Assembly (NCBI GenBank): GCA_003221895.1
Contig: QHUJ01000114.1
Coordinates: 1-64,000 of the forward strand
Direction of reading: 5' to 3'
Source of the DNA: Gemmatimonadota bacterium
GTDB lineage: Bacteria > Gemmatimonadota > Gemmatimonadetes > Gemmatimonadales > GWC2-71-9
Length of the DNA: 64,000 nt
Shown here: one piece after another, positions 1 through 64,000 of the stretch
Layout: every line of letters starts with the position of its first letter
Position numbering within the stretch: position 1 is the stretch's first letter
Notes under the pieces: model-generated
What the model saw: only the letters and a program-made list of their open reading frames with translations
What the model was told of the DNA's origin: nothing
Database searches by the model: none
Translations under genes and position numbers: made by a program

Positions 1-2337
1 CAGCCTGTGACCCTCGAAGCGGTCACCGTCACGGCCATGCTGCGCGAGCAGGAGCTGGCGAAGGTGCCGTTCTCGATCGCCGCGCCAACGGAGCAGGCGT
101 TGCGCCTGCGCGGTGCCGAAAACATCGAGGGGATCGCGGCGAACGTGGCGGGGTTCAGCGTGCAGAACCTCGGGCCGGGACAGAGCACGGTCGCGATGCG
201 CGGTGTCTCGTCTGGACAGATCGCGCGCGACCAGCCCGGCGTCAAAGAGGAGGTGGGCTCGTATCTGGACGAGGTCCCCATTTCCCTTTCGCTCTTCACG
301 CCCGACGTCGACCTCTTCGACGTGTCCCGCGTCGAAGTACTGCGCGGTCCCCAGGGGACGCTGTTCGGCTCTGGTTCGCTCGGCGGCAATGTCCGCTACA
401 TCAGTACGCAGCCCCAGCTCGGTGAGACGCAGACATTCGGCGAGGTCGGCATCAATACGATCCGCGGGGGCGCGTCGGGGAACAACGCCAAGCTCGGCTA
501 CAACGCGCCGATCGGCAGCAAGTCCGCGATCCGGATTCTAGGTTACAGCAACCAGCTGGGCGGCTGGATGGATGCGGTGCAGCCCACCCATATCGCCGAT
601 CAGAACGTGAACGGCGGCAACCGCACGGGTGCTCGCGTCGCGTGGCGCTTCGAGCCGAGTCCGCAGCTCACGATCACTCCGCGGCTCCTGTACCAGAAGG
701 TGCAGATGGATGGCTGGAACCGCATCGATGCGTTCAACATTCTGGCGAATCCGTATACGACGTCGCGGCCCAAGGTCACACTGGGACCGCGCGAGCTATT
801 CACGCAGCAACGGGAGCCTTACACCGATGAGTTCTCCTTAGCCGACCTCAACCTGCATTACACGTTGAGTGGCGGAGTCAGTCTCACGTCGGTGACGTCG
901 TGGACCAACCGCTACATCATGGTCGTGCGCGACGGGACCGCCCTCAGCGCGAGCGTCACCGGGGGCAACTTCGGCCTTTCAGAGAGCATCTATACGCTCG
1001 ACACGCCATTCAACGACAACACGAAATCGAAAGTTTGGACACAAGAGTTGCGTCTAGCGGGCGAAGGGGACCGCCTGAAGTGGGTCGTTGGCGGGTTTTA
1101 CAGCAATAACAAGCGCCACTATGGCCAGGACCTCGCAGTCCCGGGGTTCGAGGACGGCGCTACGGCGGAAGGCTTCTCCATGTGCAATCTATCTCCCGCC
1201 TGCACCACGGCGGGTCTCAAGGCGCCCAAGGATCACCTCTTCTGGTCCGACTTGGACTATGACCTGAAACAAGTCGCCGGCTTCGGGGAAGCCACGGTCA
1301 CCACCGGCCAGCTCGACCTCACCGGCGGCCTCCGCTACTACAACTTCGACGAGAACCGCGACCAGATCTTCGACGGGATCCTCACGAACGACAGCACGGG
1401 ACTGAAGCTGGTCACCCAACCGGGCAAGACCAAAGCCAACGGCGTTGCACCACGTTTCATCGCGAGCTACAGAGCGTCGGACGCGCTCACGCTCAATGCG
1501 CAGGCAGCCGAAGGCTTCCGGCTCGGCGGCATCAACGATCCACTGAACTACCCGGCCTGCACCACGCAGGACTCGATCACGTTCAGCGGGCACAATTCGT
1601 GGACGGACGAGAAGGCCTGGAATTATGAATTGGGCGCGAAAGCGCGCGTTCTGGGTGGCAAAGGATCGCTCAACGTGTCCGCCTTCTACATGGACATCAA
1701 GGATCTGCAGCTGACCATCACCGCGGGCTCCTGCTCTTCACGGCTCATTCTCAACGCCCCGAAGTCGCGCAGCCAGGGCGTCGAGGCAGAATTCACGGCG
1801 AGCCCCGATAATCACTGGGACATCGCGCTCTCGGCGAGTTATGCCGACGGCAAGCTCCAATCGACGCTGACGACCGGCGCCGGCGACACCCTGCCAGGCA
1901 TCGTGTCGGGTAACCGGCTGCCCGGCGTACCAAAGGTACAGGGTTCAGCGGCGCTGACGTACGGATGGCCGCTTGTCAGCAGTGGGCGGGCGTTCGTAAG
2001 CGGCAGCTATCAGTACGTCGGCTCCCGCTATACGCTGATCGATGACGAGTCGCCTGGATACGGCACGCTCGACATGACGAGTTTTGGCGCGAATACGATC
2101 GGCGGTCCGTTGACCCAGCAATTCTTTACGTTCAATCCGCTGCTCCCGGCCTACAGTCTCTTCAACATGCGGGTCGGGCTGACAAAGAATTCCTGGGAAG
2201 TTTCGGTCTTCGGCAACAACCTGACGGATGAACGCGGGTTGCTCGCGCTCGATCGCGAGCGTGGCCGGCGCGCGCGCGTCGGGTACTTGACGAACCAGCC
2301 GCGGACGATCGGGGTTACGCTGCGCTTCAACTACTGA
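1..2337 (+). CDS. TonB-dependent receptor (5' truncated by window edge)
   Basis: Plug-domain pattern (VSRVEVLRGPQGTLFGSGSLGGNVRYIS) and C-terminal beta-barrel ending in ...GVTLRFNY; frame open to the window edge. Confidence 0.93.
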   Translation, partial: QPVTLEAVTVTAMLREQELAKVPFSIAAPTEQALRLRGAENIEGIAANVAGFSVQNLGPGQSTVAMRGVSSGQIARDQPGVKEEVGSYLDEVPISLSLFTPDVDLFDVSRVEVLRGPQGTLFGSGSLGGNVRYISTQPQLGETQTFGEVGINTIRGGASGNNAKLGYNAPIGSKSAIRILGYSNQLGGWMDAVQPTHIADQNVNGGNRTGARVAWRFEPSPQLTITPRLLYQKVQMDGWNRIDAFNILANPYTTSRPKVTLGPRELFTQQREPYTDEFSLADLNLHYTLSGGVSLTSVTSWTNRYIMVVRDGTALSASVTGGNFGLSESIYTLDTPFNDNTKSKVWTQELRLAGEGDRLKWVVGGFYSNNKRHYGQDLAVPGFEDGATAEGFSMCNLSPACTTAGLKAPKDHLFWSDLDYDLKQVAGFGEATVTTGQLDLTGGLRYYNFDENRDQIFDGILTNDSTGLKLVTQPGKTKANGVAPRFIASYRASDALTLNAQAAEGFRLGGINDPLNYPACTTQDSITFSGHNSWTDEKAWNYELGAKARVLGGKGSLNVSAFYMDIKDLQLTITAGSCSSRLILNAPKSRSQGVEAEFTASPDNHWDIALSASYADGKLQSTLTTGAGDTLPGIVSGNRLPGVPKVQGSAALTYGWPLVSSGRAFVSGSYQYVGSRYTLIDDESPGYGTLDMTSFGANTIGGPLTQQFFTFNPLLPAYSLFNMRVGLTKNSWEVSVFGNNLTDERGLLALDRERGRRARVGYLTNQPRTIGVTLRFNY

Positions 2338-2354
2338 GAGCCAGTAGAAATACG

Positions 2355-2389
2355 AACCGCCGGGCGGCTGATGCCTCCCGGCGGTTTTT
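2355..2389 (+). terminator. Rho-independent terminator after TonB-dependent receptor
   Basis: AACCGCCGGG...CCCGGCGGTTTTT hairpin plus T-run directly after the stop. Confidence 0.85.
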
Positions 2390-2410
2390 GTCTCATGTCA
2401 GTTCCGCGAG

Positions 2411-2878
2411 CTACATCCTGGCGCCCATACCCGCTCCGGCACCCATGCCAGCTCCCGCGCCTTCCAGATAAAACTTCGCGCCGACGACGCACGCGATCGG
2501 CCACTCCACCAGCGCCACGACCGTCGTAAGAATCGCGATGTTATCGGGCATCAGGTGCATCGGCCACATGAACAGCGTCGGAAGCAGTCCCGCGAAGAAC
2601 CAACCGGCGACGCCGGCCTTGACTGCTGTCCCCGGGCCCGCCCCATAGCGGGGTCGCATCGCTGCGTAGAGCCAAACGAGTCCTATCCCGGCAACAAAAT
2701 CGAGGAATATGAACCACGGCATTTGCGCGCTGGTCATCGGCGGTTTTCCGAGCGCCTGCATCGCCGCGGCCATCTGCGTCTTGAGAACAGCTCCGAACAG
2801 TAGACCGTCAACCACGTTGAGGACGACACCGGCGATCAGCCCGCCGATCACCACCTTCTGCATGTTGATCTTCCCCAT
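2411..2878 (-). CDS. Small integral membrane protein, unknown function
   Basis: MGKINMQKVVIGGLIAGVVLNVVDGLLFG...; several hydrophobic helices; Gly-rich C-terminus. Confidence 0.7.
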   Translation of the reverse strand: MGKINMQKVVIGGLIAGVVLNVVDGLLFGAVLKTQMAAAMQALGKPPMTSAQMPWFIFLDFVAGIGLVWLYAAMRPRYGAGPGTAVKAGVAGWFFAGLLPTLFMWPMHLMPDNIAILTTVVALVEWPIACVVGAKFYLEGAGAGMGAGAGMGARM

Positions 2879-2952
2879 CGGCACCCCCTCGAGAGAGAAG
2901 CGAGCGTGGAAACGCCGCCGCCATCGTAGGGAACCGGCCGGGAATCCGCAAG

Positions 2953-4065
2953 TCACAGCACGGTCAGGACCGCCATCATGCCCCCCATTCCATCGGGCAC
3001 GACGGCGACTCCGCTTGGAACCACCCATTCCTTCCGATCGACCACCAGATTGAAATAGTACGTTCCCGCTCGAAGCAGCAGGGCTGCCTCCCAGATATCA
3101 GCACCAAGCCCCCGCAGTGCGACCGGCGTCCACTCGTTCCAACTGCCCGCGATCGCGACGGCGGTGGCGCCCGGCATGCGAAACCGCACCACGACGGTAT
3201 CGCCGCGGTGTTGCGCGATCAGCGGCTGGAGTGCGGGCGTAGCCTGTGACAACCCGCGTGTGGCGGTCGGATGTCGTCCCGTATAGATGCGAACCCCGCC
3301 GGAGACGAAGCTGGCGCGGGGCAGTCCCTGAAACGGGTCGGCGAGGTAGTTGCCGCCTGACGCTTCGATGGCGATCGCTGGCTTGATGAAATACTGGACG
3401 GCGGCGCTGGCCGCTCCGCTCGACGGGTAGACGCTGCTCACGCGCGCGCTCGCCCAGAGTGATGCCGTGAGCCGCGGCTGATCGAGCGTCCAGCCGCCCA
3501 CGAAGTCGGTATACCACGCGCTGTCGAAGCGCGTGCCGTCGACATTGAACGTGAACTGACTAGGTGACTGGTCCGGCTGCCACCAGCTTCGCGCGCGCAG
3601 ACGCAACGCGCCCACACCCGAGAATCCTTCAATGACCCCCGTGGCCCATCCGGCGCCGAGCGCCACGCCACCGGACCCGTGCTGTCCCACCTTATTCCAC
3701 AACGCCTCGAGCACCGCCGTCCCGGACGCGGAGCCGACACCGTCGGATCGGGTGCTGCCGGCGATAGTAACGGTCGCTGCTCCCCGAAACCCGCTGGTGC
3801 GACGTGGGAATGCGGCCCAGAGATCCGCCCGGCCCTGCGCGGCTCGAGCGCCGCTGTCGAGCAGCGACACGCCGCCGGCCGCTCCGAGAAAAAAAGCAGG
3901 GGAGAGGAGTTGCCCGGCGGGAGACAGCGTGAAGGGGCTGAAGCTCGAGCCACCGGCATAACGGACGACGCCGGCGCCCACGCCGAGCGACGCCTGATTC
4001 TGCGCGCACAGCGCGAGCGGGACCATCGTGAGTGCGGGGAAAATGAGAACCGGTCCCAGGTTCAT
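2953..4065 (-). CDS. Secreted, probably outer-membrane protein with C-terminal CBM48/AMPK-type glycogen-binding domain
   Basis: Signal peptide; beta-rich repeats; C-term AVAIAGSWNEWTPVALRGLGADIWEAALLLRAGTYYFNLVVDRKEWVVP. Confidence 0.75.
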   Translation of the reverse strand: MNLGPVLIFPALTMVPLALCAQNQASLGVGAGVVRYAGGSSFSPFTLSPAGQLLSPAFFLGAAGGVSLLDSGARAAQGRADLWAAFPRRTSGFRGAATVTIAGSTRSDGVGSASGTAVLEALWNKVGQHGSGGVALGAGWATGVIEGFSGVGALRLRARSWWQPDQSPSQFTFNVDGTRFDSAWYTDFVGGWTLDQPRLTASLWASARVSSVYPSSGAASAAVQYFIKPAIAIEASGGNYLADPFQGLPRASFVSGGVRIYTGRHPTATRGLSQATPALQPLIAQHRGDTVVVRFRMPGATAVAIAGSWNEWTPVALRGLGADIWEAALLLRAGTYYFNLVVDRKEWVVPSGVAVVPDGMGGMMAVLTVL

Positions 4066-4101
4066 GGGACCGGTAAGATACAGACTAAGGAAAGTCGTTA
4101 C

Positions 4102-4449
4102 TTACGGCCGGTGTGGATTGCCTCCACCGGCATGATCGGGACGGTTTGACGGCGACGCCGGTGTTGCCGGTGTCGCTGGATGCGCCGGAATAGCGCGCGT
4201 CGCGGGGCCACCATCGGGATTCGGCACCGCCGGCGTGGCCCGCGTGGCGCGGGTGGCTGGCGTGGCCGGTGTGACAGGCCGGTTGTCGAGGCCTACCGGC
4301 TCACCACGCACATGCGTCGCGTGGCGGGCCCTCGCTGCCGCTACTTTCGCCTTCGCTATATCCGACGCGTGATCGTTCGGCGCGGGCGCTTGCGCGGCGA
4401 GCAGCGCCGGCAGCAGCATCGCTGGAAAGAACACCAGAATCCTCTTCAT
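4102..4449 (-). CDS. Secreted low-complexity protein with PAT/RAT repeats
   Basis: MKRILVFFPAMLLPALLAAQA signal peptide, GGAGG SD, repeats PATPATRATRATPAVP. Confidence 0.55.
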   Translation of the reverse strand: MKRILVFFPAMLLPALLAAQAPAPNDHASDIAKAKVAAARARHATHVRGEPVGLDNRPVTPATPATRATRATPAVPNPDGGPATRAIPAHPATPATPASPSNRPDHAGGGNPHRP

Positions 4450-4774
4450 CTTTCCTCCAATCTGACGTGGTGCACATACGATCGCGCAGCGCCCGCTCGG
4501 CCCGCGCGAGCTCCCGCGCGGTTTCCCGCAGCCAGCTCGATGCGCTGCGCGTTCCAACAAACCGTGCGGCCGCATACCAGAGGTGCGCGAAGGTCTCGCG
4601 CACGACCCGCTCCGCCACTGAGGCGTCTACCAGCATCCCATAGACTTGAGCGTACAGGGAGCCGTGATGGCGGCGCTCCAACTCGATCAATGCCGTGGAG
4701 TCGCGCTGGACGAGGCGCTCCAGCAGCAGCGCATCGGGGAGAACGGGTGATTCCTGCTCTGGCATAGCGGTCAT
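4301..4774 (-). CDS. Short sigma-70 region-2-like protein without recognisable region 4
   Basis: LLERLVQRDSTALIELERRHHGSLYAQVYGMLVDASVAERVVRETFAHLWYAAARF resembles ECF region 2; C-terminus overlaps the next ORF out of frame. Confidence 0.5.
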   Translation of the reverse strand: MTAMPEQESPVLPDALLLERLVQRDSTALIELERRHHGSLYAQVYGMLVDASVAERVVRETFAHLWYAAARFVGTRSASSWLRETARELARAERALRDRMCTTSDWRKDEEDSGVLSSDAAAGAARRASARAERSRVGYSEGESSGSEGPPRDACAW

Positions 4775-4779
4775 AGCGT

Positions 4780-4843
4780 GGTAAAGATTGCCCGCGGGGT
4801 GCGGAGGTAACGTTACTATGTGTCCGTGCTGACACTCTTTACC
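4780..4843. promoter_or_regulatory. Dyad-symmetric element GGTAAAG-N20-GTAACGTTAC-N20-CTTTACC between divergent sigma genes
   Basis: Outer inverted arms and central 10-bp palindrome share the same centre (4811.5). Confidence 0.7.
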
Positions 4844-4855
4844 GGAGGAAAACGG

Positions 4856-5419
4856 TTGCACGCTGAGACGGGAGACCCCCGGAGGGGGGCCCCCTCCGAC
4901 GGCGAAGTCGTGCGAGCGGTGCTTGCGGGCGACCGCGAGCGCTATGCCGTCCTGGTGGAGCGCTATCGCGACCGCTACGCGCGGTACGCGGCACGCATGC
5001 TGGGGTCGAGCGACGCAGCCGAGGACGCAGTGCAGGACGCGTTCGTGAGGGCGTACGACCAGCTGGCTCAGTGCCAGGACCCGAACAAGTTCGTCGGGTG
5101 GTTCTTTCTCATCCTGCGCAATCGCTGTTTCGCCGAACAGCGCAAGAGCCGGTCGCACGTATCTCTTGAGGCGGCGAGCTCGGTGCCGACGGGGGATCGG
5201 TCGGATGCCGGAACCGAGACGGCGGAAAGGCGGCGCGCGTTGCAGGAGGCGCTGATGGGGCTGACGGCGGAGCAGCGTGAAGTGTTTGTCTTGAAGCACG
5301 TGGAAGGACTGTCGTACATACAGATCGCGGAACGCTTGAATACGTCGGTCCCGTCGCTCAAGATGCGGATGCACCGGGCGTACGATAAGCTGCGCGAACA
5401 ACTGAGAGACCACGCATGA
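4856..5419 (+). CDS. ECF-type RNA polymerase sigma factor
   Basis: Region 2 (DAAEDAVQDAFVRAYDQL) and region 4 (LTAEQREVFVLKHVEGLSYIQIAERLNTSVPSLKMRMHRAYDKLR). ORF track starts at GTG 4820; TTG 4856 has a GGAGG SD 7 nt upstream. Confidence 0.93.
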   Translation: MHAETGDPRRGAPSDGEVVRAVLAGDRERYAVLVERYRDRYARYAARMLGSSDAAEDAVQDAFVRAYDQLAQCQDPNKFVGWFFLILRNRCFAEQRKSRSHVSLEAASSVPTGDRSDAGTETAERRRALQEALMGLTAEQREVFVLKHVEGLSYIQIAERLNTSVPSLKMRMHRAYDKLREQLRDHA

Positions 5420-5967
5420 CGAAGAGCGAGTTTGATCCGCAGGTGAAGCAGCTGCTGGACGGCGAGCTGACGCTCGCCGACCTGCCGGCCGAACTGCGCC
5501 AGGAAGGCGAAGAAGCGCTGCGCCTGCTCGCCGCGGTCGATCGCGAGCCGCTATCGCTTCCGGCCGTAACCTGGCGCGTCATGGCCACGCTCGAGCGTAG
5601 ACGGCAGCGGCGCCTGACTTGGCTGCTCGCGCCCGCGCTCGCGGCCGCGGCCGCCCTCGTTCTGTGGTTCGGCCGGCCCGCGAATCCGCCGGCAGCCGCT
5701 TCGAGCGCGATGGTCACCGTGCGGTTCGTGCTCGTCGCTCCCGGAGCGCATCAGGTCAGCGTCGCGGGGACCTTCAATCGCTGGGATCCGTCGGCCACGC
5801 CGCTGGTTCGCTCCGGCAGCGCCGACGTGTGGGTCGCCACGCTTTCCCTGCCTCCCGGTCAACACCAGTACGCCTTCGTCGTGGACGGCGTGCGCTGGGT
5901 ACCGGACCCGACTGCGCCCGCGATCGACGACGGCTTCGGGCGTCGGAACAGCGTGCTCACGCTATGA
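5416..5967 (+). CDS. Putative anti-sigma factor: cytoplasmic N-terminus, single TM, extracytoplasmic CBM48-like domain
   Basis: Overlaps sigma stop (ATGA); TM LTWLLAPALAAAAALVLWFG; HQVSVAGTFNRWDPSATPL...GQHQYAFVVDGVRWVPDP. Confidence 0.75.
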   Translation: MTKSEFDPQVKQLLDGELTLADLPAELRQEGEEALRLLAAVDREPLSLPAVTWRVMATLERRRQRRLTWLLAPALAAAAALVLWFGRPANPPAAASSAMVTVRFVLVAPGAHQVSVAGTFNRWDPSATPLVRSGSADVWVATLSLPPGQHQYAFVVDGVRWVPDPTAPAIDDGFGRRNSVLTL

Positions 5968-6641
5968 GACGCCTTGGTCTGTTGGTGCTTGGACTCGTCG
6001 CGGGCGCAACGACCGCGCTCGCTGCGCAGCAGTCGATCGCCGCGCGGTTATCAGGGCGCGCGTCCCCCGAAATCGTGACCCTGGTTCAGGATCTCGGCAG
6101 CTCGGCGGCCAGCCGTGGCTTGCCGGTCGACCCGCTGATCCAAAAGGCGATCGAAGGAAATGCCAAGGGTGTGCCGTCAGAGCGAGTGGCGACTGCGGTG
6201 CGCCTTGTCTACGCTCAACTCGACACGGCCGCCGCCGCGCTGCGGAGCGCCGGCCTAAATAGCCCTCCCGACACCGTGCAAGTTGCCGCGGGTGGATTCG
6301 CCATCACGGCGGGCCTGGGGGGCCGCGACATCGCGGAGCTGGCGCGCACCGGTAGGCCGGCCGCTGCCGTCACTGTTGGATTGCGCGTGGCCGGGACCCT
6401 CGCCGCGCTGGGTGTGCCGCCGACTGAAGCCGTTACACTCGTGAGCGCGTCGCTACGCGCGGGGCAGGCTCCGGGCGACTTGCTTGCGTTACCAGGCCGT
6501 GTGCAGTCCGAGATGGCGCGGGGCGCGACGCCGGCGCAGGCGGCGGCGGGCCTGGCGCGTGCCGCAGCCGCGCAGGCGCGTCACGGCCCGCCGCCCCACC
6601 CTGGTCCGCCGCCGCACCCTCCCGCTCCTCCGCATCCCTAA
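5964..6641 (+). CDS. Secreted Ala-rich protein with Pro/His-rich tail, unknown function
   Basis: ATGA overlap with preceding gene; signal peptide MRRLGLLVLGLVAGATTALAAQQ; tail HGPPPHPGPPPHPPAPPHP. Confidence 0.7.
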   Translation: MRRLGLLVLGLVAGATTALAAQQSIAARLSGRASPEIVTLVQDLGSSAASRGLPVDPLIQKAIEGNAKGVPSERVATAVRLVYAQLDTAAAALRSAGLNSPPDTVQVAAGGFAITAGLGGRDIAELARTGRPAAAVTVGLRVAGTLAALGVPPTEAVTLVSASLRAGQAPGDLLALPGRVQSEMARGATPAQAAAGLARAAAAQARHGPPPHPGPPPHPPAPPHP

Positions 6642-6925
6642 TCCGCGCGTAAGCCACCGGCGACGAGCGGCAGACCGGTTGCCTCGCTGGACTGGCTCAG
6701 TAACCTGCTGATACGGCAACCGTTTACGAGAAGACCCGCGAGCAGCATCAGAGCCCCCCCCCGCCAGCAGATGACGACAGGTCCCAACGCACGCTGGACC
6801 CCTGCATCGGTGCGAGTTCACGGTTCCCCTGCGGGGCCGGGTGCGCAGTAAGCGGGCCAATTGCCGAGCGGACGAACGTACCCGTACGAATCCGTCGGAG
6901 AGCGAGTTAAATTCCCCCTCTTCAT

Positions 6926-9187
6926 ATGACTATCGCCTCGAATTTGGGTTTCCCCCCCCTCGGCGCTGCGCGCGAATTGAAGCGCGCGACCGAAGGCTAC
7001 TGGAGCGGCAAGGTCGCTCTCGATCAGTTACTGGAGACGGGCGCCGAGCTGCGACGCCGCCACTGGGCGCTGCAGCGCGACGTCGGCATCGACCGCATCC
7101 CCGTCAACGACTTCTCCTTTTACGACCGCATGCTCGACACCTGCGCGCTGGTTGGCGCTGTGCCGCCGCGCTACGGGTGGAGAGGCAAAGAAGTCGACCT
7201 CGATACGTACTTCGCGATGGCGCGCGGCAGCCAGCGCAAAGGCCGCGACGTCACCGCGATGGAAATGACGAAGTGGTTCGACACGAATTACCACTACATC
7301 GTCCCGGAGCTCGAGCAGGGTCAGTCGTTCCAGCTCTCGTCGCACAAGCCGATCGTGGAGTTTCAGGAAGCGAAGGCCCTCGGCATCAACGCGACGCCCG
7401 TACTCATCGGTCCGGTCACGTTCTTGTTGCTCGCGAAGGCGAAGGGCGATGTATTCGATCGCCTCTCGCTGCTCGACTCGCTGCTCCCGGTGTACGCCGA
7501 GGTCCTGAGCGAGCTGGCGCAGGCCGGCGCAACCTGGATCCAACTCGACGAGCCGACGCTTGCCCTCGATCGCAACGAGGCCGAACGCGCCGCGTTCCTG
7601 CACGCGTACGGCCAGTTGTCCAAGCGCGCCGGGAAGGCGCGGCTGCTCGTGGCGACGTATTTCGCGGGGCTCGACGACACCGTGTCCACCGCGCTCGCGC
7701 TGCCCGTGCAAGGCCTGCATGTCGATCTGGTGCGCGCTCCCCAGCAGCTCGACAAGCTGCTCACGGCCTGGCCCAAGGGACGCGTGCTCTCGGCGGGCGT
7801 GATCAATGGGCGCAACGTCTGGCGCGCCGACCTCGCGAAGCAGCGCGAGCTGCTGGACAGGGCAGCCGCGAAGGTGGGAAGGGAGCATTTGTGGGTCGCT
7901 CCCTCGTGCTCACTGCTGCATACGCCGCTCGACCTCGATCTTGAGACGAAGCTCGATCCCGAGCTCAAGAGCTGGCTGGCGTTTGCCAAGCAGAAGCTGG
8001 AGGAAGTCGTCGCGTTGGCGAAGGGCGATCAACGCGCCATCCAGGAGAGCAGCACGGCGGTGAAATCGCGCCGCGCGTCACAGCGGATCAACAACGCCGC
8101 GGTGCAGCGCCGCGCGGCCGCGGTCACGGACAAGGACCGCGTGCGCGGGGCACCGTACGCCGCGCGCCGGAAAGCGCAGGTCGATCTGCCGCGCTATCCC
8201 ACGACGACCATCGGGTCGTTCCCGCAGACGAGCGAGGTCCGGGCAGCGCGACGCAAGCTGAACGACAAGCAGCTGACCGCAGAGGACTACGAGCGCTTCA
8301 TCGAGGCACAAATCGGGAAGACCATCCGTCTGCAGGAAGAGATCGGGCTCGACGTGTTGGTGCACGGCGAGTTCGAACGCAACGACATGGTCGAGTACTT
8401 CGGGGAGCAACTCGCAGGGTTCACGTTCACGGAGCACGGCTGGGTCCAGTCGTTTGGCACGCGCTACGTGAAGCCGCCCATCATTTTCGGCGACGTTTCG
8501 CGGCCGAGCGCGATGACCGTGCGGTGGAGCCGCTACGCGCAGTCACTCACCCAACAGCCGGTGAAGGGGATGCTCACCGGGCCGGTGACGATTCTGCAAT
8601 GGTCGTTTGTGCGCGACGACCAGCCGCGCGCCGAAACGGCCAAGCAGCTCGCGCTTGCGATTCGCGATGAGGTGCTCGATCTCGAGGCCGCCGGCATCCG
8701 CGTTATTCAGATCGACGAGCCGGCGCTGCGCGAGGGTCTGCCGCTGCGGCGGGCCGAGTGGTCAGGCTATCTGCAATGGGCGGTCGACGTGTTCCGCCTC
8801 GCGACCGCCGGCGTGCACAACAGCACGCAGATCCACACCCACATGTGCTACAGCGAGTTCAACGACGTGCTGCAGGTCATCGAGCGCATGGACGCCGATG
8901 TCATCTCGATCGAGAACGCGCGTTCGGGCTCCGAGCTGCTGCAGGGGTTCGAGGAGTACAAGTATCCGAACGAGATCGGACCCGGCGTCTACGACATCCA
9001 TTCGCCGCGCGTGCCGGCGACTGCCGAGATCACCACCGCACTAAAGAGTATGCGGCGGGTGCTGGACGACGCGCAGATCTGGGTGAATCCCGACTGCGGG
9101 CTCAAGACCCGTGGCTGGGAAGAGACGCTGGCCGCGCTGAAAAACATGGTCGCGGCGGCGAAAGAGATGCGCAATGGAAGCAGCTGA
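6926..9187 (+). CDS. metE: 5-methyltetrahydropteroyltriglutamate--homocysteine methyltransferase (cobalamin-independent methionine synthase)
   Basis: Full-length MetE architecture: TTTIGSFPQTSEVRAARRKL, IQIDEPALREGLPLRR, HTHMCYSEFNDV, VNPDCGLKTRGW. Confidence 0.97.
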   Translation: MTIASNLGFPPLGAARELKRATEGYWSGKVALDQLLETGAELRRRHWALQRDVGIDRIPVNDFSFYDRMLDTCALVGAVPPRYGWRGKEVDLDTYFAMARGSQRKGRDVTAMEMTKWFDTNYHYIVPELEQGQSFQLSSHKPIVEFQEAKALGINATPVLIGPVTFLLLAKAKGDVFDRLSLLDSLLPVYAEVLSELAQAGATWIQLDEPTLALDRNEAERAAFLHAYGQLSKRAGKARLLVATYFAGLDDTVSTALALPVQGLHVDLVRAPQQLDKLLTAWPKGRVLSAGVINGRNVWRADLAKQRELLDRAAAKVGREHLWVAPSCSLLHTPLDLDLETKLDPELKSWLAFAKQKLEEVVALAKGDQRAIQESSTAVKSRRASQRINNAAVQRRAAAVTDKDRVRGAPYAARRKAQVDLPRYPTTTIGSFPQTSEVRAARRKLNDKQLTAEDYERFIEAQIGKTIRLQEEIGLDVLVHGEFERNDMVEYFGEQLAGFTFTEHGWVQSFGTRYVKPPIIFGDVSRPSAMTVRWSRYAQSLTQQPVKGMLTGPVTILQWSFVRDDQPRAETAKQLALAIRDEVLDLEAAGIRVIQIDEPALREGLPLRRAEWSGYLQWAVDVFRLATAGVHNSTQIHTHMCYSEFNDVLQVIERMDADVISIENARSGSELLQGFEEYKYPNEIGPGVYDIHSPRVPATAEITTALKSMRRVLDDAQIWVNPDCGLKTRGWEETLAALKNMVAAAKEMRNGSS

Positions 9188-9782
9188 GATCCGGATCACC
9201 GCCGAGCCGATCGACGACCAGCGCTGCAAGTTCGTGGTGAACGTGCCGGTGCTTGCGGAGGGCGTGCGCCGCTTTACCGATGCCGGCGAGGCGAAGGGCT
9301 CTCCCTTGGCCGAAGCGATCTTCGCCATTCCGGGCGTTGGTGTCAACGAGCTCATCGTGTCGGGCAACATCGTCACCGTGGTCAAGCAGTCGTCCTCCCC
9401 CTGGCAGGCGGTGGGTAAGGCAGTAGGTGCCGCGATTCGCTCAGCGTTGACGGCGGACGCGGCGCCCGTCGTCGCCAGCCCGAAGTCGCCGAGCGCGGTC
9501 AGCGATGACACGCTGTACGAGCAGGTCGCGCGGGTGTTCGACGAGCAGGTGAACCCGATGGTGGCGCGCCATGGCGGGCACGTCGAGCTCATCGACGTGC
9601 AGGAAGCGGTCGTGATGCTCCGCATGGGCGGCGGCTGCCAGGGCTGCGGCATGGCGGACGTCACGCTGCGGCAGGGCATCGAGGGAATGCTGGCCCAGTT
9701 CGTTCCGCAGGTCCGCGGCATCGTCGACATCACCGACCACACCTCGGGCGCGAACCCCTACTTCCAGGCCTCCAAAAAATAG
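9174..9782 (+). CDS. NifU-family Fe-S scaffold (Nfu N-terminal domain + NifU C-terminal domain)
   Basis: C-terminal GGGCQGCGMADVTLRQGIE (CxxC) and Nfu-type N-terminus; overlaps metE stop. Confidence 0.88.
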   Translation: MEAAEIRITAEPIDDQRCKFVVNVPVLAEGVRRFTDAGEAKGSPLAEAIFAIPGVGVNELIVSGNIVTVVKQSSSPWQAVGKAVGAAIRSALTADAAPVVASPKSPSAVSDDTLYEQVARVFDEQVNPMVARHGGHVELIDVQEAVVMLRMGGGCQGCGMADVTLRQGIEGMLAQFVPQVRGIVDITDHTSGANPYFQASKK

Positions 9783-9835
9783 CCCCGCGACTTCTGCTGC
9801 TGCTGCCGACCACGACCTACCGCACCGCGGCGTTC

Positions 9836-11017
9836 GTGGAGGCCGCGCGGCAGATGGGCGTCGAGCTGACAGTCGCGTCGGAAGAGCCTAGCACGCTCGA
9901 AGCCGTGAACCCGGCCGGCCTCCTCACGCTCGATTTCGAGCAACCGGAGCGAGCAGCAGACGCGGTGCGGGTGTTCTCCGCGCAGTACCCGATCAACGGG
10001 GTCGTGGGAGTCGACGATACAACGGCGGTGGTCGCTGCTGCTGTCGCCACCCGGCTGAAGCTGAAGGGCAATCCCGTTCATGCGGCGATCGCCGCGAGCG
10101 ATAAGTACCTGCAGCGAGAGCTGCTGGCCGAGGCGGCCGTGCCGATTCCGCGCTTCGAGTTGCGAAGTCTCGAGGAAGATCCCACCGCCATCGCAAAATC
10201 CATCCCCTATCCCTGTGTACTGAAACCGGTGCGTCTGTCCGCGTCGCGGGGAGTCATGCGCGCCGACAGTCCGCAATCGTTCGTGACGGCTCATCGTAGG
10301 CTGCGCGCTATCCTCGCCGATCCGGAAACCGCGGCGGCATGCGGCGACAGGGCGCGCCAGTATCTGGTCGAGGAGTTCGTGCCAGGCTACGAAGTCGCGC
10401 TCGAAGGGCTCGTCGTCGATCGCCGGCTGCACGTCCTGACGTTGTTCGACAAACCCGACCCGCTCGATGGGCCATTCTTTGAAGAGACGATCTACGTGAC
10501 GCCGTCGAGGGTGCCCGCCGGTTTGCAGGCGGCGATCAAGGACTGCGCCGATCGTGCAGTGCGCGCGGTGGGAATCACGGACGGCCCCGTTCACGCCGAG
10601 CTCCGCTACAACGAGCGCGGTCCCTGGCTCATCGAGCTCGCCGCGCGGCCCATCGGCGGTCGCTGCTCTGCCGTCCTCCGCTTCGGCGACCACGGCGTCT
10701 CTCTCGAGGAACTCATCCTGCGGCACGCGCTCGGCATGTCGATTCCCTCGATGCAGCGCGAACGGCTCGCTGCCGGCGTGATGATGATTCCGATTCCCGG
10801 CGAGGGAACAATGAGGGACGTGCGCGGCCTCGCCGAGGCGAAGACCGTTCCGCTCGTCGAGGACGTGCAGATCACCGCACACCCCGGAGAGCGGCTCATT
10901 CCGTTTCCCGAGGGCTCCCGCTATCCCGGCTTCATTTTTGCGCGCGGCGAAACGCCGGATGTGGTCGAGACCGCGCTGCGAGAGGCACACCGGCGACTGA
11001 CGTTCGTGCTCGAATGA
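9836..11017 (+). CDS. ATP-grasp domain protein; real N-terminus likely further upstream
   Basis: VLKPVRLSASRGVMRADS, HAELRYNERGPWLIELAARPIGGRCS; upstream in-frame RLLLLLPTTTYRTAAFVEAARQMG looks like the missing N-terminus. Confidence 0.85.
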   Translation: MEAARQMGVELTVASEEPSTLEAVNPAGLLTLDFEQPERAADAVRVFSAQYPINGVVGVDDTTAVVAAAVATRLKLKGNPVHAAIAASDKYLQRELLAEAAVPIPRFELRSLEEDPTAIAKSIPYPCVLKPVRLSASRGVMRADSPQSFVTAHRRLRAILADPETAAACGDRARQYLVEEFVPGYEVALEGLVVDRRLHVLTLFDKPDPLDGPFFEETIYVTPSRVPAGLQAAIKDCADRAVRAVGITDGPVHAELRYNERGPWLIELAARPIGGRCSAVLRFGDHGVSLEELILRHALGMSIPSMQRERLAAGVMMIPIPGEGTMRDVRGLAEAKTVPLVEDVQITAHPGERLIPFPEGSRYPGFIFARGETPDVVETALREAHRRLTFVLE

Positions 11018-12234
11018 GGTGGCGGCAGGCGGTCGCTGCCCTGTTGATCCTCCTGGCCGCCGCGGAGGTCGTTCGCAGCCTCGGCCGGCTCGACGGCGTC
11101 ATTTTCACGGGCTATACGCAGGTCGGCGAAGTCGTCCTGCAGGGCGGGGATCCGTACGGGCTCCGGATCAACACCTGGCCACCGTTCTTCCTCTTCATCG
11201 CCGCAGGCTTGGCGCTGCTCGCGCGCATTTCACTCGCCGGCGCGTTACTGCTGTGGCAGATCGGCAGCGTGTCTGCGCTGTGGGGAACGCTACGCCTGAT
11301 GCCCCGCCTGGCAGGGGACGAACCGGCGCCGCTCACGTCGACCGCCGTGCTCGTGCCGGTGCTCATGACCGCCCGGCTGCTGCAGGAGCACTTGCAACAC
11401 ACGCAAGTCAATCTCTATGTCCTGTTCCTGATACTGCTGGCGTTCCATCTGTTCCAGCAGCGGCACCATGGTCTGGGCGGGCTCGCGTTGGCCGCGGCGG
11501 CGAGTCTGCGCGCGGTGCCAATACTTTTCCTGCCCTATCTGCTCTACAAACGGGCGTGGCGCGCGGCCGCCTGGACGGCAGGGTTTCTCGTCGTCATCAA
11601 CTTCTTCCTTCCCGTGGCGACCTTCGGGCCGAAGCGGGCGCTGGAGCGGTGGCACTCGTGGCGCGCGGTCGCCACGGCGGAAACGGCGGACCCAACGCCC
11701 GGTTATTCGAATCAGTCGCTGCTGGCGGCACTCAAGCGACTCCTCACCAGTGAAGGCAGCGCTCGTGATCCCGTACATACCGCAGTCGCCGACTGGCCCA
11801 CGCAGCGCGTCGTGCACCTGCTCTACGGGTCGATCGCGCTCGCCGCCGTGGCGCTGGCACTCCTGTTTCTCCGCAATCCGCCTGATCTCGCGAGTCCGCG
11901 GACCGTCGGGGAGCTGGCGATCATCCTTGTTCTCATGCCGCTCATTTCGCCGCTCGCGTGGAAGCCGCACTTCGTGACACTGCTGGTGGGCTACTGGCTG
12001 ATCTGGCGCCTCAGCCCCGGCAAGCCACGACCGGTGTGGATCCTGTGGTGGGCGTCGTTCGTATGCCTCACGCTGAGCGCACCCGCGCTCGTTGGCACCC
12101 GGGTGCGGTCAGTGCTCGAATCGCTGAATGTGATAACGGTGGGGGCGCTGCTGGTGCTTGGTCTGACGATCTGGGCTGCTACACTGCCTCAGCCACGACC
12201 TCGAGCCAATAACGAGGGACTTCGTTCATCTTAA
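11014..12234 (+). CDS. GT87-like (DUF2029) integral membrane glycosyltransferase
   Basis: Polytopic; DPYG...WPPFF near N-terminus; H-x-N-x4-LFLILLAF helices; ATGA overlap upstream. Confidence 0.75.
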   Translation: MRWRQAVAALLILLAAAEVVRSLGRLDGVIFTGYTQVGEVVLQGGDPYGLRINTWPPFFLFIAAGLALLARISLAGALLLWQIGSVSALWGTLRLMPRLAGDEPAPLTSTAVLVPVLMTARLLQEHLQHTQVNLYVLFLILLAFHLFQQRHHGLGGLALAAAASLRAVPILFLPYLLYKRAWRAAAWTAGFLVVINFFLPVATFGPKRALERWHSWRAVATAETADPTPGYSNQSLLAALKRLLTSEGSARDPVHTAVADWPTQRVVHLLYGSIALAAVALALLFLRNPPDLASPRTVGELAIILVLMPLISPLAWKPHFVTLLVGYWLIWRLSPGKPRPVWILWWASFVCLTLSAPALVGTRVRSVLESLNVITVGALLVLGLTIWAATLPQPRPRANNEGLRSS

Positions 12235-13006
12235 GCTCGTCGAGCGTGCGAGCGAGCCCGGTCTGCAGCGCCTCAGATCCCTCCTCCAGCGGCACACCGG
12301 GCAGCGCACCCTCGATGAACAACGAGAAGCGGCCGATATCGGCGAGACTCTGCGCCGTCATGTTGATGCGCAACAGCTCGATCGTGGTCGGCTGCAGGCC
12401 GGCCGCCTTGCACGCTTCGCCGTACTGCTCGGCCGTAAGCCACTCCATCGCGGCGGCATGGCCGTTATGCTGGACGTCGATCCCCTTCTCACGCAGCGCC
12501 TGCACGGAGCGCACGATCCAACGGCGCCAGAATCCACTCGTGCCCTCGACGTAGGCGCCGTTGAAGAACGTGCTGTTGAACGCCAGGAGACCACCCGGCT
12601 TCAGCACGCGGCGAATCTCCCGCAGCACGCTGGTCTTGTCCCGCGTCAAGTGAATCGCGTTGAGGAAAACGACCGTGTCGGCTGACTTCACGAGCTTCGA
12701 CAGCCACTCGGCGCTGCCTTGCACGAACTCGGCGAACTTGGAGGAGATCGCGGCGCGCGCCTTTTCGATGGCGGTCGGCGAGGGATCGATCCCGATGACG
12801 CGCGGCGGCGGCTGCGCGCCGCCCACGCGCTCCAGGATGAGCTGAGTGACGGCGCCCGGACCGCACCCGAGGTCGACAATGACCTGACGGCCCGGACAGA
12901 TCACTCGCTCCAGAATCCAACGATTGACGTGCGTGAAGAACGGATGCCGCGTGAACGGCGTGAACGAGAAGCGGTCGTCTTCCGCCGCCGGATTCAGGGC
13001 GGTCAC
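12179..13006 (-). CDS. Class I SAM-dependent methyltransferase
   Basis: VIVDLGCGPGAVTQLIL, VIGIDPSPTAIEKA, REIRRVLKPGGLLAFNS. Confidence 0.9.
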   Translation of the reverse strand: MTALNPAAEDDRFSFTPFTRHPFFTHVNRWILERVICPGRQVIVDLGCGPGAVTQLILERVGGAQPPPRVIGIDPSPTAIEKARAAISSKFAEFVQGSAEWLSKLVKSADTVVFLNAIHLTRDKTSVLREIRRVLKPGGLLAFNSTFFNGAYVEGTSGFWRRWIVRSVQALREKGIDVQHNGHAAAMEWLTAEQYGEACKAAGLQPTTIELLRINMTAQSLADIGRFSLFIEGALPGVPLEEGSEALQTGLARTLDELKMNEVPRYWLEVVAEAV

Positions 13007-13704
13007 AGCTTATGAATCCCCAGTGGGCCGAGGTGAACATCGAGGTTGTGGTTGACGCGATAGCCCACGACTCCAGTGACGTCGAGAGTCGCGGCGTCGC
13101 CGGTGTACACTTCTTTCCCGTTGACCATGAATTTGGCTTTACCGCCCTGCACCTGAATACTCAGCTCGTTCGTCGCCTTGCCGCTCGTGTCGGACTTGGT
13201 CACCGCGTCGCTCGCAGTCCATTCCACCACGGCGGTGGGCCGCGCGGCGTAGCTCGAGCGGCGGCGGATCGAATACTTGCCGTCGATGGGCCGCACGAGG
13301 AAGTAGGTGTAGGTCTGACCCGAGTCAGCCAGGTTCTTACCGCCGATGAGAATGCCGAATGCTTCCGGGTGAGCGGGATTCGTCATTTGTGTCATCTTGG
13401 CGACGACATGGTAGTTGCCGGAGATGGTGTCGCGATCGCGCCAGTAGATCGCCGCGGGCCCGACGGTCGTGTGCAGGCCGTCACCCATGGCGGCGAACTT
13501 GACGTTTTCGAGCGGCGCGGGCTGGCCGGTCTGACGATTCGTCTCCGTCCGCACGTGCCAACCTGCCGGGAAGGTGCCGCCGCCAGCGACCGTGCGGTCG
13601 GGATCGCCCTGCGCGGCGAGTCGCGCGGCAGGGGCGAAAAGCAGAAAGACCGCCGTAGCGGTCACAAAACGAATCAGCGTCCGGTTCTCCTGAGGGATGG
13701 GCAT
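13003..13704 (-). CDS. Secreted protein, concanavalin A-like/DUF1080-like fold suspected
   Basis: Signal peptide; GNYHVVAKMTQMTNPAHPEAFGILIGGKNL, WTASDAVTK...ELSIQVQGGKAKFMVNGKEVYTGD. Confidence 0.6.
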   Translation of the reverse strand: MPIPQENRTLIRFVTATAVFLLFAPAARLAAQGDPDRTVAGGGTFPAGWHVRTETNRQTGQPAPLENVKFAAMGDGLHTTVGPAAIYWRDRDTISGNYHVVAKMTQMTNPAHPEAFGILIGGKNLADSGQTYTYFLVRPIDGKYSIRRRSSYAARPTAVVEWTASDAVTKSDTSGKATNELSIQVQGGKAKFMVNGKEVYTGDAATLDVTGVVGYRVNHNLDVHLGPLGIHKL

Positions 13705-13760
13705 TGCTTCCGCGGTCTAAGTGACATCATCAAAAGGTTTTAGTCAAGGGCTGGTTTCGC

Positions 13761-14255
13761 TTATCCATGCCGCTCCGCCAGGTCGTGCACTGTATCCAAG
13801 CTCACGATCTTGAGTTTGCGCTTGCCCATGGGAAGCGTGATTTCGACCTTCTGCCCGACTTTCCCGCCGAGCAACGCTTTCCCGAGCGGCGATGCCATGG
13901 ATACCGGCATCTCTACCTTGCCGTCTTCCCCTTCGATGAATTCCCCGAGTGTCAGCGCGTAGACTTCCTTCGTCTTCGTGTCGAGATCTTCAACGGTGAC
14001 CCGCGACCCGAAACCCACGCGGTCGCGAGGAATATCCTGTTCACGGACATCGGACAACTTCGACAACCGCAGCCGCAGGTGATGCACGCGCGCCTGCGCG
14101 AACTGCTGGCGCTCCAGCGCCGCCTTGAACTCGGAGTTCTCGCGCAAATCGCCATGCGCGCGCGCCTTTTCGATCTCTTTGGGTAGCACGAAAGAGATCT
14201 CGTGATTCAGGCGTTCGACCTCCTCCTGGAGTTTCTGTTTCAGCCCTTCAATCAT
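13761..14255 (-). CDS. greA: Transcription elongation factor GreA/GreB family
   Basis: KEIEKARAHGDLRENSEFKAALERQ, GFGSRVTVEDLDTK, SPLGKALLGGKVGQKVEI. Confidence 0.95.
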   Translation of the reverse strand: MIEGLKQKLQEEVERLNHEISFVLPKEIEKARAHGDLRENSEFKAALERQQFAQARVHHLRLRLSKLSDVREQDIPRDRVGFGSRVTVEDLDTKTKEVYALTLGEFIEGEDGKVEMPVSMASPLGKALLGGKVGQKVEITLPMGKRKLKIVSLDTVHDLAERHG

Positions 14256-14302
14256 GGTGGGATACTAACCGACCACCGGCCTCCTCGGCTAGCTTTTAGC
14301 GC

Positions 14303-15049
14303 GTGCGAACCTACCATCAGCTGACCGATCCCGATCGCTCCGGCCTGGCCGACCAGATCGGTGCCCAGCGCCGGCGCGTCGCCGAACAGTTGGCCGGGGT
14401 CCAGCGCATCGTGGCCGTCATGAGCGGCAAGGGTGGCGTGGGAAAAAGCTATGTCACGGCGCATCTTGCGCGGTCCCTGGCGCGGAGCGGGCGGGCGGTT
14501 GGTGTGCTGGATGCCGACTTCAATGGGCCCACGATTCCCGCTCTGCTGCAGACGCCGCCGGAGGCCGCCGCTCCCGCCATCGGCCTCGACGGCGTGAAAT
14601 GCGTGTCCATGGGACACTTTCTGACCGATGGTGCTCCCCTCTCTTTCACCGGGCCACCCGCCGAAGGCTTCGTGTGGCGCGGTGCCATGGAGGCCGCGGC
14701 TCTGCGGGAGTTTCTGGGCGATGTGAAGTGGGGCCCTCTCGACTTCCTGGTGCTCGATTTGCCGCCCGGAATGGAGCGCTACCTCGCACTGTGTGATATC
14801 CTCGGCGCTCCGCCGGCGGTGCTCACCGTGACCATTCCTACTGCGGAATCGCGCGATGCCGTCCGCCGTGCCATGCGCGCCGCAGTCGAGCGGGGTTCGG
14901 ACCTGCTCGGCATCGTCGAAAACATGGTGGGACCGCAATTCCCGGGGACGGCTGGTGATGACCTCGCGCGAGAGTTCAATGCGCCGGTGATTGCGCGCAT
15001 ACCCTTCAACCCCTCGCCAAGCGTCTGGGATGAAATTCCTTTGCGTTGA
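14303..15049 (+). CDS. Mrp/NBP35-type P-loop ATPase
   Basis: VMSGKGGVGKSYVTAHLARSLARSG, VLDADFNGPTIP, DFLVLDLPPGM. Confidence 0.93.
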   Translation: MRTYHQLTDPDRSGLADQIGAQRRRVAEQLAGVQRIVAVMSGKGGVGKSYVTAHLARSLARSGRAVGVLDADFNGPTIPALLQTPPEAAAPAIGLDGVKCVSMGHFLTDGAPLSFTGPPAEGFVWRGAMEAAALREFLGDVKWGPLDFLVLDLPPGMERYLALCDILGAPPAVLTVTIPTAESRDAVRRAMRAAVERGSDLLGIVENMVGPQFPGTAGDDLAREFNAPVIARIPFNPSPSVWDEIPLR

Positions 15050-15431
15050 GTGTGACCAGCAGATGGCGTTTGCCGAACGTGAGATCCCGGGCGACGGGAC
15101 GCTCGCGGCCACGTTCAAGTGTCCCACGTGCGGTCGCGTGATCGCGATGCTGACGAACCCGATGGAGACGCAGCTCGTTTCGTCGCTGGGCGTCGAGATC
15201 GGCGGACGCACGGTGCCAGCCGAGCCATTCGAGACGATCAGCAAGGCGGTGGTCACGGGCGGGCCCGCGTGGTCGAGCGACGCCCAGGAACGACTCTCCC
15301 GCGTTCCGAGCTTCGTGCGCGGCATGGTCAAGAAGATCTACGGTGACTACGCGAAGGAGCGGGGCATTACCGAGATCACCCCCGCCGTCATGGACACCGC
15401 GCGCGCCGAGCTGGGGCTCGAAGGGATGTGA
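15030..15431 (+). CDS. Zinc-ribbon protein with C-terminal PCP_red (protochlorophyllide reductase B C-term-like) domain
   Basis: CVECDQQM...CPTCGRV; WSSDAQERLSRVPSFVRGMVKKIYGDYAKERGITEITPAVMDTARAELG. Confidence 0.82.
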   Translation: MKFLCVECDQQMAFAEREIPGDGTLAATFKCPTCGRVIAMLTNPMETQLVSSLGVEIGGRTVPAEPFETISKAVVTGGPAWSSDAQERLSRVPSFVRGMVKKIYGDYAKERGITEITPAVMDTARAELGLEGM

Positions 15432-15691
15432 GCGACTTCGAAGAACGCAGTGTCGGGGAGCTCCGGGTCCGGATCGACCGCACCCTGTGCGTCGGCTTCG
15501 GCGACTGCGTCACCGAAGCGCCTGAGGCCTTCGTCCTCGATGATACCGGCACCGCGGTATTCGTGAATCCTGACGCCGTGGAGCGCGAGCGATTGTTGCG
15601 CGCGTGCGACGCGTGTCCGGTCGATGCCATTACGGTCTGGAACGAAAAGGGCACCCAAATCGTCCCCGCGGCTTGTGAACAAGTTCCTTGA
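15428..15691 (+). CDS. Single-cluster ferredoxin
   Basis: CVGFGDCVTEAPEAFVLDD...CDACPVDAITVWN; GTGA overlap with upstream gene. Confidence 0.85.
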   Translation: MSDFEERSVGELRVRIDRTLCVGFGDCVTEAPEAFVLDDTGTAVFVNPDAVERERLLRACDACPVDAITVWNEKGTQIVPAACEQVP

Positions 15692-15789
15692 CAGCACCGG
15701 GAGGCGCCTGCATATCCCTTGACTCTGACGGCATCCACACCGACATCTAAAGTTCACAACCCGCTCGAGCGGCGTCACTCGGGGAGGTA

Positions 15790-17766
15790 GTGGTGTACCG
15801 CGAGATATTCGTTCCGGTCGACAACTCGCAGCACTCCGATTGGGCCGTCGATCGCGCCATCGAGATGTGCCGCAGGTCTTCGGGGCGAATCACCGGCAAT
15901 CACGTCTACGCCGCCCGCCTGCATGATGTCCGCTTCCGCCAGCTCGAAACCGGCCTTCCTGCGCAGTTCCAGACCCCCGACGAGATCAAGAGACAGCGCA
16001 AAATCCACGACAAGCTGATCGAGAAGGGCCTGCAGCTGATCGCCGACAGCTTCCTCGATCTGCTCGGCAAGCGCTGCGAGGCCGCGGGGGTGCCGCTGAC
16101 CCGCCAGCTGCTCGAGGGCATCAACTACGAAGAGATCGTCAACGAGGTGAATCGCGGCGCCGGCCGGCTGCCGGGACTCATCGGGTTCGATCCAAATCGC
16201 GCCGCCGGCTATGACGGCGGGGACAAAGTTCGCAGCGACGTGAAGCTCGGCGAGAACGGACGGCTCGTGGCGGAAGAAGAAGATTCCGCCGCCCGGCTGG
16301 TCGGCTCGTCCGGCCGCCAATACGACCTGCTCGCCATCGGCGCGCACGGCCTTGGGCGGCAGCAGTTTTCGCAGCTCGGTGGTGTAGCGGCTCGCGTGTT
16401 ACGCGGCGTCGAAAAAGACGTGCTGATCGTGCGCGATCAGCAGCCGCTCACCGGCGGGCGCTTCCTGGTCTGTGTGGACGGCTCGTCGTACAGCTACAAG
16501 GCGATGAAGTCGGCGCTCGAGCTGGCAAACCAGTTCGGCGGGTCGCTGTACGTCTGCAGCGCGTTCGACGTCGAGTATCACCACGTCGTGTTCCATAACA
16601 TCAAGGACGTGCTGTCGTATCAGGCGTCGAAGGTGTTCAAGTTCGAAGAGCAGGAGGAGCTGCACAACAACATCATCGACAAGGGACTGCTCAAGCTCTG
16701 CCAGGCGAATCTCAAGCGCGCCGAGGTGATGGCGCAGCAGTTCCCCGACGTGCCGCTCAAGACGCAGATCCTCATCGGCAAGCCGTTCCAGGTGATCATG
16801 CAGTGGGCCGAGGAGATCAAACCGAGCCTGCTCGTGATCGGTCGCCATGGAGCGCACCGCATCGAGGACACGGAACTCGGCTCTCAGTCCGAGAATCTGG
16901 TGCGACTTGCGCCGTGCTCGGTGCTCCTGACAGGTGTCGTCGGCGTTCGCCCCGAAGACATTCCCTGGATCGAGGAAGACGGCCAGGCCGGCCTCCCCTG
17001 GGCCCCCGAGGCCGAAGTCCGGATCCTGCGCGTGCCGCCATTCGCGCAGGGCATCGCGCGCCGGGCGGTCGAGGAGTATGTGCTCGAGAAGGTGGGCGGC
17101 GCCGGACCTCCTCCCACCGTCACCAACAAGTGGCTCGATGAAGCGATCCAAAAGCTGCTGCCGACGCACATGCAGCTGATCATGGGCATCGGGAGCGCCG
17201 AGGAGATCGCGCTGGCCGAGGTGAAGGCGACCGAGCAGATGAAGGCGACGAAGGTGCAGGGGCACGACGCGGACCCGGAGCCGCTGGCCCCGGAAGTCGA
17301 GACGAAATGCCCCGTTACGGGCGCCATCTCCAAGCGCCTCCGGCTTGCCACCGACCCCATCGTCTGGACCGAGGAGGGGTGGCAACGACTACAGCTGGTC
17401 CCGCTCATCGCCCGCCCGCTCGCCCGCAATACCGTCGAGCGGTTCGCGCGCAATCACGGTATTTGGCGCGTGACGACTCACGTGATGGACGACAACAAGC
17501 AGGCGATGATCGAAGCCGACGAGTTCGACGTCGATACGATGATGGTGATGTTCACCGAGCTGCGCGCCAAGCAGATCCGCGCGGAGGCGGAAGGCAAGGA
17601 CGCGCTGTCACCCGAGATGCGAGCGTTCATCGAAGAAGCCAAGGCGCAAGGCGTCACCAGGTGTCCCATCCGCGATATCGAAGACAAGATGCAGAAGTGC
17701 CCGGTCGACATGAAGACGGTGACGCCCGAGGAAGCGAAACGCGCGGTCGAGAAGCTGCTGCAGTGA
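15790..17766 (+). CDS. Double universal-stress-protein (Usp) protein with two C-terminal PCP_red-like segments and CP motifs
   Basis: YREIFVPVDNSQHSDWAVDRAIEM, FLVCVDGSSYSYKAMKSALELA, LLVIGRHGAHR; W..EAEVRILRVPPFAQGIARRAVEEY and WTEEGWQRLQLVPLIARPLARNTVERFARNHG. Confidence 0.85.
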   Translation: MVYREIFVPVDNSQHSDWAVDRAIEMCRRSSGRITGNHVYAARLHDVRFRQLETGLPAQFQTPDEIKRQRKIHDKLIEKGLQLIADSFLDLLGKRCEAAGVPLTRQLLEGINYEEIVNEVNRGAGRLPGLIGFDPNRAAGYDGGDKVRSDVKLGENGRLVAEEEDSAARLVGSSGRQYDLLAIGAHGLGRQQFSQLGGVAARVLRGVEKDVLIVRDQQPLTGGRFLVCVDGSSYSYKAMKSALELANQFGGSLYVCSAFDVEYHHVVFHNIKDVLSYQASKVFKFEEQEELHNNIIDKGLLKLCQANLKRAEVMAQQFPDVPLKTQILIGKPFQVIMQWAEEIKPSLLVIGRHGAHRIEDTELGSQSENLVRLAPCSVLLTGVVGVRPEDIPWIEEDGQAGLPWAPEAEVRILRVPPFAQGIARRAVEEYVLEKVGGAGPPPTVTNKWLDEAIQKLLPTHMQLIMGIGSAEEIALAEVKATEQMKATKVQGHDADPEPLAPEVETKCPVTGAISKRLRLATDPIVWTEEGWQRLQLVPLIARPLARNTVERFARNHGIWRVTTHVMDDNKQAMIEADEFDVDTMMVMFTELRAKQIRAEAEGKDALSPEMRAFIEEAKAQGVTRCPIRDIEDKMQKCPVDMKTVTPEEAKRAVEKLLQ

Positions 17767-19037
17767 GCTACGTTCCTCACGTCGTCGCTTGGAATCTCAC
17801 CCGGCGCTGCAACCTCGAATGCGCCCATTGCTACATCTCGGCGGGTCCCCGCGAAAGCGCCACGTCGGAGCTGGAGACGGATGAGTGCCTGCGCGTCGTG
17901 GATCAGCTGCTCGCCGTCAATCCGGCGCCGCTGCTCATTCTGTCGGGTGGCGAGCCCCTGCTGCGGCATGATCTGACGCAGATCGCCGCGTACGCGGCGC
18001 AGCGTGGGGCGACGGTGGTCGTCGGCACGAATGGGACACTGCTCACGGACGAGCGAATCGCCGGCCTCAAGGCGGCGGGCGTTCGTGGCGTGGCGGTCTC
18101 GATCGATTCGTTGCGACCCAGCTACCACGACCGCTTCCGCCACGGGCCGGGCTCGCTCGATGACACAGTCGCCGCGCTGGGCCGGCTGCGGGCGGAGCGG
18201 CTCGACTTCATCGTCCAGACCACGGCAACCAAGGGGAACCGCTCCGAGCTCGAGCGCCTGGCGCAGTGGTCGGCTGAGCAGGGCGCGGTCGCATTCAACT
18301 GCTATTTCCTGGTCGCGACCGGGCGCGGCGCCGGACTCTCCGATCTGGCGCCCCCCGAATACGAGGCCGTGTTGGCCGATCTGGCGCGGTGGCAGCGGGA
18401 GTACCGCGGCCGGATGATGATTCGCGCCAAGTGCGCGCCGCACTTCATGCGGCACGTGCATGCCGCGGACCCCCAATCGCCCATTCTCAACTATCAGACA
18501 CGCTGTCCTTGCGGCACGCAGTACTGCCGCATCACCCCGGACGGCAAGCTCACGCCGTGCCCGTATCTGCCGGAGGTCGCCGGCGATTTGCGCACGCAAA
18601 GCTTCGGCGAGATCTGGCGGTCGTCGCCGCTGTTCCGCCAGATCCGCGAAGGAGCCCTGGGAGGGAAATGCGGGCGGTGCGAATACCAGAAGCTGTGCGG
18701 GGGCTGTCGCGCGCGCGCATTCGCGCTCGAGGGAGATGTGCTCGCCGCCGATCCGTCGTGCACGTATGAGCCTCGAGGAGCCGAGGTGATCGAGCCCGCG
18801 AGCGTCAGCTACGGAAGCGAGTTCACGCCAGCGCTCACATGGTCGGCGCCGGCGCGGGCGCGGCTCGACGGGATTCCGTCATTCGTACGCGGGGTCGTGG
18901 CGAAGCGGGTCGAGGATTGGGCGCGCGAGCGCGGCTTGCGCGAGATCACACCTGAGCTGCTCCGCGAAATCCGCGACGCCATGCCCATCGACTTCTCCAA
19001 GCGGAAACCATTCTTCGTGTCCCAGTCTGATGACTGA
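17763..19037 (+). CDS. Radical SAM/SPASM protein with C-terminal PCP_red domain
   Basis: TRRCNLECAHCYISAGP; CGRCEYQKLCGGCRARAFA; WSAPARARLDGIPSFVRGVVAKRVEDWARERGLREITPELL; GTGA overlap with Usp gene. Confidence 0.92.
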   Translation: MSYVPHVVAWNLTRRCNLECAHCYISAGPRESATSELETDECLRVVDQLLAVNPAPLLILSGGEPLLRHDLTQIAAYAAQRGATVVVGTNGTLLTDERIAGLKAAGVRGVAVSIDSLRPSYHDRFRHGPGSLDDTVAALGRLRAERLDFIVQTTATKGNRSELERLAQWSAEQGAVAFNCYFLVATGRGAGLSDLAPPEYEAVLADLARWQREYRGRMMIRAKCAPHFMRHVHAADPQSPILNYQTRCPCGTQYCRITPDGKLTPCPYLPEVAGDLRTQSFGEIWRSSPLFRQIREGALGGKCGRCEYQKLCGGCRARAFALEGDVLAADPSCTYEPRGAEVIEPASVSYGSEFTPALTWSAPARARLDGIPSFVRGVVAKRVEDWARERGLREITPELLREIRDAMPIDFSKRKPFFVSQSDD

Positions 19038-20736
19038 GGCGCTGCCGCTCCTCCAGGCCGCGGCGGATACGGCCGGCGCCTACCGCGACTTCCCGGTCAT
19101 CGGCAGCCGTGCCGCGGTCTGGATCGCCGCGGAGATCCACCTTATGTTCGCGGCCTTCGTCCTCGGCGTGCCGATCTTCGCGGTGGTCGCCGAGGCGATC
19201 GGCATTTTCGGCAAGGACCAGCGCTACGACCGGCTCGCGAAGGAGTTCACGCGACTCCTGCTGATCGCCTACAGCGCGACGGCGATCTGGGGCGCTGTCC
19301 TCGTCTTCCTGCTCTCGACGCTCTATCCCCGGTTCTGGGCCTACCTGACGGCGATCTTCGGGACATCGATGTGGGTGTACGTCTCGATCTTCTTCCTCGA
19401 GTCCTTCACGCTGTACCTGTATTACTACGGCTGGGACCGCTGGAAATACGGGCGCTCCAAGATCGTCCACCTCGGGCTGGGAATTCTGCTGAACATCTGG
19501 GGCACGACGGTGATGTTCATCGCCGACTCGTGGCTCACCTACATGATGACGCCGCCGCGCGACATCACCCCCGAGACGTCACCCACCAGCATCAAACTGT
19601 GGCACGCGATCCTGAACCACACCTGGATGCCGATCAACATTCACCGGCTCATCGGCAACGTGGTGTTCGGCGGTGCGATCGTCGGCGCGTACGCCAGCTA
19701 TCGCTTCCTCGCGTCGAAGACCGACGAGGAGCGTGCGCACTACGACTGGATGGGCTACGTCGGCAACTTCATCGCGATTTCCGCGCTGATCGTCCTGCCG
19801 TTCGCCGGCTACTGGTTGGGCCGCGAGATCTATCAGTACGATCAGTCGATGGGCATCACGATGATGGGCGGCTTCATGAGCTGGTTGTGGGTGATCCAGG
19901 CGTTTCTCATCGCCGTTCTCTTCCTCACGGGGAACTACTATCTCTGGATCGGAATGGGTCGCATTCCGGGTGCGGAACGCTACCAGCCGTACACGAAGTG
20001 GCTGCTTCTCATTCTTGTGCTGGGCGCGCTCGTGTGGGGGACGCCGCACACCATGATCGCTGATTCGCGCGAGCTGGCGGCGATGGGCGGGTCGCATCAC
20101 CCGCTGCTCGGCGCGCTCGGCGTCATGAGCGCGAAAAACACCGCCGTCAACCTCATGATCCTGGCCACGTTTCTTTCCTTTTTGCTGTACCGGCGCGCGA
20201 ACATCCGTCCGGTCGTGCCGTGGGCAAAGACCGGTACGCGCATACAGGCCGCCATGTTCGTGATTGCGGCGGCGATCGTACTGTTCTTCGGCATCCGCGG
20301 CTATTTCGTCGAGGCCATCGTTCGCATCGGCTACTCGGTCTACCAAGTCGGCGCGGTGCTCGCCTGTATCGTGTTCGTCACGGCGATCGACGTGCTCATG
20401 GCACGCGGCGCCCAGTCGCTCGGCGCGATCCAGTGGGGCAAGATGCCGCCACGCTCGCAGTACGCGCTGTTCATTCTCGCCGTCACGTTCACATGGCTGA
20501 TGGGCCTGATGGGATTCGCGCGCAGCGGCATCCGTCAGCATTGGCATGTGTGGCAGGTCATGCAGGATACGACGCCGTACGCCGCGACGCCGGCCCTGGG
20601 CTATGCCGCGATCATGATCAGCACCTGCGTGTTGATCTTCCTGTCGCTCGTGGGCTTCATCTTCTGGCTTGGCGGGCTCGCCGAGAAATCGACGTTCGTC
20701 CCGTCCACGGTGGAGGCGCCGCATGTGGGCCACTAA
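19030..20736 (+). CDS. Cytochrome bd ubiquinol oxidase subunit I-like (CydA-like) protein
   Basis: Polytopic 568 aa; AEIHLMFAAFVLGVPIFAVVAEAIG, LNHTWMPINIHRLIGNVVFGGAI; no cydB follows. Confidence 0.82.
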   Translation: MTEALPLLQAAADTAGAYRDFPVIGSRAAVWIAAEIHLMFAAFVLGVPIFAVVAEAIGIFGKDQRYDRLAKEFTRLLLIAYSATAIWGAVLVFLLSTLYPRFWAYLTAIFGTSMWVYVSIFFLESFTLYLYYYGWDRWKYGRSKIVHLGLGILLNIWGTTVMFIADSWLTYMMTPPRDITPETSPTSIKLWHAILNHTWMPINIHRLIGNVVFGGAIVGAYASYRFLASKTDEERAHYDWMGYVGNFIAISALIVLPFAGYWLGREIYQYDQSMGITMMGGFMSWLWVIQAFLIAVLFLTGNYYLWIGMGRIPGAERYQPYTKWLLLILVLGALVWGTPHTMIADSRELAAMGGSHHPLLGALGVMSAKNTAVNLMILATFLSFLLYRRANIRPVVPWAKTGTRIQAAMFVIAAAIVLFFGIRGYFVEAIVRIGYSVYQVGAVLACIVFVTAIDVLMARGAQSLGAIQWGKMPPRSQYALFILAVTFTWLMGLMGFARSGIRQHWHVWQVMQDTTPYAATPALGYAAIMISTCVLIFLSLVGFIFWLGGLAEKSTFVPSTVEAPHVGH

Positions 20737-21523
20737 CCTGCGAATCATCGGCATCGTGGTCGGCACGCTCGCGCTGTATACGCTGATCGCGAACAAGATC
20801 CCGCAGGTGCAGTCCGAGGTACCGCATGCCCTGACCCTCGGCGCGAACGTCACGCCGGAGCAACTCGTCGGTGCCGGCGACCAGCTGTATCACGGGGCTG
20901 GCGGTTGCACCGCGTGCCACGGTCTCGGCACGCGCGCGCCCAACCTGCTCACCGACGAAAAGGGGCAGGGACCCGTCGGTGCGCGCTGCGGCAAGCGCGA
21001 GCCCGGCAAAGACTGCAAGGCCTATCTGTACGAGTCGCTCACCAGTCCCCGCGCCTTCGTCGTGTCCGGCTATGAGCCGATCATGCCCGAGATGGCGCGC
21101 ATTCTCTCGCCGCAACAGATCTGGGCGCTCGTTGCGTTTCTCGAGTCGAACGGTGGAACGGTCGACGTAACCGCCTCGGACATCCCGCCAGCATCCGGCT
21201 CTGCCGCCCCTGCCGCCGGTGGTGGCGCGGGGGGAGCGCCAGGGATTGCTGGCGGATCGACCGATCCCATGACCATCATCCGCGGCGCCGGCTGCACCGC
21301 TTGTCACAAGATCAACGGCGAGGGCGGCGCCATCGGGCCCGACCTGACGCACGTCGGCTCGCGGTTATCGACCAACCTGATTCGCGAGTCGATCCTGCTG
21401 CCCGACGCCAAGACGGCGAAAGGCTACGAGAAGTTCAAAGGCGTGATGCCCAAGACGTTCGGCAATCAGCTGACCGCCGCGCAGCTCGAGTCGCTCGTCG
21501 AATTCCTGTCGAGTCACAAATGA
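20723..21523 (+). CDS. Membrane-anchored di-heme c-type cytochrome
   Basis: N-terminal TM; two CxxCH motifs (CTACHGLG, CTACHKING); 14-nt overlap with upstream gene. Confidence 0.93.
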   Translation: MWATNLRIIGIVVGTLALYTLIANKIPQVQSEVPHALTLGANVTPEQLVGAGDQLYHGAGGCTACHGLGTRAPNLLTDEKGQGPVGARCGKREPGKDCKAYLYESLTSPRAFVVSGYEPIMPEMARILSPQQIWALVAFLESNGGTVDVTASDIPPASGSAAPAAGGGAGGAPGIAGGSTDPMTIIRGAGCTACHKINGEGGAIGPDLTHVGSRLSTNLIRESILLPDAKTAKGYEKFKGVMPKTFGNQLTAAQLESLVEFLSSHK

Positions 21524-22299
21524 GATCGTACCTGCGCCACCCGTTCTGGCAGGCCGTCGGGCTGATGGTGATCGCGTACATCCTCATTGTGTTCATCATC
21601 CCGGCGCTGCCCGGCAGCGCCGTCGTACCCAAGAGCGTCGTCCTGCAATACATGGCGACTGTGCTGGTCGGCGTGTTGATCTGGGTGAGCGACGACGAGG
21701 CGCGCTGGACCACGTTCAAGGAGCCCCTGCACGATGTGCTCGTGCAGCCGCGGCTCAAGGTGATCCGCACTGCCGTGCTCGCGGCTGTGACCCTGATGGT
21801 CGGCTGCATCACCTACGGCCAGGTGAAGGCCAGCGTCGCGGCGCCGCCCAACCTCCGCTCGATCCATCCCGCGCCGCCGTCACAGATCACGTTCCGCGGC
21901 AAGACGATCACGCTGGTCGGACTCGACAACCCGCTCCGCCGCTCTGGTGACATGGCGGCGCACCTCGCCGTCGGCCACCGGATCTACTATGAGAATTGTG
22001 TGCCCTGCCACGGCGATCATCTCGACGGCCAGGGCCATTACGCGTCCGGCTTGAATCCGCTGCCGGCCAACTTCCAGGACAACGGCACGATCGCGCAGCT
22101 CACGGAGAGCTTCGTGTTTTGGCGCGTCGCGAAGGGCGGCCCGGGGCTGCCGCGCGAAGGGACGCCGTGGAACTCGGCCATGCCGGCGTGGGAAGACTTC
22201 CTGACGGAAGACGAAATCTGGTCGGTGGTGCTGTTTCTGTATGAACAGACTGGTTGGAAGCCGAGGACGTGGGAAGTGAGTGCGGGGGGAAGCAAGTGA
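21520..22299 (+). CDS. Membrane-anchored mono-heme c-type cytochrome
   Basis: Three N-terminal TM helices; CVPCHGDHLDGQG; ATGA overlap. Confidence 0.92.
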   Translation: MRSYLRHPFWQAVGLMVIAYILIVFIIPALPGSAVVPKSVVLQYMATVLVGVLIWVSDDEARWTTFKEPLHDVLVQPRLKVIRTAVLAAVTLMVGCITYGQVKASVAAPPNLRSIHPAPPSQITFRGKTITLVGLDNPLRRSGDMAAHLAVGHRIYYENCVPCHGDHLDGQGHYASGLNPLPANFQDNGTIAQLTESFVFWRVAKGGPGLPREGTPWNSAMPAWEDFLTEDEIWSVVLFLYEQTGWKPRTWEVSAGGSK

Positions 22300-23831
22300 T
22301 CCACGCACTTCTTCTGATGGCGCTGGTCGCCACCCAGGATACGTCGGCTGGCAAACAGGTCTACACGAAGTGGTGCGCCGGCTGCCACGGCGATAACGGC
22401 GCCGGCGACGGGCCGGCCGCCCGGCACATGATTCCGCCCCCGCGTGATTTCACGGGCGCCGTCTATCAGATTCGCTCGACCGCGAACGGCCAACTCCCGA
22501 CCGACGCCGATCTCCTTCGCTCTATAGATGAAGGGCTGCCGGGCACGGCCATGCCGGGATGGAAAAACAGGCTGTCCGATCGGCAGCGGCGCGATGTACT
22601 GGCGTACATCAAGACGTTCTCGACGTTCTTCGCCGATACGACGCAGCGCCCGCAGGTGCTCGAATTCGGCAAGGAGCCGGGCGGCGGTACGGGTGCGGAG
22701 GCATTGCGGGTGGGGCGGCAGTTCTACGACTCCATCGGCTGTCGCAAATGCCACGGCGATCAGGGCCGGGGCGACGGGCCATCAGCCCCAACGCTCAAAG
22801 ACGACGCCGGCCATCCCATTTTCGCCGCGAACCTACATGAGAACTGGCGCTTCAACGGCGGTCCAACGACGACCGACATCTATCACCGGCTCCGCACCGG
22901 CCTCGACGGCACGCCGATGCCGTCATTCAGCGATCTGATCGATCAGAAGTTCCTCACCGAAACGGAGCTGTGGCGCTTGGCCGAGTATGTCCGCAGCCTC
23001 TCGCCCGGCGAGCCGCCGGTGGTGCGTGACGTGATTCACGCGCCGCTCGTCACGCGAGTGCTGCCGAGGGCTCCGGATGATTCCGCCTGGAATGCCGTCG
23101 ATACCTACTGGTTCCCGCTCGTCGGCCAGGTGATTCACAAGAACCGGTGGTTCGCGCCTGCCGTCACCGGCGTGTGGGTGAAGGCCGTGCACACCAGGGA
23201 CTCGATCGCCCTGCGCGTGACGTGGGACGATCGTTCGGCGAGTCCGGACTCTGCCTGGCTCGGACACCTGGGACGCGTCCTCGCCACCGTGCAGAGCGAT
23301 GACTCCACTCGTGAGCAGCCGGCGCTCTGGCCTGATCAGATGGTGGTAGAGTTTCCCGTGACGATTCCTACCGGGATGGAACGCCCGTACTTCCTGATGG
23401 GCAGTTCCAGCGGCCCCGTTTATCAATGGCGCTGGACCAGCGCATCACGCAGTGCCGCGGTGGCAGGGCTGGCGCGGGGCATCGAGCGGTTCGATTCGTT
23501 GCCGCGCGGCGGGGTAGGAGCTCGGGCGGTCTACGACCACGGGCAGTGGCGCGTCGTCTTCACACGCGCACTTGCTTCGCTCGACACGGCGAGCCAGCTT
23601 CCGTTCCGGAGCGGCCGGGCAATCCCCGTGGCATTCTTCGCGTTGGATGGGTCTAACGGAGAGCACGGTACGCGCATGGCCGTCAGCACGTGGTATTTCC
23701 TCGCCCTCGACGAACCGGTGCCGGCCCGGGTGTTCATCTCGCCGGTGCTCGCCATGCTCCTGACGCTCGGGTTGGGCATGCTGGTCGTATGGCGGGCGCA
23801 GCAGAAGACTTCATACCGGAGGCAGCAATGA
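22296..23831 (+). CDS. Di-heme cytochrome c fused to ethylbenzene dehydrogenase-like (EB_dh) heme-binding domain
   Basis: CAGCHGDNGAGDG and CRKCHGDQGRGDG, then AVDTYWFPLVGQVIHK...VWVKAVHTRDSIALRVTWDDRSASPDSA; C-terminal TM. Confidence 0.85.
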   Translation: MIHALLLMALVATQDTSAGKQVYTKWCAGCHGDNGAGDGPAARHMIPPPRDFTGAVYQIRSTANGQLPTDADLLRSIDEGLPGTAMPGWKNRLSDRQRRDVLAYIKTFSTFFADTTQRPQVLEFGKEPGGGTGAEALRVGRQFYDSIGCRKCHGDQGRGDGPSAPTLKDDAGHPIFAANLHENWRFNGGPTTTDIYHRLRTGLDGTPMPSFSDLIDQKFLTETELWRLAEYVRSLSPGEPPVVRDVIHAPLVTRVLPRAPDDSAWNAVDTYWFPLVGQVIHKNRWFAPAVTGVWVKAVHTRDSIALRVTWDDRSASPDSAWLGHLGRVLATVQSDDSTREQPALWPDQMVVEFPVTIPTGMERPYFLMGSSSGPVYQWRWTSASRSAAVAGLARGIERFDSLPRGGVGARAVYDHGQWRVVFTRALASLDTASQLPFRSGRAIPVAFFALDGSNGEHGTRMAVSTWYFLALDEPVPARVFISPVLAMLLTLGLGMLVVWRAQQKTSYRRQQ

Positions 23832-24610
23832 ACGGCAGAATCTTGAGCGTGGTGGGCGGAATGTTTCTGCTCACCGTGTGCAGCAAGGGAGATCAGGGAA
23901 ACGCCGCGGCAGCGCCTGCCGCTCCACCCGCGCCAGCCGCTCCGGCGACGAGCGACCCGTCAGCTGATGGTGGGACCATTACGGGCAAGATCAAATTCAC
24001 GGGCACTGCGGCGAAGAATCCCACGATCGACATGAGTGAAGAGGCAGCGTGCAAGGCGAAGTATCCGTCACCGCCGACCGAGGAGGTCGTCGTGGCGGGT
24101 GCCGCCAACGCCCTGGCGAATGTGTTCGTGTACGTGAGCGCCGGGCTGCCCGCCAACGCGAAGTATCAGGCGCCGTCCACAGCCGTCGTGCTCGATCAGA
24201 ACGGCTGCCGCTATCATCCCCACGTGTTGGGGATCATGGTGGGACAGAACCTCGAGATCAAAAACTCCGATCCCCTCCTGCACAACATCAAAGCGATCGC
24301 GAAGAAGAATCGCGGCTTCAACGTCAGCCAGCCCAACGCCGGCATGACGCGCGACGTGACCTTCTCGGCGCCGGAGGTGATGGTCAATCTCGAGTGCAAC
24401 GTGCACGGCTGGATGCATGCCTACGCCGGTGTGCGGCCTGATCCCTTCTTCGCCGTGAGCGGTGCGGACGGCAGCTTCTCGATCAAGGGCCTGCCGCCGG
24501 GGACGTACACCGTCGAAGCGTGGCATGAGAGGTTCGGCACCCAGACCGCGACGGTGACGATCGCGGGAACCGAGAGCAAAACGGCCAACTTTACTTTCGC
24601 CGCGCACTAA
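23828..24610 (+). CDS. Secreted cupredoxin-like/carboxypeptidase-regulatory-like protein
   Basis: Lipobox-like FLLTVCSKG; LLHNIKA...ECNVHGWMHAY (His/Cys/His/Met ligand pattern); GSFSIKGLPPGTYTVEAWHE. Confidence 0.78.
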   Translation: MNGRILSVVGGMFLLTVCSKGDQGNAAAAPAAPPAPAAPATSDPSADGGTITGKIKFTGTAAKNPTIDMSEEAACKAKYPSPPTEEVVVAGAANALANVFVYVSAGLPANAKYQAPSTAVVLDQNGCRYHPHVLGIMVGQNLEIKNSDPLLHNIKAIAKKNRGFNVSQPNAGMTRDVTFSAPEVMVNLECNVHGWMHAYAGVRPDPFFAVSGADGSFSIKGLPPGTYTVEAWHERFGTQTATVTIAGTESKTANFTFAAH

Positions 24611-24636
24611 GCCGCGCGGAGAGGGGGAGGGACTCG

Positions 24637-25326
24637 ATGCGTTGGTGGCTGCCCGACGCTGGATCGACGTTCGCCGGTCCGATCGACACGATGTTTCTGG
24701 CGATTCTCATCCTTACGGGAATCGCGCTCGTGCTCGTGGAGGTCGGAGTGGTGACGTTCGTCATTCGCTACCGCGCCCGGCCGGGACGGAAAGCGTTCTA
24801 CACCCACGGCTCGACGCGCGCCGAAGTCATCTGGACGGCGATCCCCGCCGTCACGATGGTCGCGCTCGGACTGGTCAGCAATCACTACTGGGTGTTGATC
24901 AAGGACAAGAAGAGCGTGCCCCCGAACGCCTATCACATCGGCGTGCACGCCAAGCAGTTCGAGTGGCAGATCACCTACCCGGGACCGGATGGGAAGCTCG
25001 GAACGTCGGACGACTTCACAGTCCGCAATCAGCTGCACGTGCCGGTGAATGAGCCGGTGGCGGCCGAGCTGAGCTCCGAAGACGTGATCCACTCGTTCTT
25101 CGTGCCCGAGTGGCGCTTGAAACAGGATGCTGTCCCGGGCATGCACATCATCGCCTGGTTCCAGGCGACCAAGACCGGCGAGTTCGAGCTCGGCTGCGCC
25201 GAGCTGTGCGGGATGGGGCACTACAAAATGCGGGCGCGGGTGTTCGTCCATACGCCCGAGGAGTTCAAGGCCTGGTTGACACAACAAGCCGCCGCACAGG
25301 GCGCGGGGGGGGGGGGCTCCGAATGA
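24637..25326 (+). CDS. coxB: Cytochrome c oxidase subunit II
   Basis: CuA site CAELCGMGHYKM; VIWTAIPAVTMV; SSEDVIHSFFVPEWRLKQDAVPG. Confidence 0.97.
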   Translation: MRWWLPDAGSTFAGPIDTMFLAILILTGIALVLVEVGVVTFVIRYRARPGRKAFYTHGSTRAEVIWTAIPAVTMVALGLVSNHYWVLIKDKKSVPPNAYHIGVHAKQFEWQITYPGPDGKLGTSDDFTVRNQLHVPVNEPVAAELSSEDVIHSFFVPEWRLKQDAVPGMHIIAWFQATKTGEFELGCAELCGMGHYKMRARVFVHTPEEFKAWLTQQAAAQGAGGGGSE

Positions 25327-27101
25327 CCTCAGTCGCGCATAAGACCGCAGAGACTCACGACGCCCATCATGCGCCCATGAGCTTCTGGCGCAAATACATC
25401 TTCTCGACCGATCACAAGATCATCGGCATTCAGTTCCTGTTCGTCAGTCTGTTTTTCCTGCTCGTGGGCGGGCTCCTGGCGATGCAGATCCGCTGGCAGC
25501 TCGGCTTCCCGGGCAAGCCCATGCCGGGAGGCGGGATCCTGCCCGAGTCGATGGCGGCCGGTGGCGTGATTTTGCCCGAGTACTACGTCCAGCTGGTATC
25601 GATGCACGGCACATTCATGGTGTTCTTCGCCATCATGCCGCTGCTCGTCGGCGTGTACGCCAATTTCCTGATTCCACTGAAGCTCGGCGCGCACGACATG
25701 GCGTTCCCGCGCATCAACATGGCCTCGTTCTGGCTGGCGCTGCTCGCGGGACTGATCATGACCACGAGCTTCTTCGTGCCGAACGGCCCGATCCGCTCGG
25801 GGTGGACGAACTACGCGCCGCTGGCGGCGCGGCCCGATCTGTCGGGCGTCACGGTCGGGCAGATGCTTTGGTGCGTTTCGATCGTGGTGCTGGGACTCTC
25901 GTCGGTGATGGGATCGTTGAACTACATCACGACGGTGATCAACCACCGGGCGCCCGGCATGACCTGGTTCCGCATGCCGCTGTCCGTGTGGGCGCTCTTC
26001 ATCACGGCGATCCTCGGCGTGCTCGCGCTGCCGGTACTGCAGGGCGCGGCGATCATGCTGCTGTTCGACAACGTCCTCGGCACACACTTCTTCGATCCGG
26101 TGGCGGGCGGCCAGGCCCTGCTGTGGCAGCACCTCTTCTGGTTCTTCGGGCACCCCGAGGTCTACATCCTGATCCTGCCGGCGATGGGTATGGTGTCCGA
26201 CATCATCGCCAACGGCAGCCGCAAGCCGATCTTCGGCTACCACTCGATGGTGTTCGCCATCATCGGGATCGCGTTCCTCGGCTGGATCGTGTGGGGCCAC
26301 CACATGTTCATGAGCGGCATGAACCCGACGCTCGGGTCGACGTTCATGGTGTCGACGCTGCTCATCGCGGTGCCGTCGGCCGTGAAGGTGTTCAACTGGC
26401 TCGGCACGATGTGGCGCGGCAACCTGCACCTCCACGTGCCGATGCTCAACGCGATCGGGTTCGTGTCGATGTTCACGATCGGCGGCCTGTCGGGCATCTT
26501 CATGGCGGCGACGCCGGTGGACATTCCGATCCACGACACCCAGTTCATTGTGGCGCACATCCACTACGTGCTGTTCGGCGGATCGCTGTTCGCCCTGTTC
26601 GCGGCGATCCCCTACTGGTATCCCAAGATGTTCGGCCGGATGATGCACGAAGGGATCGGCAAGCTCCACTTCTGGCTCACGTTCATCTTCTACAATCTGA
26701 CGTTCTTCCCGATGCACATCATCGGGATGGGCGGACAGATGCGGCGCATCTACGATCCCACGGTCTACGATTTCCTGAAGCCGCAGCAGCCGCTCAACGT
26801 GTTCATTTCCTACGCCGCGTTCGCGCTGTTCACGGTCCAGGCGCTGTTCGTGTTCAACTTCCTGTGGAGCCTCAAGTTCGGCAAAAAGGCGCCGCAGAAT
26901 CCGTGGAACGACAACGGCATGGAGTGGTCGCTGCCGAATCCTGCGCCGCACGGCAATTGGGAGCGCACCCCCAACGTGTATCGCGGCCCGTACGAGTTCA
27001 GCTCCCCGGAGGCCGGCGACAAAGACTTCCTGCCGCAATTCGTGAAGCTGCCCACTGACCGCGATCCGGTGCCGGCCCCCGTGCCGGCCGCCGGGCACTG
27101 A
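25323..27101 (+). CDS. coxA: Cytochrome c oxidase subunit I
   Basis: STDHKIIGIQF, WQHLFWFFGHPEVYILILPAMGMVSDI, HHMFMSGMNP, HDTQFIVAHIHYVLFGGS. Confidence 0.99.
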   Translation: MTSVAHKTAETHDAHHAPMSFWRKYIFSTDHKIIGIQFLFVSLFFLLVGGLLAMQIRWQLGFPGKPMPGGGILPESMAAGGVILPEYYVQLVSMHGTFMVFFAIMPLLVGVYANFLIPLKLGAHDMAFPRINMASFWLALLAGLIMTTSFFVPNGPIRSGWTNYAPLAARPDLSGVTVGQMLWCVSIVVLGLSSVMGSLNYITTVINHRAPGMTWFRMPLSVWALFITAILGVLALPVLQGAAIMLLFDNVLGTHFFDPVAGGQALLWQHLFWFFGHPEVYILILPAMGMVSDIIANGSRKPIFGYHSMVFAIIGIAFLGWIVWGHHMFMSGMNPTLGSTFMVSTLLIAVPSAVKVFNWLGTMWRGNLHLHVPMLNAIGFVSMFTIGGLSGIFMAATPVDIPIHDTQFIVAHIHYVLFGGSLFALFAAIPYWYPKMFGRMMHEGIGKLHFWLTFIFYNLTFFPMHIIGMGGQMRRIYDPTVYDFLKPQQPLNVFISYAAFALFTVQALFVFNFLWSLKFGKKAPQNPWNDNGMEWSLPNPAPHGNWERTPNVYRGPYEFSSPEAGDKDFLPQFVKLPTDRDPVPAPVPAAGH

Positions 27102-27114
27102 CCGGGAGAGTGCG

Positions 27115-27837
<723 letters not shown>

Positions 27838-27847
27838 GGCCCAGTTC

Positions 27848-28144
27848 ATGACGGCAACGAGCTCACAACCCAGCGAGACCCACAAGCGGCCGAACTACCT
27901 GCTGATTTGGCTGTATCTGTTTATCCTCACGGTCGCCGAGGTGTCGCTGGCATTCGAGCTGCCGCTGTCGCGCAACCTCAAGCTGTTGTTGCTGCTGTTC
28001 CTCGCGATATGGAAGGCGCTCCTCGTGGCGCTGTACTTCATGCATCTCAAATTCGAGCGCTGGCGGTTGCGGGTGATTTTCATCATCCCGATCCCGCTGG
28101 CGATCATTCTCGTGAGCGCTGTGATCATGGAGCACGTACGGTAG
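27848..28144 (+). CDS. Cytochrome c oxidase subunit IV family protein
   Basis: LFLAIWKALLVALYFMHLKFERWRLRVIF between coxC and ctaB. Confidence 0.92.
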   Translation: MTATSSQPSETHKRPNYLLIWLYLFILTVAEVSLAFELPLSRNLKLLLLLFLAIWKALLVALYFMHLKFERWRLRVIFIIPIPLAIILVSAVIMEHVR

Positions 28145-28146
28145 CG

Positions 28147-28989
28147 TTGCTCGAGCTGACGAAGCCGCGCATCACGCAGCTGGTCCTGCTCACGGCCGCC
28201 GCGGGATTCTACCTTGGCGCGCGCGATCACGTGAATCTGGCGCTGCTCGTCAACACGCTGATCGGGACCGCGCTCGTCGCGGGCGGGACCAACGCCTGGA
28301 ACCAGATCCGCGAGCGTGACGTCGATGCGCGGATGGTCCGCACGCGGCGCCGGCCGTTGCCGTCGGGCCGCCTCACCACGGCTGCCGCCATCTGGTTCGC
28401 GACGGCGATCACCGTTGTGGGTGTCGGCTATCTCGCAGTGATGGTGAATCTGCTGACGGCGCTGCTCGCGGCGCTGACCTTCGCGAGCTACGTGCTGCTG
28501 TACACGCCGCTCAAGCGGAAGACCTCGCTCAACACGCTCGTGGGCGCCGTCCCTGGCGCGCTGCCGATCGTCGGTGGCTGGACCGCCGCCGGCGGCAGTC
28601 TCGGCGTGGCGGTGGTCGCGTTGTTCTGGATCCTGTTCTTGTGGCAGCTGCCGCACTTCCTCGCGCTCGCCTGGTTGTACCGCGACGATTACCGCGCGAG
28701 CGGCCTGCGGATGCTGAGTCTTGCGGATGAGGATGGGCGCGACACCGGCCGCATGGCGCTGCTGTACGCCGTTGCGCTCTTGCCCATCAGCCTCGTTCCC
28801 ACGCTGGTCGGCGTGACCGGCGCCTGGTACTTCTACGGCGCGCTGGTCCTCGGCCTCGGCTACGTTGCCGCGGGTACCGGATTGCTCTTCGCCGCGACAC
28901 CGGCGCGCGCGTGGCGCCTCTTTTTCGTCTCGATCCTGTACCTGCCGGCCTTGTTGACACTGATGGTGCTCGACAAGGTCGCGGCGTAA
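28147..28989 (+). CDS. ctaB: Protoheme IX farnesyltransferase (probable TTG start)
   Basis: LTKPRITQLVLLTAAAGF, NAWNQIRERDVDARMVRTRRRPLPSG, LALAWLYRDDYRASGLRML. Confidence 0.94.
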   Translation: MLELTKPRITQLVLLTAAAGFYLGARDHVNLALLVNTLIGTALVAGGTNAWNQIRERDVDARMVRTRRRPLPSGRLTTAAAIWFATAITVVGVGYLAVMVNLLTALLAALTFASYVLLYTPLKRKTSLNTLVGAVPGALPIVGGWTAAGGSLGVAVVALFWILFLWQLPHFLALAWLYRDDYRASGLRMLSLADEDGRDTGRMALLYAVALLPISLVPTLVGVTGAWYFYGALVLGLGYVAAGTGLLFAATPARAWRLFFVSILYLPALLTLMVLDKVAA

Positions 28990-28996
28990 CGACACC

Positions 28997-29164
28997 ATGA
29001 TTTCGTTCCATCGTGTCCTGATCACCACCGGCATCGTGTTCTGCGCCGGCTTCGCCATCTGGGCTCTCTTGCGTGGCCAGATGGTATTGGGCATCGCCTT
29101 CGGGGTGTTGGGAGCCGGGCTGACGTACTACCTGCGCCATCTGCAACGGTTCATCGGCCGATGA
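28997..29164 (+). CDS. 55-aa membrane protein MISFHRVLITTGIVFCAGFAIWALLRGQMVLGIAFGVLGAGLTYYLRHLQRFIGR
   Basis: Hand translation; absent from ORF track; two hydrophobic helices; coupled to next ORF by ATGA. Confidence 0.65.
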   Translation: MISFHRVLITTGIVFCAGFAIWALLRGQMVLGIAFGVLGAGLTYYLRHLQRFIGR

Positions 29165-29304
29165 GTCCGCACATCGATCTCATCTACTTCTTGAGCTCGC
29201 TGGTGATGGTGGTGCTCCCGCTGACGGTTTTTAGCTGGCTGACCTATCTCGTGCTCAAGGCATATCGGCGGGACCAGAGCGCAGCGCGCAAGAACTCTCG
29301 TTAA
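29161..29304 (+). CDS. 47-aa single-TM protein MSPHIDLIYFLSSLVMVVLPLTVFSWLTYLVLKAYRRDQSAARKNSR
   Basis: Hand translation; ATGA overlap with previous; ends 9 nt before the ChdC-Rieske ATG. Confidence 0.65.
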   Translation: MSPHIDLIYFLSSLVMVVLPLTVFSWLTYLVLKAYRRDQSAARKNSR

Positions 29305-29313
29305 ATTCCCCCC

Positions 29314-30384
29314 ATGGCCGCACCCGCTGAAAAACGCCAAGTCGTTCGCTACGCCTTTTACAAACTCGATCCAGCGTGGCGCAGGCTGACCGCCGAGCGC
29401 CAGGCGTCGGCGAAGCTCGAGTTCGGGGAGACGCTGGAGCGCTATCGCGGTCGCCTGCTGCTCCGGCCCTACGGTCTCGTCGGCATTCGCGGTGACGCCG
29501 ATTTTTTGCTGTGGCAAGTCGCCGAAGACCTCGACGCCCTGGTCGCGCTGCAAACGGCCCTCAACCGCACGGACCTCGGCGCCTATCTCTCGATTCCGTA
29601 CAGCTACCTGGCGATGACGCGCCGCTCGATTTACGAGTTCCCGGCGGATCCGAATCACGAGCAGCGTCTGGTGATCCAGCCCAGCGCGGCCAAATACCTG
29701 TTTGTGTACCCGTTCATCAAGACGCGCCCGTGGTACGCGCTGCCGAAACCCGAACGACAGCGCATGATGGACGAGCACGTGCGCATCGGTCGCAAGTACC
29801 CGACCATCCGTCTCAACACGACGTACTCCTACGGGCTGGACGATCAGGAATTCATCGTGGCCTTCGAGGGCGACAACCCCGGTGAGTTTCTCGATCTGGT
29901 CATGGAGCTGCGCGAGAGCGAAGCGTCGTCGTACACGCTGCGGGATACGCCGACGTTGACCTGCGTCCAGATGTCGCTGTGGGACATGCTCGACACGCTG
30001 GGCGGCGCCGGATCGGCGCAAGCCGTGTCGCGCCGGCCCGCGCGCGACGATGGCTTCACCCCCGTCGCGACATTGGCCGAGCTGCCCCCGGGCACCGCGA
30101 AGCGTGTCTATGCCGCCAATGAGGCCGTGGCCCTTTTCAATGTGAACGGCACGGTATACGCCATCGCGAATCGCTGCACACACGCCCGCGCCAGCCTGTC
30201 CGAAGGCACCGTCGATCGCGCGCGCTGTACCGTCACCTGCCCGTGGCACGAAGGAATCTTCTCGCTCGAAAACGGCCGCGTGTTGGGCGGACCCCCGGTC
30301 CACGCGATCGCGACGTACCAGGTGAAACTGGACGGGGACACGATCCTCATCGCACTCGAGGCACGGGAGCCTGCGGTTTCTTAA
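29314..30384 (+). CDS. Chlorite-dismutase-family coproheme decarboxylase (HemQ/ChdC) fused to C-terminal Rieske [2Fe-2S] domain
   Basis: N-terminal HemQ-like (RYAFYKLDPAWRRL..., KTRPWYALPKPERQRMMDEHVRIGRKYP); C-terminal CTHARASL...CPWHEGIFSLENGRVLGGPP. Confidence 0.93.
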   Translation: MAAPAEKRQVVRYAFYKLDPAWRRLTAERQASAKLEFGETLERYRGRLLLRPYGLVGIRGDADFLLWQVAEDLDALVALQTALNRTDLGAYLSIPYSYLAMTRRSIYEFPADPNHEQRLVIQPSAAKYLFVYPFIKTRPWYALPKPERQRMMDEHVRIGRKYPTIRLNTTYSYGLDDQEFIVAFEGDNPGEFLDLVMELRESEASSYTLRDTPTLTCVQMSLWDMLDTLGGAGSAQAVSRRPARDDGFTPVATLAELPPGTAKRVYAANEAVALFNVNGTVYAIANRCTHARASLSEGTVDRARCTVTCPWHEGIFSLENGRVLGGPPVHAIATYQVKLDGDTILIALEAREPAVS

Positions 30385-31381
30385 AGCGTGCCGCCGGGAG
30401 CGTACCGACGTCACGCCCGTCTGGTTCATGCGGCAGGCCGGCCGCTACATGCCGGCGTACCGGAAACTCCGCCAGCGCCATTCCATCCTCGATCTCTGTC
30501 ATCACCCTGAGCTCGCCGCCGCGGTGACGCTCCAGCCGGTCGAGCGCCTCGGCGTCGACGCCGCGATCCTGTTCGCCGACATCCTGCTGCCGTTCGAGCC
30601 GCTGCGGCTCGGGCTGAGCTTTGCCGCGGGAGAAGGTCCCAGGATCGCGCGGCCGATCGAAGCCGTGGCGGACGTGGAGAGGTTGCCCTCGTTCAATCTC
30701 GAAGCCGAGCTCGGCTATGTCTTTGAGGCGGTACGGCTCGCTCGCCGAGCGTTGCCGGCCGACGTGCCCCTGATCGGCTTTGCGGGCGCGCCCTTTACGC
30801 TGGCGAGTTACGCCATTGAGGGGGGCGCGAGCCGCACGTTCACGAAGACCAAACGATTCATGTACCAGGCACCTGACACCTGGCACCTGTTGTTGACCAA
30901 GTTGGCAGAGCTCGTCGGTGGCTTTCTCGCGGGACAGGCGCGCGCCGGCGCACAGGCGCTGCAATTATTCGACAGCTGGGTCGGTTGCCTGTCCCCGGAG
31001 GATTACCGCACGTACGTCCAGCCGCACAGCAGGCGGGCGTTGCAGCTCGCCGGCGCGGCGGGAGTTCCCGTCATTCATTTCGGCACAGGGACGGCAACGT
31101 TCCTCGAGGACTTCGCGGCGGCAGGCGGCGACGTGATCAGCGTGGACTGGCGGATTCCGCTGGACGGCGCCTGGACGCGCATCGACGGCAAAGCGATTCA
31201 GGGGAATCTCGAGCCGGCGGCGTTGCTTGCGCCTGCCGCCGAGCGTGACCGGCAGGTCCGCGACATCCTCAAGCGCGCCGGGGGCCGACCCGGGCACATC
31301 TTCAACCTCGGCCACGGCATCCTTCCCGAGACCGACGTCGCGGCGGTCCGCGCGGTCGTGGACCTGGTGCATGACGCGTGA
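30371..31381 (+). CDS. hemE: Uroporphyrinogen decarboxylase (possible CTG start; track start ATG 30428 is too short)
   Basis: TPVWFMRQAGRYMPAYRKLR, GFAGAPFTLASYAIEGG, GHIFNLGHGILPETD; upstream in-frame RFLKACRRERTDVTPVWF matches the typical HemE N-terminus. Confidence 0.94.
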   Translation: MRFLKACRRERTDVTPVWFMRQAGRYMPAYRKLRQRHSILDLCHHPELAAAVTLQPVERLGVDAAILFADILLPFEPLRLGLSFAAGEGPRIARPIEAVADVERLPSFNLEAELGYVFEAVRLARRALPADVPLIGFAGAPFTLASYAIEGGASRTFTKTKRFMYQAPDTWHLLLTKLAELVGGFLAGQARAGAQALQLFDSWVGCLSPEDYRTYVQPHSRRALQLAGAAGVPVIHFGTGTATFLEDFAAAGGDVISVDWRIPLDGAWTRIDGKAIQGNLEPAALLAPAAERDRQVRDILKRAGGRPGHIFNLGHGILPETDVAAVRAVVDLVHDA

Positions 31382-32285
31382 GCAGATCGCCGTCCTCGTC
31401 ATGGCGTACGGTGGGCCCGGTAACCTCGATGAGGTAGAGCCCTACCTCAAGGACATCCGCGGGGGCCGTGTTACGCGTCCCCAGCTCGTCGAGGAAATCC
31501 GCGCGCGGTACGCGCGCATCGGCGGACGCTCGCCCATTCTCGAGCTGACTCGTGCCCAGGCTACGGGCGTCGGGAAGGTGTTGGGCGACCAGTTCAACGT
31601 TTACGTGGGAATGCGTCACTGGCATCCGTACATCTCGGACGTCGTGGAGGAGATCGCGCGGGCGGGGCACCAGCGCGTGGTGGGCGTCGCGATGGCGCCG
31701 CACTACTCCAACATGTCCGTCGGAGCCTACGAGAAAAAGCTGCTGCAGGCCGCGGACGGCCGTTTGGACGTCACGCTCGTTCGCTCGTGGTGGAGAGAGG
31801 GACCGTTTCTCGAAGGTGTGGCGGGCCGCATAACCGAAGCGCTGCAGCGGTTCCCCCAGCCAACGACCGTTCAGGTCATTTTCACCGCCCACAGCCTGCC
31901 TGAGAAGATCCTGGCCTCGGCGGACCCATATCCGGACGAGCTCAAAGCCAGCGCTGCCGACGTCGCCGGGCGCGCACGCCTCCGGGAGTGGCGTTTCGCG
32001 TATCAAAGCGCGGGCGCCACCTCCGAACCATGGCTCGGGCCCGACGTTGCGGACGTGATCACCGAGATCGCTCGCGCAGGAAACAATGCGGTCCTGCTCG
32101 TCCCCATCGGCTTCGTGTGCGATCATGTCGAAATCCTCTACGACATCGACGTCGAGGGCCAGGCACTCGCCCAGCGACTCGGTATCCAGCTCGAGCGCAC
32201 GCGCTCGCTGAATGACGATCCGCGCCTTGTCGCAGCCGTCGCGGCCGTTGTTCGCGACGCCGCGGCCCAACGAGGTTGGATGTGA
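31371..32285 (+). CDS. hemH: Ferrochelatase family (HemH/CpfC)
   Basis: AVLVMAYGGPGNLDEVEPYLKDIRGGR, VVGVAMAPHYSNMSVGAYEKKL, FTAHSLPEKI, PIGFVCDHVEILYDID. Confidence 0.96.
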   Translation: MTREQIAVLVMAYGGPGNLDEVEPYLKDIRGGRVTRPQLVEEIRARYARIGGRSPILELTRAQATGVGKVLGDQFNVYVGMRHWHPYISDVVEEIARAGHQRVVGVAMAPHYSNMSVGAYEKKLLQAADGRLDVTLVRSWWREGPFLEGVAGRITEALQRFPQPTTVQVIFTAHSLPEKILASADPYPDELKASAADVAGRARLREWRFAYQSAGATSEPWLGPDVADVITEIARAGNNAVLLVPIGFVCDHVEILYDIDVEGQALAQRLGIQLERTRSLNDDPRLVAAVAAVVRDAAAQRGWM

Positions 32286-33340
32286 GGATCATCGTCGTGG
32301 GGGGCGGGGTTGCGGGACTCGCGGCGGCGTGGGAGCTGGAGCGCGCGGGCCGAAGCGAGGTGACGATCCTCGAAAGCGAGCGTAGGCCGGGTGGAGTGAT
32401 CGTCACCGAACAGGTCGACGGATTTGTGGTCGAGGGCGGCCCTGATGGTTTTCTGGCCGGCGAGCCTGAGCTTCCGGCCCTGGCTCAAGAGCTCGGCATC
32501 GGTGACCGCGTCATCGAGCAGCTGGAACGCGGCACCTCGCTGTGGTCCGGAGGGAAGTTTCAACCGATCGATGCCGGTCTTGCCGCCACACTGCTGGGAA
32601 TCGATGCGAAAGCGTCGGAGGTGGCGGCGGGGTTTCGTAGCTTCGCGGGCGGGATGTGCGAGCCGGTCCTGGCAGTGGCGCAGCGTCTCGCCGGCTCATT
32701 GCGCCTCGCGCAGGGAGTTGCCGGCATCGCGCGCGAGGGAAAGCGGTGGCGGCTCGCCATTACGGGCGGATCGGCGCATGACGCCGATGGTATCGTGCTG
32801 GCGCTGCCGGCGTACACCGCGGGCCGGCTGCTCGAAAGCGTCGGGGTGAGGGGAGGGCGCGAGCTCGCCGAGATCGTCTACGCGCCGAGTGTCACGGTGT
32901 CGCTCGCGTACCGCCGAGAACAGATCGGGCGGCCGCTCGCCGGCGCGGGATTTGTCGTCGAATCGCCCTCACCTGACCAGATCCGCGCCTGCACCTACGC
33001 TTCACACAAGTTTTCGGGTCGCGCTCCGGACGGCCATGCGCTGCTGCGGGCCTACCTCGGACCGACGGACGATCACCCGGCCAAGCTCGCGCGCGACCAG
33101 CTCGCTGCGATCCTGGATATTCATGGCGAGCCGTTGTGGTCGAGGACCTTCTACTGGAATCGCGGCTTGCCTCGATATCGTTCTCATCATGCCGAGCGTG
33201 TCGCCGGGATCCGGCAGCGCCTCGAGCGTCTGCCACCGCTCGCGATCGCCGGCGCGGGCTATGACGGCGCCGGCGTGTCGGCGTGCGTGCGTTCAGGGCG
33301 CGAGGCCGGCCGCCTCATCGCACAGCGGACGGCTCGGTGA
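32282..33340 (+). CDS. hemG: Protoporphyrinogen/coproporphyrinogen oxidase (HemG/HemY/CgoX family), unusually short
   Basis: RIIVVGGGVAGLAAAWELERAG, GFVVEGGPDGFLAG; about 352 aa; GTG overlaps hemH stop. Confidence 0.85.
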   Translation: MRIIVVGGGVAGLAAAWELERAGRSEVTILESERRPGGVIVTEQVDGFVVEGGPDGFLAGEPELPALAQELGIGDRVIEQLERGTSLWSGGKFQPIDAGLAATLLGIDAKASEVAAGFRSFAGGMCEPVLAVAQRLAGSLRLAQGVAGIAREGKRWRLAITGGSAHDADGIVLALPAYTAGRLLESVGVRGGRELAEIVYAPSVTVSLAYRREQIGRPLAGAGFVVESPSPDQIRACTYASHKFSGRAPDGHALLRAYLGPTDDHPAKLARDQLAAILDIHGEPLWSRTFYWNRGLPRYRSHHAERVAGIRQRLERLPPLAIAGAGYDGAGVSACVRSGREAGRLIAQRTAR

Positions 33341-34358
33341 CGAGCGGCATCACTTCTTCGGCAAAGCGCTCCATCTCCTCCAATTGCGGGCTGAACTGAA
33401 GCAGCAATAGATCCACGCCGGCCTGCTCGAAGGCGCGGATGCGGTCCGCGATCTGCTCCGGTGTGCCGGTGAGCCCGGCCTTCAACCCACGATTCGACAC
33501 CGAATAGTCTTCGAGGCTCACACGCTGCTCGAGCTGCGTGTTCGCGAGCCACTGCTCGTAGTTCGCATATCCGGCCGCGTTCTGGCGGACGTCGGTGATC
33601 CGCTCGATTTCGCGCTGCGCCGCGGTCTCGGTCGCGCGGCAGACGACATAGCCGGCGACGCCATAGACCATGGGAGCAAGGCCATTCGCGTCGCGCAGTG
33701 ATTGCATGTCGTGGACCTTGGCGGCGATGCGTTCGGGCGGGTCGCCGTGCATCAGATACCCGTCGCACGAGCGCGCGATCAGCGCCTTTGCGGCAGCCGA
33801 CTCGCCCCCTGCGTAGAGGGTTGGGCGCGGCTGCCGCACCGGCTTCGGCTCGAGAATCGCGTTCTCCACCCGGTAATACTTCCCTGCAAAGCTGAACCGG
33901 CGCTGCGACCAGAGGCCATCCACGACGGCGAGCCACTCGGCCGTGCGGGCGTAGCGGGCATCGTGAGTGTCGAAGTCCACGCCGTACTGCTTCGCCTCCT
34001 CCGCCCACCACGACGACACGACATTGAGCGACAATCGACCGCCCGAGATGTGGTCGATGTTCGCCGCCTGTTTGGCGAGCAGCGCCGGCGGATGGAACGT
34101 CGGCCGGACCGCGACCATCAACTCGAGCCGCTCCGTCACGGCGGCGAGCGCCGCCGCCGTCGACCAGGCATCCAGCGCCGGCGCGTCGGGTCCTTTGATG
34201 TCGTTGAGATTCAGCTCGGCAATCAGCGTGAGATCGAATCCCACGCGCTCGCTCGCTCGCGCCAGGCGTCGCACGTACGACCACTCCGCTTCCATGCGCT
34301 CGTCTTCGACGTTGCGCAGCCACCCGCCGAATACCGGCAACCAATACCCGAAGCGCAT
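33315..34358 (-). CDS. LLM-class flavin-dependent monooxygenase, SsuD/SfnG-like
   Basis: MRFGYWLPVFGG, HISGGRLSLNVVSSWWAEEAKQYG, EWLAVVDGLWSQRRFSFAGKYYRVENAILEPKPVRQPRPTLYAGG. Confidence 0.9.
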   Translation of the reverse strand: MRFGYWLPVFGGWLRNVEDERMEAEWSYVRRLARASERVGFDLTLIAELNLNDIKGPDAPALDAWSTAAALAAVTERLELMVAVRPTFHPPALLAKQAANIDHISGGRLSLNVVSSWWAEEAKQYGVDFDTHDARYARTAEWLAVVDGLWSQRRFSFAGKYYRVENAILEPKPVRQPRPTLYAGGESAAAKALIARSCDGYLMHGDPPERIAAKVHDMQSLRDANGLAPMVYGVAGYVVCRATETAAQREIERITDVRQNAAGYANYEQWLANTQLEQRVSLEDYSVSNRGLKAGLTGTPEQIADRIRAFEQAGVDLLLLQFSPQLEEMERFAEEVMPLVTEPSAVR

Positions 34359-35296
34359 CAGCGCGCCTCCTGGACGAGAAAGTCAGCCAGGCGCGCGAAC
34401 GGATCGAATCCGACGACCCGTGGTGCGTCGGCCACGAAGTTGGAAAGAGCGTTGATGTCGTAGTAGTAGAGCCGGCCGTCGCGCGCATCGATCGCGTACT
34501 CGATGCCGCCGACTTCGATGCCGCAGGCGCTTGCGATCTGCTCGACTTGCCGAGCCACCTGAGGCGGCGGCTCGTAGCCTTCCACCCGCAGCCCATTGCG
34601 CGGCGCATCGACGGGGCAGGCGCTGCGCACCAGCTCAGCACCGCCGGTCGTCTGGCACACGTCAGCCGGACAAAGGTTGAACGTCTCGCCGGAAGAGTAG
34701 ACTCTGATCGCGTACAGGAACTTGCCCCCCAGGACTTCTACCCGCGTGATGCGTCCTTCTTCGGACGGAATGAACTCCTGAACCAGCGCCGTCTGATCGG
34801 GACCCAGCTCCAGCCCGTCGTTGGCCGCCGCAATGGCGAGGTCCGCCGGCGTGTCGAAGCGTCGTACGCCCGCGCCGCTGCCGCCGACGTTCGGCTTCAC
34901 GACGACGGGGAACCGCAACTCGCTCGCAGCGCCCGGCGCATCAGCCGGATTGTTGATGATGCGCGTAGGCGGATAGGGAAGCCCCAACGCCCGCAGCACC
35001 GACAGCTGCAGTGCCTTGGAGGTCTCAGCATGGAAAGCTCTGGTGCCGTTGACGACTCGCACGCCGTGACGTTCCAGATGAGCCAGGAAGTGATGGGTGT
35101 AGAACACGGCGTGCCCGTGCCCACGCTGCCAGGCGGACGGGCTCATGCGGTTGAAGACGAGGTCAAATGGCGGCCGATCGCCCGGATCGTAGCGGTGATT
35201 TTCCGCGTGCAGGAGCGTGTAGCGCGTACCGCGCCGGTCCAGCTCGGCAAAGAGCGGCGTGAACCAGTGTGGGTGCTCGTAGTAGATCCCGATCAT
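34358..35296 (-). CDS. RimK-like ATP-grasp protein
   Basis: RFPVVVKPNVGGSGAGVRRFDTP, LVQEFIPSEEGRITRVEVLGGKFLYAIRVYS, YYYDINALSNFV. Confidence 0.88.
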   Translation of the reverse strand: MIGIYYEHPHWFTPLFAELDRRGTRYTLLHAENHRYDPGDRPPFDLVFNRMSPSAWQRGHGHAVFYTHHFLAHLERHGVRVVNGTRAFHAETSKALQLSVLRALGLPYPPTRIINNPADAPGAASELRFPVVVKPNVGGSGAGVRRFDTPADLAIAAANDGLELGPDQTALVQEFIPSEEGRITRVEVLGGKFLYAIRVYSSGETFNLCPADVCQTTGGAELVRSACPVDAPRNGLRVEGYEPPPQVARQVEQIASACGIEVGGIEYAIDARDGRLYYYDINALSNFVADAPRVVGFDPFARLADFLVQEAR

Positions 35297-35820
35297 GTGG
35301 TGACCCCCGACGCGAGAGCGGCCGCCTCATTCGCCGCGCGTTCGATGCGCTCCACGAGCGGCGGCTCGGGCACGCCGTTGCGGAATTGCGCGTCGGTGCC
35401 GTACACACCATTCGCCACAACCAGCGCACCCACACTCGCGAGCAGCGGCCTGAGCCCGTGATCCACCGCGAGCAGGTGCCCCGCCCCGCCGCCGGTGGCA
35501 ATCGGAATCGCGACCTTGCCCGCGAGTGCATCCTGCGGCAGCAGGTCGAAGAAGACCTTGAGCAAGCCGCTGTACGTCGCGCGATAGATCGGCGTGCTCA
35601 CGACGATGACTCCCGCCTCGCTGACGGCGCGGAGCGCGGCAGTAACCTCGCGGTCTTCGCGCCGGCCCAACAAACCGTCTGCTGGGAGCTGAGCCAGGTC
35701 GATGAGTCGAGTTGGTCCCGAGCCTTGCCGCTCGAGTGCCGCCAGCGCCAGCTCGAGCAGCGCGCGCGAGCGTGACACCGGTGCGGGACTGCCGGACAGA
35801 CCTACAACTGAAGCACTCAC
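35293..35820 (-). CDS. ssuE: NADPH-dependent FMN reductase, SsuE-like
   Basis: VVGLSGSPAPVSRSRALLELAL, VVSTPIYRATYSGLLKVFFDLLPQDALAGKVAIPIATGGGAGHLLAVDHGLRPLLASV. Confidence 0.92.
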   Translation of the reverse strand: MSASVVGLSGSPAPVSRSRALLELALAALERQGSGPTRLIDLAQLPADGLLGRREDREVTAALRAVSEAGVIVVSTPIYRATYSGLLKVFFDLLPQDALAGKVAIPIATGGGAGHLLAVDHGLRPLLASVGALVVANGVYGTDAQFRNGVPEPPLVERIERAANEAAALASGVTT

Positions 35821-35840
35821 CGTTTCCTCCTGAAGAAGAG

Positions 35841-35876
35841 ATCGGCCGCGACTCTGATCGGAGAGTCGCGGCCGAT
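35841..35876 (-). promoter_or_regulatory. Perfect 15-bp inverted repeat hairpin in ssuE leader (possible attenuator)
   Basis: ATCGGCCGCGACTCT / AGAGTCGCGGCCGAT, 6-nt loop, followed on the minus strand by CTCTTCTTC then AGGAGG SD. Confidence 0.75.
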
Positions 35877-35912
35877 TCGTGCTGCGTCTGGGGCGGGAGC
35901 CCCGTCTACTTC

Positions 35913-36008
35913 CTACCCCGCATTATGACGCGCCGCGATCGTCCGCCCTCCCGAACAACACATCGGGCAGGGACAGAGACAGCGCATCGCCATGTAGGTG
36001 GGCTTCAT
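35913..36008 (-). CDS. 31-aa Cys-rich leader peptide candidate MKPTYMAMRCLCPCPMCCSGGRTIAARHNAG
   Basis: Sits between tkt and ssuE; five Cys in nine residues, four as TGT codons. Confidence 0.6.
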   Translation of the reverse strand: MKPTYMAMRCLCPCPMCCSGGRTIAARHNAG

Positions 36009-36019
36009 TACCCAAAAAA

Positions 36020-38029
36020 CTAGCGGAGATTTCGCGCGGCGTCTACCACGCGATCGACAGTCAGGCCGAGCTCCTGATACACACGCTGGTAGGGCGCCGA
36101 CGCGCCGAACCGTTCCAATCCGATAACGACGCCGTTGTCGCCCCCCCCCACCCACCGGTACCAGGATTGGGGCGAGGCAGCCTCGACCGCGATGCGCGGC
36201 ACATCCGGCGGAAGCACGCTATCGCGGTAGCCCTGCGGCTGCCGAGCGAAGAACTCGAGGCACGGCATCGAGACGGCCACCGGCCGCCGGCCATCAGCCT
36301 TCAGCCTTTCGTAGGCGCCCAGCACCAAATCGACCTCCGAGCCGCTCGCCATGAGCAGCACATCAGGATTATCAGCCCCCGCCAGCACGTAGCCACCCTT
36401 GTGAAGCCCTGTCGCGGCGGAGTATTTGGCCCGGTCCACAACGGCGACCTTCTGCCGCGTCAGCACCAGCGCTACCGGCCCATTCTTGTGGAGAATGGCG
36501 GCGCGCCACGCCTCAACGACTTCCGTCGGATCCGAGGGCCGGATCACCGTCATGTTGGGAATGGCTCGCAGCGCGGCGAGCTGCTCGATCGGCTGATGCG
36601 TGGGACCGTCTTCGCCCAGGCCGATCGAGTCGTGGGTGAATACGTAGATCGGCTTCAGATGCGTCAGCGCGGCCAGCCGAATCGACGGACGCATGTAATC
36701 GGAAAAGATCAGGAATGTCCCGCCGATCGGGATGAAGCCGCGATGCAGCGCGATGCCGTTGAGCGCCGCGCCCATCGCGTGCTCGCGGATCCCGAAGTGA
36801 AAATTGCGGCCCGCATGCGAGCCCGCGGCGAACACACCGCCGCTCTTGATCTCGGTGTTGTTCGATCCCGTGAGATCGGCCGAGCCGCCGATCAGCTCCG
36901 GCAGCTTGGCCGCAATCGCGTTCAGCACTTTGCCTGAGGCGGCCCTGGTAGCTTGCGCATCTTTCGGGCCGAAGACCGGCAGCGCCGCATCCCACCCTTC
37001 CGACAACGTGCCGGCCAGACGCCGATCCAGCTCGCCGGCAAGGTCTTTGTGCGCGGTGCGGTAGGGATCCCATTTCTTTTTCCAGTCCGCTTCGAGCCGT
37101 GCCCCGCGATCCTTGGCGCGACGCCACACGTCCAGCGCCTCGTCCGGCACGTAGAACGGCTCGAGCGACGGCCAGCCAAGGTTCTGCTTCGTCGCCCGGA
37201 CTTCGTCGGCGCCCAGCGGGGCGCCATGAGCCTCAGCGGTGTCCTGTTTGTTGGGACTGCCCCACGCGATGTGCGTTCGCACGATGATGAGCGATGGCCG
37301 ATCGGTGGCCCGCTTCGCCGCCGTTATCGCCGCATCGATTGCCTCGAGATCGTTCCCATCCGCGATGCGCTGAACGTGCCAGCCGTACGCCTCGAACCGC
37401 TTCGCCGTGTCGTCCGAGAAGGCGAGGTCGGTCGAACCGTCGATCGTGATGCGGTTGTCGTCGTAAAACCCGATCAGCTTGCCGAGCTTGAGATGTCCCG
37501 CAAGCGAGCAGGCCTCGTGTGAGATGCCCTCCATCAGGTCGCCATCAGAGGCGAGGAAGTACGTGTGGTGATCGACGATCTCATGGCCAGGGCGGTTGAA
37601 CAGCGACGCGAGCTCGGCTTCGGCGATCGCCATCCCGAGCGCGTTGCCGACGCCCTGGCCAAGTGGGCCCGTCGTGGCTTCGACGCCTGGCGTGACGCCG
37701 TGCTCGGAGTGCCCCGGCGTGCGGCTCGACCATTGGCGAAACTGCTTGATGTCGTCGAGCGTGAGATCGTACCCGGTGAGGTAGAGCACGCTGTACAGCA
37801 GCATGCACGCATGCCCCGCCGAGAGCACGAAACGGTCCCGATCGAGCCAGTCGGGATTCGCGGGATTGTATTTGAGATGTCGCTGCCACAGGACGTACGC
37901 GAGCGGGGCCAGCGCCATCGCGGTGCCCGCGTGGCCGGAGTCGGCCTTCTGCACCGCGTCCATGGCGAGCGTGCGGATGGTGTTGATGCAGAGTTGATCG
38001 AGCTCGACGCGAGCGACGGTTTCGGTCAT
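36020..38029 (-). CDS. tkt: Transketolase
   Basis: [79 protein letters not shown]. Confidence 0.98.
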
Positions 38030-38346
38030 AGCAGGCCGGACTTGGCGGCTTGCCACAGCTTGGTGAGGCGGTCGAATCCGTCGACCAAAACCTCCACCTG
38101 TTGCGGCGACGGTGTCGCCTGCGCGGCGATCTTCAGCTCTTCCGCGAGCCTTGGCATCTCCGTGCGACCTTGTTTAGCGCTCGCGGTTCCGATCTGCGAC
38201 AAGATTTCGAGGATCTTCTGCCGGACAGCCGCGTCCTTCGGGACTTGCCACAAGTACTCAGCGGCCTGTTTCCCATCGGCGCACAGCTGACCGAGCGGGT
38301 CCATCAAAGGCTGGCGCGGTGGCTTGGGTGACTGCGGGTTACTCAT
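38026..38346 (-). CDS. Conserved-looking hypothetical helical protein
   Basis: 106 aa; stop-start overlap with tkt. Confidence 0.6.
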
Positions 38347-38419
38347 CGGAGCGGATAATCTAACACCAACGCCAGCGCCGATTGCCAGTGACCCCGTTCA
38401 CGTCTACCTTGCCAGTCCA

Positions 38420-39436
38420 ATGCTCGTAACCGTGCTTTTCGCACTGCTGCAGGCACTGAACGTCCCCGCCGATTCGGGCGAAATCCATCTCCGCAACGTT
38501 CGCCAGCTGACCTTCGGTGGCCAGAACGCCGAGGCGTATTTCGCGCGTTCGGGCCAGCAGCTGATTTTTCAGAGGCAGGAAGCCGACACGGGCTGCGATC
38601 AGCAGTATATCATGAACATCGATGGGTCGGGCCTGCATCGCGTCTCGGGCGGCAAGGGTCGCACCACGTGCGGGTACTTCTTCGATGGCGATCGGCGGAT
38701 TTTTTACGCCAGTACCGAGCACGGCGGTGCTGCCTGCCCCCCGCGTCCCGATTACTCGAAAGGCTACGTCTGGGCGCTGTACGATTACGACATCTACGTC
38801 GCGAGCGCCGATGGTCAGGGTGCGCGCCGGCTCACGAATAATCCCCAGTACGATGCCGAAGGGACGCTGTCCCCGGACGGCACGACCATCGTCTTTACGT
38901 CGCTGCGCGACGGCGATCTCGACATCTACACGATGCGCGTCGATGGAACTCATCTCAAACGCCTTACGCACACGCTCGGCTACGACGGCGGCCCCTTCTT
39001 CTCGCCGGATGGCAAGCACATCGTCTATCGCGCGTGGCATCCGCAGACTGCTGCGGATTCCGCCGATTATAAGACGTTGATTGGCCAGAACTTGGTCCGG
39101 CCGGTCCGCATGGAGATCTGGGTAATGGACGAGGACGGATCCCATCAGCGGCAGGTGACGAATCTGGGCGGCGCGAGTTTCGCGCCGTATTTCCACCCCG
39201 ACGGGCGCCGCATCATCTTCGCGTCGAACTACAGGAATCCGCGTTCCCGCAACTTCGATCTGTATCTCATGAATCTCGACGGCTCAGGGCTGGAGCAGAT
39301 CACCACGAGCTCCGAGTTCGACGCGTTCCCGATGTTTTCTCCCGACGGCCGCGAGCTCGTCTGGGCCTCGAATCGCCACGGCAAGGTCCAGGGAGAGACG
39401 AACATCTTCATCGCCGACTGGGTCGAGCACCCGTGA
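38420..39436 (+). CDS. TolB-like/PD40 beta-propeller secreted protein
   Basis: Repeated PDG-type blades: GTLSPDGTTIVFTSLRDGDLDIYTMRVDGT, FSPDGKHIVYRAW, FHPDGRRIIFASN, FSPDGRELVWASNRHG. Confidence 0.88.
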   Translation: MLVTVLFALLQALNVPADSGEIHLRNVRQLTFGGQNAEAYFARSGQQLIFQRQEADTGCDQQYIMNIDGSGLHRVSGGKGRTTCGYFFDGDRRIFYASTEHGGAACPPRPDYSKGYVWALYDYDIYVASADGQGARRLTNNPQYDAEGTLSPDGTTIVFTSLRDGDLDIYTMRVDGTHLKRLTHTLGYDGGPFFSPDGKHIVYRAWHPQTAADSADYKTLIGQNLVRPVRMEIWVMDEDGSHQRQVTNLGGASFAPYFHPDGRRIIFASNYRNPRSRNFDLYLMNLDGSGLEQITTSSEFDAFPMFSPDGRELVWASNRHGKVQGETNIFIADWVEHP

Positions 39437-40182
39437 GTCGCCCAGAACCTTCACGAACGTCGCCTAGCGTTTCAGAACCTCCTCCGAAGACTCTCAAGGA
39501 GGAGGTGATTGCGTGGGCTAAAGCGCTCGGTTCGGCGGTGCTGATCTGGATCGTCCTGCGGTCGTATCTCGTCGAGGCGTTCCGCATTCCGTCGGCGAGC
39601 ATGGAGAACACGCTGCTGACCGGTGACTTCCTTTTCGTGAACAAGGTGACGTTTGGTGGCGAGCTGGAGATTCCGCTGGCCCACCTCCACTGTTGCCGGC
39701 TGCCGGCAGCTCGCGCGCCCGAGAGACAGGAAATCGTGGTGTTTCGGTCGGTAGAGGACTCGACGCCCAACCTGAACATCGTCAAGCGGGTCATCGGCGT
39801 CCCGGGCGACACGCTGCAGATGGTGCACGACACAGTAATCCGCAACGGGCAGCGCCTCGACGAGCCGTACGCGCTCCACACCGCGCTGATACCTCCTCCC
39901 GACGATCAGTACCGCGCCCAGATCAGAGCTCTCCAGTTGCCGCAGTACGCGGGGAAGGATCCGGGGAACTACCATCCGAACACGCACGATTGGGGACCGA
40001 TCGTCATACCGCCGCAGCACTACTGGGTGATGGGCGACAACCGGGACGAGTCGTACGACAGCCGTTTTTGGGGATTTCTACCGCGCGATCACATCCGGGG
40101 GAAACCGCTGGTTATCTATATGAGTGTGGCGATGAATCCGTTCCGAGTTCGCTGGAACCGGTTGTTCCGACACCCATCTTAA
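39433..40182 (+). CDS. lepB: Signal peptidase I
   Basis: EAFRIPSASMENTLLTGDFLFVNK, VKRVIGVPGD, YWVMGDNRDESYDSRFWG. Confidence 0.97.
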   Translation: MSRPEPSRTSPSVSEPPPKTLKEEVIAWAKALGSAVLIWIVLRSYLVEAFRIPSASMENTLLTGDFLFVNKVTFGGELEIPLAHLHCCRLPAARAPERQEIVVFRSVEDSTPNLNIVKRVIGVPGDTLQMVHDTVIRNGQRLDEPYALHTALIPPPDDQYRAQIRALQLPQYAGKDPGNYHPNTHDWGPIVIPPQHYWVMGDNRDESYDSRFWGFLPRDHIRGKPLVIYMSVAMNPFRVRWNRLFRHPS

Positions 40183-40204
40183 AGGGGGCTACCGGCTCGC
40201 CGCT

Positions 40205-40420
40205 TCATTTGTATCGATACGTAATCCGTCCTCGAGTCAGATCGTAGGGCGACAAGTCCACCGCCACGCGGTCCCCTTGCAGGATCCGGATGTAATTCTT
40301 GCGCATCTTGCCGCTGACGTAGGCAAGCACGTCATGACCATTTTCGAGCTTTACGCGGAACGTCGTGTTGGGGAGCACCTCCGTCACGGTGCCCATCATC
40401 TGTATCGCGTCACCAGCCAC
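40205..40420 (-). CDS. infA: Translation initiation factor IF-1
   Basis: [62 protein letters not shown]. Confidence 0.97.
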
Positions 40421-40452
40421 GCTAATTCCCCCGATACTCGAGGCGGTTCGTT

Positions 40453-40719
40453 TTATGCGCTCCGCGGATCCATGGTCGCGTCGCGCGGCGGCTCCAGCTC
40501 ACGCGTGATATAAGAGGCATGCCGGCTGCACGCGGCGCATGAGAGGTTGATCCGCTCCGGAGTCAGTAACTCACCGGGGCGAAACGGGCGGCGGCGGGGC
40601 GAGCGTTGGATGGTACGTGTTCCGCAGGATGGGCACACAAGAGGCTCATGCGCCCGGTCTGCTGCTATGAGCGCCAGGGCTTCCGGCGCCCGATACTCCT
40701 TGATCCCGCGTCTGCCCAC
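40453..40719 (-). CDS. Small CxxC...CxxC zinc-ribbon protein
   Basis: [10 protein letters not shown]...CAACSRHA. Confidence 0.55.
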
Positions 40720-40809
40720 GGCGACTCCCCTCCGGCACGAAATGTATATAAGACCGGCTCTTGACGCGCTTCCCCCCGGGGCTATCTCTCACCGCAACAG
40801 GAGGTTGCC

Positions 40810-41022
40810 ATGGATCGCCCGGCTTTTCAGTCGGTTGCGGAGATCGAGATCGACGCCGTCACTCCCTCACGTCGGGGCTTCACCCTCACCGGGCAGGGTG
40901 CGGACCGCGCCGAGTACCGGCTGGATGTGCATTTTGAGCTCCCGCTCGACCCCCGGACCCGCAAGGTGATCGGCGAGCTCCTGACCCAATCGGACGTGAC
41001 CATCGCCCGCCGCAATTCTTGA
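40810..41022 (+). CDS. Hypothetical 70-aa protein
   Basis: AGGAGG SD upstream, promoter-like TTGACG-N16-TATCTC. Confidence 0.6.
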   Translation: MDRPAFQSVAEIEIDAVTPSRRGFTLTGQGADRAEYRLDVHFELPLDPRTRKVIGELLTQSDVTIARRNS

Positions 41023-41070
41023 CGACCCCGGGGTGGTTCGTATAGCTTGGCGCGACCTTTAACCTCCCTG

Positions 41071-41364
41071 ATGCCAGCCGAACTCGGTGGTTCCCAGATC
41101 TCGTCGTTACTCGAAGCCCTCCCCGGCATCGCCAGCGTGCTGCGCAGTCCGGTTGCGGACGCGCTCATCAAGGCGATGCGGGCGGCGGTGGGCCTGGCCG
41201 ACTTTACAACCGACGATGCCGAAGAGCTCGTCCGCTATGCCGTGCGTCGCGGCCTGATAGGCCCCGACGAAGGCGACCGCGTGCTGGGGGAGGTACAGGA
41301 GGGGCTGCGGAAGAAGAAGCCGGTCGCGGTGAAGAAGGCGCCGGCAAAAAAGAAGAAACGCTAG
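41071..41364 (+). CDS. Hypothetical protein with Lys-rich tail
   Basis: ...[17 protein letters not shown]. Confidence 0.55.
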
Positions 41365-43049
41365 ACTCGGAAGCCGCGGACCAGCCCGCGCAGTTTCTCG
41401 GCCGCCTGGAGCAGATCGCCGGCGGCCGTCGCCATTTGCTGGGTCGATGCTCCCTGTTGCTCCGTTGCCGCGGTAACCTGCTCCGCGCTCGACGCGTGTG
41501 AAACGGCGCGACTCACCACCAGCTGGGCCTGCGCCCCCAGCTGCTCGGTGACGCCGCGGTTCTCCTGCGCGGCGTGCGTCACTCGACTTGCCGCCTGCTC
41601 GACCTGTTCGATGGCGGCGACGATTTCCGTCAGCCCGCGCGCCGCGCCCTCGGCCACCGACTCGATGCCGCGCACCTTCGCCTGCCCGACCGCCATTGTC
41701 GCCGTGACTTCCTCGACCTGCTCGCGGATCACGCGCGTCGTCCGCGCCACGTCTTCCGCCGCGCGCGCCGATTCGTCGGCGAGCTGACGGACTTCTTCCG
41801 CCACCACCGCGAACCCGCGACCATGCTCACCGGCACGCGCGGCTTCGATGGCCGCGTTGAGCGCGAGCAGATTGGTCTGCGAGGAGATCCGCTTGATCAG
41901 GTCCACGAAGTCGTCGATCGCGGCGCTCTGTTCGGCGAGCTGGGTCACTTCCGTCCCGGTGGTGCGGACCACTTCGCGGACGTCGAGCAAGGTATTTCCT
42001 GCGGCGGCGATGTCGTTGCGGTGGCGGTCGGCAACAGAACGGATCTCTTCGCCGAGACTCGCCACCCGCGCGGCGGCATCTATGATCTCGGCCGTGACCT
42101 GACGCAGCTGGTCGAGCCCCGTTTGCGTTTGATTCAGCTCGTTGCGTTGATGGTCGGCGCCGCTCGAGATGTCGAGCATTGCCGAAGAGACCTGGCTCGA
42201 CGATGCCGCCAACTGCTCACTGACCGACGAGAGATCGCTCGCGGCCGTCGCGATTCGGTCGGCCGAGCCCACGACCTCCATGACAATGCCGCGTAGCCGC
42301 TCACCCATGAGCCGCATCGCGTCCGCCAGCACCTCGAACTCGCGCGGCATCTGTCCCGTCGTCACGGGGCGCAGATCGCCGCTGCCGAAGCGCTCGGCGG
42401 CCGTCACGAGCCGGACCAGGGGCCCTTCGACCCAGCGCAGTGTGAACACGCCGACCATCACGCCGACGATCGCCGTCGCGATCAACACGAGCCACAGGGC
42501 GATCTCGCGCTGGCGCGCAAGTCCTCCCAGGCGCTGGCCCGCGGCCGCCGCCTTCTCCGATTGCCGCGCGGACAGCTCGCGGGCCAGGCGATTCAACTCG
42601 CTCACGGGAGCGCGGACCGCGCCCGTGAGCGCCTGTGCCTCGCTCGTCCGGCCGAGATCGAGCAGCGCATGGGCCAGTGAGTAATCGACATGGATGGTCG
42701 ACTGCAGTTGTTTGATACGGCTGACCGTGATCCGATCGGCCTCGGACAGGCCCGCCAACGCGTCCAGCTGTTTCTGGTAATTGAACGCTTGATCGACCGC
42801 GCTTTGGAACTCTTCGCGCGCGCCGTGCCCACCGCGCTGCGTCGCATACTGCTCGCCCAGGCGGATTTCATCGAACACCGCGGTAACGAGACCGCTCCCG
42901 ACTTCGCTCGACGAGCGCAGGCTCTCGATCTCCATTTCCAGCGAGCGCCGCAGTGTGCCGAGCGAGGTCACCCCGACCGCCGCCGCGACCACGAGGCCGG
43001 CGAGCAGCCCGGACAGACCGAGGATGATGCGCCAGCGGATGGTCATCAC
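41361..43049 (-). CDS. Methyl-accepting chemotaxis protein
   Basis: Two TM, HAMP, signalling tip [44 protein letters not shown]. Confidence 0.96.
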
Positions 43050-44239
43050 TGCGTCTCTGGCGCCAGCTTTCCCGCGTGCACCACGCCGATGACGACCGGT
43101 TTCGCCGGCACGTCACCGCGAGCGTCGAAGGCGATCGAGCCGGTCACGCCTTCAAATGCCGGGAGGCTTCCCCCGGTACGCGCCACTCGGTCGCGAACGG
43201 CACGCCGATCGGCTCCGGTTTCGGTCAGCACGCCCGCGAGTAATTGAACGATGTCGTAGGCGGCGGCCCCGCGATGATCGGGGCGCTCGCCGGGATAAGC
43301 ATGCGCGTAGGCGGCAACAAACTGGGCATTGCGGTCGCCCGATTGATCGACGAGATACGCGACCGACATCCTGAGCCCCTCAGCGAGCGGGCCCGCGGTT
43401 TCGATGCCGCTCAGGGCGTCGCCACCCAGCGGAGCCCAATGCACGCCGATCCGCGCCATCTCGCTCAGCGCCAGCTCCGCCCCGCCTCGGTCGGTGGCGA
43501 GCATGATTGCGTCCACGCCACCCTGCTGCCTCATGCGGGAGAGGTAAGGTTCGAGGCTCGGCGTGGTAGCAAGCATCGGATCTTCTTCCACGATTTCCCC
43601 GCCCCCCCCGGCCCCCCCTGCCCCCCCTGCCCCCCCCAGCCTCTTGAATTCGGCGGCGAAACTGGCCCGCAGACCGCGCCCATAGTCGTCGTCCAGATAG
43701 ATCACGCCCACTCTGCGGGCTCTCAGCACCTGCCGGGCGTAGCGCGCCAGCTGGATCCCGTGATTCAGGTCGCTTGGGCAGACGCGGAACATGTACGGGT
43801 TGACTCCCGAGAGATCGGGACTCGAAGCGGAGGGTGAAATCATGGCCACCGGGCGCCGAGCCTCTCCATATACGCGGCCGGCGGCCAGGGACGCGCTGGA
43901 AGTGAGATGACCAATCACTCCGACGACTGCCGGGTCCTGTACAAGCTGTTGCGCGATGCGAATGGCCACCTCGGGTCGCCCGCTGTCATCCAGCACACGC
44001 AGGACGAGGTCCCGGCCTCGAATCCCGCCCCGGGCGTTGACTTCCTTCACCGCCAGCTCGGCGGCATGCCGCATCGAAACCCCACGGGGCTGTGAAAAGG
44101 GGCCGGCCAACCCGAGAACAATGGGGCTTTTGTCGGCGCGTCCACAGGCCGTGAGTACCAACGCCGCGGCGACGAGCCTGCGCAAAACTGTCCTCCTGGT
44201 GTGGAGAGGGAGAGTGCGGGCAAGGTTAAGGTTGCTCAT
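43046..44239 (-). CDS. Leu/Ile/Val-type periplasmic ligand-binding lipoprotein (ABC SBP fold)
   Basis: Lipobox [70 protein letters not shown]. Confidence 0.9.
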
Positions 44240-44277
44240 GGGATAGCGCAATATCCACGCGCTTTCCACATTTCAGC

Positions 44278-45120
44278 ATGAGTGTGATTCAGCGTTTGTG
44301 TGGATTCACCGCGGCACTCGAGCGTCTGCTCACCGCGCGGGACGCCACCGTGCTGGACACTCTGTGGGAAGAGTTGAGTCTCGGGCAACTGGGGTGGGAG
44401 GCGCTCGCGTTGGCGCGGCGCGCCAACACCGAGAAGCTCGAACCCGCGCTCGCGGAGCTGGACCGGCGGCTGCTCGCCGTCCTCGAACGATGCCGCGCGT
44501 TTCTCGATCCGCACATCGTCACCTTCCGTGTTCCCGAGCTGGAACGCTGGCAGCACGCCGCCGCCGCTGCGCTCGTCGGCGCGCGTTGGGGGGTTGCGGG
44601 ACTGCGAACCGTCATCGCGGACACCCAGGCCCCAGTGGGCCGGCGCTACTTCGCGTTCCTGGCACTTGCCGAGCGACATCCCAAGGAAGCGTGGCCGTTG
44701 TTCGCCCGCTATCTGCAGACGCCGGGCGCCCACCACGCGTTCGTCGCGGCGGCGGTTGAGGCCGCTCGCTACTATCCGGGGCAGGCGCCGTACGTGATTG
44801 CGCTATTCCAGCGGATTCGCGGCGACGAGATGCTACGCCGCTTTCTCGCCCCGAAGATCCTTGAGTCGCTGTACGTCTTGGGCGATCCGGCCGCTCTTCC
44901 TCTATATGAGGAGCTGCTCGTCGCCGGCCACACCGATCGAGATCTGGGAAGGTGCGAGGTCACGCGCGCGCTGGTGGGAGTTCGTAAGCTCACCGGCCGG
45001 GTAGCCGCGAGCAGCAAATTCCCCGATCCAGAAGAGCCTGGGGTGATTCGGGCACTCGACGAGGCCCAGCGGATCTTCGAGGAGGAGAAGGACCAGCTTC
45101 AGCCGGTCGTGGTCATTTGA
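44278..45120 (+). CDS. HEAT-repeat-like helical protein
   Basis: Alpha-helical repeats; AFVAAAVEAARYYPGQAPYVIALFQRI, PLYEELLVAGHTDRDLGRCEV. Confidence 0.55.
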   Translation: MSVIQRLCGFTAALERLLTARDATVLDTLWEELSLGQLGWEALALARRANTEKLEPALAELDRRLLAVLERCRAFLDPHIVTFRVPELERWQHAAAAALVGARWGVAGLRTVIADTQAPVGRRYFAFLALAERHPKEAWPLFARYLQTPGAHHAFVAAAVEAARYYPGQAPYVIALFQRIRGDEMLRRFLAPKILESLYVLGDPAALPLYEELLVAGHTDRDLGRCEVTRALVGVRKLTGRVAASSKFPDPEEPGVIRALDEAQRIFEEEKDQLQPVVVI

Positions 45121-45937
45121 CGAAGGTGGCCATCCTCTCGCGGTAGGCTTTTGCCCCCATGTCGTACGTGTCGTTATGTCCTGCTCCCTCGATCATCACG
45201 AATTCCACCGGGCCACCGGCCGCCGCCGCCAGCTCCTTTCCCATTTCCAAGGGCACGAGTTTGTCCGCGGTGCCGTGGAAGATGAGCGTGCGGCAGCGGA
45301 TGTTCTCGATTCTGCCCAGGTTATCCAACCGCAATCGCACCAACGCTTTGGGAAAAATGGCGTAGTGCCGCGACGCCATCGCGCGCGCGCTGGTGAAGGG
45401 TGATTCGAGGATCATGCCCGCCACTTCGTGCGTCGCCGCGACATGCGTTGCGGCGGCGCTGCCCAGGGAGCGCCCGTACACGTAGATGCGACGGGGGTCG
45501 ACCTCCGGTCGCCGTGTGAGCTCCCGATAGCCGACGTCTGCCGCTTCATAGAGTCCGGCTTCCGTCGTGCGGCCGCCGCTCCCGCCGTAGCCGGGATAAT
45601 CGAGCACCAGCAGCGCCGCGTTGGGCGGACGGAAATCGCGGATGATCGGCCAAATAGCTGCGATTGTTTCGCCGTTGCCGTAAAACCAGAGCAGTGCGGG
45701 AAAAGGCGGGGCAGGGCGGGAGGCGGCGGATTGAGGCGCAGGCGCCGGCGACAGGTACCAGCCAACCAGGTTCGTCCCATCCTGCATCTTCAACTCGATG
45801 CGTTCACCGTAACCGAGTGTCTGTACCGGATCCGGTACCGGTGCTTTCGGGGCAGGGAACGTGATCCGCTCCTGCATCGTCCACAGCGCGAGCAGGATCA
45901 CGAGATAGGTGCCGGCCACGGCCAGAACGATTCCCAT
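45113..45937 (-). CDS. Alpha/beta hydrolase
   Basis: LLWFYGNGETIAAIWPIIRDF, VYGRSLGSAAATHVAA (GxSxG), FHGTADKLVPLEMG, GAGHNDTYD. Confidence 0.9.
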   Translation of the reverse strand: MGIVLAVAGTYLVILLALWTMQERITFPAPKAPVPDPVQTLGYGERIELKMQDGTNLVGWYLSPAPAPQSAASRPAPPFPALLWFYGNGETIAAIWPIIRDFRPPNAALLVLDYPGYGGSGGRTTEAGLYEAADVGYRELTRRPEVDPRRIYVYGRSLGSAAATHVAATHEVAGMILESPFTSARAMASRHYAIFPKALVRLRLDNLGRIENIRCRTLIFHGTADKLVPLEMGKELAAAAGGPVEFVMIEGAGHNDTYDMGAKAYRERMATFVK

Positions 45938-45951
45938 TAATTTGTGAGCCA

Positions 45952-46872
45952 ATGGACCCACAGCTCGTCTCCCGCGCTCGAGGCGCGTTGCTGGGCCTGG
46001 TTGCCGGCAATCAGCTGGGTGTCCCGACGGAGGGGATGGGATCGGAGGCGATCCGGAAGGCCTTCCCGAACGGCCTGCACGACCTCGCACTCCCACCCAA
46101 GAACTCTCCCTACGATGATGATGCGGCAATGGCGCTGCTGCTCGGCGAGTCGCTGCTCGCGGCGAAGGGGTTTGACGCGACCGACGTGGCACACCGCTGG
46201 GTGAAATGGATGAAGGTCGACGGTCGGGGCATCGGCTGGACGACCAAACGCGCGCTCACCCTGATCGATCGCGGGAAAGAGCCGTTCGAGGCCGGTCGCC
46301 TGGCGCATCAGGAGAGTCCGGGCCGTTCGGCGGGGAACGGGAGCGTCATGCGGTGCGTCCCGGTGGCGCTGCGCTACCACGACGATCTCGATCGGCTGAT
46401 TCGGGTCTCGACGCAGCAGGCGGCGATCACCCATGCCGACGAGCGGTGCACCTGGGCCGCGGCGGCGGTAAACCTCGCCGCGCGGGAGCTGCTGCACGGC
46501 AACATCTATTTCATCGAGGAAGTCCTGCACCGGATCGGCGATCGTGCGCCCCGCGTGCTGCGCGACGCCATCCATCGCGTGCCGCGGGAGGGAGAAAGCG
46601 ACCTTCCGATCACGCGGGCGGGCGAGACGGGATACGTCGTTCACTGTGTCGAAATCGCGTTCTGGTTCGTCGCGCACGATCGCACGCTCGAAGAATCGCT
46701 CATCCACCTGGCGCAGGCGGGTGGGGACACCGACACCAATGCGGCCGTCGCAGGTGCGCTGCTCGGCGCGCGTCATGGAGAGACGGCGCTGCCGCCTCGT
46801 TGGATGGATCAGCTTGTCGGAGCTCAGGGAATCGGGAAGCTTGCGGAAGAACTCGTGAACGCTACGATGTGA
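45952..46872 (+). CDS. ADP-ribosylglycohydrolase family protein
   Basis: RARGALLGLVAGNQLGVPTEG, YDDDAAMALLLGESL, GRSAGNGSVMRCVPV, QAGGDTDTNAAVAGALLGARHG. Confidence 0.93.
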   Translation: MDPQLVSRARGALLGLVAGNQLGVPTEGMGSEAIRKAFPNGLHDLALPPKNSPYDDDAAMALLLGESLLAAKGFDATDVAHRWVKWMKVDGRGIGWTTKRALTLIDRGKEPFEAGRLAHQESPGRSAGNGSVMRCVPVALRYHDDLDRLIRVSTQQAAITHADERCTWAAAAVNLAARELLHGNIYFIEEVLHRIGDRAPRVLRDAIHRVPREGESDLPITRAGETGYVVHCVEIAFWFVAHDRTLEESLIHLAQAGGDTDTNAAVAGALLGARHGETALPPRWMDQLVGAQGIGKLAEELVNATM

Positions 46873-46908
46873 AACGTGCGCCGGGGTCTGAGTCGTCCGG
46901 CGCACGGC

Positions 46909-47490
46909 TCACGGCTTATGCGGTTTCGATTTCGGCGGCGGAACGTAGCTCGCGATCCGGTTCATCACATCGCGGTCGTTGAGCGTGATCGACACCACCC
47001 GCCAATCCTGCCCCCCTCGCCAGTTGAGGCGAATAAAGCGTTGGCCATTCGTCCACTCCCACATGCTGCGCTCGCGCCGCGTTGGATTCCCCAGCTGCTT
47101 GCGCATGGCGTTCTGCCGTTGCTTGACCAGCGACACCTTGCCCGAATCGATGAACGAGATCACGGACGTCCGACCCTCGATCACATTGGCGCTGAGATAG
47201 AACGCGGCGCTGTCAGAGGGATCGCGAACGCGTACGCCGCAGTCCATCACCTGAGCGGTGTTCTTCATCGTTTGGCAGCCGAGAATCTCCTTGGGTCTTG
47301 CCATCGCCCGCGCCTTGGTGGCGAAATCGCGGTACGGCATCCCAGGCGCAAAGCCGCGATAGCTAAACGCCTCAACGGCAGGCTTCGCAGTGGCGGAAGG
47401 CGCCGCACCCGGTGCGGGGGCCGGCGGTGGGGGCGGAGGCGCACCGGGGGCTGCCTGGACCACTAGCAGAAGAAGGAGTAGTGGGGTCAT
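46909..47490 (-). CDS. Secreted hypothetical protein with Pro-rich linker
   Basis: Signal peptide MTPLLLLLLVVQAAPG followed by APPPPPPAPAPG. Confidence 0.65.
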   Translation of the reverse strand: MTPLLLLLLVVQAAPGAPPPPPPAPAPGAAPSATAKPAVEAFSYRGFAPGMPYRDFATKARAMARPKEILGCQTMKNTAQVMDCGVRVRDPSDSAAFYLSANVIEGRTSVISFIDSGKVSLVKQRQNAMRKQLGNPTRRERSMWEWTNGQRFIRLNWRGGQDWRVVSITLNDRDVMNRIASYVPPPKSKPHKP

Positions 47491-47509
47491 TCGCCAATAT
47501 ATGAAAAGC

Positions 47510-47539
47510 AAACGGGCCCGGTGTGACCCGGGCCCGTTT
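47510..47539 (-). terminator. Intrinsic terminator of cspA
   Basis: AAACGGGCCCGG / CCGGGCCCGTTT perfect 12-bp stem directly after cspA. Confidence 0.85.
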
Positions 47540-47554
47540 CCCTGAGGGGAGCGC

Positions 47555-47755
47555 TCAGACCTTCCGAACGTTCTGCGCCTGCAGACCTTTTGGACCCTGA
47601 GCGACGTCGAACTCCACGTTGTCGCCCTCGGCGAGGCTGCGGAAGCCCTCAGCCTGGATCGCTGTGAAGTGGACGAACACGTCCGGACCCGACTCCTGCG
47701 CGATAAAGCCAAAGCCCTTCGCGTCGTTAAACCACTTCACCTTACCCTTAGCCAT
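47555..47755 (-). CDS. cspA: Cold shock protein
   Basis: [31 protein letters not shown]. Confidence 0.97.
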
Positions 47756-47836
47756 ACTGTTCTAACCTCTGCACAATGGGGCACTGCCCCGGACTGGAAC
47801 GACCCACGCCACCGCGGCATTGGGCGGGCTCAAAGC

Positions 47837-47867
47837 AAAAATCCGCGAGACATATGGTCCTCGCGGA
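47837..47867 (-). terminator. Intrinsic-terminator-like hairpin inside cspA leader
   Basis: Minus strand TCCGCGAG-N10-CTCGCGGA-TTTTTG. Confidence 0.75.
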
Positions 47868-47914
47868 AGCGCAGACAGCCAGTGACGGTGCCACGTATGC
47901 TTGAACCGCGGGCA

Positions 47915-47943
47915 AAAGTATGGAACCCGCAGGGGCCTGTCAA
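47915..47943 (-). promoter_or_regulatory. Sigma70-type promoter for cspA leader
   Basis: Minus strand TTGACA-N17-TACTTT. Confidence 0.75.
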
Positions 47944-48051
47944 TCAGGCCTGCCGATAAGTCTTACACGCAGCATAGCGACAGTATCGCAGCACCGGTCA
48001 CAAATGCACCATGCAGATAGATTCCGGGCCCACCTCGATATGAGGAAAACG

Positions 48052-50490
48052 ATGCGCCTTCTCCACGCGCTGCTGGCGGCCTGCTGGGCAGCCGCTCCGC
48101 TCACCGCGCAGACCAACACCGAACGAATCGCCAACGACCACTACACCCGGTCGCATGACTACGACCTGATCCACCAGCGGATCGAGGTTTCGAACTTCGA
48201 TTGGGATTCGACCTCGTTCGACGGGCGAGTGACGACTACGCTCGTCGCGCGCCGGCCAGGCCTCGATTCCGTGATTCTGGACGCGGGTGCCAAACTCCAG
48301 ATTCGCACGGTGACGGGGGGGGCCGGCGGGAGCCTTCGTACGGCGCGTCACGGTGACACGCTGGTCGTCTTCTTGCCGAAGGCGATCGGCTTCGGCGATA
48401 CGGCACGATTCAGGGTCACCTACCATGGCGTTGTCACGAACGGCGCCGGCCTAACGTTCATCAATCCGGAGGGCCGTACCCACCGTCCACGCCAAGTCTG
48501 GAGCCAGGGAGAGGACGACAACAATCATCTGTGGTTTCCCACCTATGACTTTCCCAACGACAAGATGACATGGGAAGTCGTGGCGACTGTCCCCAAGGGG
48601 ATGACCTGTGTTTCCAACGGCCGGCTGGTCTCCGACATCACTGCCAAGGACGGGTCACGCACTCTCGATTGGCTGCAGGACAAGCCAAGCGCAACCTATC
48701 TCGTCTCGATCATCGTCGCGCCGCTCGCCAGGATTCACGACACGTGGCGCACCACACCCGTCGACTACTACGTCTACCACGAGGACTCGGCCCTGGCGCG
48801 CCCATTGTTCAAGCCTACGCCGGACATGATCGACACGTATTCACGCCTCACGGGCGTCAACTATCCCTGGGCCAAGTACGCGCAGACGACGGTCGCCGAC
48901 TTCTTTGGGGGAATGGAAAACGTCAGCGCCACAACCCTCGTCGATTGGCTCCCGCGAGCGCGCGACTACCAGGACAGGCCGTGGTTCCAGTGGATCCTCA
49001 TTCCCCACGAGCTCGCACACCAGTGGTTCGGCGACTACGTCACGACCGAGAACTGGGCCAACATGTGGCTCAATGAGGGGTTCGCTGAGTTCATGCCCGG
49101 GCAATACTGGGCCCGCAGACTGGGCGCCCGGGCGGAAGAAGACTATTACCTCGACGAGTACAACCAATTCACGCAGATCGACCACGATCGACGTATGCCG
49201 CTGGCGGCACTCGCCTCCAACAACATCTATCCCAAGGGCGCGCTCGTCCTCCAGATGCTGAAGCAGTACCTCGGCGAGCAACGCTTCTGGGCGTCGGTCA
49301 ACCGTTATCTGGTTGACCATGCCCTCGACAACGCGACCACCGACGACCTCCGCCAGGCGGTGCTCGACGCGACGGGCGAGAACCTCGATTGGTTTTGGGA
49401 TCAGTGGATCTATCAGGCGGGCTATCCGGAGTTCTCGGTTGCGGCGCGATACGACTCGAGCACGTCCACTGTAACGCTCGTCGCCCAGCAGGTGCAGCAG
49501 GATTCCTCCAAGGCAGACAGCAGCAGCGTACGCTACACGACGCCTGCAGTGTTTCGCATGCCGGTGACGATACGCGTCGGCACGGCGGCGGGGGACGTGA
49601 TTGCACGCGCCCAGTTAACGCGACGACAGGACACGATCGTGGTTCGGGATGTGAAAACCGCCCCCACGATGGTGGTTTTCGATGACGGGAACGCGATCCT
49701 CAAGCAGCTGAGCTTCGACCAACCCACAACCTGGCTCGCAACGCAGCTCCAGCGAGATCCGAACCTGTGGAATCGGCACTGGGTCATCGCACAGCTGAGC
49801 CAGCGTCCCAGGGACGCCGCAGCCGGTGCGGCACTCGCCCAGGCGGCGACCAGCGCCGACTACTTCCTCGTGCGCGCCGCGGCAATCGGGGCACTCGCGA
49901 CCTTCCCACAGGCAGTAGCGCTGGCGCCGCTCGAGGCGGCGGCCACGGATACCTCGGCGCAAGTCCGCGCCGCCGCGATCGAGGCACTCGGCGGCCTGGG
50001 CGGTTCACAGGCCGCCGCGCTCGCCCGCCGAGCCTGGACCAGCGATTCGAGCGACGTCGTCCGGGCGGCGGCAGTGACGGCTATGGCCCTCACCGATACA
50101 GCCAATCGACGGGCCATCGTGCTGCAGGCGCTGGCGACGCCCGCGTACCGCGACGCGATCCAGATCGCCGCCTACCGCATGATCGCGGCGAGCGGGGACA
50201 CGGCATTGATCGACTCGGTTGAGGCACGCGCCGGACGGGATCGTTTCGCGTTGCATGTCCTCGCGGCACTTGGCGCCCGTGGCAGTAGTCGCGCCCTTGA
50301 TCTGCTGGTGAAGCACCTGGACGACGACCGGAGTTACGTGCGGCGATGGGCGCTGGAGGCGTTCCGCTTCTCGCTGCCGCGGGCCATGGGTCAGTCACGA
50401 CTTCAGTCTGTCGGCTCGGGACTCAAATTCCCCGATACGCGCCAAGCCGTCGCGGACCTGCTGCGGCAATGGCAGGCGGGCAGCAACTAA
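48052..50490 (+). CDS. M1-family aminopeptidase with C-terminal HEAT-like repeats
   Basis: Signal peptide; HELAHQWFGDYVTTENWANMWLNEGFAEF (HExxH-x18-E); GGMENVSAT; C-terminal repeats. Confidence 0.95.
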   Translation: MRLLHALLAACWAAAPLTAQTNTERIANDHYTRSHDYDLIHQRIEVSNFDWDSTSFDGRVTTTLVARRPGLDSVILDAGAKLQIRTVTGGAGGSLRTARHGDTLVVFLPKAIGFGDTARFRVTYHGVVTNGAGLTFINPEGRTHRPRQVWSQGEDDNNHLWFPTYDFPNDKMTWEVVATVPKGMTCVSNGRLVSDITAKDGSRTLDWLQDKPSATYLVSIIVAPLARIHDTWRTTPVDYYVYHEDSALARPLFKPTPDMIDTYSRLTGVNYPWAKYAQTTVADFFGGMENVSATTLVDWLPRARDYQDRPWFQWILIPHELAHQWFGDYVTTENWANMWLNEGFAEFMPGQYWARRLGARAEEDYYLDEYNQFTQIDHDRRMPLAALASNNIYPKGALVLQMLKQYLGEQRFWASVNRYLVDHALDNATTDDLRQAVLDATGENLDWFWDQWIYQAGYPEFSVAARYDSSTSTVTLVAQQVQQDSSKADSSSVRYTTPAVFRMPVTIRVGTAAGDVIARAQLTRRQDTIVVRDVKTAPTMVVFDDGNAILKQLSFDQPTTWLATQLQRDPNLWNRHWVIAQLSQRPRDAAAGAALAQAATSADYFLVRAAAIGALATFPQAVALAPLEAAATDTSAQVRAAAIEALGGLGGSQAAALARRAWTSDSSDVVRAAAVTAMALTDTANRRAIVLQALATPAYRDAIQIAAYRMIAASGDTALIDSVEARAGRDRFALHVLAALGARGSSRALDLLVKHLDDDRSYVRRWALEAFRFSLPRAMGQSRLQSVGSGLKFPDTRQAVADLLRQWQAGSN

Positions 50491-50517
50491 ACTATTGTAG
50501 CACCGCGGCTTACTGGT

Positions 50518-51111
50518 CTACTGTTGGCTGACGGTCTTGGTGCTGTCGGGCTTATTCAACGCGGCTTGTGCGTTCTTGAAGGCGAGCAAGGCGTCATCGT
50601 ACGCGGCCAGTTTCTTGGTCAAGCCGGTCGCCGTCGTGGAATCCCGACCCGCGCCCTTCTCACATGCCGGCAGCGCCGCGTTCAGCGAATCGAGCCGAGT
50701 CGTCAACTGCTTGGCGAGGATGCGCAACGAATCGGTGTAGGCCGCCGGCGCCATCTTGGGCCGGCCGCTCAAAATGAACGAGCGGGCGCTGGTGCACAGG
50801 CCGCCGAGGCGGCGGGCGGCGTGGAGGCGGGTCACCGAATCGGCCTGCTGGGTGCGCGTCACGCGGTTCAATCCGTCCCGCAGCTGGGCGATGCCACGTG
50901 TTGCGGTCTTCAGCCCCTCCATATAGCGCGTCTGCTCGAGCGTCGGCGCGGGGGCTGCGGGCGGCACCGGCGACTGGGGCGGAACGGGCGGGGGAGGAGC
51001 CGGCGCGGCAATAGGGATCACGGGCACGCTGTCCTTGTGCGTCGTGTCCTGCGCCCCGAGCGGGTGCGCTACGGTGGTGATCACCATCACGATTCCAGCG
51101 AGCATCTCCAA
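50518..51111 (-). CDS. Secreted hypothetical protein with Pro-rich linker and helical domain
   Basis: Signal peptide, PAPPPPVPPQSPVPPAAPAP linker. Confidence 0.6.
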   Translation of the reverse strand: MEMLAGIVMVITTVAHPLGAQDTTHKDSVPVIPIAAPAPPPPVPPQSPVPPAAPAPTLEQTRYMEGLKTATRGIAQLRDGLNRVTRTQQADSVTRLHAARRLGGLCTSARSFILSGRPKMAPAAYTDSLRILAKQLTTRLDSLNAALPACEKGAGRDSTTATGLTKKLAAYDDALLAFKNAQAALNKPDSTKTVSQQ

Positions 51112-51156
51112 ACGACTCCTCTAACAGTTGAATTCCTGGTCCGTTATTATCCTCAA

Positions 51157-51777
51157 ATGCCCGCGCCCGCAACCTCCCGCGTTATGCGGACGTTTGAAGA
51201 TCGCGCCGAGGCGCTCGCGCATTTCTTCTTGCGCGCCGGTGAAGCGCCGCGTCTCATCGCCTACGACGACGCGGTGGGACTGCCGCTCGACCAAGCACTC
51301 GCCGCGCTCGAGTGGACCGCGCAGGTCGGCATACTCGCCGCGGAAGATCTCGTTCATGCCGCGCGTCTCGGCCCCGACTCCGCGGCGATTGTCGTCGAGC
51401 GTCGAGACGGTGATGCGCGAGTCTTCGTCTACTTCGGCCCCCGCATGGATGCACCGCCCGCCGATCCATACGAAGGTACTTTGCTGTACGATGAGCCGGG
51501 AGTCCGCTCCTACATTTTTGCACAACGCGGCCACGCGATCGCGCACTTTCTAAGAGCTACACACGGCTTGGGCGCGGCGCTGAGTTTGTTGTCACGTCGC
51601 GCACCCGAGCTGCGTCACATTCGTCGCTGGACCCAAGCACTATTCACGGAACCTGCCGTCGGACGCTCCACGCAATTGCTCGCGGGCTGGTTTGCGACGA
51701 GCGGTGCCGGCTTCCTGTTCATCCCGGCCGACGCAGACGAGCCGTTTGCCTACTTTGAGGTGGCAATAGAGGGCTAA
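51157..51777 (+). CDS. Hypothetical cytoplasmic protein
   Basis: 206-aa ORF MPAPATSRVMRTFEDRAEALAHFFLRAGE... Confidence 0.55.
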   Translation: MPAPATSRVMRTFEDRAEALAHFFLRAGEAPRLIAYDDAVGLPLDQALAALEWTAQVGILAAEDLVHAARLGPDSAAIVVERRDGDARVFVYFGPRMDAPPADPYEGTLLYDEPGVRSYIFAQRGHAIAHFLRATHGLGAALSLLSRRAPELRHIRRWTQALFTEPAVGRSTQLLAGWFATSGAGFLFIPADADEPFAYFEVAIEG

Positions 51778-51786
51778 ATACCCCGA

Positions 51787-51875
51787 TGTGGGAACGTGCG
51801 GACTGTGGATTCACAACTCCACATGATGTGGACGAAGGCTGGAACGAATTGAGCGAGCGCTATTTACTCTCCACA
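51787..51875. promoter_or_regulatory. Cluster of TGTGGA/TCCACA motifs
   Basis: TGTGGG 51787, TGTGGA 51804, TCCACA 51818, TGTGGA 51827, TCCACA 51870. Confidence 0.5.
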
Positions 51876-51919
51876 GACGATGCACACTAGAGTGAGCTAA
51901 CCCGAAGAAACATCGGCAC

Positions 51920-51947
51920 TTGCGCGGTTTTTGGGGGCCCCTATATT
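51920..51947 (+). promoter_or_regulatory. Sigma70-type promoter driving the ncRNA candidate
   Basis: TTGCGC-N16-TATATT. Confidence 0.65.
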
Positions 51948-51953
51948 GTTCCC

Positions 51954-52386
51954 ACGCGGCTTGGAGGGAAGGGTTGGGACCTGGCGTTCCAACAACGCCT
52001 TCAGACCGAGTCCGAACGGAAATTCCGGGGAGGGCGCCGATGCAACCAAGGGCTCAGGCGCTCGTTGATCCGGGAGTCAACTCACCGGGTCGGACAGCTG
52101 GGGCCAGTCGCGTTGCCCTAGCCACGTCGAAATGGTGCCTCGACGTGCAGTGCGGAGGATCGGTCCGCGACCTGATCTGACCCGTAGCACCCACATTGGT
52201 GAACCGAGCGACCCGACGGGGTTGCTTGGGGATGGAAGCCGGAGCCTCTGAGTGCCCAACCTGGATGAACAGTCCATGGGTGGCGACAGAGAGAAGAACG
52301 ATGGGCGCAAGCCCTCGACTCCGGGTAGCCAATGTGTCGGAGCCCCCGGGCGAGCTTATTGAGCCGTCCCGGGGGCTTCGTGTTTT
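51954..52386 (+). ncRNA. Unidentified ~430-nt structured RNA candidate
   Basis: No convincing ORF; promoter upstream, terminator at end; P1-like GGCT-GGAG/CTCC-AGCC closing helix; internal hairpins incl. a GCAA tetraloop. Confidence 0.65.
52341..52385 (+). terminator. Intrinsic terminator of ncRNA candidate
   Basis: AGCCCCCGGG...CCCGGGGGCT then TCGTGTTTT. Confidence 0.8.
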
Positions 52387-52444
52387 CACGCCTTCTCCAC
52401 CGAGCGCTCCATCAGCAGCCTTGAACGTGTTCAGATTATTTCAG

Positions 52445-52669
52445 TTAGGAGGGCCGCAACCGCGGGAGAGCGGGATCGATCTCGTGTGCTTTGTGGAACG
52501 GGAGCCGCGGTCCACGAACGGGAATCAGATGGGCGATCGAGTTGGCGTAGTACTCGAGTAACGGCCGTCCTTTGGGCAGTACGACGAAGCTGTCGCCGTC
52601 GGCTACAACCAGACGGGCGCGAAACTCGTGAATGGCGCGTAACGCGGGCCGGCTGACCCGTCCGCTCAC
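52445..52669 (-). CDS. Small protein downstream of htpX-like gene, unknown
   Basis: Stop-start overlap with upstream gene; GRPLLEYYANSIAHLIP. Confidence 0.5.
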   Translation of the reverse strand: MSGRVSRPALRAIHEFRARLVVADGDSFVVLPKGRPLLEYYANSIAHLIPVRGPRLPFHKAHEIDPALPRLRPS

Positions 52670-53706
52670 ACGGTCAGCCCCCCTTCTTTCTTCACCTGCG
52701 CGTAGCCCATCCCCTTCAGGCGCGCAATCCGCATGCTAATCGGCGGGTGCGTCGCCAACCGGTTGGCGAGCCAGCCTTCGCGTCTGCCGAGTCTCCGACC
52801 CAAGGGGTCCACGATGCACAAGTGGGCTGTTCCGCGCTTAATCGCCGTGGTGGGCGCGCCGGCACCCTCGATCTTCTCGAGCGCACTGACCAGGGCGAGC
52901 GGATTACGAGTGAATTGCGCGCTCATGGCGTCTGCGAGATACTCGCGGCCCCGGTTCACAGCTATCGCTAACACTTGGGTGATGGTCGGCGCGAGCATCC
53001 AGGAGATGAGCCACACTACCAAGAGCACCAGGATGATCGCTCCGGCACCGCCTTTTCGTCCGCCCCCGCCCCCCCCGCCCGCTCGGCCGAAACGGCCTCG
53101 ACCCAGTCCCCGGCCTATGCCATCGCTTATCAGCGCGACCGCACCGACCAGTGCCGCCAGCGTGGTCATGAGCCGAACATCCAGGTTCTTGATGTGTCCC
53201 AACTCATGCCCAATCACGCCCTGCAGTTCATCCCGGTTACAAACCGCTAACAGACCCCGCGTGACAGCGACGTGCGAATCCCTGGGGTCATGACCCGTTG
53301 CGAGCGCATTCGGATCGTCATCCGGGATGATCCAGATTCGCGGTCGAGGAAGCCCTGCCGCGATCGCCATTTCTTCCACGACGTTGACCAGCTGGCGTTC
53401 CCCATCGTTCGACGGATCGGAAACCTCTCGCGCCCCCGTCGCCCACAGCACCTTCTGCGGTCCGGTTCGATACGCGTACCGGGCGACGATCATTCCGATG
53501 AGCGTCAGGGCGATGCCAAACCAGGGGACTACGTGGCGATAATGCTCGTTCTCCCACGGTGTCTCGCGGGCTGTCGAGAGATAGAAGATCAAATCCCCGC
53601 CGAACCCCAGCCACGCGAAGAACAAAACGAAGCCAATCACCAGCCACGTCGTACGCCGGCGATTGGCTTTCTGTTGTTGGAAGAGATTACCGTCCGGAGA
53701 GGTCAA
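52666..53706 (-). CDS. M48-family (HtpX-like) membrane metalloprotease, likely TTG start
   Basis: NLFQQQKANRRRTTWLVIGF; GVIGHELGHIKNLDVRLMT; NRGREYLADAMSAQFTRNP. Confidence 0.93.
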   Translation of the reverse strand: MTSPDGNLFQQQKANRRRTTWLVIGFVLFFAWLGFGGDLIFYLSTARETPWENEHYRHVVPWFGIALTLIGMIVARYAYRTGPQKVLWATGAREVSDPSNDGERQLVNVVEEMAIAAGLPRPRIWIIPDDDPNALATGHDPRDSHVAVTRGLLAVCNRDELQGVIGHELGHIKNLDVRLMTTLAALVGAVALISDGIGRGLGRGRFGRAGGGGGGGRKGGAGAIILVLLVVWLISWMLAPTITQVLAIAVNRGREYLADAMSAQFTRNPLALVSALEKIEGAGAPTTAIKRGTAHLCIVDPLGRRLGRREGWLANRLATHPPISMRIARLKGMGYAQVKKEGGLTV

Positions 53707-54259
53707 CCTGCGGTACCGCGCGTTCAGCCTGTTCTTCGATCTCCCACAGCTCGGCCGGTGCCGCATTGGCGATGCCGGTCACCAGCGTCGTGGGGAACTG
53801 CTGCTGCTTCGTGTTGTACTGCGTCGCCGTGTCGTTGTAGAGCTGCCGCGCGAAGGCGATGCGGTTCTCGGTGGACGTCAACTCTTCCTGCAGCTGACCA
53901 ATGTTTCCCGTCGCTTTGAGGTCGGGATAGCGTTCCACGACCGCCAGCAGCCGCGTCAGCGCGCCGGACAGCGCGTTTTCCGCCTGGCTGATCTGCTTCA
54001 TCGCCTCGGGTCCAGAGGCGTTCACCTTCACCGCCTGGTTGCGCGCCTGCACCACCGCTTCCAGCGTCGCCCGCTCGAAGTTCATCGCGCCCTTCACGGC
54101 ATTGACGAGATTGGGAATCAGATCGTGGCGGCGCTTCAACTGCACGTCGATCTGTTTGAACGCGTTGACCGTCTGATTCTTGAGCGAAATCAGGCCGTTG
54201 TATGCGCCGACCATCCAGAGACCGGCGATCACGACCACCACCAGCAGCAGCCACATCAT
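53687..54259 (-). CDS. LemA family protein
   Basis: YNGLISLKNQTVNAFKQIDVQLKRRHDLIPNLVNAVKG; ENRIAFARQLYNDTATQYNT. Confidence 0.96.
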   Translation of the reverse strand: MMWLLLVVVVIAGLWMVGAYNGLISLKNQTVNAFKQIDVQLKRRHDLIPNLVNAVKGAMNFERATLEAVVQARNQAVKVNASGPEAMKQISQAENALSGALTRLLAVVERYPDLKATGNIGQLQEELTSTENRIAFARQLYNDTATQYNTKQQQFPTTLVTGIANAAPAELWEIEEQAERAVPQVDLSGR

Positions 54260-54290
54260 CAGGACTCCGTGTTGGAGACGATACTGTGTA

Positions 54291-54926
54291 TTACGTGCTG
54301 TGTGGCAGGAGTTTCGTGATGGCCTGGCGCACCGACTCGGCGAGACCCTGGTCGTCGGAGCCGAGGCGGGCGAGGGGGTGATCGGCGTCCACGTGCAGCT
54401 CCACGCCACGCGTCACCGGGATGCGGCGCCAGGTCGTCGGACCGCCCGTCTCCTTCTCGGCATCGCGCGTCAGCCACGCGGTCAGCGCCCGTCCGGAGCG
54501 GCCGCGCGGCATTTCATCGGTGCCCTTGAGCGGTAACCGGTCCGGCGCGGGCAGTGATGTCCCCAGCACCTGTGCGCAGCGCCGCTCCAGCACGTCGCCT
54601 GTCTGGTCGTGCATGTCCTTGGTTATGGCGGCGAGGGTGGCGCCTTCCATCTGACGCAGCTTGATCGCCAGCAGCTGCAGAAAGTGGCGATAGGAGTAGG
54701 TCGCGGCGGTGCCGCGGCCTTCGGGTGGACTGACGAGCCCCCGCGTGACGTAAAACCGAATCGTGCGCTCGCTCGGCGCGGCGCGGGCCGCGGCATTGAT
54801 GGGAGTGACGGCGGAGGCGTCGAGAACCGCGCCGACCACGACCGAGAGGTCTCGGAGGTTCCAGGGCGCGAGATTGCGGTATTCACGAAGCACATGCAGA
54901 GGATCTGCGTGTGCTACTGTCGTCAT
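54291..54926 (-). CDS. MerR-type transcriptional regulator
   Basis: APSERTIRFYVTRGLVSPPEGRGTAATYSYRHFLQLLAIKLRQMEGATLAAI. Confidence 0.8.
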   Translation of the reverse strand: MTTVAHADPLHVLREYRNLAPWNLRDLSVVVGAVLDASAVTPINAAARAAPSERTIRFYVTRGLVSPPEGRGTAATYSYRHFLQLLAIKLRQMEGATLAAITKDMHDQTGDVLERRCAQVLGTSLPAPDRLPLKGTDEMPRGRSGRALTAWLTRDAEKETGGPTTWRRIPVTRGVELHVDADHPLARLGSDDQGLAESVRQAITKLLPHST

Positions 54927-55339
54927 GCGTCCATCGCTCCTGTGGAACGGTCTCGTTCCAACACGGACGATACCCATTCTGCGACTTGCTGCAAGTTGAA
55001 CGGCTTCCGAATCACCATGCAGTGATGGTGTTCCAGCCAGGTGCGCACCTCCTCGGCTTCGGCATCCCCCGTCATGATCGCGATATGGCCGTCCAGCCCC
55101 GGCCAGCGGTGGATAATGGCCAGGTAGAGCGCCAATCCCGACATCGTCGGCAGATGGATGTCGAGCAGGAGGGCGTCCGCCATCTCCGAGGCCAAAAGGT
55201 CGTAGGCCGCTTCAGCCGTCCCGGCGGACAACACGCGGTAGCCGTGCCGCTCCAGGAATCGCTCCAGCACCCGTCGCAGTCCGGCCTCGTCGTCGACGAG
55301 CAGAACGGTCGCCGGTCTGCGTGGCGGCGAGGTCATCAT
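54923..55339 (-). CDS. Stand-alone response-regulator receiver protein
   Basis: VLLVDDEAGLRRVLERFLERHGYRVLSAGTAEAAYDLL...ALLLDIHLPTMSGLALY...IRKPFNLQ. Confidence 0.92.
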   Translation of the reverse strand: MMTSPPRRPATVLLVDDEAGLRRVLERFLERHGYRVLSAGTAEAAYDLLASEMADALLLDIHLPTMSGLALYLAIIHRWPGLDGHIAIMTGDAEAEEVRTWLEHHHCMVIRKPFNLQQVAEWVSSVLERDRSTGAMDA

Positions 55340-56139
55340 GACGCGGTCGCCGCCGCCGCCCGCCGCACGGGCGTGAGGAAGCCTTGCACGATGCGGGCGG
55401 TCGCCTCGTCGGCGGTCAACGAGAGGCGCATCTCGCCGGCCGTGAGTCCGAGGTAGGTGCGGGCATGCTGTTGCAGGGTCTTTGCCTGCGCGTAGCCGAG
55501 CCGTTTCGCAACGTCTTCAATTGTAAAGCCGGGATCCTGCAGCAGGCGGTGCGCGTACAGCACGCGCGCCGCCGCGAGGATGTGCCGCGGGCTCGCCAGG
55601 CCGGCGCGCGCGAACCAGCGGGCGCATGTACCGCGGTCCACGCGCGCCCGTGCCGCGACCTGCTGGATCGTTTGCACGACGCCGGGAGTGCGGAGCCCGT
55701 CCTCCAGGACCCAGCGGAGCTCGCACGGCAGCGGGGCGAGCGCGACGGTCAGCTGATCGAGGAGCCGATGCGAGGCGGCGTGCATGGCCTCGGCCGAGAC
55801 GAGGTTGAACAGCCCTTCCGGATGGTCGTCGACGCCGCGCAACACGACTTGGCGGATGCCGCACTGGCCCAACGCGAGGAGAACCGGAGCGAGCTGCGGC
55901 GTCATCGACGTGTAGAGAATCAGCCGCAATGACGGGAATAGCAGATGGAGGCGCTCGATCTCCTGACGGCTCGCAATCCCGCTCAGCCCCGGGTCGACGA
56001 AGGCGATCTCGACTGGGCGGCTGCGGATTGTTTCCAGCGCATCATCCCATGTGGAAGCACGCGCAACGAAAAACTTCGGCGCGACAGCCACCCGGAGTTT
56101 CTGGAACTGCAGATCGGGAACCGCTGCCAATACCAGCAT
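55336..56139 (-). CDS. AraC-type HTH regulator with degenerate receiver-like N-terminus
   Basis: HILAAARVLYAHRLLQDPGFTIEDVAKRLGYAQAKTLQQHARTYLGLTAGEMR. Confidence 0.85.
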   Translation of the reverse strand: MLVLAAVPDLQFQKLRVAVAPKFFVARASTWDDALETIRSRPVEIAFVDPGLSGIASRQEIERLHLLFPSLRLILYTSMTPQLAPVLLALGQCGIRQVVLRGVDDHPEGLFNLVSAEAMHAASHRLLDQLTVALAPLPCELRWVLEDGLRTPGVVQTIQQVAARARVDRGTCARWFARAGLASPRHILAAARVLYAHRLLQDPGFTIEDVAKRLGYAQAKTLQQHARTYLGLTAGEMRLSLTADEATARIVQGFLTPVRRAAAATAS

Positions 56140-56172
56140 TTCCCTAGGTGTCCTCCGAACGAATTCCCAAAT

Positions 56173-56211
56173 TGCCGCAAAAACGCCCTACGATGCCGCA
56201 AAAACGCCCTA
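56173..56211. repeat. Perfect 18-bp tandem direct repeat TGCCGCAAAAACGCCCTA, period 21 bp
   Basis: Copies at 56173-56190 and 56194-56211, upstream of the AraC-like gene. Confidence 0.9.
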
Positions 56212-56281
56212 AACCCGAGTGCCCACGACGCCCATGTTGGCTCTGACGCTCACCATCTCTCTCGGACCGTGGAGGTCTTTT

Positions 56282-56413
56282 ATGACCCGCCGCCTGCGCT
56301 GTGCCGTAGTCCTGCTGCTCGTGTCGTTCGCCCTTACCGCGGCGGCTTGCGCCGATGCGTCGGGGCCGAGCGGCGTAACGTGCGATAACAACAATCCGGT
56401 GACGTGCCGGTAG
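56282..56413 (+). CDS. Tiny secreted/lipoprotein-like peptide (43 aa)
   Basis: MTRRLRCAVVLLLVSFALTAAACADASGPSGVTCDNNNPVTCR; lipobox LTAAAC. Confidence 0.5.
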   Translation: MTRRLRCAVVLLLVSFALTAAACADASGPSGVTCDNNNPVTCR

Positions 56414-56429
56414 ACTTGCTCGCATCGCC

Positions 56430-57692
56430 CTAACTCCCGAGCGCCGCGAGCGAAGCTGAGAGCTCTCTCAGCGATTCAGTCCGGTATGGGCGCTCAACGG
56501 CGGCGCTCTCGACTCGGTCGGGGGCGCCGCAGTCGTTCATGCCCGCGAGCATGCGTTCTATGCGGAACACAAACTCGTGCAAGCCGTGCGCGGTGGCGAT
56601 TTCCAACGCCTCACGCAGCGAGGTGCCCGCCCTGCGATAATTCCCAAACCGCGCATATCCAATCCCCGCCTTGAGGGCGAAGTCGGTGCGGAGGTTTGGA
56701 GCCGACTGCCCAATGTGCTCGAGGCAGCGCTCCCGCCACCGCTCGAACCCAACGCGATCGTCTCGGGTCGAGGCGCAGTGCATCAAATCGATCATTGCGT
56801 TGGTGAGGTTCTCGCCGTCAACGGCGTGACGAACCACTTCCGCGAGCGCGTTTTCCGCCGGGTTCACATGGCCAAGCCGCAGCAACAGACTGCCCAGGTC
56901 CTTGAGTGTCCGCAGCTGCAGCATCTTGTCTTCATACAGCTGGTAGGCGCGCCACAAATGCGGAGCACCATCCGCGGTTTGGCCGCGTCGCTCGAGAGCA
57001 TTGCCGAGACCGTGCTCCGCTTCGGCCATTCCCCGTCGGAATCCCATCGAGGTCGCGTCGGCAAGCACGGCCCGCCAGCCACGTTCCGCTTCCGCAAGAT
57101 TTCCGCGGAAGTGGAGGACGTTGCACTGTCCGATGCGACTGCTCAGTACCAACTCCCATTCGTCTTCACGCGCAGCGATTCTCCCAGCCTGAGCGTATGC
57201 TGCATCGGCGCCGTCGAAGTCCGCCTGCAGACGACGCACGCGACCGAGCCGCATCCACGCGCTGATATTGTCCGAGGTCGCCAGCCGATCGCCGCCGACG
57301 TCGATCAAGGTGTGTAGCGCGTCCTCGGCTTCCTCGAGACGCGATTCCTGTTCGAGATACAGCGCGTACGCGAACAAAGACGGTCCGATGAGGTGGAGTT
57401 CGCCGGTGCTATGGGCGTCACCCGTCGCACGAACGATGCAGCTGAGATGCGACGCTTCGGTGCCTTCGCCGGCGAGCTCCGCGCAATAGCGCTCGGTCGC
57501 GGCCCACTGATAGCGGAACACGTCCGGGGTCGGCGCTTCGCGATCAGGAGCCAGCAGATCGACGAACCGCAAAGCGAGGAAGGCGCCTTGGCCCAGACGC
57601 ACCTGCGCGGAGGTGGCCGGTTCGTCGGTCACCCGTTGGAGAAACACCGCATGAGGAAGTCCGGCGCGGTGCGCTTTGGCTTCAGTGGTCAT
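56430..57692 (-). CDS. TPR-repeat protein
   Basis: Serial TPR-like helices: EEAEDALHTLIDVGGDRLATSDNISAWMRLGRVRRLQADFDGADAAYAQAGRIA. Confidence 0.75.
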   Translation of the reverse strand: MTTEAKAHRAGLPHAVFLQRVTDEPATSAQVRLGQGAFLALRFVDLLAPDREAPTPDVFRYQWAATERYCAELAGEGTEASHLSCIVRATGDAHSTGELHLIGPSLFAYALYLEQESRLEEAEDALHTLIDVGGDRLATSDNISAWMRLGRVRRLQADFDGADAAYAQAGRIAAREDEWELVLSSRIGQCNVLHFRGNLAEAERGWRAVLADATSMGFRRGMAEAEHGLGNALERRGQTADGAPHLWRAYQLYEDKMLQLRTLKDLGSLLLRLGHVNPAENALAEVVRHAVDGENLTNAMIDLMHCASTRDDRVGFERWRERCLEHIGQSAPNLRTDFALKAGIGYARFGNYRRAGTSLREALEIATAHGLHEFVFRIERMLAGMNDCGAPDRVESAAVERPYRTESLRELSASLAALGS

Positions 57693-57855
57693 CGCGTACC
57701 TTATTTGCAGCCGGTATGCCGAAGGGCAAGACCATCACGCGCAGCAACATAGCCTTTGGGCCGCCGAGGCGTTAGCCCGCAAATGACGCGTTTTCGGGCT
57801 TTTCGCCGGATTTTTCGGGTGCTGGAAGGGTTTCGCTGACAGTTATAACCAATGT

Positions 57856-58284
57856 ATGTCCAAGGGCTTCACACTACTGGAACTCATCGTCGTCACGTGC
57901 ATCGCCGCCATTCTCACGGCTTTCTGGGTGCCACGCGCGGCGAGACTCATAGACTGGCTCGCTACGGAGCGCGCCGTCCGCGATGTCACGACAGCACTGG
58001 CAGTCGGAAGACATGGTGCCGTGATGCGAGCAATTCGCGCGCGAGTTGCATTCGACAGCGACACGATTCGCATCGACCGTCTTGAGCCGCAGGGCTGGGT
58101 TCCCTGGTGGCGGACGCCCGGTCCGGCGAGCCACGGTGTGCAGATGGAGGTCTCGAACCCGGTCGTGTTTTTCGGTCCCAACGGAATGGCATGGGGCGTG
58201 TCTAATACTAAGATCGTATTGCGTCGCGGGTCGCAGGCAGAAACAATTACGATGTCGCGCGTTGGAAGGGTGAAGCACTGGTAG
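57856..58284 (+). CDS. Type IV pilin-like/GspH-FimT-type pseudopilin
   Basis: Prepilin motif KGFTLLELIVVTCIAAILTAF. Confidence 0.9.
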   Translation: MSKGFTLLELIVVTCIAAILTAFWVPRAARLIDWLATERAVRDVTTALAVGRHGAVMRAIRARVAFDSDTIRIDRLEPQGWVPWWRTPGPASHGVQMEVSNPVVFFGPNGMAWGVSNTKIVLRRGSQAETITMSRVGRVKHW

Positions 58285-58398
58285 TGGTGCAACCCTTCAG
58301 CAGGATCGAGCATCTAATCGTATGAAACCTGAATGCGGTGCTGCACGTTTGTTGCAAGGGTCGCGGCTGAAGTGTGACGGCCACTTCACCCGACCGCC

Positions 58399-58436
58399 AA
58401 CCCCGGGGAGCTTCTTGCCCCGGGGTTTGGTCTTTT
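58399..58436. terminator. Bidirectional intrinsic terminator
   Basis: AACCCCGGGG/CCCCGGGGTT then TGGTCTTTT between convergent genes. Confidence 0.75.
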
Positions 58437-59505
58437 AGAGTGTCGGCCCATCTTCGTCGAGGAACACCAGCGTCTGCCGCCGCCCCACGATCCGGACGAG
58501 CGCATCGTAGACGGTGGGGTCGACCACCGTTCCCGACAACTCCGCCATCCGCGCGACCGCCTGTTCAGGCGTCATTTTGTCCTGATACGGTCGGGCCGTC
58601 GTCAGGGCATCGTAAACTTCCGCGGCGCCGATGACTCGTCCACCGAGCGGGATGTCTTCGCCCCGTAATCCGTCGGGATAGCCGGTCCCGTCCCAGCGCT
58701 CGTGGTGGCTTTTCACGATCGAAGCGACGTCGCCCAGGTGCACGAGCGGCGCGAGAATTTGCGCGCCGATGATGACGTGCTGCTTCACATGTTCGAACTC
58801 GTCCGACGTGAGCGGCCCTTCCTTATTCACGACCGCGTCCCGCGTGCCGATCTTGCCCAGATCGTGCAGCCGGCCCGCCATCCGCACGCGGTCCACATCC
58901 TCTTCGGAGAGTCCCAGCTCTGTCGCGATGTTCGCGGAGAAATCCGCGACCCTGGCTGAGTGACCGCGCAGGTACGGATCCTTTGCCTCGAGCGCATTGA
59001 CCAGCGCCTCGAGCGTCGCGGTGGAAACGCGCTCCAACCGGTGTCGCTCGCGTTGCAGCTCGGCGGTCCGCGTCGTGACTTCTTCCTTCAGCCACTGATT
59101 CAGGTGGCGGTTCTCGAGCAGCATCTCGCGCCGCTTCAGCGAGCGTTGGACGGCGCGGCCGAGGTCGGCGAGCTCGATCGGCTTGGTGAGATAGTCCATG
59201 GCGCCGCGCTGCATACAGAGCGCGGCGCTGGTCGCGTCATTGACCGCGGTGAGCATGAGAATGGCGAGGTCCGGCTCGATCTCGAGCGCGTGCGGCACGA
59301 GATCGACCCCGCTGGTCCCCGGCATGCGGATATCCGACAGCATCAGCGAGACCTTGTGAAGGCGCAACTGCTCCAGCGCCTCGTCGGCCGAGCCCGCTGT
59401 GAATACTTCGAACTGCTGTTGTCTTAGAAATTTCCGCAGTGCGTTCCGGATCGGCTCTTCGTCATCGACCACCAGTACGGTGACGACGCCGGCGTGTGCG
59501 GTCAA
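58435..59505 (-). CDS. Response regulator with HD-GYP domain
   Basis: VLVVDDEEPIRNALRKFL...; GHSARVADFSANIATELGL, AGRLHDLGKIG, HHERWDGTGYPDGLRGEDIP. Confidence 0.97.
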   Translation of the reverse strand: MTAHAGVVTVLVVDDEEPIRNALRKFLRQQQFEVFTAGSADEALEQLRLHKVSLMLSDIRMPGTSGVDLVPHALEIEPDLAILMLTAVNDATSAALCMQRGAMDYLTKPIELADLGRAVQRSLKRREMLLENRHLNQWLKEEVTTRTAELQRERHRLERVSTATLEALVNALEAKDPYLRGHSARVADFSANIATELGLSEEDVDRVRMAGRLHDLGKIGTRDAVVNKEGPLTSDEFEHVKQHVIIGAQILAPLVHLGDVASIVKSHHERWDGTGYPDGLRGEDIPLGGRVIGAAEVYDALTTARPYQDKMTPEQAVARMAELSGTVVDPTVYDALVRIVGRRQTLVFLDEDGPTL

Positions 59506-59533
59506 CCGCGGCTCCTTGCGAAGTCAGCGCAAA

Positions 59534-60415
59534 CTAGGAATCGGCCGCGACGAACGCCAGATCCACGGGGCCCGGAACGATGCCGGACTGTCGCGCGCGG
59601 GTGAGGAGCTCGGTCACCGCGCGCCGCCCGGTCGCGCCGTAGTCCACCGTGTAGGCGTTCACGTACATGCCCACAAATTCGTCCACCCGTTTCGCGTCGA
59701 GACCGCGACTGAACCCCTGCGCATGTGCGAGGGCTTCAGCGCGGTGAGCCAATCCGTACTCGATGCTCGCCTTCAGATCGCGCGCAATCGCGCGCATCAG
59801 GCTTTCCCCGAGGTCGCGTCGGACGACGTTGCCGCCGAGCGGCAGGGGGAGTTGTGTCTCCTGATACCACCACTCGCCCATGTCGGCCCAGAGATGTAAA
59901 CCGCGATCGGCGTAGGTCAGCTGGCCCTCATGAATCAGGAGTCCCGCATCGGCGTTTCCGGAAGCGACGCAATCTTCGATTTGATCGAAGGCAACGACAA
60001 CGTGACGCGCGGCCGGCTGGTACAATCGCAGCGCCAGAAATGCCGTCGTCAGCTCACCCGGAACCGCGATCAGACGCCGCGCGAGCGCCGCGCGCGGATC
60101 GCGCGGTGCCGGTTCGCGCGCGACGATGCGCGGGCCGTACCGATCTCCGATGCTCGCTCCGTGGGCGAGCAGCGCATAGCGATCGGCGAGATAGGCATAG
60201 GCGTGGAGGGACACGGCGCTGACTTCCAGCTCACCGGCGAGGGCCCGGCGATTCAGGCTCTCGATGTCCCCGAGCTCGTGCACGTAGCGCCGGCCGCCGG
60301 TGTCGATCTTGCCGGCCGCCATCGCCCAAAACATGAACGCGTCGTCCGCGTCCGGGCTGTGCGCGACGCGAATGATGCCGGGATGCGGGATAGGGGATAC
60401 GGGAAGCGTGGTCAT
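59534..60415 (-). CDS. mqnD: 1,4-dihydroxy-6-naphthoate synthase (futalosine menaquinone pathway)
   Basis: IRVAHSPDADDAFMFWAMAAGKIDT, DIESLNRRALAGELEVSAVSLHAYAYL, LLIHEGQLTYADRGLHLWADMGEWW. Confidence 0.9.
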   Translation of the reverse strand: MTTLPVSPIPHPGIIRVAHSPDADDAFMFWAMAAGKIDTGGRRYVHELGDIESLNRRALAGELEVSAVSLHAYAYLADRYALLAHGASIGDRYGPRIVAREPAPRDPRAALARRLIAVPGELTTAFLALRLYQPAARHVVVAFDQIEDCVASGNADAGLLIHEGQLTYADRGLHLWADMGEWWYQETQLPLPLGGNVVRRDLGESLMRAIARDLKASIEYGLAHRAEALAHAQGFSRGLDAKRVDEFVGMYVNAYTVDYGATGRRAVTELLTRARQSGIVPGPVDLAFVAADS

Positions 60416-61080
60416 GCGCCCAGCCTGCCTCCGGTGACCCGCGAGGCTTCGGTTTTGAAACTCTTCAGAGCGTCGGAGTGGTCGGTGTACTCGGGCCGGT
60501 TCCTTGCCGTCTCTGCGGGCTCATTGCGTAAGAAGTCCGCATAGGCTCGCCGCTCCAGTTGGGTGCTCCCACGCTGCTGATACGCATGGGCACGCAGTAC
60601 ATAGATGAAGAGATGGGTGGGGATCGAGCGCTGGATGGTGTCCGCCTGCGCAAGCGCGGCCTCGACATCCCCGCCCGCCAGCTGCAGCAGGCCAACGTGA
60701 TACCGCGCGTCGGCGTCCAGCTGGGGCAGCTGACCGTAGGCGCCAAGCGCCATAGGAAGGAAGAAGCGGACACTGTCGGTCTTGCCGGCTTCCGCCAAGA
60801 CCATGACGCGGTTGAACAGGCGGTTGGCCCGCTCTTCCGGCGTCATTTGGCTGATATCGGGAGGACGGAGCATGGAGCTAGGAGGTGTAGGCTGCTCCGT
60901 GCTGTCTGCCCTCCGGAGGTTGATTGCAATCACGGCTACCAGTGCACCAAGGGCCACGCCTGCAATTCCCCAGGGCAAGCCGGCGCGCCATCCAGCGGCT
61001 TGGACGCCAACCGCGGCGCCGCATTTATGGCAAAAGCGCCCGCCAGGCGAAAGTTGCGCCCCACAAGCGTGGCATGTCAT
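60412..61080 (-). CDS. Zinc-ribbon plus TM plus TPR-like protein
   Basis: MTCHACGAQLSPGGRFCHKCGAAVG; TM GIAGVALGALVAVIAI. Confidence 0.7.
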   Translation of the reverse strand: MTCHACGAQLSPGGRFCHKCGAAVGVQAAGWRAGLPWGIAGVALGALVAVIAINLRRADSTEQPTPPSSMLRPPDISQMTPEERANRLFNRVMVLAEAGKTDSVRFFLPMALGAYGQLPQLDADARYHVGLLQLAGGDVEAALAQADTIQRSIPTHLFIYVLRAHAYQQRGSTQLERRAYADFLRNEPAETARNRPEYTDHSDALKSFKTEASRVTGGRLGA

Positions 61081-61147
61081 AGGCGTCGGGAATGTAACCA
61101 CGGCAGACGGGCTGGCGGGCGGAGTGAAAGCCGGTAGTGTAGGGCCC

Positions 61148-61393
61148 ATGGCGGCCACTGAGTACGGCAAGCACATGGGCGAGCTGAAACGCGGCGAGCA
61201 GCGCTGGGACGTCTACCTCGAAGGACAGCCTGACACCACCCTCGGCGCGGTGCGGGGTCGCATTCACTTCGTCAGCGGCCAGCAGCACAAGACGACCGGC
61301 TGGATCTTCCTTGAATGGCAGGAGAGGGACATTCAGGAGCGTTTCGGGGAGTTTTCCGCGGTGGAGCTGCTGCATTTTGTGGAGTCGTTGTAG
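61148..61393 (+). CDS. Hypothetical 81-aa protein
   Basis: MAATEYGKHMGELKRGEQRWDVYLEGQPDTTLGAVRGRIHFVS... Confidence 0.6.
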   Translation: MAATEYGKHMGELKRGEQRWDVYLEGQPDTTLGAVRGRIHFVSGQQHKTTGWIFLEWQERDIQERFGEFSAVELLHFVESL

Positions 61394-61489
61394 CGCATTT
61401 GTTGCACATTTGAGCACACAGTTTGCACATTTCATTGTGTGCAAATGTGAATTGAGCGGTTTTCTTGCAGATCGTGCCCGGTTTTCTTG
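61391..61489 (+). promoter_or_regulatory. Helically phased repeats upstream of glnA
   Basis: TTGCACATTT at 61402 and 61423 with a diverged copy at 61391; CGGTTTTCTTG at 61457 and 61479. Confidence 0.65.
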
Positions 61490-61515
61490 ACACCCCTGCA
61501 AATCCCCTCTAGGTT
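61487..61515 (+). promoter_or_regulatory. Sigma70-type promoter of glutamine synthetase gene
   Basis: TTGACA-N17-TAGGTT. Confidence 0.7.
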
Positions 61516-61573
61516 CCTGCATGGCTCGCCGCTTGCAAAAAGGCTCCACGACTCGGGAAGGAGATCCCACCCA

Positions 61574-63043
61574 ATGACCGCTACGCTGGAACCCACCGCG
61601 ACCGGTGGCGCGAAGACATCTGCGGGCCCGTCGCCCGCGGATGTGATTCGCAAAGCCAAGGAAGCTGGAGTTCAGGTCGTCGACGTCCGCTTTACCGACC
61701 TGCCCGGCACCTGGCAGCATTTCTCGCTTCCGCTGAAGGAGCTCGAGGAAGACACCTTCAAGGACGGTTTGGGCTTTGACGGCTCGTCGATCCGCGGCTT
61801 CCAGGCGATCAACGAGAGCGACATGCTGTTGATTCCGGATCCGGCGAGCGCGTTCGTGGATCCCTGCCTGCAGGTGCCGACGCTGTCTCTGACGTGCGAC
61901 ATCGTCGACCCGATCACCCGCGAACCCTACTCCCGGGATCCGCGGTATGTCGCGCGCAAGGCGGAGGCGTTTCTGAAGAAGAGCGGCGTCGCCACGACAG
62001 CGTACTTCGGGCCTGAGGCGGAGTTCTACATCTTCAACTCGGTGCGCTTCGATCAGAACGCGCACGAGGGCTATTACCACATCGATTCCGAAGAGGGCAT
62101 CTGGAACAGCGGTACCAACGGCACGGCGAACCTGGGCCACCGTCCCCGTCACAAAGAGGGCTATTTCCCGGTGCCGCCGACCGACCGGCTGCAGGACCTG
62201 CGCTCCAGGATCATGCTCGCGATGATCGCGTCGGGCATCGAAGTCGAAGTGCATCACCACGAGGTCGGCACCGCGGGCCAGACGGAAATCGACATGCGCT
62301 ACAACACGCTGACCCGCATGGCCGATCAGATCATGATGTACAAGTATATCGTGAAGAACGTCTGCGCCGCGAACGGCTATACGGCGACGTTCATGCCGAA
62401 GCCGATGTTCGGCGACAACGGCTCGGGGATGCACGTCCACATGAGCCTGTGGAACGGCACGAACAACCTGTTCTTCGACAAGAACGGCTACGCGTTGATC
62501 TCCGACTCGGCGCGGTGGTACATCGGCGGGCTGATCAAACACGCGGCGGCCTTGCTGGCCTTCGCGGCGCCGACGACGAACAGCTACCGCCGGCTGGTGC
62601 CTGGTTATGAGGCGCCGATCAATCTGATTTACTCGCAGCGCAACCGGTCGGCGATTTGCCGCATCCCGATGTACTCGACGTCGCCGAAGGCGAAGCGGCT
62701 CGAGTTCCGGGCGCCCGATCCCTCGGCGAACCCGTATCTCACGTTTGCGGCGTTGCTCATGGCCGGTCTCGACGGCATCAAGAACAAGATCGAGCCGCCC
62801 AAGCCGATGGACGTGGATCTGTACGAGCTGGAGCCAGAGGAGCGCAAGCATGTGAAGAACACGCCCGGAACTCTGCAGGAATCATTGGCGGCGCTGCAAG
62901 CCGACCACGCGTTCCTGCTCGAGGGCGGAGTCTTCACGCAGGATCTGATCGACACCTGGTTGACGATGAAGAAGGTGAAGGATGTCGACGCGGTGGCACT
63001 GCGGCCGCATCCGTACGAGTTCTTCCTGTACTACGACGCCTGA
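61574..63043 (+). CDS. glnA: Type I glutamine synthetase
   Basis: GFDGSSIRGFQAINESDMLLIPD, EAEFYIF, MPKPMFGDNGSGMHVHMSLW, NRSAICRIP, LYELEPEE. Confidence 0.98.
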   Translation: MTATLEPTATGGAKTSAGPSPADVIRKAKEAGVQVVDVRFTDLPGTWQHFSLPLKELEEDTFKDGLGFDGSSIRGFQAINESDMLLIPDPASAFVDPCLQVPTLSLTCDIVDPITREPYSRDPRYVARKAEAFLKKSGVATTAYFGPEAEFYIFNSVRFDQNAHEGYYHIDSEEGIWNSGTNGTANLGHRPRHKEGYFPVPPTDRLQDLRSRIMLAMIASGIEVEVHHHEVGTAGQTEIDMRYNTLTRMADQIMMYKYIVKNVCAANGYTATFMPKPMFGDNGSGMHVHMSLWNGTNNLFFDKNGYALISDSARWYIGGLIKHAAALLAFAAPTTNSYRRLVPGYEAPINLIYSQRNRSAICRIPMYSTSPKAKRLEFRAPDPSANPYLTFAALLMAGLDGIKNKIEPPKPMDVDLYELEPEERKHVKNTPGTLQESLAALQADHAFLLEGGVFTQDLIDTWLTMKKVKDVDAVALRPHPYEFFLYYDA

Positions 63044-63056
63044 CAACTAGGGCGGC

Positions 63057-64000
63057 ATGGACGACAGGGGCGGCAGGGTGAAAACCGTGCCGCCCTTGCC
63101 GCCTGTGACTTCCGTGACGACGAAACGCGAAATCTTAGAGACAGCCAAAAAGCAGGACGTCTCCTCGCTGCGTCTCCAATTCACCGACATCCTCGGCGTC
63201 AACAAGAATGTCGAAGTGCCCGAGAGCCAGTTCGCGAAGGCGCTCGAAGGCGACATCATGTTCGACGGGTCGTCGATCGAAGGCTTCGTGCGGATCGAGG
63301 AATCAGACATGGTGCTCAAGCCCGACCTCGAGACCTTCCGCGTGCTTCCCAATGGGGATGCCGCGGGCAAGGTCGCGCGGGTGATCTGCGACATCTACAA
63401 CCCCGACGGCACGGCGTTCGCCGGCTGCACGCGGCAGGCGTTGCAGCGGCAGATCGCCCAAGCCAAATCGCTGGGCTACGAGATGATGGCGGGGGTCGAA
63501 GCCGAGTTCTTCATCTTTCAGCTGGATGCCGACGGTGAGCCGACGACGGTGACGCACGATCACGGCGGCTACTTCGATCAGACGCCGGTGGACCGGGCCG
63601 AGGAGATTCGCCGCCTCATCGTGAAGGATCTCGTCGCCATGGGATTCGAGGTGGAAGCGGGGCATCACGAGGTGGCGCCGGGGCAGCACGAAATCGATTT
63701 TCGCTACGCCGAAGCGCTGGCGACTGCCGACAATCTGGCGACGTTTCGCTTCGTCGTGCGGAACGTCGCGTATCGGCACGGATTCCTGGCGACCTTCATG
63801 CCCAAGCCGATCTTCGGTCAGAATGGGTCGGGCATGCACACGCACCAGTCGCTCTTTCGCAAAGGCAGTAACGCCTTCCACGACCCGAAGGGTCAGTGGG
63901 AGCTGTCGGACGTCGCCTTGTCGTACATTGCCGGATTGCTGACGCACGCCCGCGGCTTCTGCGCCGTCACAAATCCGCTCGTGAACAGCTATAAGCGGCT
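63057..64000 (+). CDS. Second type I glutamine synthetase, 3' truncated by window edge
   Basis: MFDGSSIEGFVRIEESDMVLKPD, EAEFFIF, MPKPIFGQNGSGMHTHQSLF; absent from ORF track because no stop lies in the window. Confidence 0.95.
   Translation, partial: MDDRGGRVKTVPPLPPVTSVTTKREILETAKKQDVSSLRLQFTDILGVNKNVEVPESQFAKALEGDIMFDGSSIEGFVRIEESDMVLKPDLETFRVLPNGDAAGKVARVICDIYNPDGTAFAGCTRQALQRQIAQAKSLGYEMMAGVEAEFFIFQLDADGEPTTVTHDHGGYFDQTPVDRAEEIRRLIVKDLVAMGFEVEAGHHEVAPGQHEIDFRYAEALATADNLATFRFVVRNVAYRHGFLATFMPKPIFGQNGSGMHTHQSLFRKGSNAFHDPKGQWELSDVALSYIAGLLTHARGFCAVTNPLVNSYKR

Follow-up and report, generated by a model that had tools for sequence, protein, structure and literature searches.

The locus studied here raises the question of why a very short, cysteine-rich ORF should stand between a transketolase gene (tkt) and an operon with similarity to sulfonate-utilization proteins. 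The stretch of DNA that was analysed, hereafter the window, comprises 64,000 nt of a Gemmatimonadota bacterium (GWC2-71-9; GCA_003221895.1, contig QHUJ01000114.1, positions 1-64,000, forward strand). The order of genes on its minus strand is transketolase, leader, ssuE-like FMN reductase, ATP-grasp ligase and LLM-class monooxygenase, and the features discussed below are collected in Table 1. A first-pass annotation, made from the letters of the sequence, had proposed that the short ORF acts as a Cys-dependent attenuator controlling the use of sulfonates or sulfones. The first part of this proposal stood: the Cys codons, the terminator and the complementarity of the antiterminator arm to it are kept within the genus and recur across lineages, and the same device fronts sulfate-assimilation operons. 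The second part was weakened, as described below.

Table 1. Features of the leader region and of the downstream operon in the window
Feature	Position	Strand	Remarks
Putative -35 element TAGACG, within the tkt 3' end	36040..36045	-	17-nt spacer to the -10
Putative -10 element TAGTTT, overlapping the transketolase stop codon	36017..36022	-	8-9 nt upstream of the leader start codon
Cys leader ORF, 31 codons + stop	35913..36008	-	ORF kept in 7 same-genus genomes with Cys-rich core
Cys codon cluster, 5 Cys in 9 codons, proposed starvation sensor	35955..35981	-	
Putative antiterminator arm core TCGCGGC, inside the leader ORF past the Cys codons	35932..35938	-	Complementary to 35866-35872
Small hairpin GGGGC-TCCC-GCCCC, between leader stop and terminator	35890..35903	-	Read from sequence
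Intrinsic terminator-like hairpin, 15 bp, putative attenuator terminator	35841..35876	-	Conserved in 8/8 genus members
T-tract region CTCTTCTTCA	35831..35840	-	Weak here; most relatives have CTTTTT
ssuE-like FMN reductase	35293..35820	-	FMN_red PF03358; NCBIfam SsuE TIGR03567 best
RimK/LysX-fold ATP-grasp ligase, conserved core of the operon	34358..35296	-	Family matches and AlphaFold model
LLM-class flavin monooxygenase, SfnG/SsuD-like	33315..34358	-	PF00296

The leader ORF and its terminator-like hairpin in the window

The leader ORF starts with an ATG at 36008, ends with a TAG at 35915-35913 (minus strand) and has the product MKPTYMAMRCLCPCPMCCSGGRTIAARHNAG. The five clustered Cys codons, which the first-pass annotation had placed correctly to the base, read TGT TGT TGC TGT TGT (35981-35955, minus strand). 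The predominance of TGT, which had been called unexpected, was borne out by comparison with the neighbouring CDSs: TGT accounts for 4 of the 5 leader Cys codons vs 4 of 26 in these genes (TGC:TGT 22:4; Fisher p=0.0098). A scan of the mini-ORF with NCBIfam gave no match, and a scan of the window and ten related loci with Rfam gave no gathering-level match to riboswitches or T-boxes.

The terminator-like hairpin is made of ATCGGCCGCGACTCT (35876-35862), the loop CCGATC and AGAGTCGCGGCCGAT (35855-35841), with 15 perfect pairs, and it lies just before the AGGAGG (35831-35826) preceding the GTG start codon of ssuE (35820); its earlier description as a perfect 15-bp hairpin located immediately before the ssuE Shine-Dalgarno sequence was right at all positions. 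The complementarity that had been pointed out between TCGCGGC (35938-35932), at the end of the leader ORF, and GCCGCGA (35872-35866), in the 5' arm of the hairpin, was likewise confirmed. Small hairpins, whose sequence is not conserved, are found in several relatives at the place matching that of the small hairpin in Table 1. A candidate protector helix, CGGGGAGC:GCTCCCCG, was dropped by eye, the downstream segment mostly folding on itself in the alignment of relatives.

Conservation of the leader across genomes

The operon was found in seven genomes of the same genus, with 84-86% identity for the ATP-grasp protein. In all seven, the leader is in frame with a Cys-rich core (e.g. MKPITMSMCCHLCCPMCCTGSGRSGASACGMT) and is followed by a hairpin of 15-16 bp and, in most, by CTTTTT. 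The leader ORF and hairpin of the window are thus, on this conservation, not a product of chance, and the retention in relatives that the first-pass annotation had suggested looking for is what was observed.

Genome contigs were then scanned for the operon, yielding 71 loci, mostly from Gemmatimonadota and Acidobacteriota, with some from Bacteroidota and others. Upstream sequence was sufficient at 66 of these loci, and a Cys leader was called where a short ORF encoding four or more Cys in 10 aa lay within 450 nt upstream. By this criterion, 31 of the 66 have a leader, while dinucleotide shuffles predict 0.3 and the reverse strand has 1; these counts do not represent independent events, since the loci share ancestry. 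Among the 31 loci are Gemmatimonadota, Acidobacteriota and two Bacteroidota; at about half of the 66 orthologous operons no Cys leader is recognisable within 450 nt. The Cys ORF is usually separated from the first gene by an intrinsic terminator. Between lineages only the runs of Cys are shared (MMMCCCCMC, MAMCMCMCC, MAMCCCMCMC, GCCRSPLMCC, LCSCTCAMPMCCC), and their number and spacing vary, from single or double Cys in L009, L097 and L105 to runs of 4-7 elsewhere.

Predicted pairing between the leader and its terminator

In 45 leaders, the region lying between the last Cys codon of the main cluster and the stop codon was compared with the 5' arm of the terminator. The duplex between the two was more stable than those obtained with shuffled leader stretches (p<0.05) in 23 of the 45, using an automatic arm procedure that handled L075, L097 and L105 poorly. 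Terminators were also swapped among 13 lineages with largely unrelated leaders, and the leaders preferred their own terminator (p=5e-5, the floor for 20,000 permutations), which ranked first in 7 of 13 lineages and in the top two in 10, and was not the best match in 6. Pairings could also be read directly from the sequence, such as GAGCGGCC with GGCCGCTC in Acidobacteriota, GGAGGA..GGGAGCGT with ACGCCTCC..CCTCC in the L080 type and GCGGCCG with CGGCCGC in L089. Because the segment past the Cys codons favours pairing with the 5' arm of the terminator from its own lineage, it fits the role of an antiterminator arm. When folding was modelled with a ribosome footprint, the terminator 5' arm paired to the leader with a median of 0.73 for a ribosome stalled at the first Cys codon and of 0.19 for one placed at the stop codon. 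Pairing exceeded 0.5 in 34 of 42 leaders with the stalled ribosome vs 16 of 42 with the ribosome at the stop, and L051, L068, L069, L091 and L134 hardly change between the two modelled states.

Putative promoter and start of the leader transcript

The leader promoter appears to be embedded in the end of the transketolase gene (36017-36045). In the window its -35 element matches the consensus weakly. The layout, with a 17-nt spacer and 8-9 nt to the leader ATG, is shared in the genus: most of the relatives have TTGCCG, TTGCAC or TTGCAG as -35 element, and the -10 element is TAGGTT, TAGCTT or TAGTTT at the same position in 8/8 genus members. Leaders from the rest of the Gemmatimonadota have TTGACN. 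In most Gemmatimonadota leaders the sigma70-like -10 is 6-10 nt from the leader start, several of them having TTGACA and TACTAT. In leaders of Acidobacteria for which a promoter was called, this distance is mostly 11-29 nt. A gap of 6-10 nt between the -10 and the start codon suggests that the leader mRNA is probably leaderless in the window and in most Gemmatimonadota, with the start codon at or near the 5' end.

Other genes preceded by the device

We searched the phylum for PF01507 (APS/PAPS reductase) and inspected the upstream regions of 30 loci. A Cys leader followed by a terminator precedes cysH at L131, L138 and L143, a cysC-cysH-sat operon at L134, L135, L137 and L139, and a gene for a TauE/SafE-type permease at L130, with divergent copies in L134 and L135; gene names other than cysH correspond to our reading of the translations. 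On the reverse strand of L134 and L135, near forward positions 500-530, the second, divergent Cys leader has its own promoter and hairpin, stands before the TauE/SafE-type permease gene and faces away from the cysC-cysH-sat operon. The genes cysK and cysE were rejected as members of the regulon: among 45 cysK/cysE loci, Cys-rich ORFs were in no clear excess, occurring at 5 loci on the gene strand vs 4 on the opposite strand, and the cysK of the window genome has no Cys-rich ORF upstream.

Three relatives from the Bacteroidota have a SAM riboswitch (RF00162) and, immediately after it, a poly-Cys ORF, both upstream of the ATP-grasp/LLM genes; matches to RF00162 are confined to Bacteroidota loci. 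The presence of this riboswitch is an independent sign that the ATP-grasp/LLM pair has a role in sulfur amino-acid metabolism. The aptamer and ORF are found at L081:4512-4622, L084:4475-4575 and L094:4467-4565 (Nafulsella, Salegentibacter, Salinimicrobium), with ORF products containing ..SCCCCCCC, ..DFCCCCC and ..SCCCWH, and the scan found no terminator at these three poly-Cys ORFs. The Bacteroidota loci are possibly under the control of two signals, SAM and Cys-tRNA.

Proteins encoded by the operon and sulfur metabolism

The ATP-grasp/LLM pair is the usual core of the operon across phyla, ssuE being added in some lineages. The ssuE-like protein scores 148.6 bits against TIGR03567, below the cutoff of 164. 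The LLM protein is nearest to the SfnG and SsuD models, both under their curated cutoffs (255 bits vs 383 for SfnG), and its closest solved chains are 3rao, 8vw6 (named alkanesulfonate monooxygenase) and 8t0u (dimethylsulfone monooxygenase). The AlphaFold model of the ATP-grasp protein has a mean pLDDT of 86.5, and its best PDB folds (LysX/ArgX, PsnB, Ddl and RimK) are all ligases. In 26 homologues of this protein, Cys209 and Cys214 are invariant and Cys227 is nearly so; these residues lie in or adjoin a stretch of the model with low confidence (214-232) and possibly constitute a metal or thiol-substrate site.

To what extent could such an operon use sulfonates or sulfones? Neither sulfite reductase (PF01077) nor ATP sulfurylase (PF01747) was matched in ten genomes of the genus (G000-G009), several of which are incomplete assemblies and five at least 90% complete, while control genomes matched; APS/PAPS reductase (PF01507) had no match at E<=1e-20 in the three genus members listed. 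From these gene contents, the genus seems unable to assimilate sulfate. With none of the three enzymes detectable in the genomes searched, the sulfite-releasing use of sulfonates or sulfones that had been proposed for the operon becomes doubtful: if sulfite cannot be reduced, its release by an SsuD- or SfnG-like enzyme would not feed cysteine synthesis.

Other flavin monooxygenases are known that free a thiol from S-substituted cysteines, as in the dealkylation by CmoO/CmoJ (PMC10863075) and in the breakdown of S-(2-succino)cysteine by the yxe operon (PMC9706529). By analogy with these systems, we infer that thiol-releasing organosulfur salvage would fit the operon better than sulfite-releasing chemistry, and ssuE/ATP-grasp/LLM is probably an organosulfur salvage operon. 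A more specific proposal, to which we give somewhat less than even odds, is that the ATP-grasp/LLM pair is a cysteine-supply pathway which would cleave thioether or sulfoxide organosulfur compounds to a reduced thiol and replace sulfate assimilation in the genus, with the Cys attenuator (in some Bacteroidota, a SAM riboswitch and a poly-Cys ORF) marking the pair across phyla.

Proposed mechanism and alternative explanations

At the sequence level, the elements that characterize leader-peptide attenuators were all found, namely a Cys-enriched ORF, an intrinsic terminator and a predicted antiterminator pairing that excludes it. In addition, the cysH, cysC, sat and TauE-type permease operons that bear the device acquire or make the regulating amino acid. 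We thus propose, with a probability of about 85%, that the leader is a ribosome-mediated transcription attenuator reading charged tRNA-Cys. Leader translation, stalling, termination, readthrough and the response to Cys, as well as the substrate of the operon, are what we infer from sequence comparison and folding models. The promoter at the end of tkt would start the transcript, with the first codon at about its 5' end. When Cys-tRNA is ample, the ribosome would pass the Cys codons and reach the stop codon, disturbing or covering the antiterminator arm, and the terminator would form before ssuE. Under a shortage of Cys-tRNA, the ribosome would stall on the Cys codons and leave the downstream arm free; this arm could pair with the nascent 5' arm of the terminator, and RNA polymerase would read into the ssuE, ATP-grasp and LLM monooxygenase genes. 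Most likely, the device turns on sulfur-scavenging genes under cysteine shortage in soil bacteria of several phyla.

The same arrangement could be read differently. A short Cys-rich peptide adjoining a RimK/PsnB-fold ATP-grasp ligase and a flavin monooxygenase recalls a RiPP precursor that would be matured by the ATP-grasp, LLM and FMN reductase enzymes, the hairpin merely lowering enzyme expression, and RiPP clusters can have terminators between precursor and enzyme genes. The device also precedes cysH, cysC-cysH-sat and TauE-permease genes, though, with no ATP-grasp gene evident beside the leader, which makes a Cys switch far likelier than a peptide natural product made by an ATP-grasp enzyme. 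Moreover, conservation of the peptide is restricted to the Cys codons and the part encoding the antiterminator, and a precursor would not be expected to match the terminator of its own lineage by complementarity, so that we regard this explanation as very improbable. We would say the same of the hairpin being the transketolase terminator only, with an incidental mini-ORF and an ssuE operon controlled otherwise. The hairpin indeed follows tkt directly, so that it would end the tkt transcript, and probably it also does so, but Cys leaders with terminators are present too in lineages whose upstream regions showed no tkt, and both the Cys codons and the complementarity between arm and terminator would be left unexplained.

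An unlikely explanation as well, if a little less so than these two, is that the nascent Cys-rich peptide senses a metal or the thiol/oxidative state and arrests the ribosome by its own chemistry rather than by lack of Cys-tRNA, as has been reported for copper-responsive uORFs of Bordetella. The Cys motifs resemble CxxC/CC metal sites and the downstream genes encode redox enzymes; against this, the spacing and number of the Cys vary freely between lineages, the controlled genes, including cysH/cysC/sat, serve sulfur acquisition, and the operon of the Bacteroidota relatives is also under a SAM riboswitch.

Relation to known cysteine leaders

The attenuator proposed here shares with the classical trp, his and leu attenuators the regulatory codons and the antiterminator/terminator switch, and differs from them by the amino acid, the probable leaderless start and the phyla. 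A similar layout is that of the uORFC-8-2 motif found before cysS in Rhodobacterales, for which Cys-tRNA attenuation was proposed and which comprises a tandem-Cys uORF, stems and an intrinsic terminator (PMC8632094). This motif resembles our leader in its Cys-codon uORF followed by an intrinsic terminator, a likeness of layout, but it belongs to Alphaproteobacteria, controls a cysteinyl-tRNA synthetase and has two Cys codons, whereas the present leaders have up to 7 Cys, are probably leaderless and precede sulfur-acquisition genes. In Actinobacteria, Cys leader peptides with a Cys run near the stop codon and without terminator were predicted before cys/cbs operons, those of mycobacteria having no conserved terminator hairpins (Seliverstov et al. 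2005, PMC1262725). They share with ours the runs of Cys codons before sulfur genes, and differ by having the Cys run next to the stop codon, where the present leaders have an antiterminator arm in between. In an experimental case, polycysteine leaderless short ORFs of mycobacteria are reported to attenuate a downstream operon in response to cysteine (Canestrari et al. 2020, cited in PMC13236596); the poly-Cys ORF is common to both systems, while ours has a strong intrinsic terminator and an antiterminator arm.

The leader-peptide systems named in a survey of 2010 were from Proteobacteria and Actinobacteria, to which it added only its own hisS case from Firmicutes (PMC2965389). In open-licence PMC papers we found no description of a leader peptide or attenuator in Gemmatimonadetes, of a Cys attenuator in Acidobacteria or of the ATP-grasp/LLM/SAM-riboswitch combination. 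What is new relative to known Cys leaders is the phylum, the gene targets and a probable leaderless start combined with an intrinsic terminator.

Taken together, our results extend cysteine leader-peptide attenuation, as proposed here, to Gemmatimonadota and Acidobacteriota. Since sulfate-assimilation genes share the switch, an ATP-grasp/LLM operon that had been unannotated is linked by it to the supply of cysteine, which offers a direct handle for finding the substrate of this enzyme pair in soil bacteria that are apparently unable to use sulfate.
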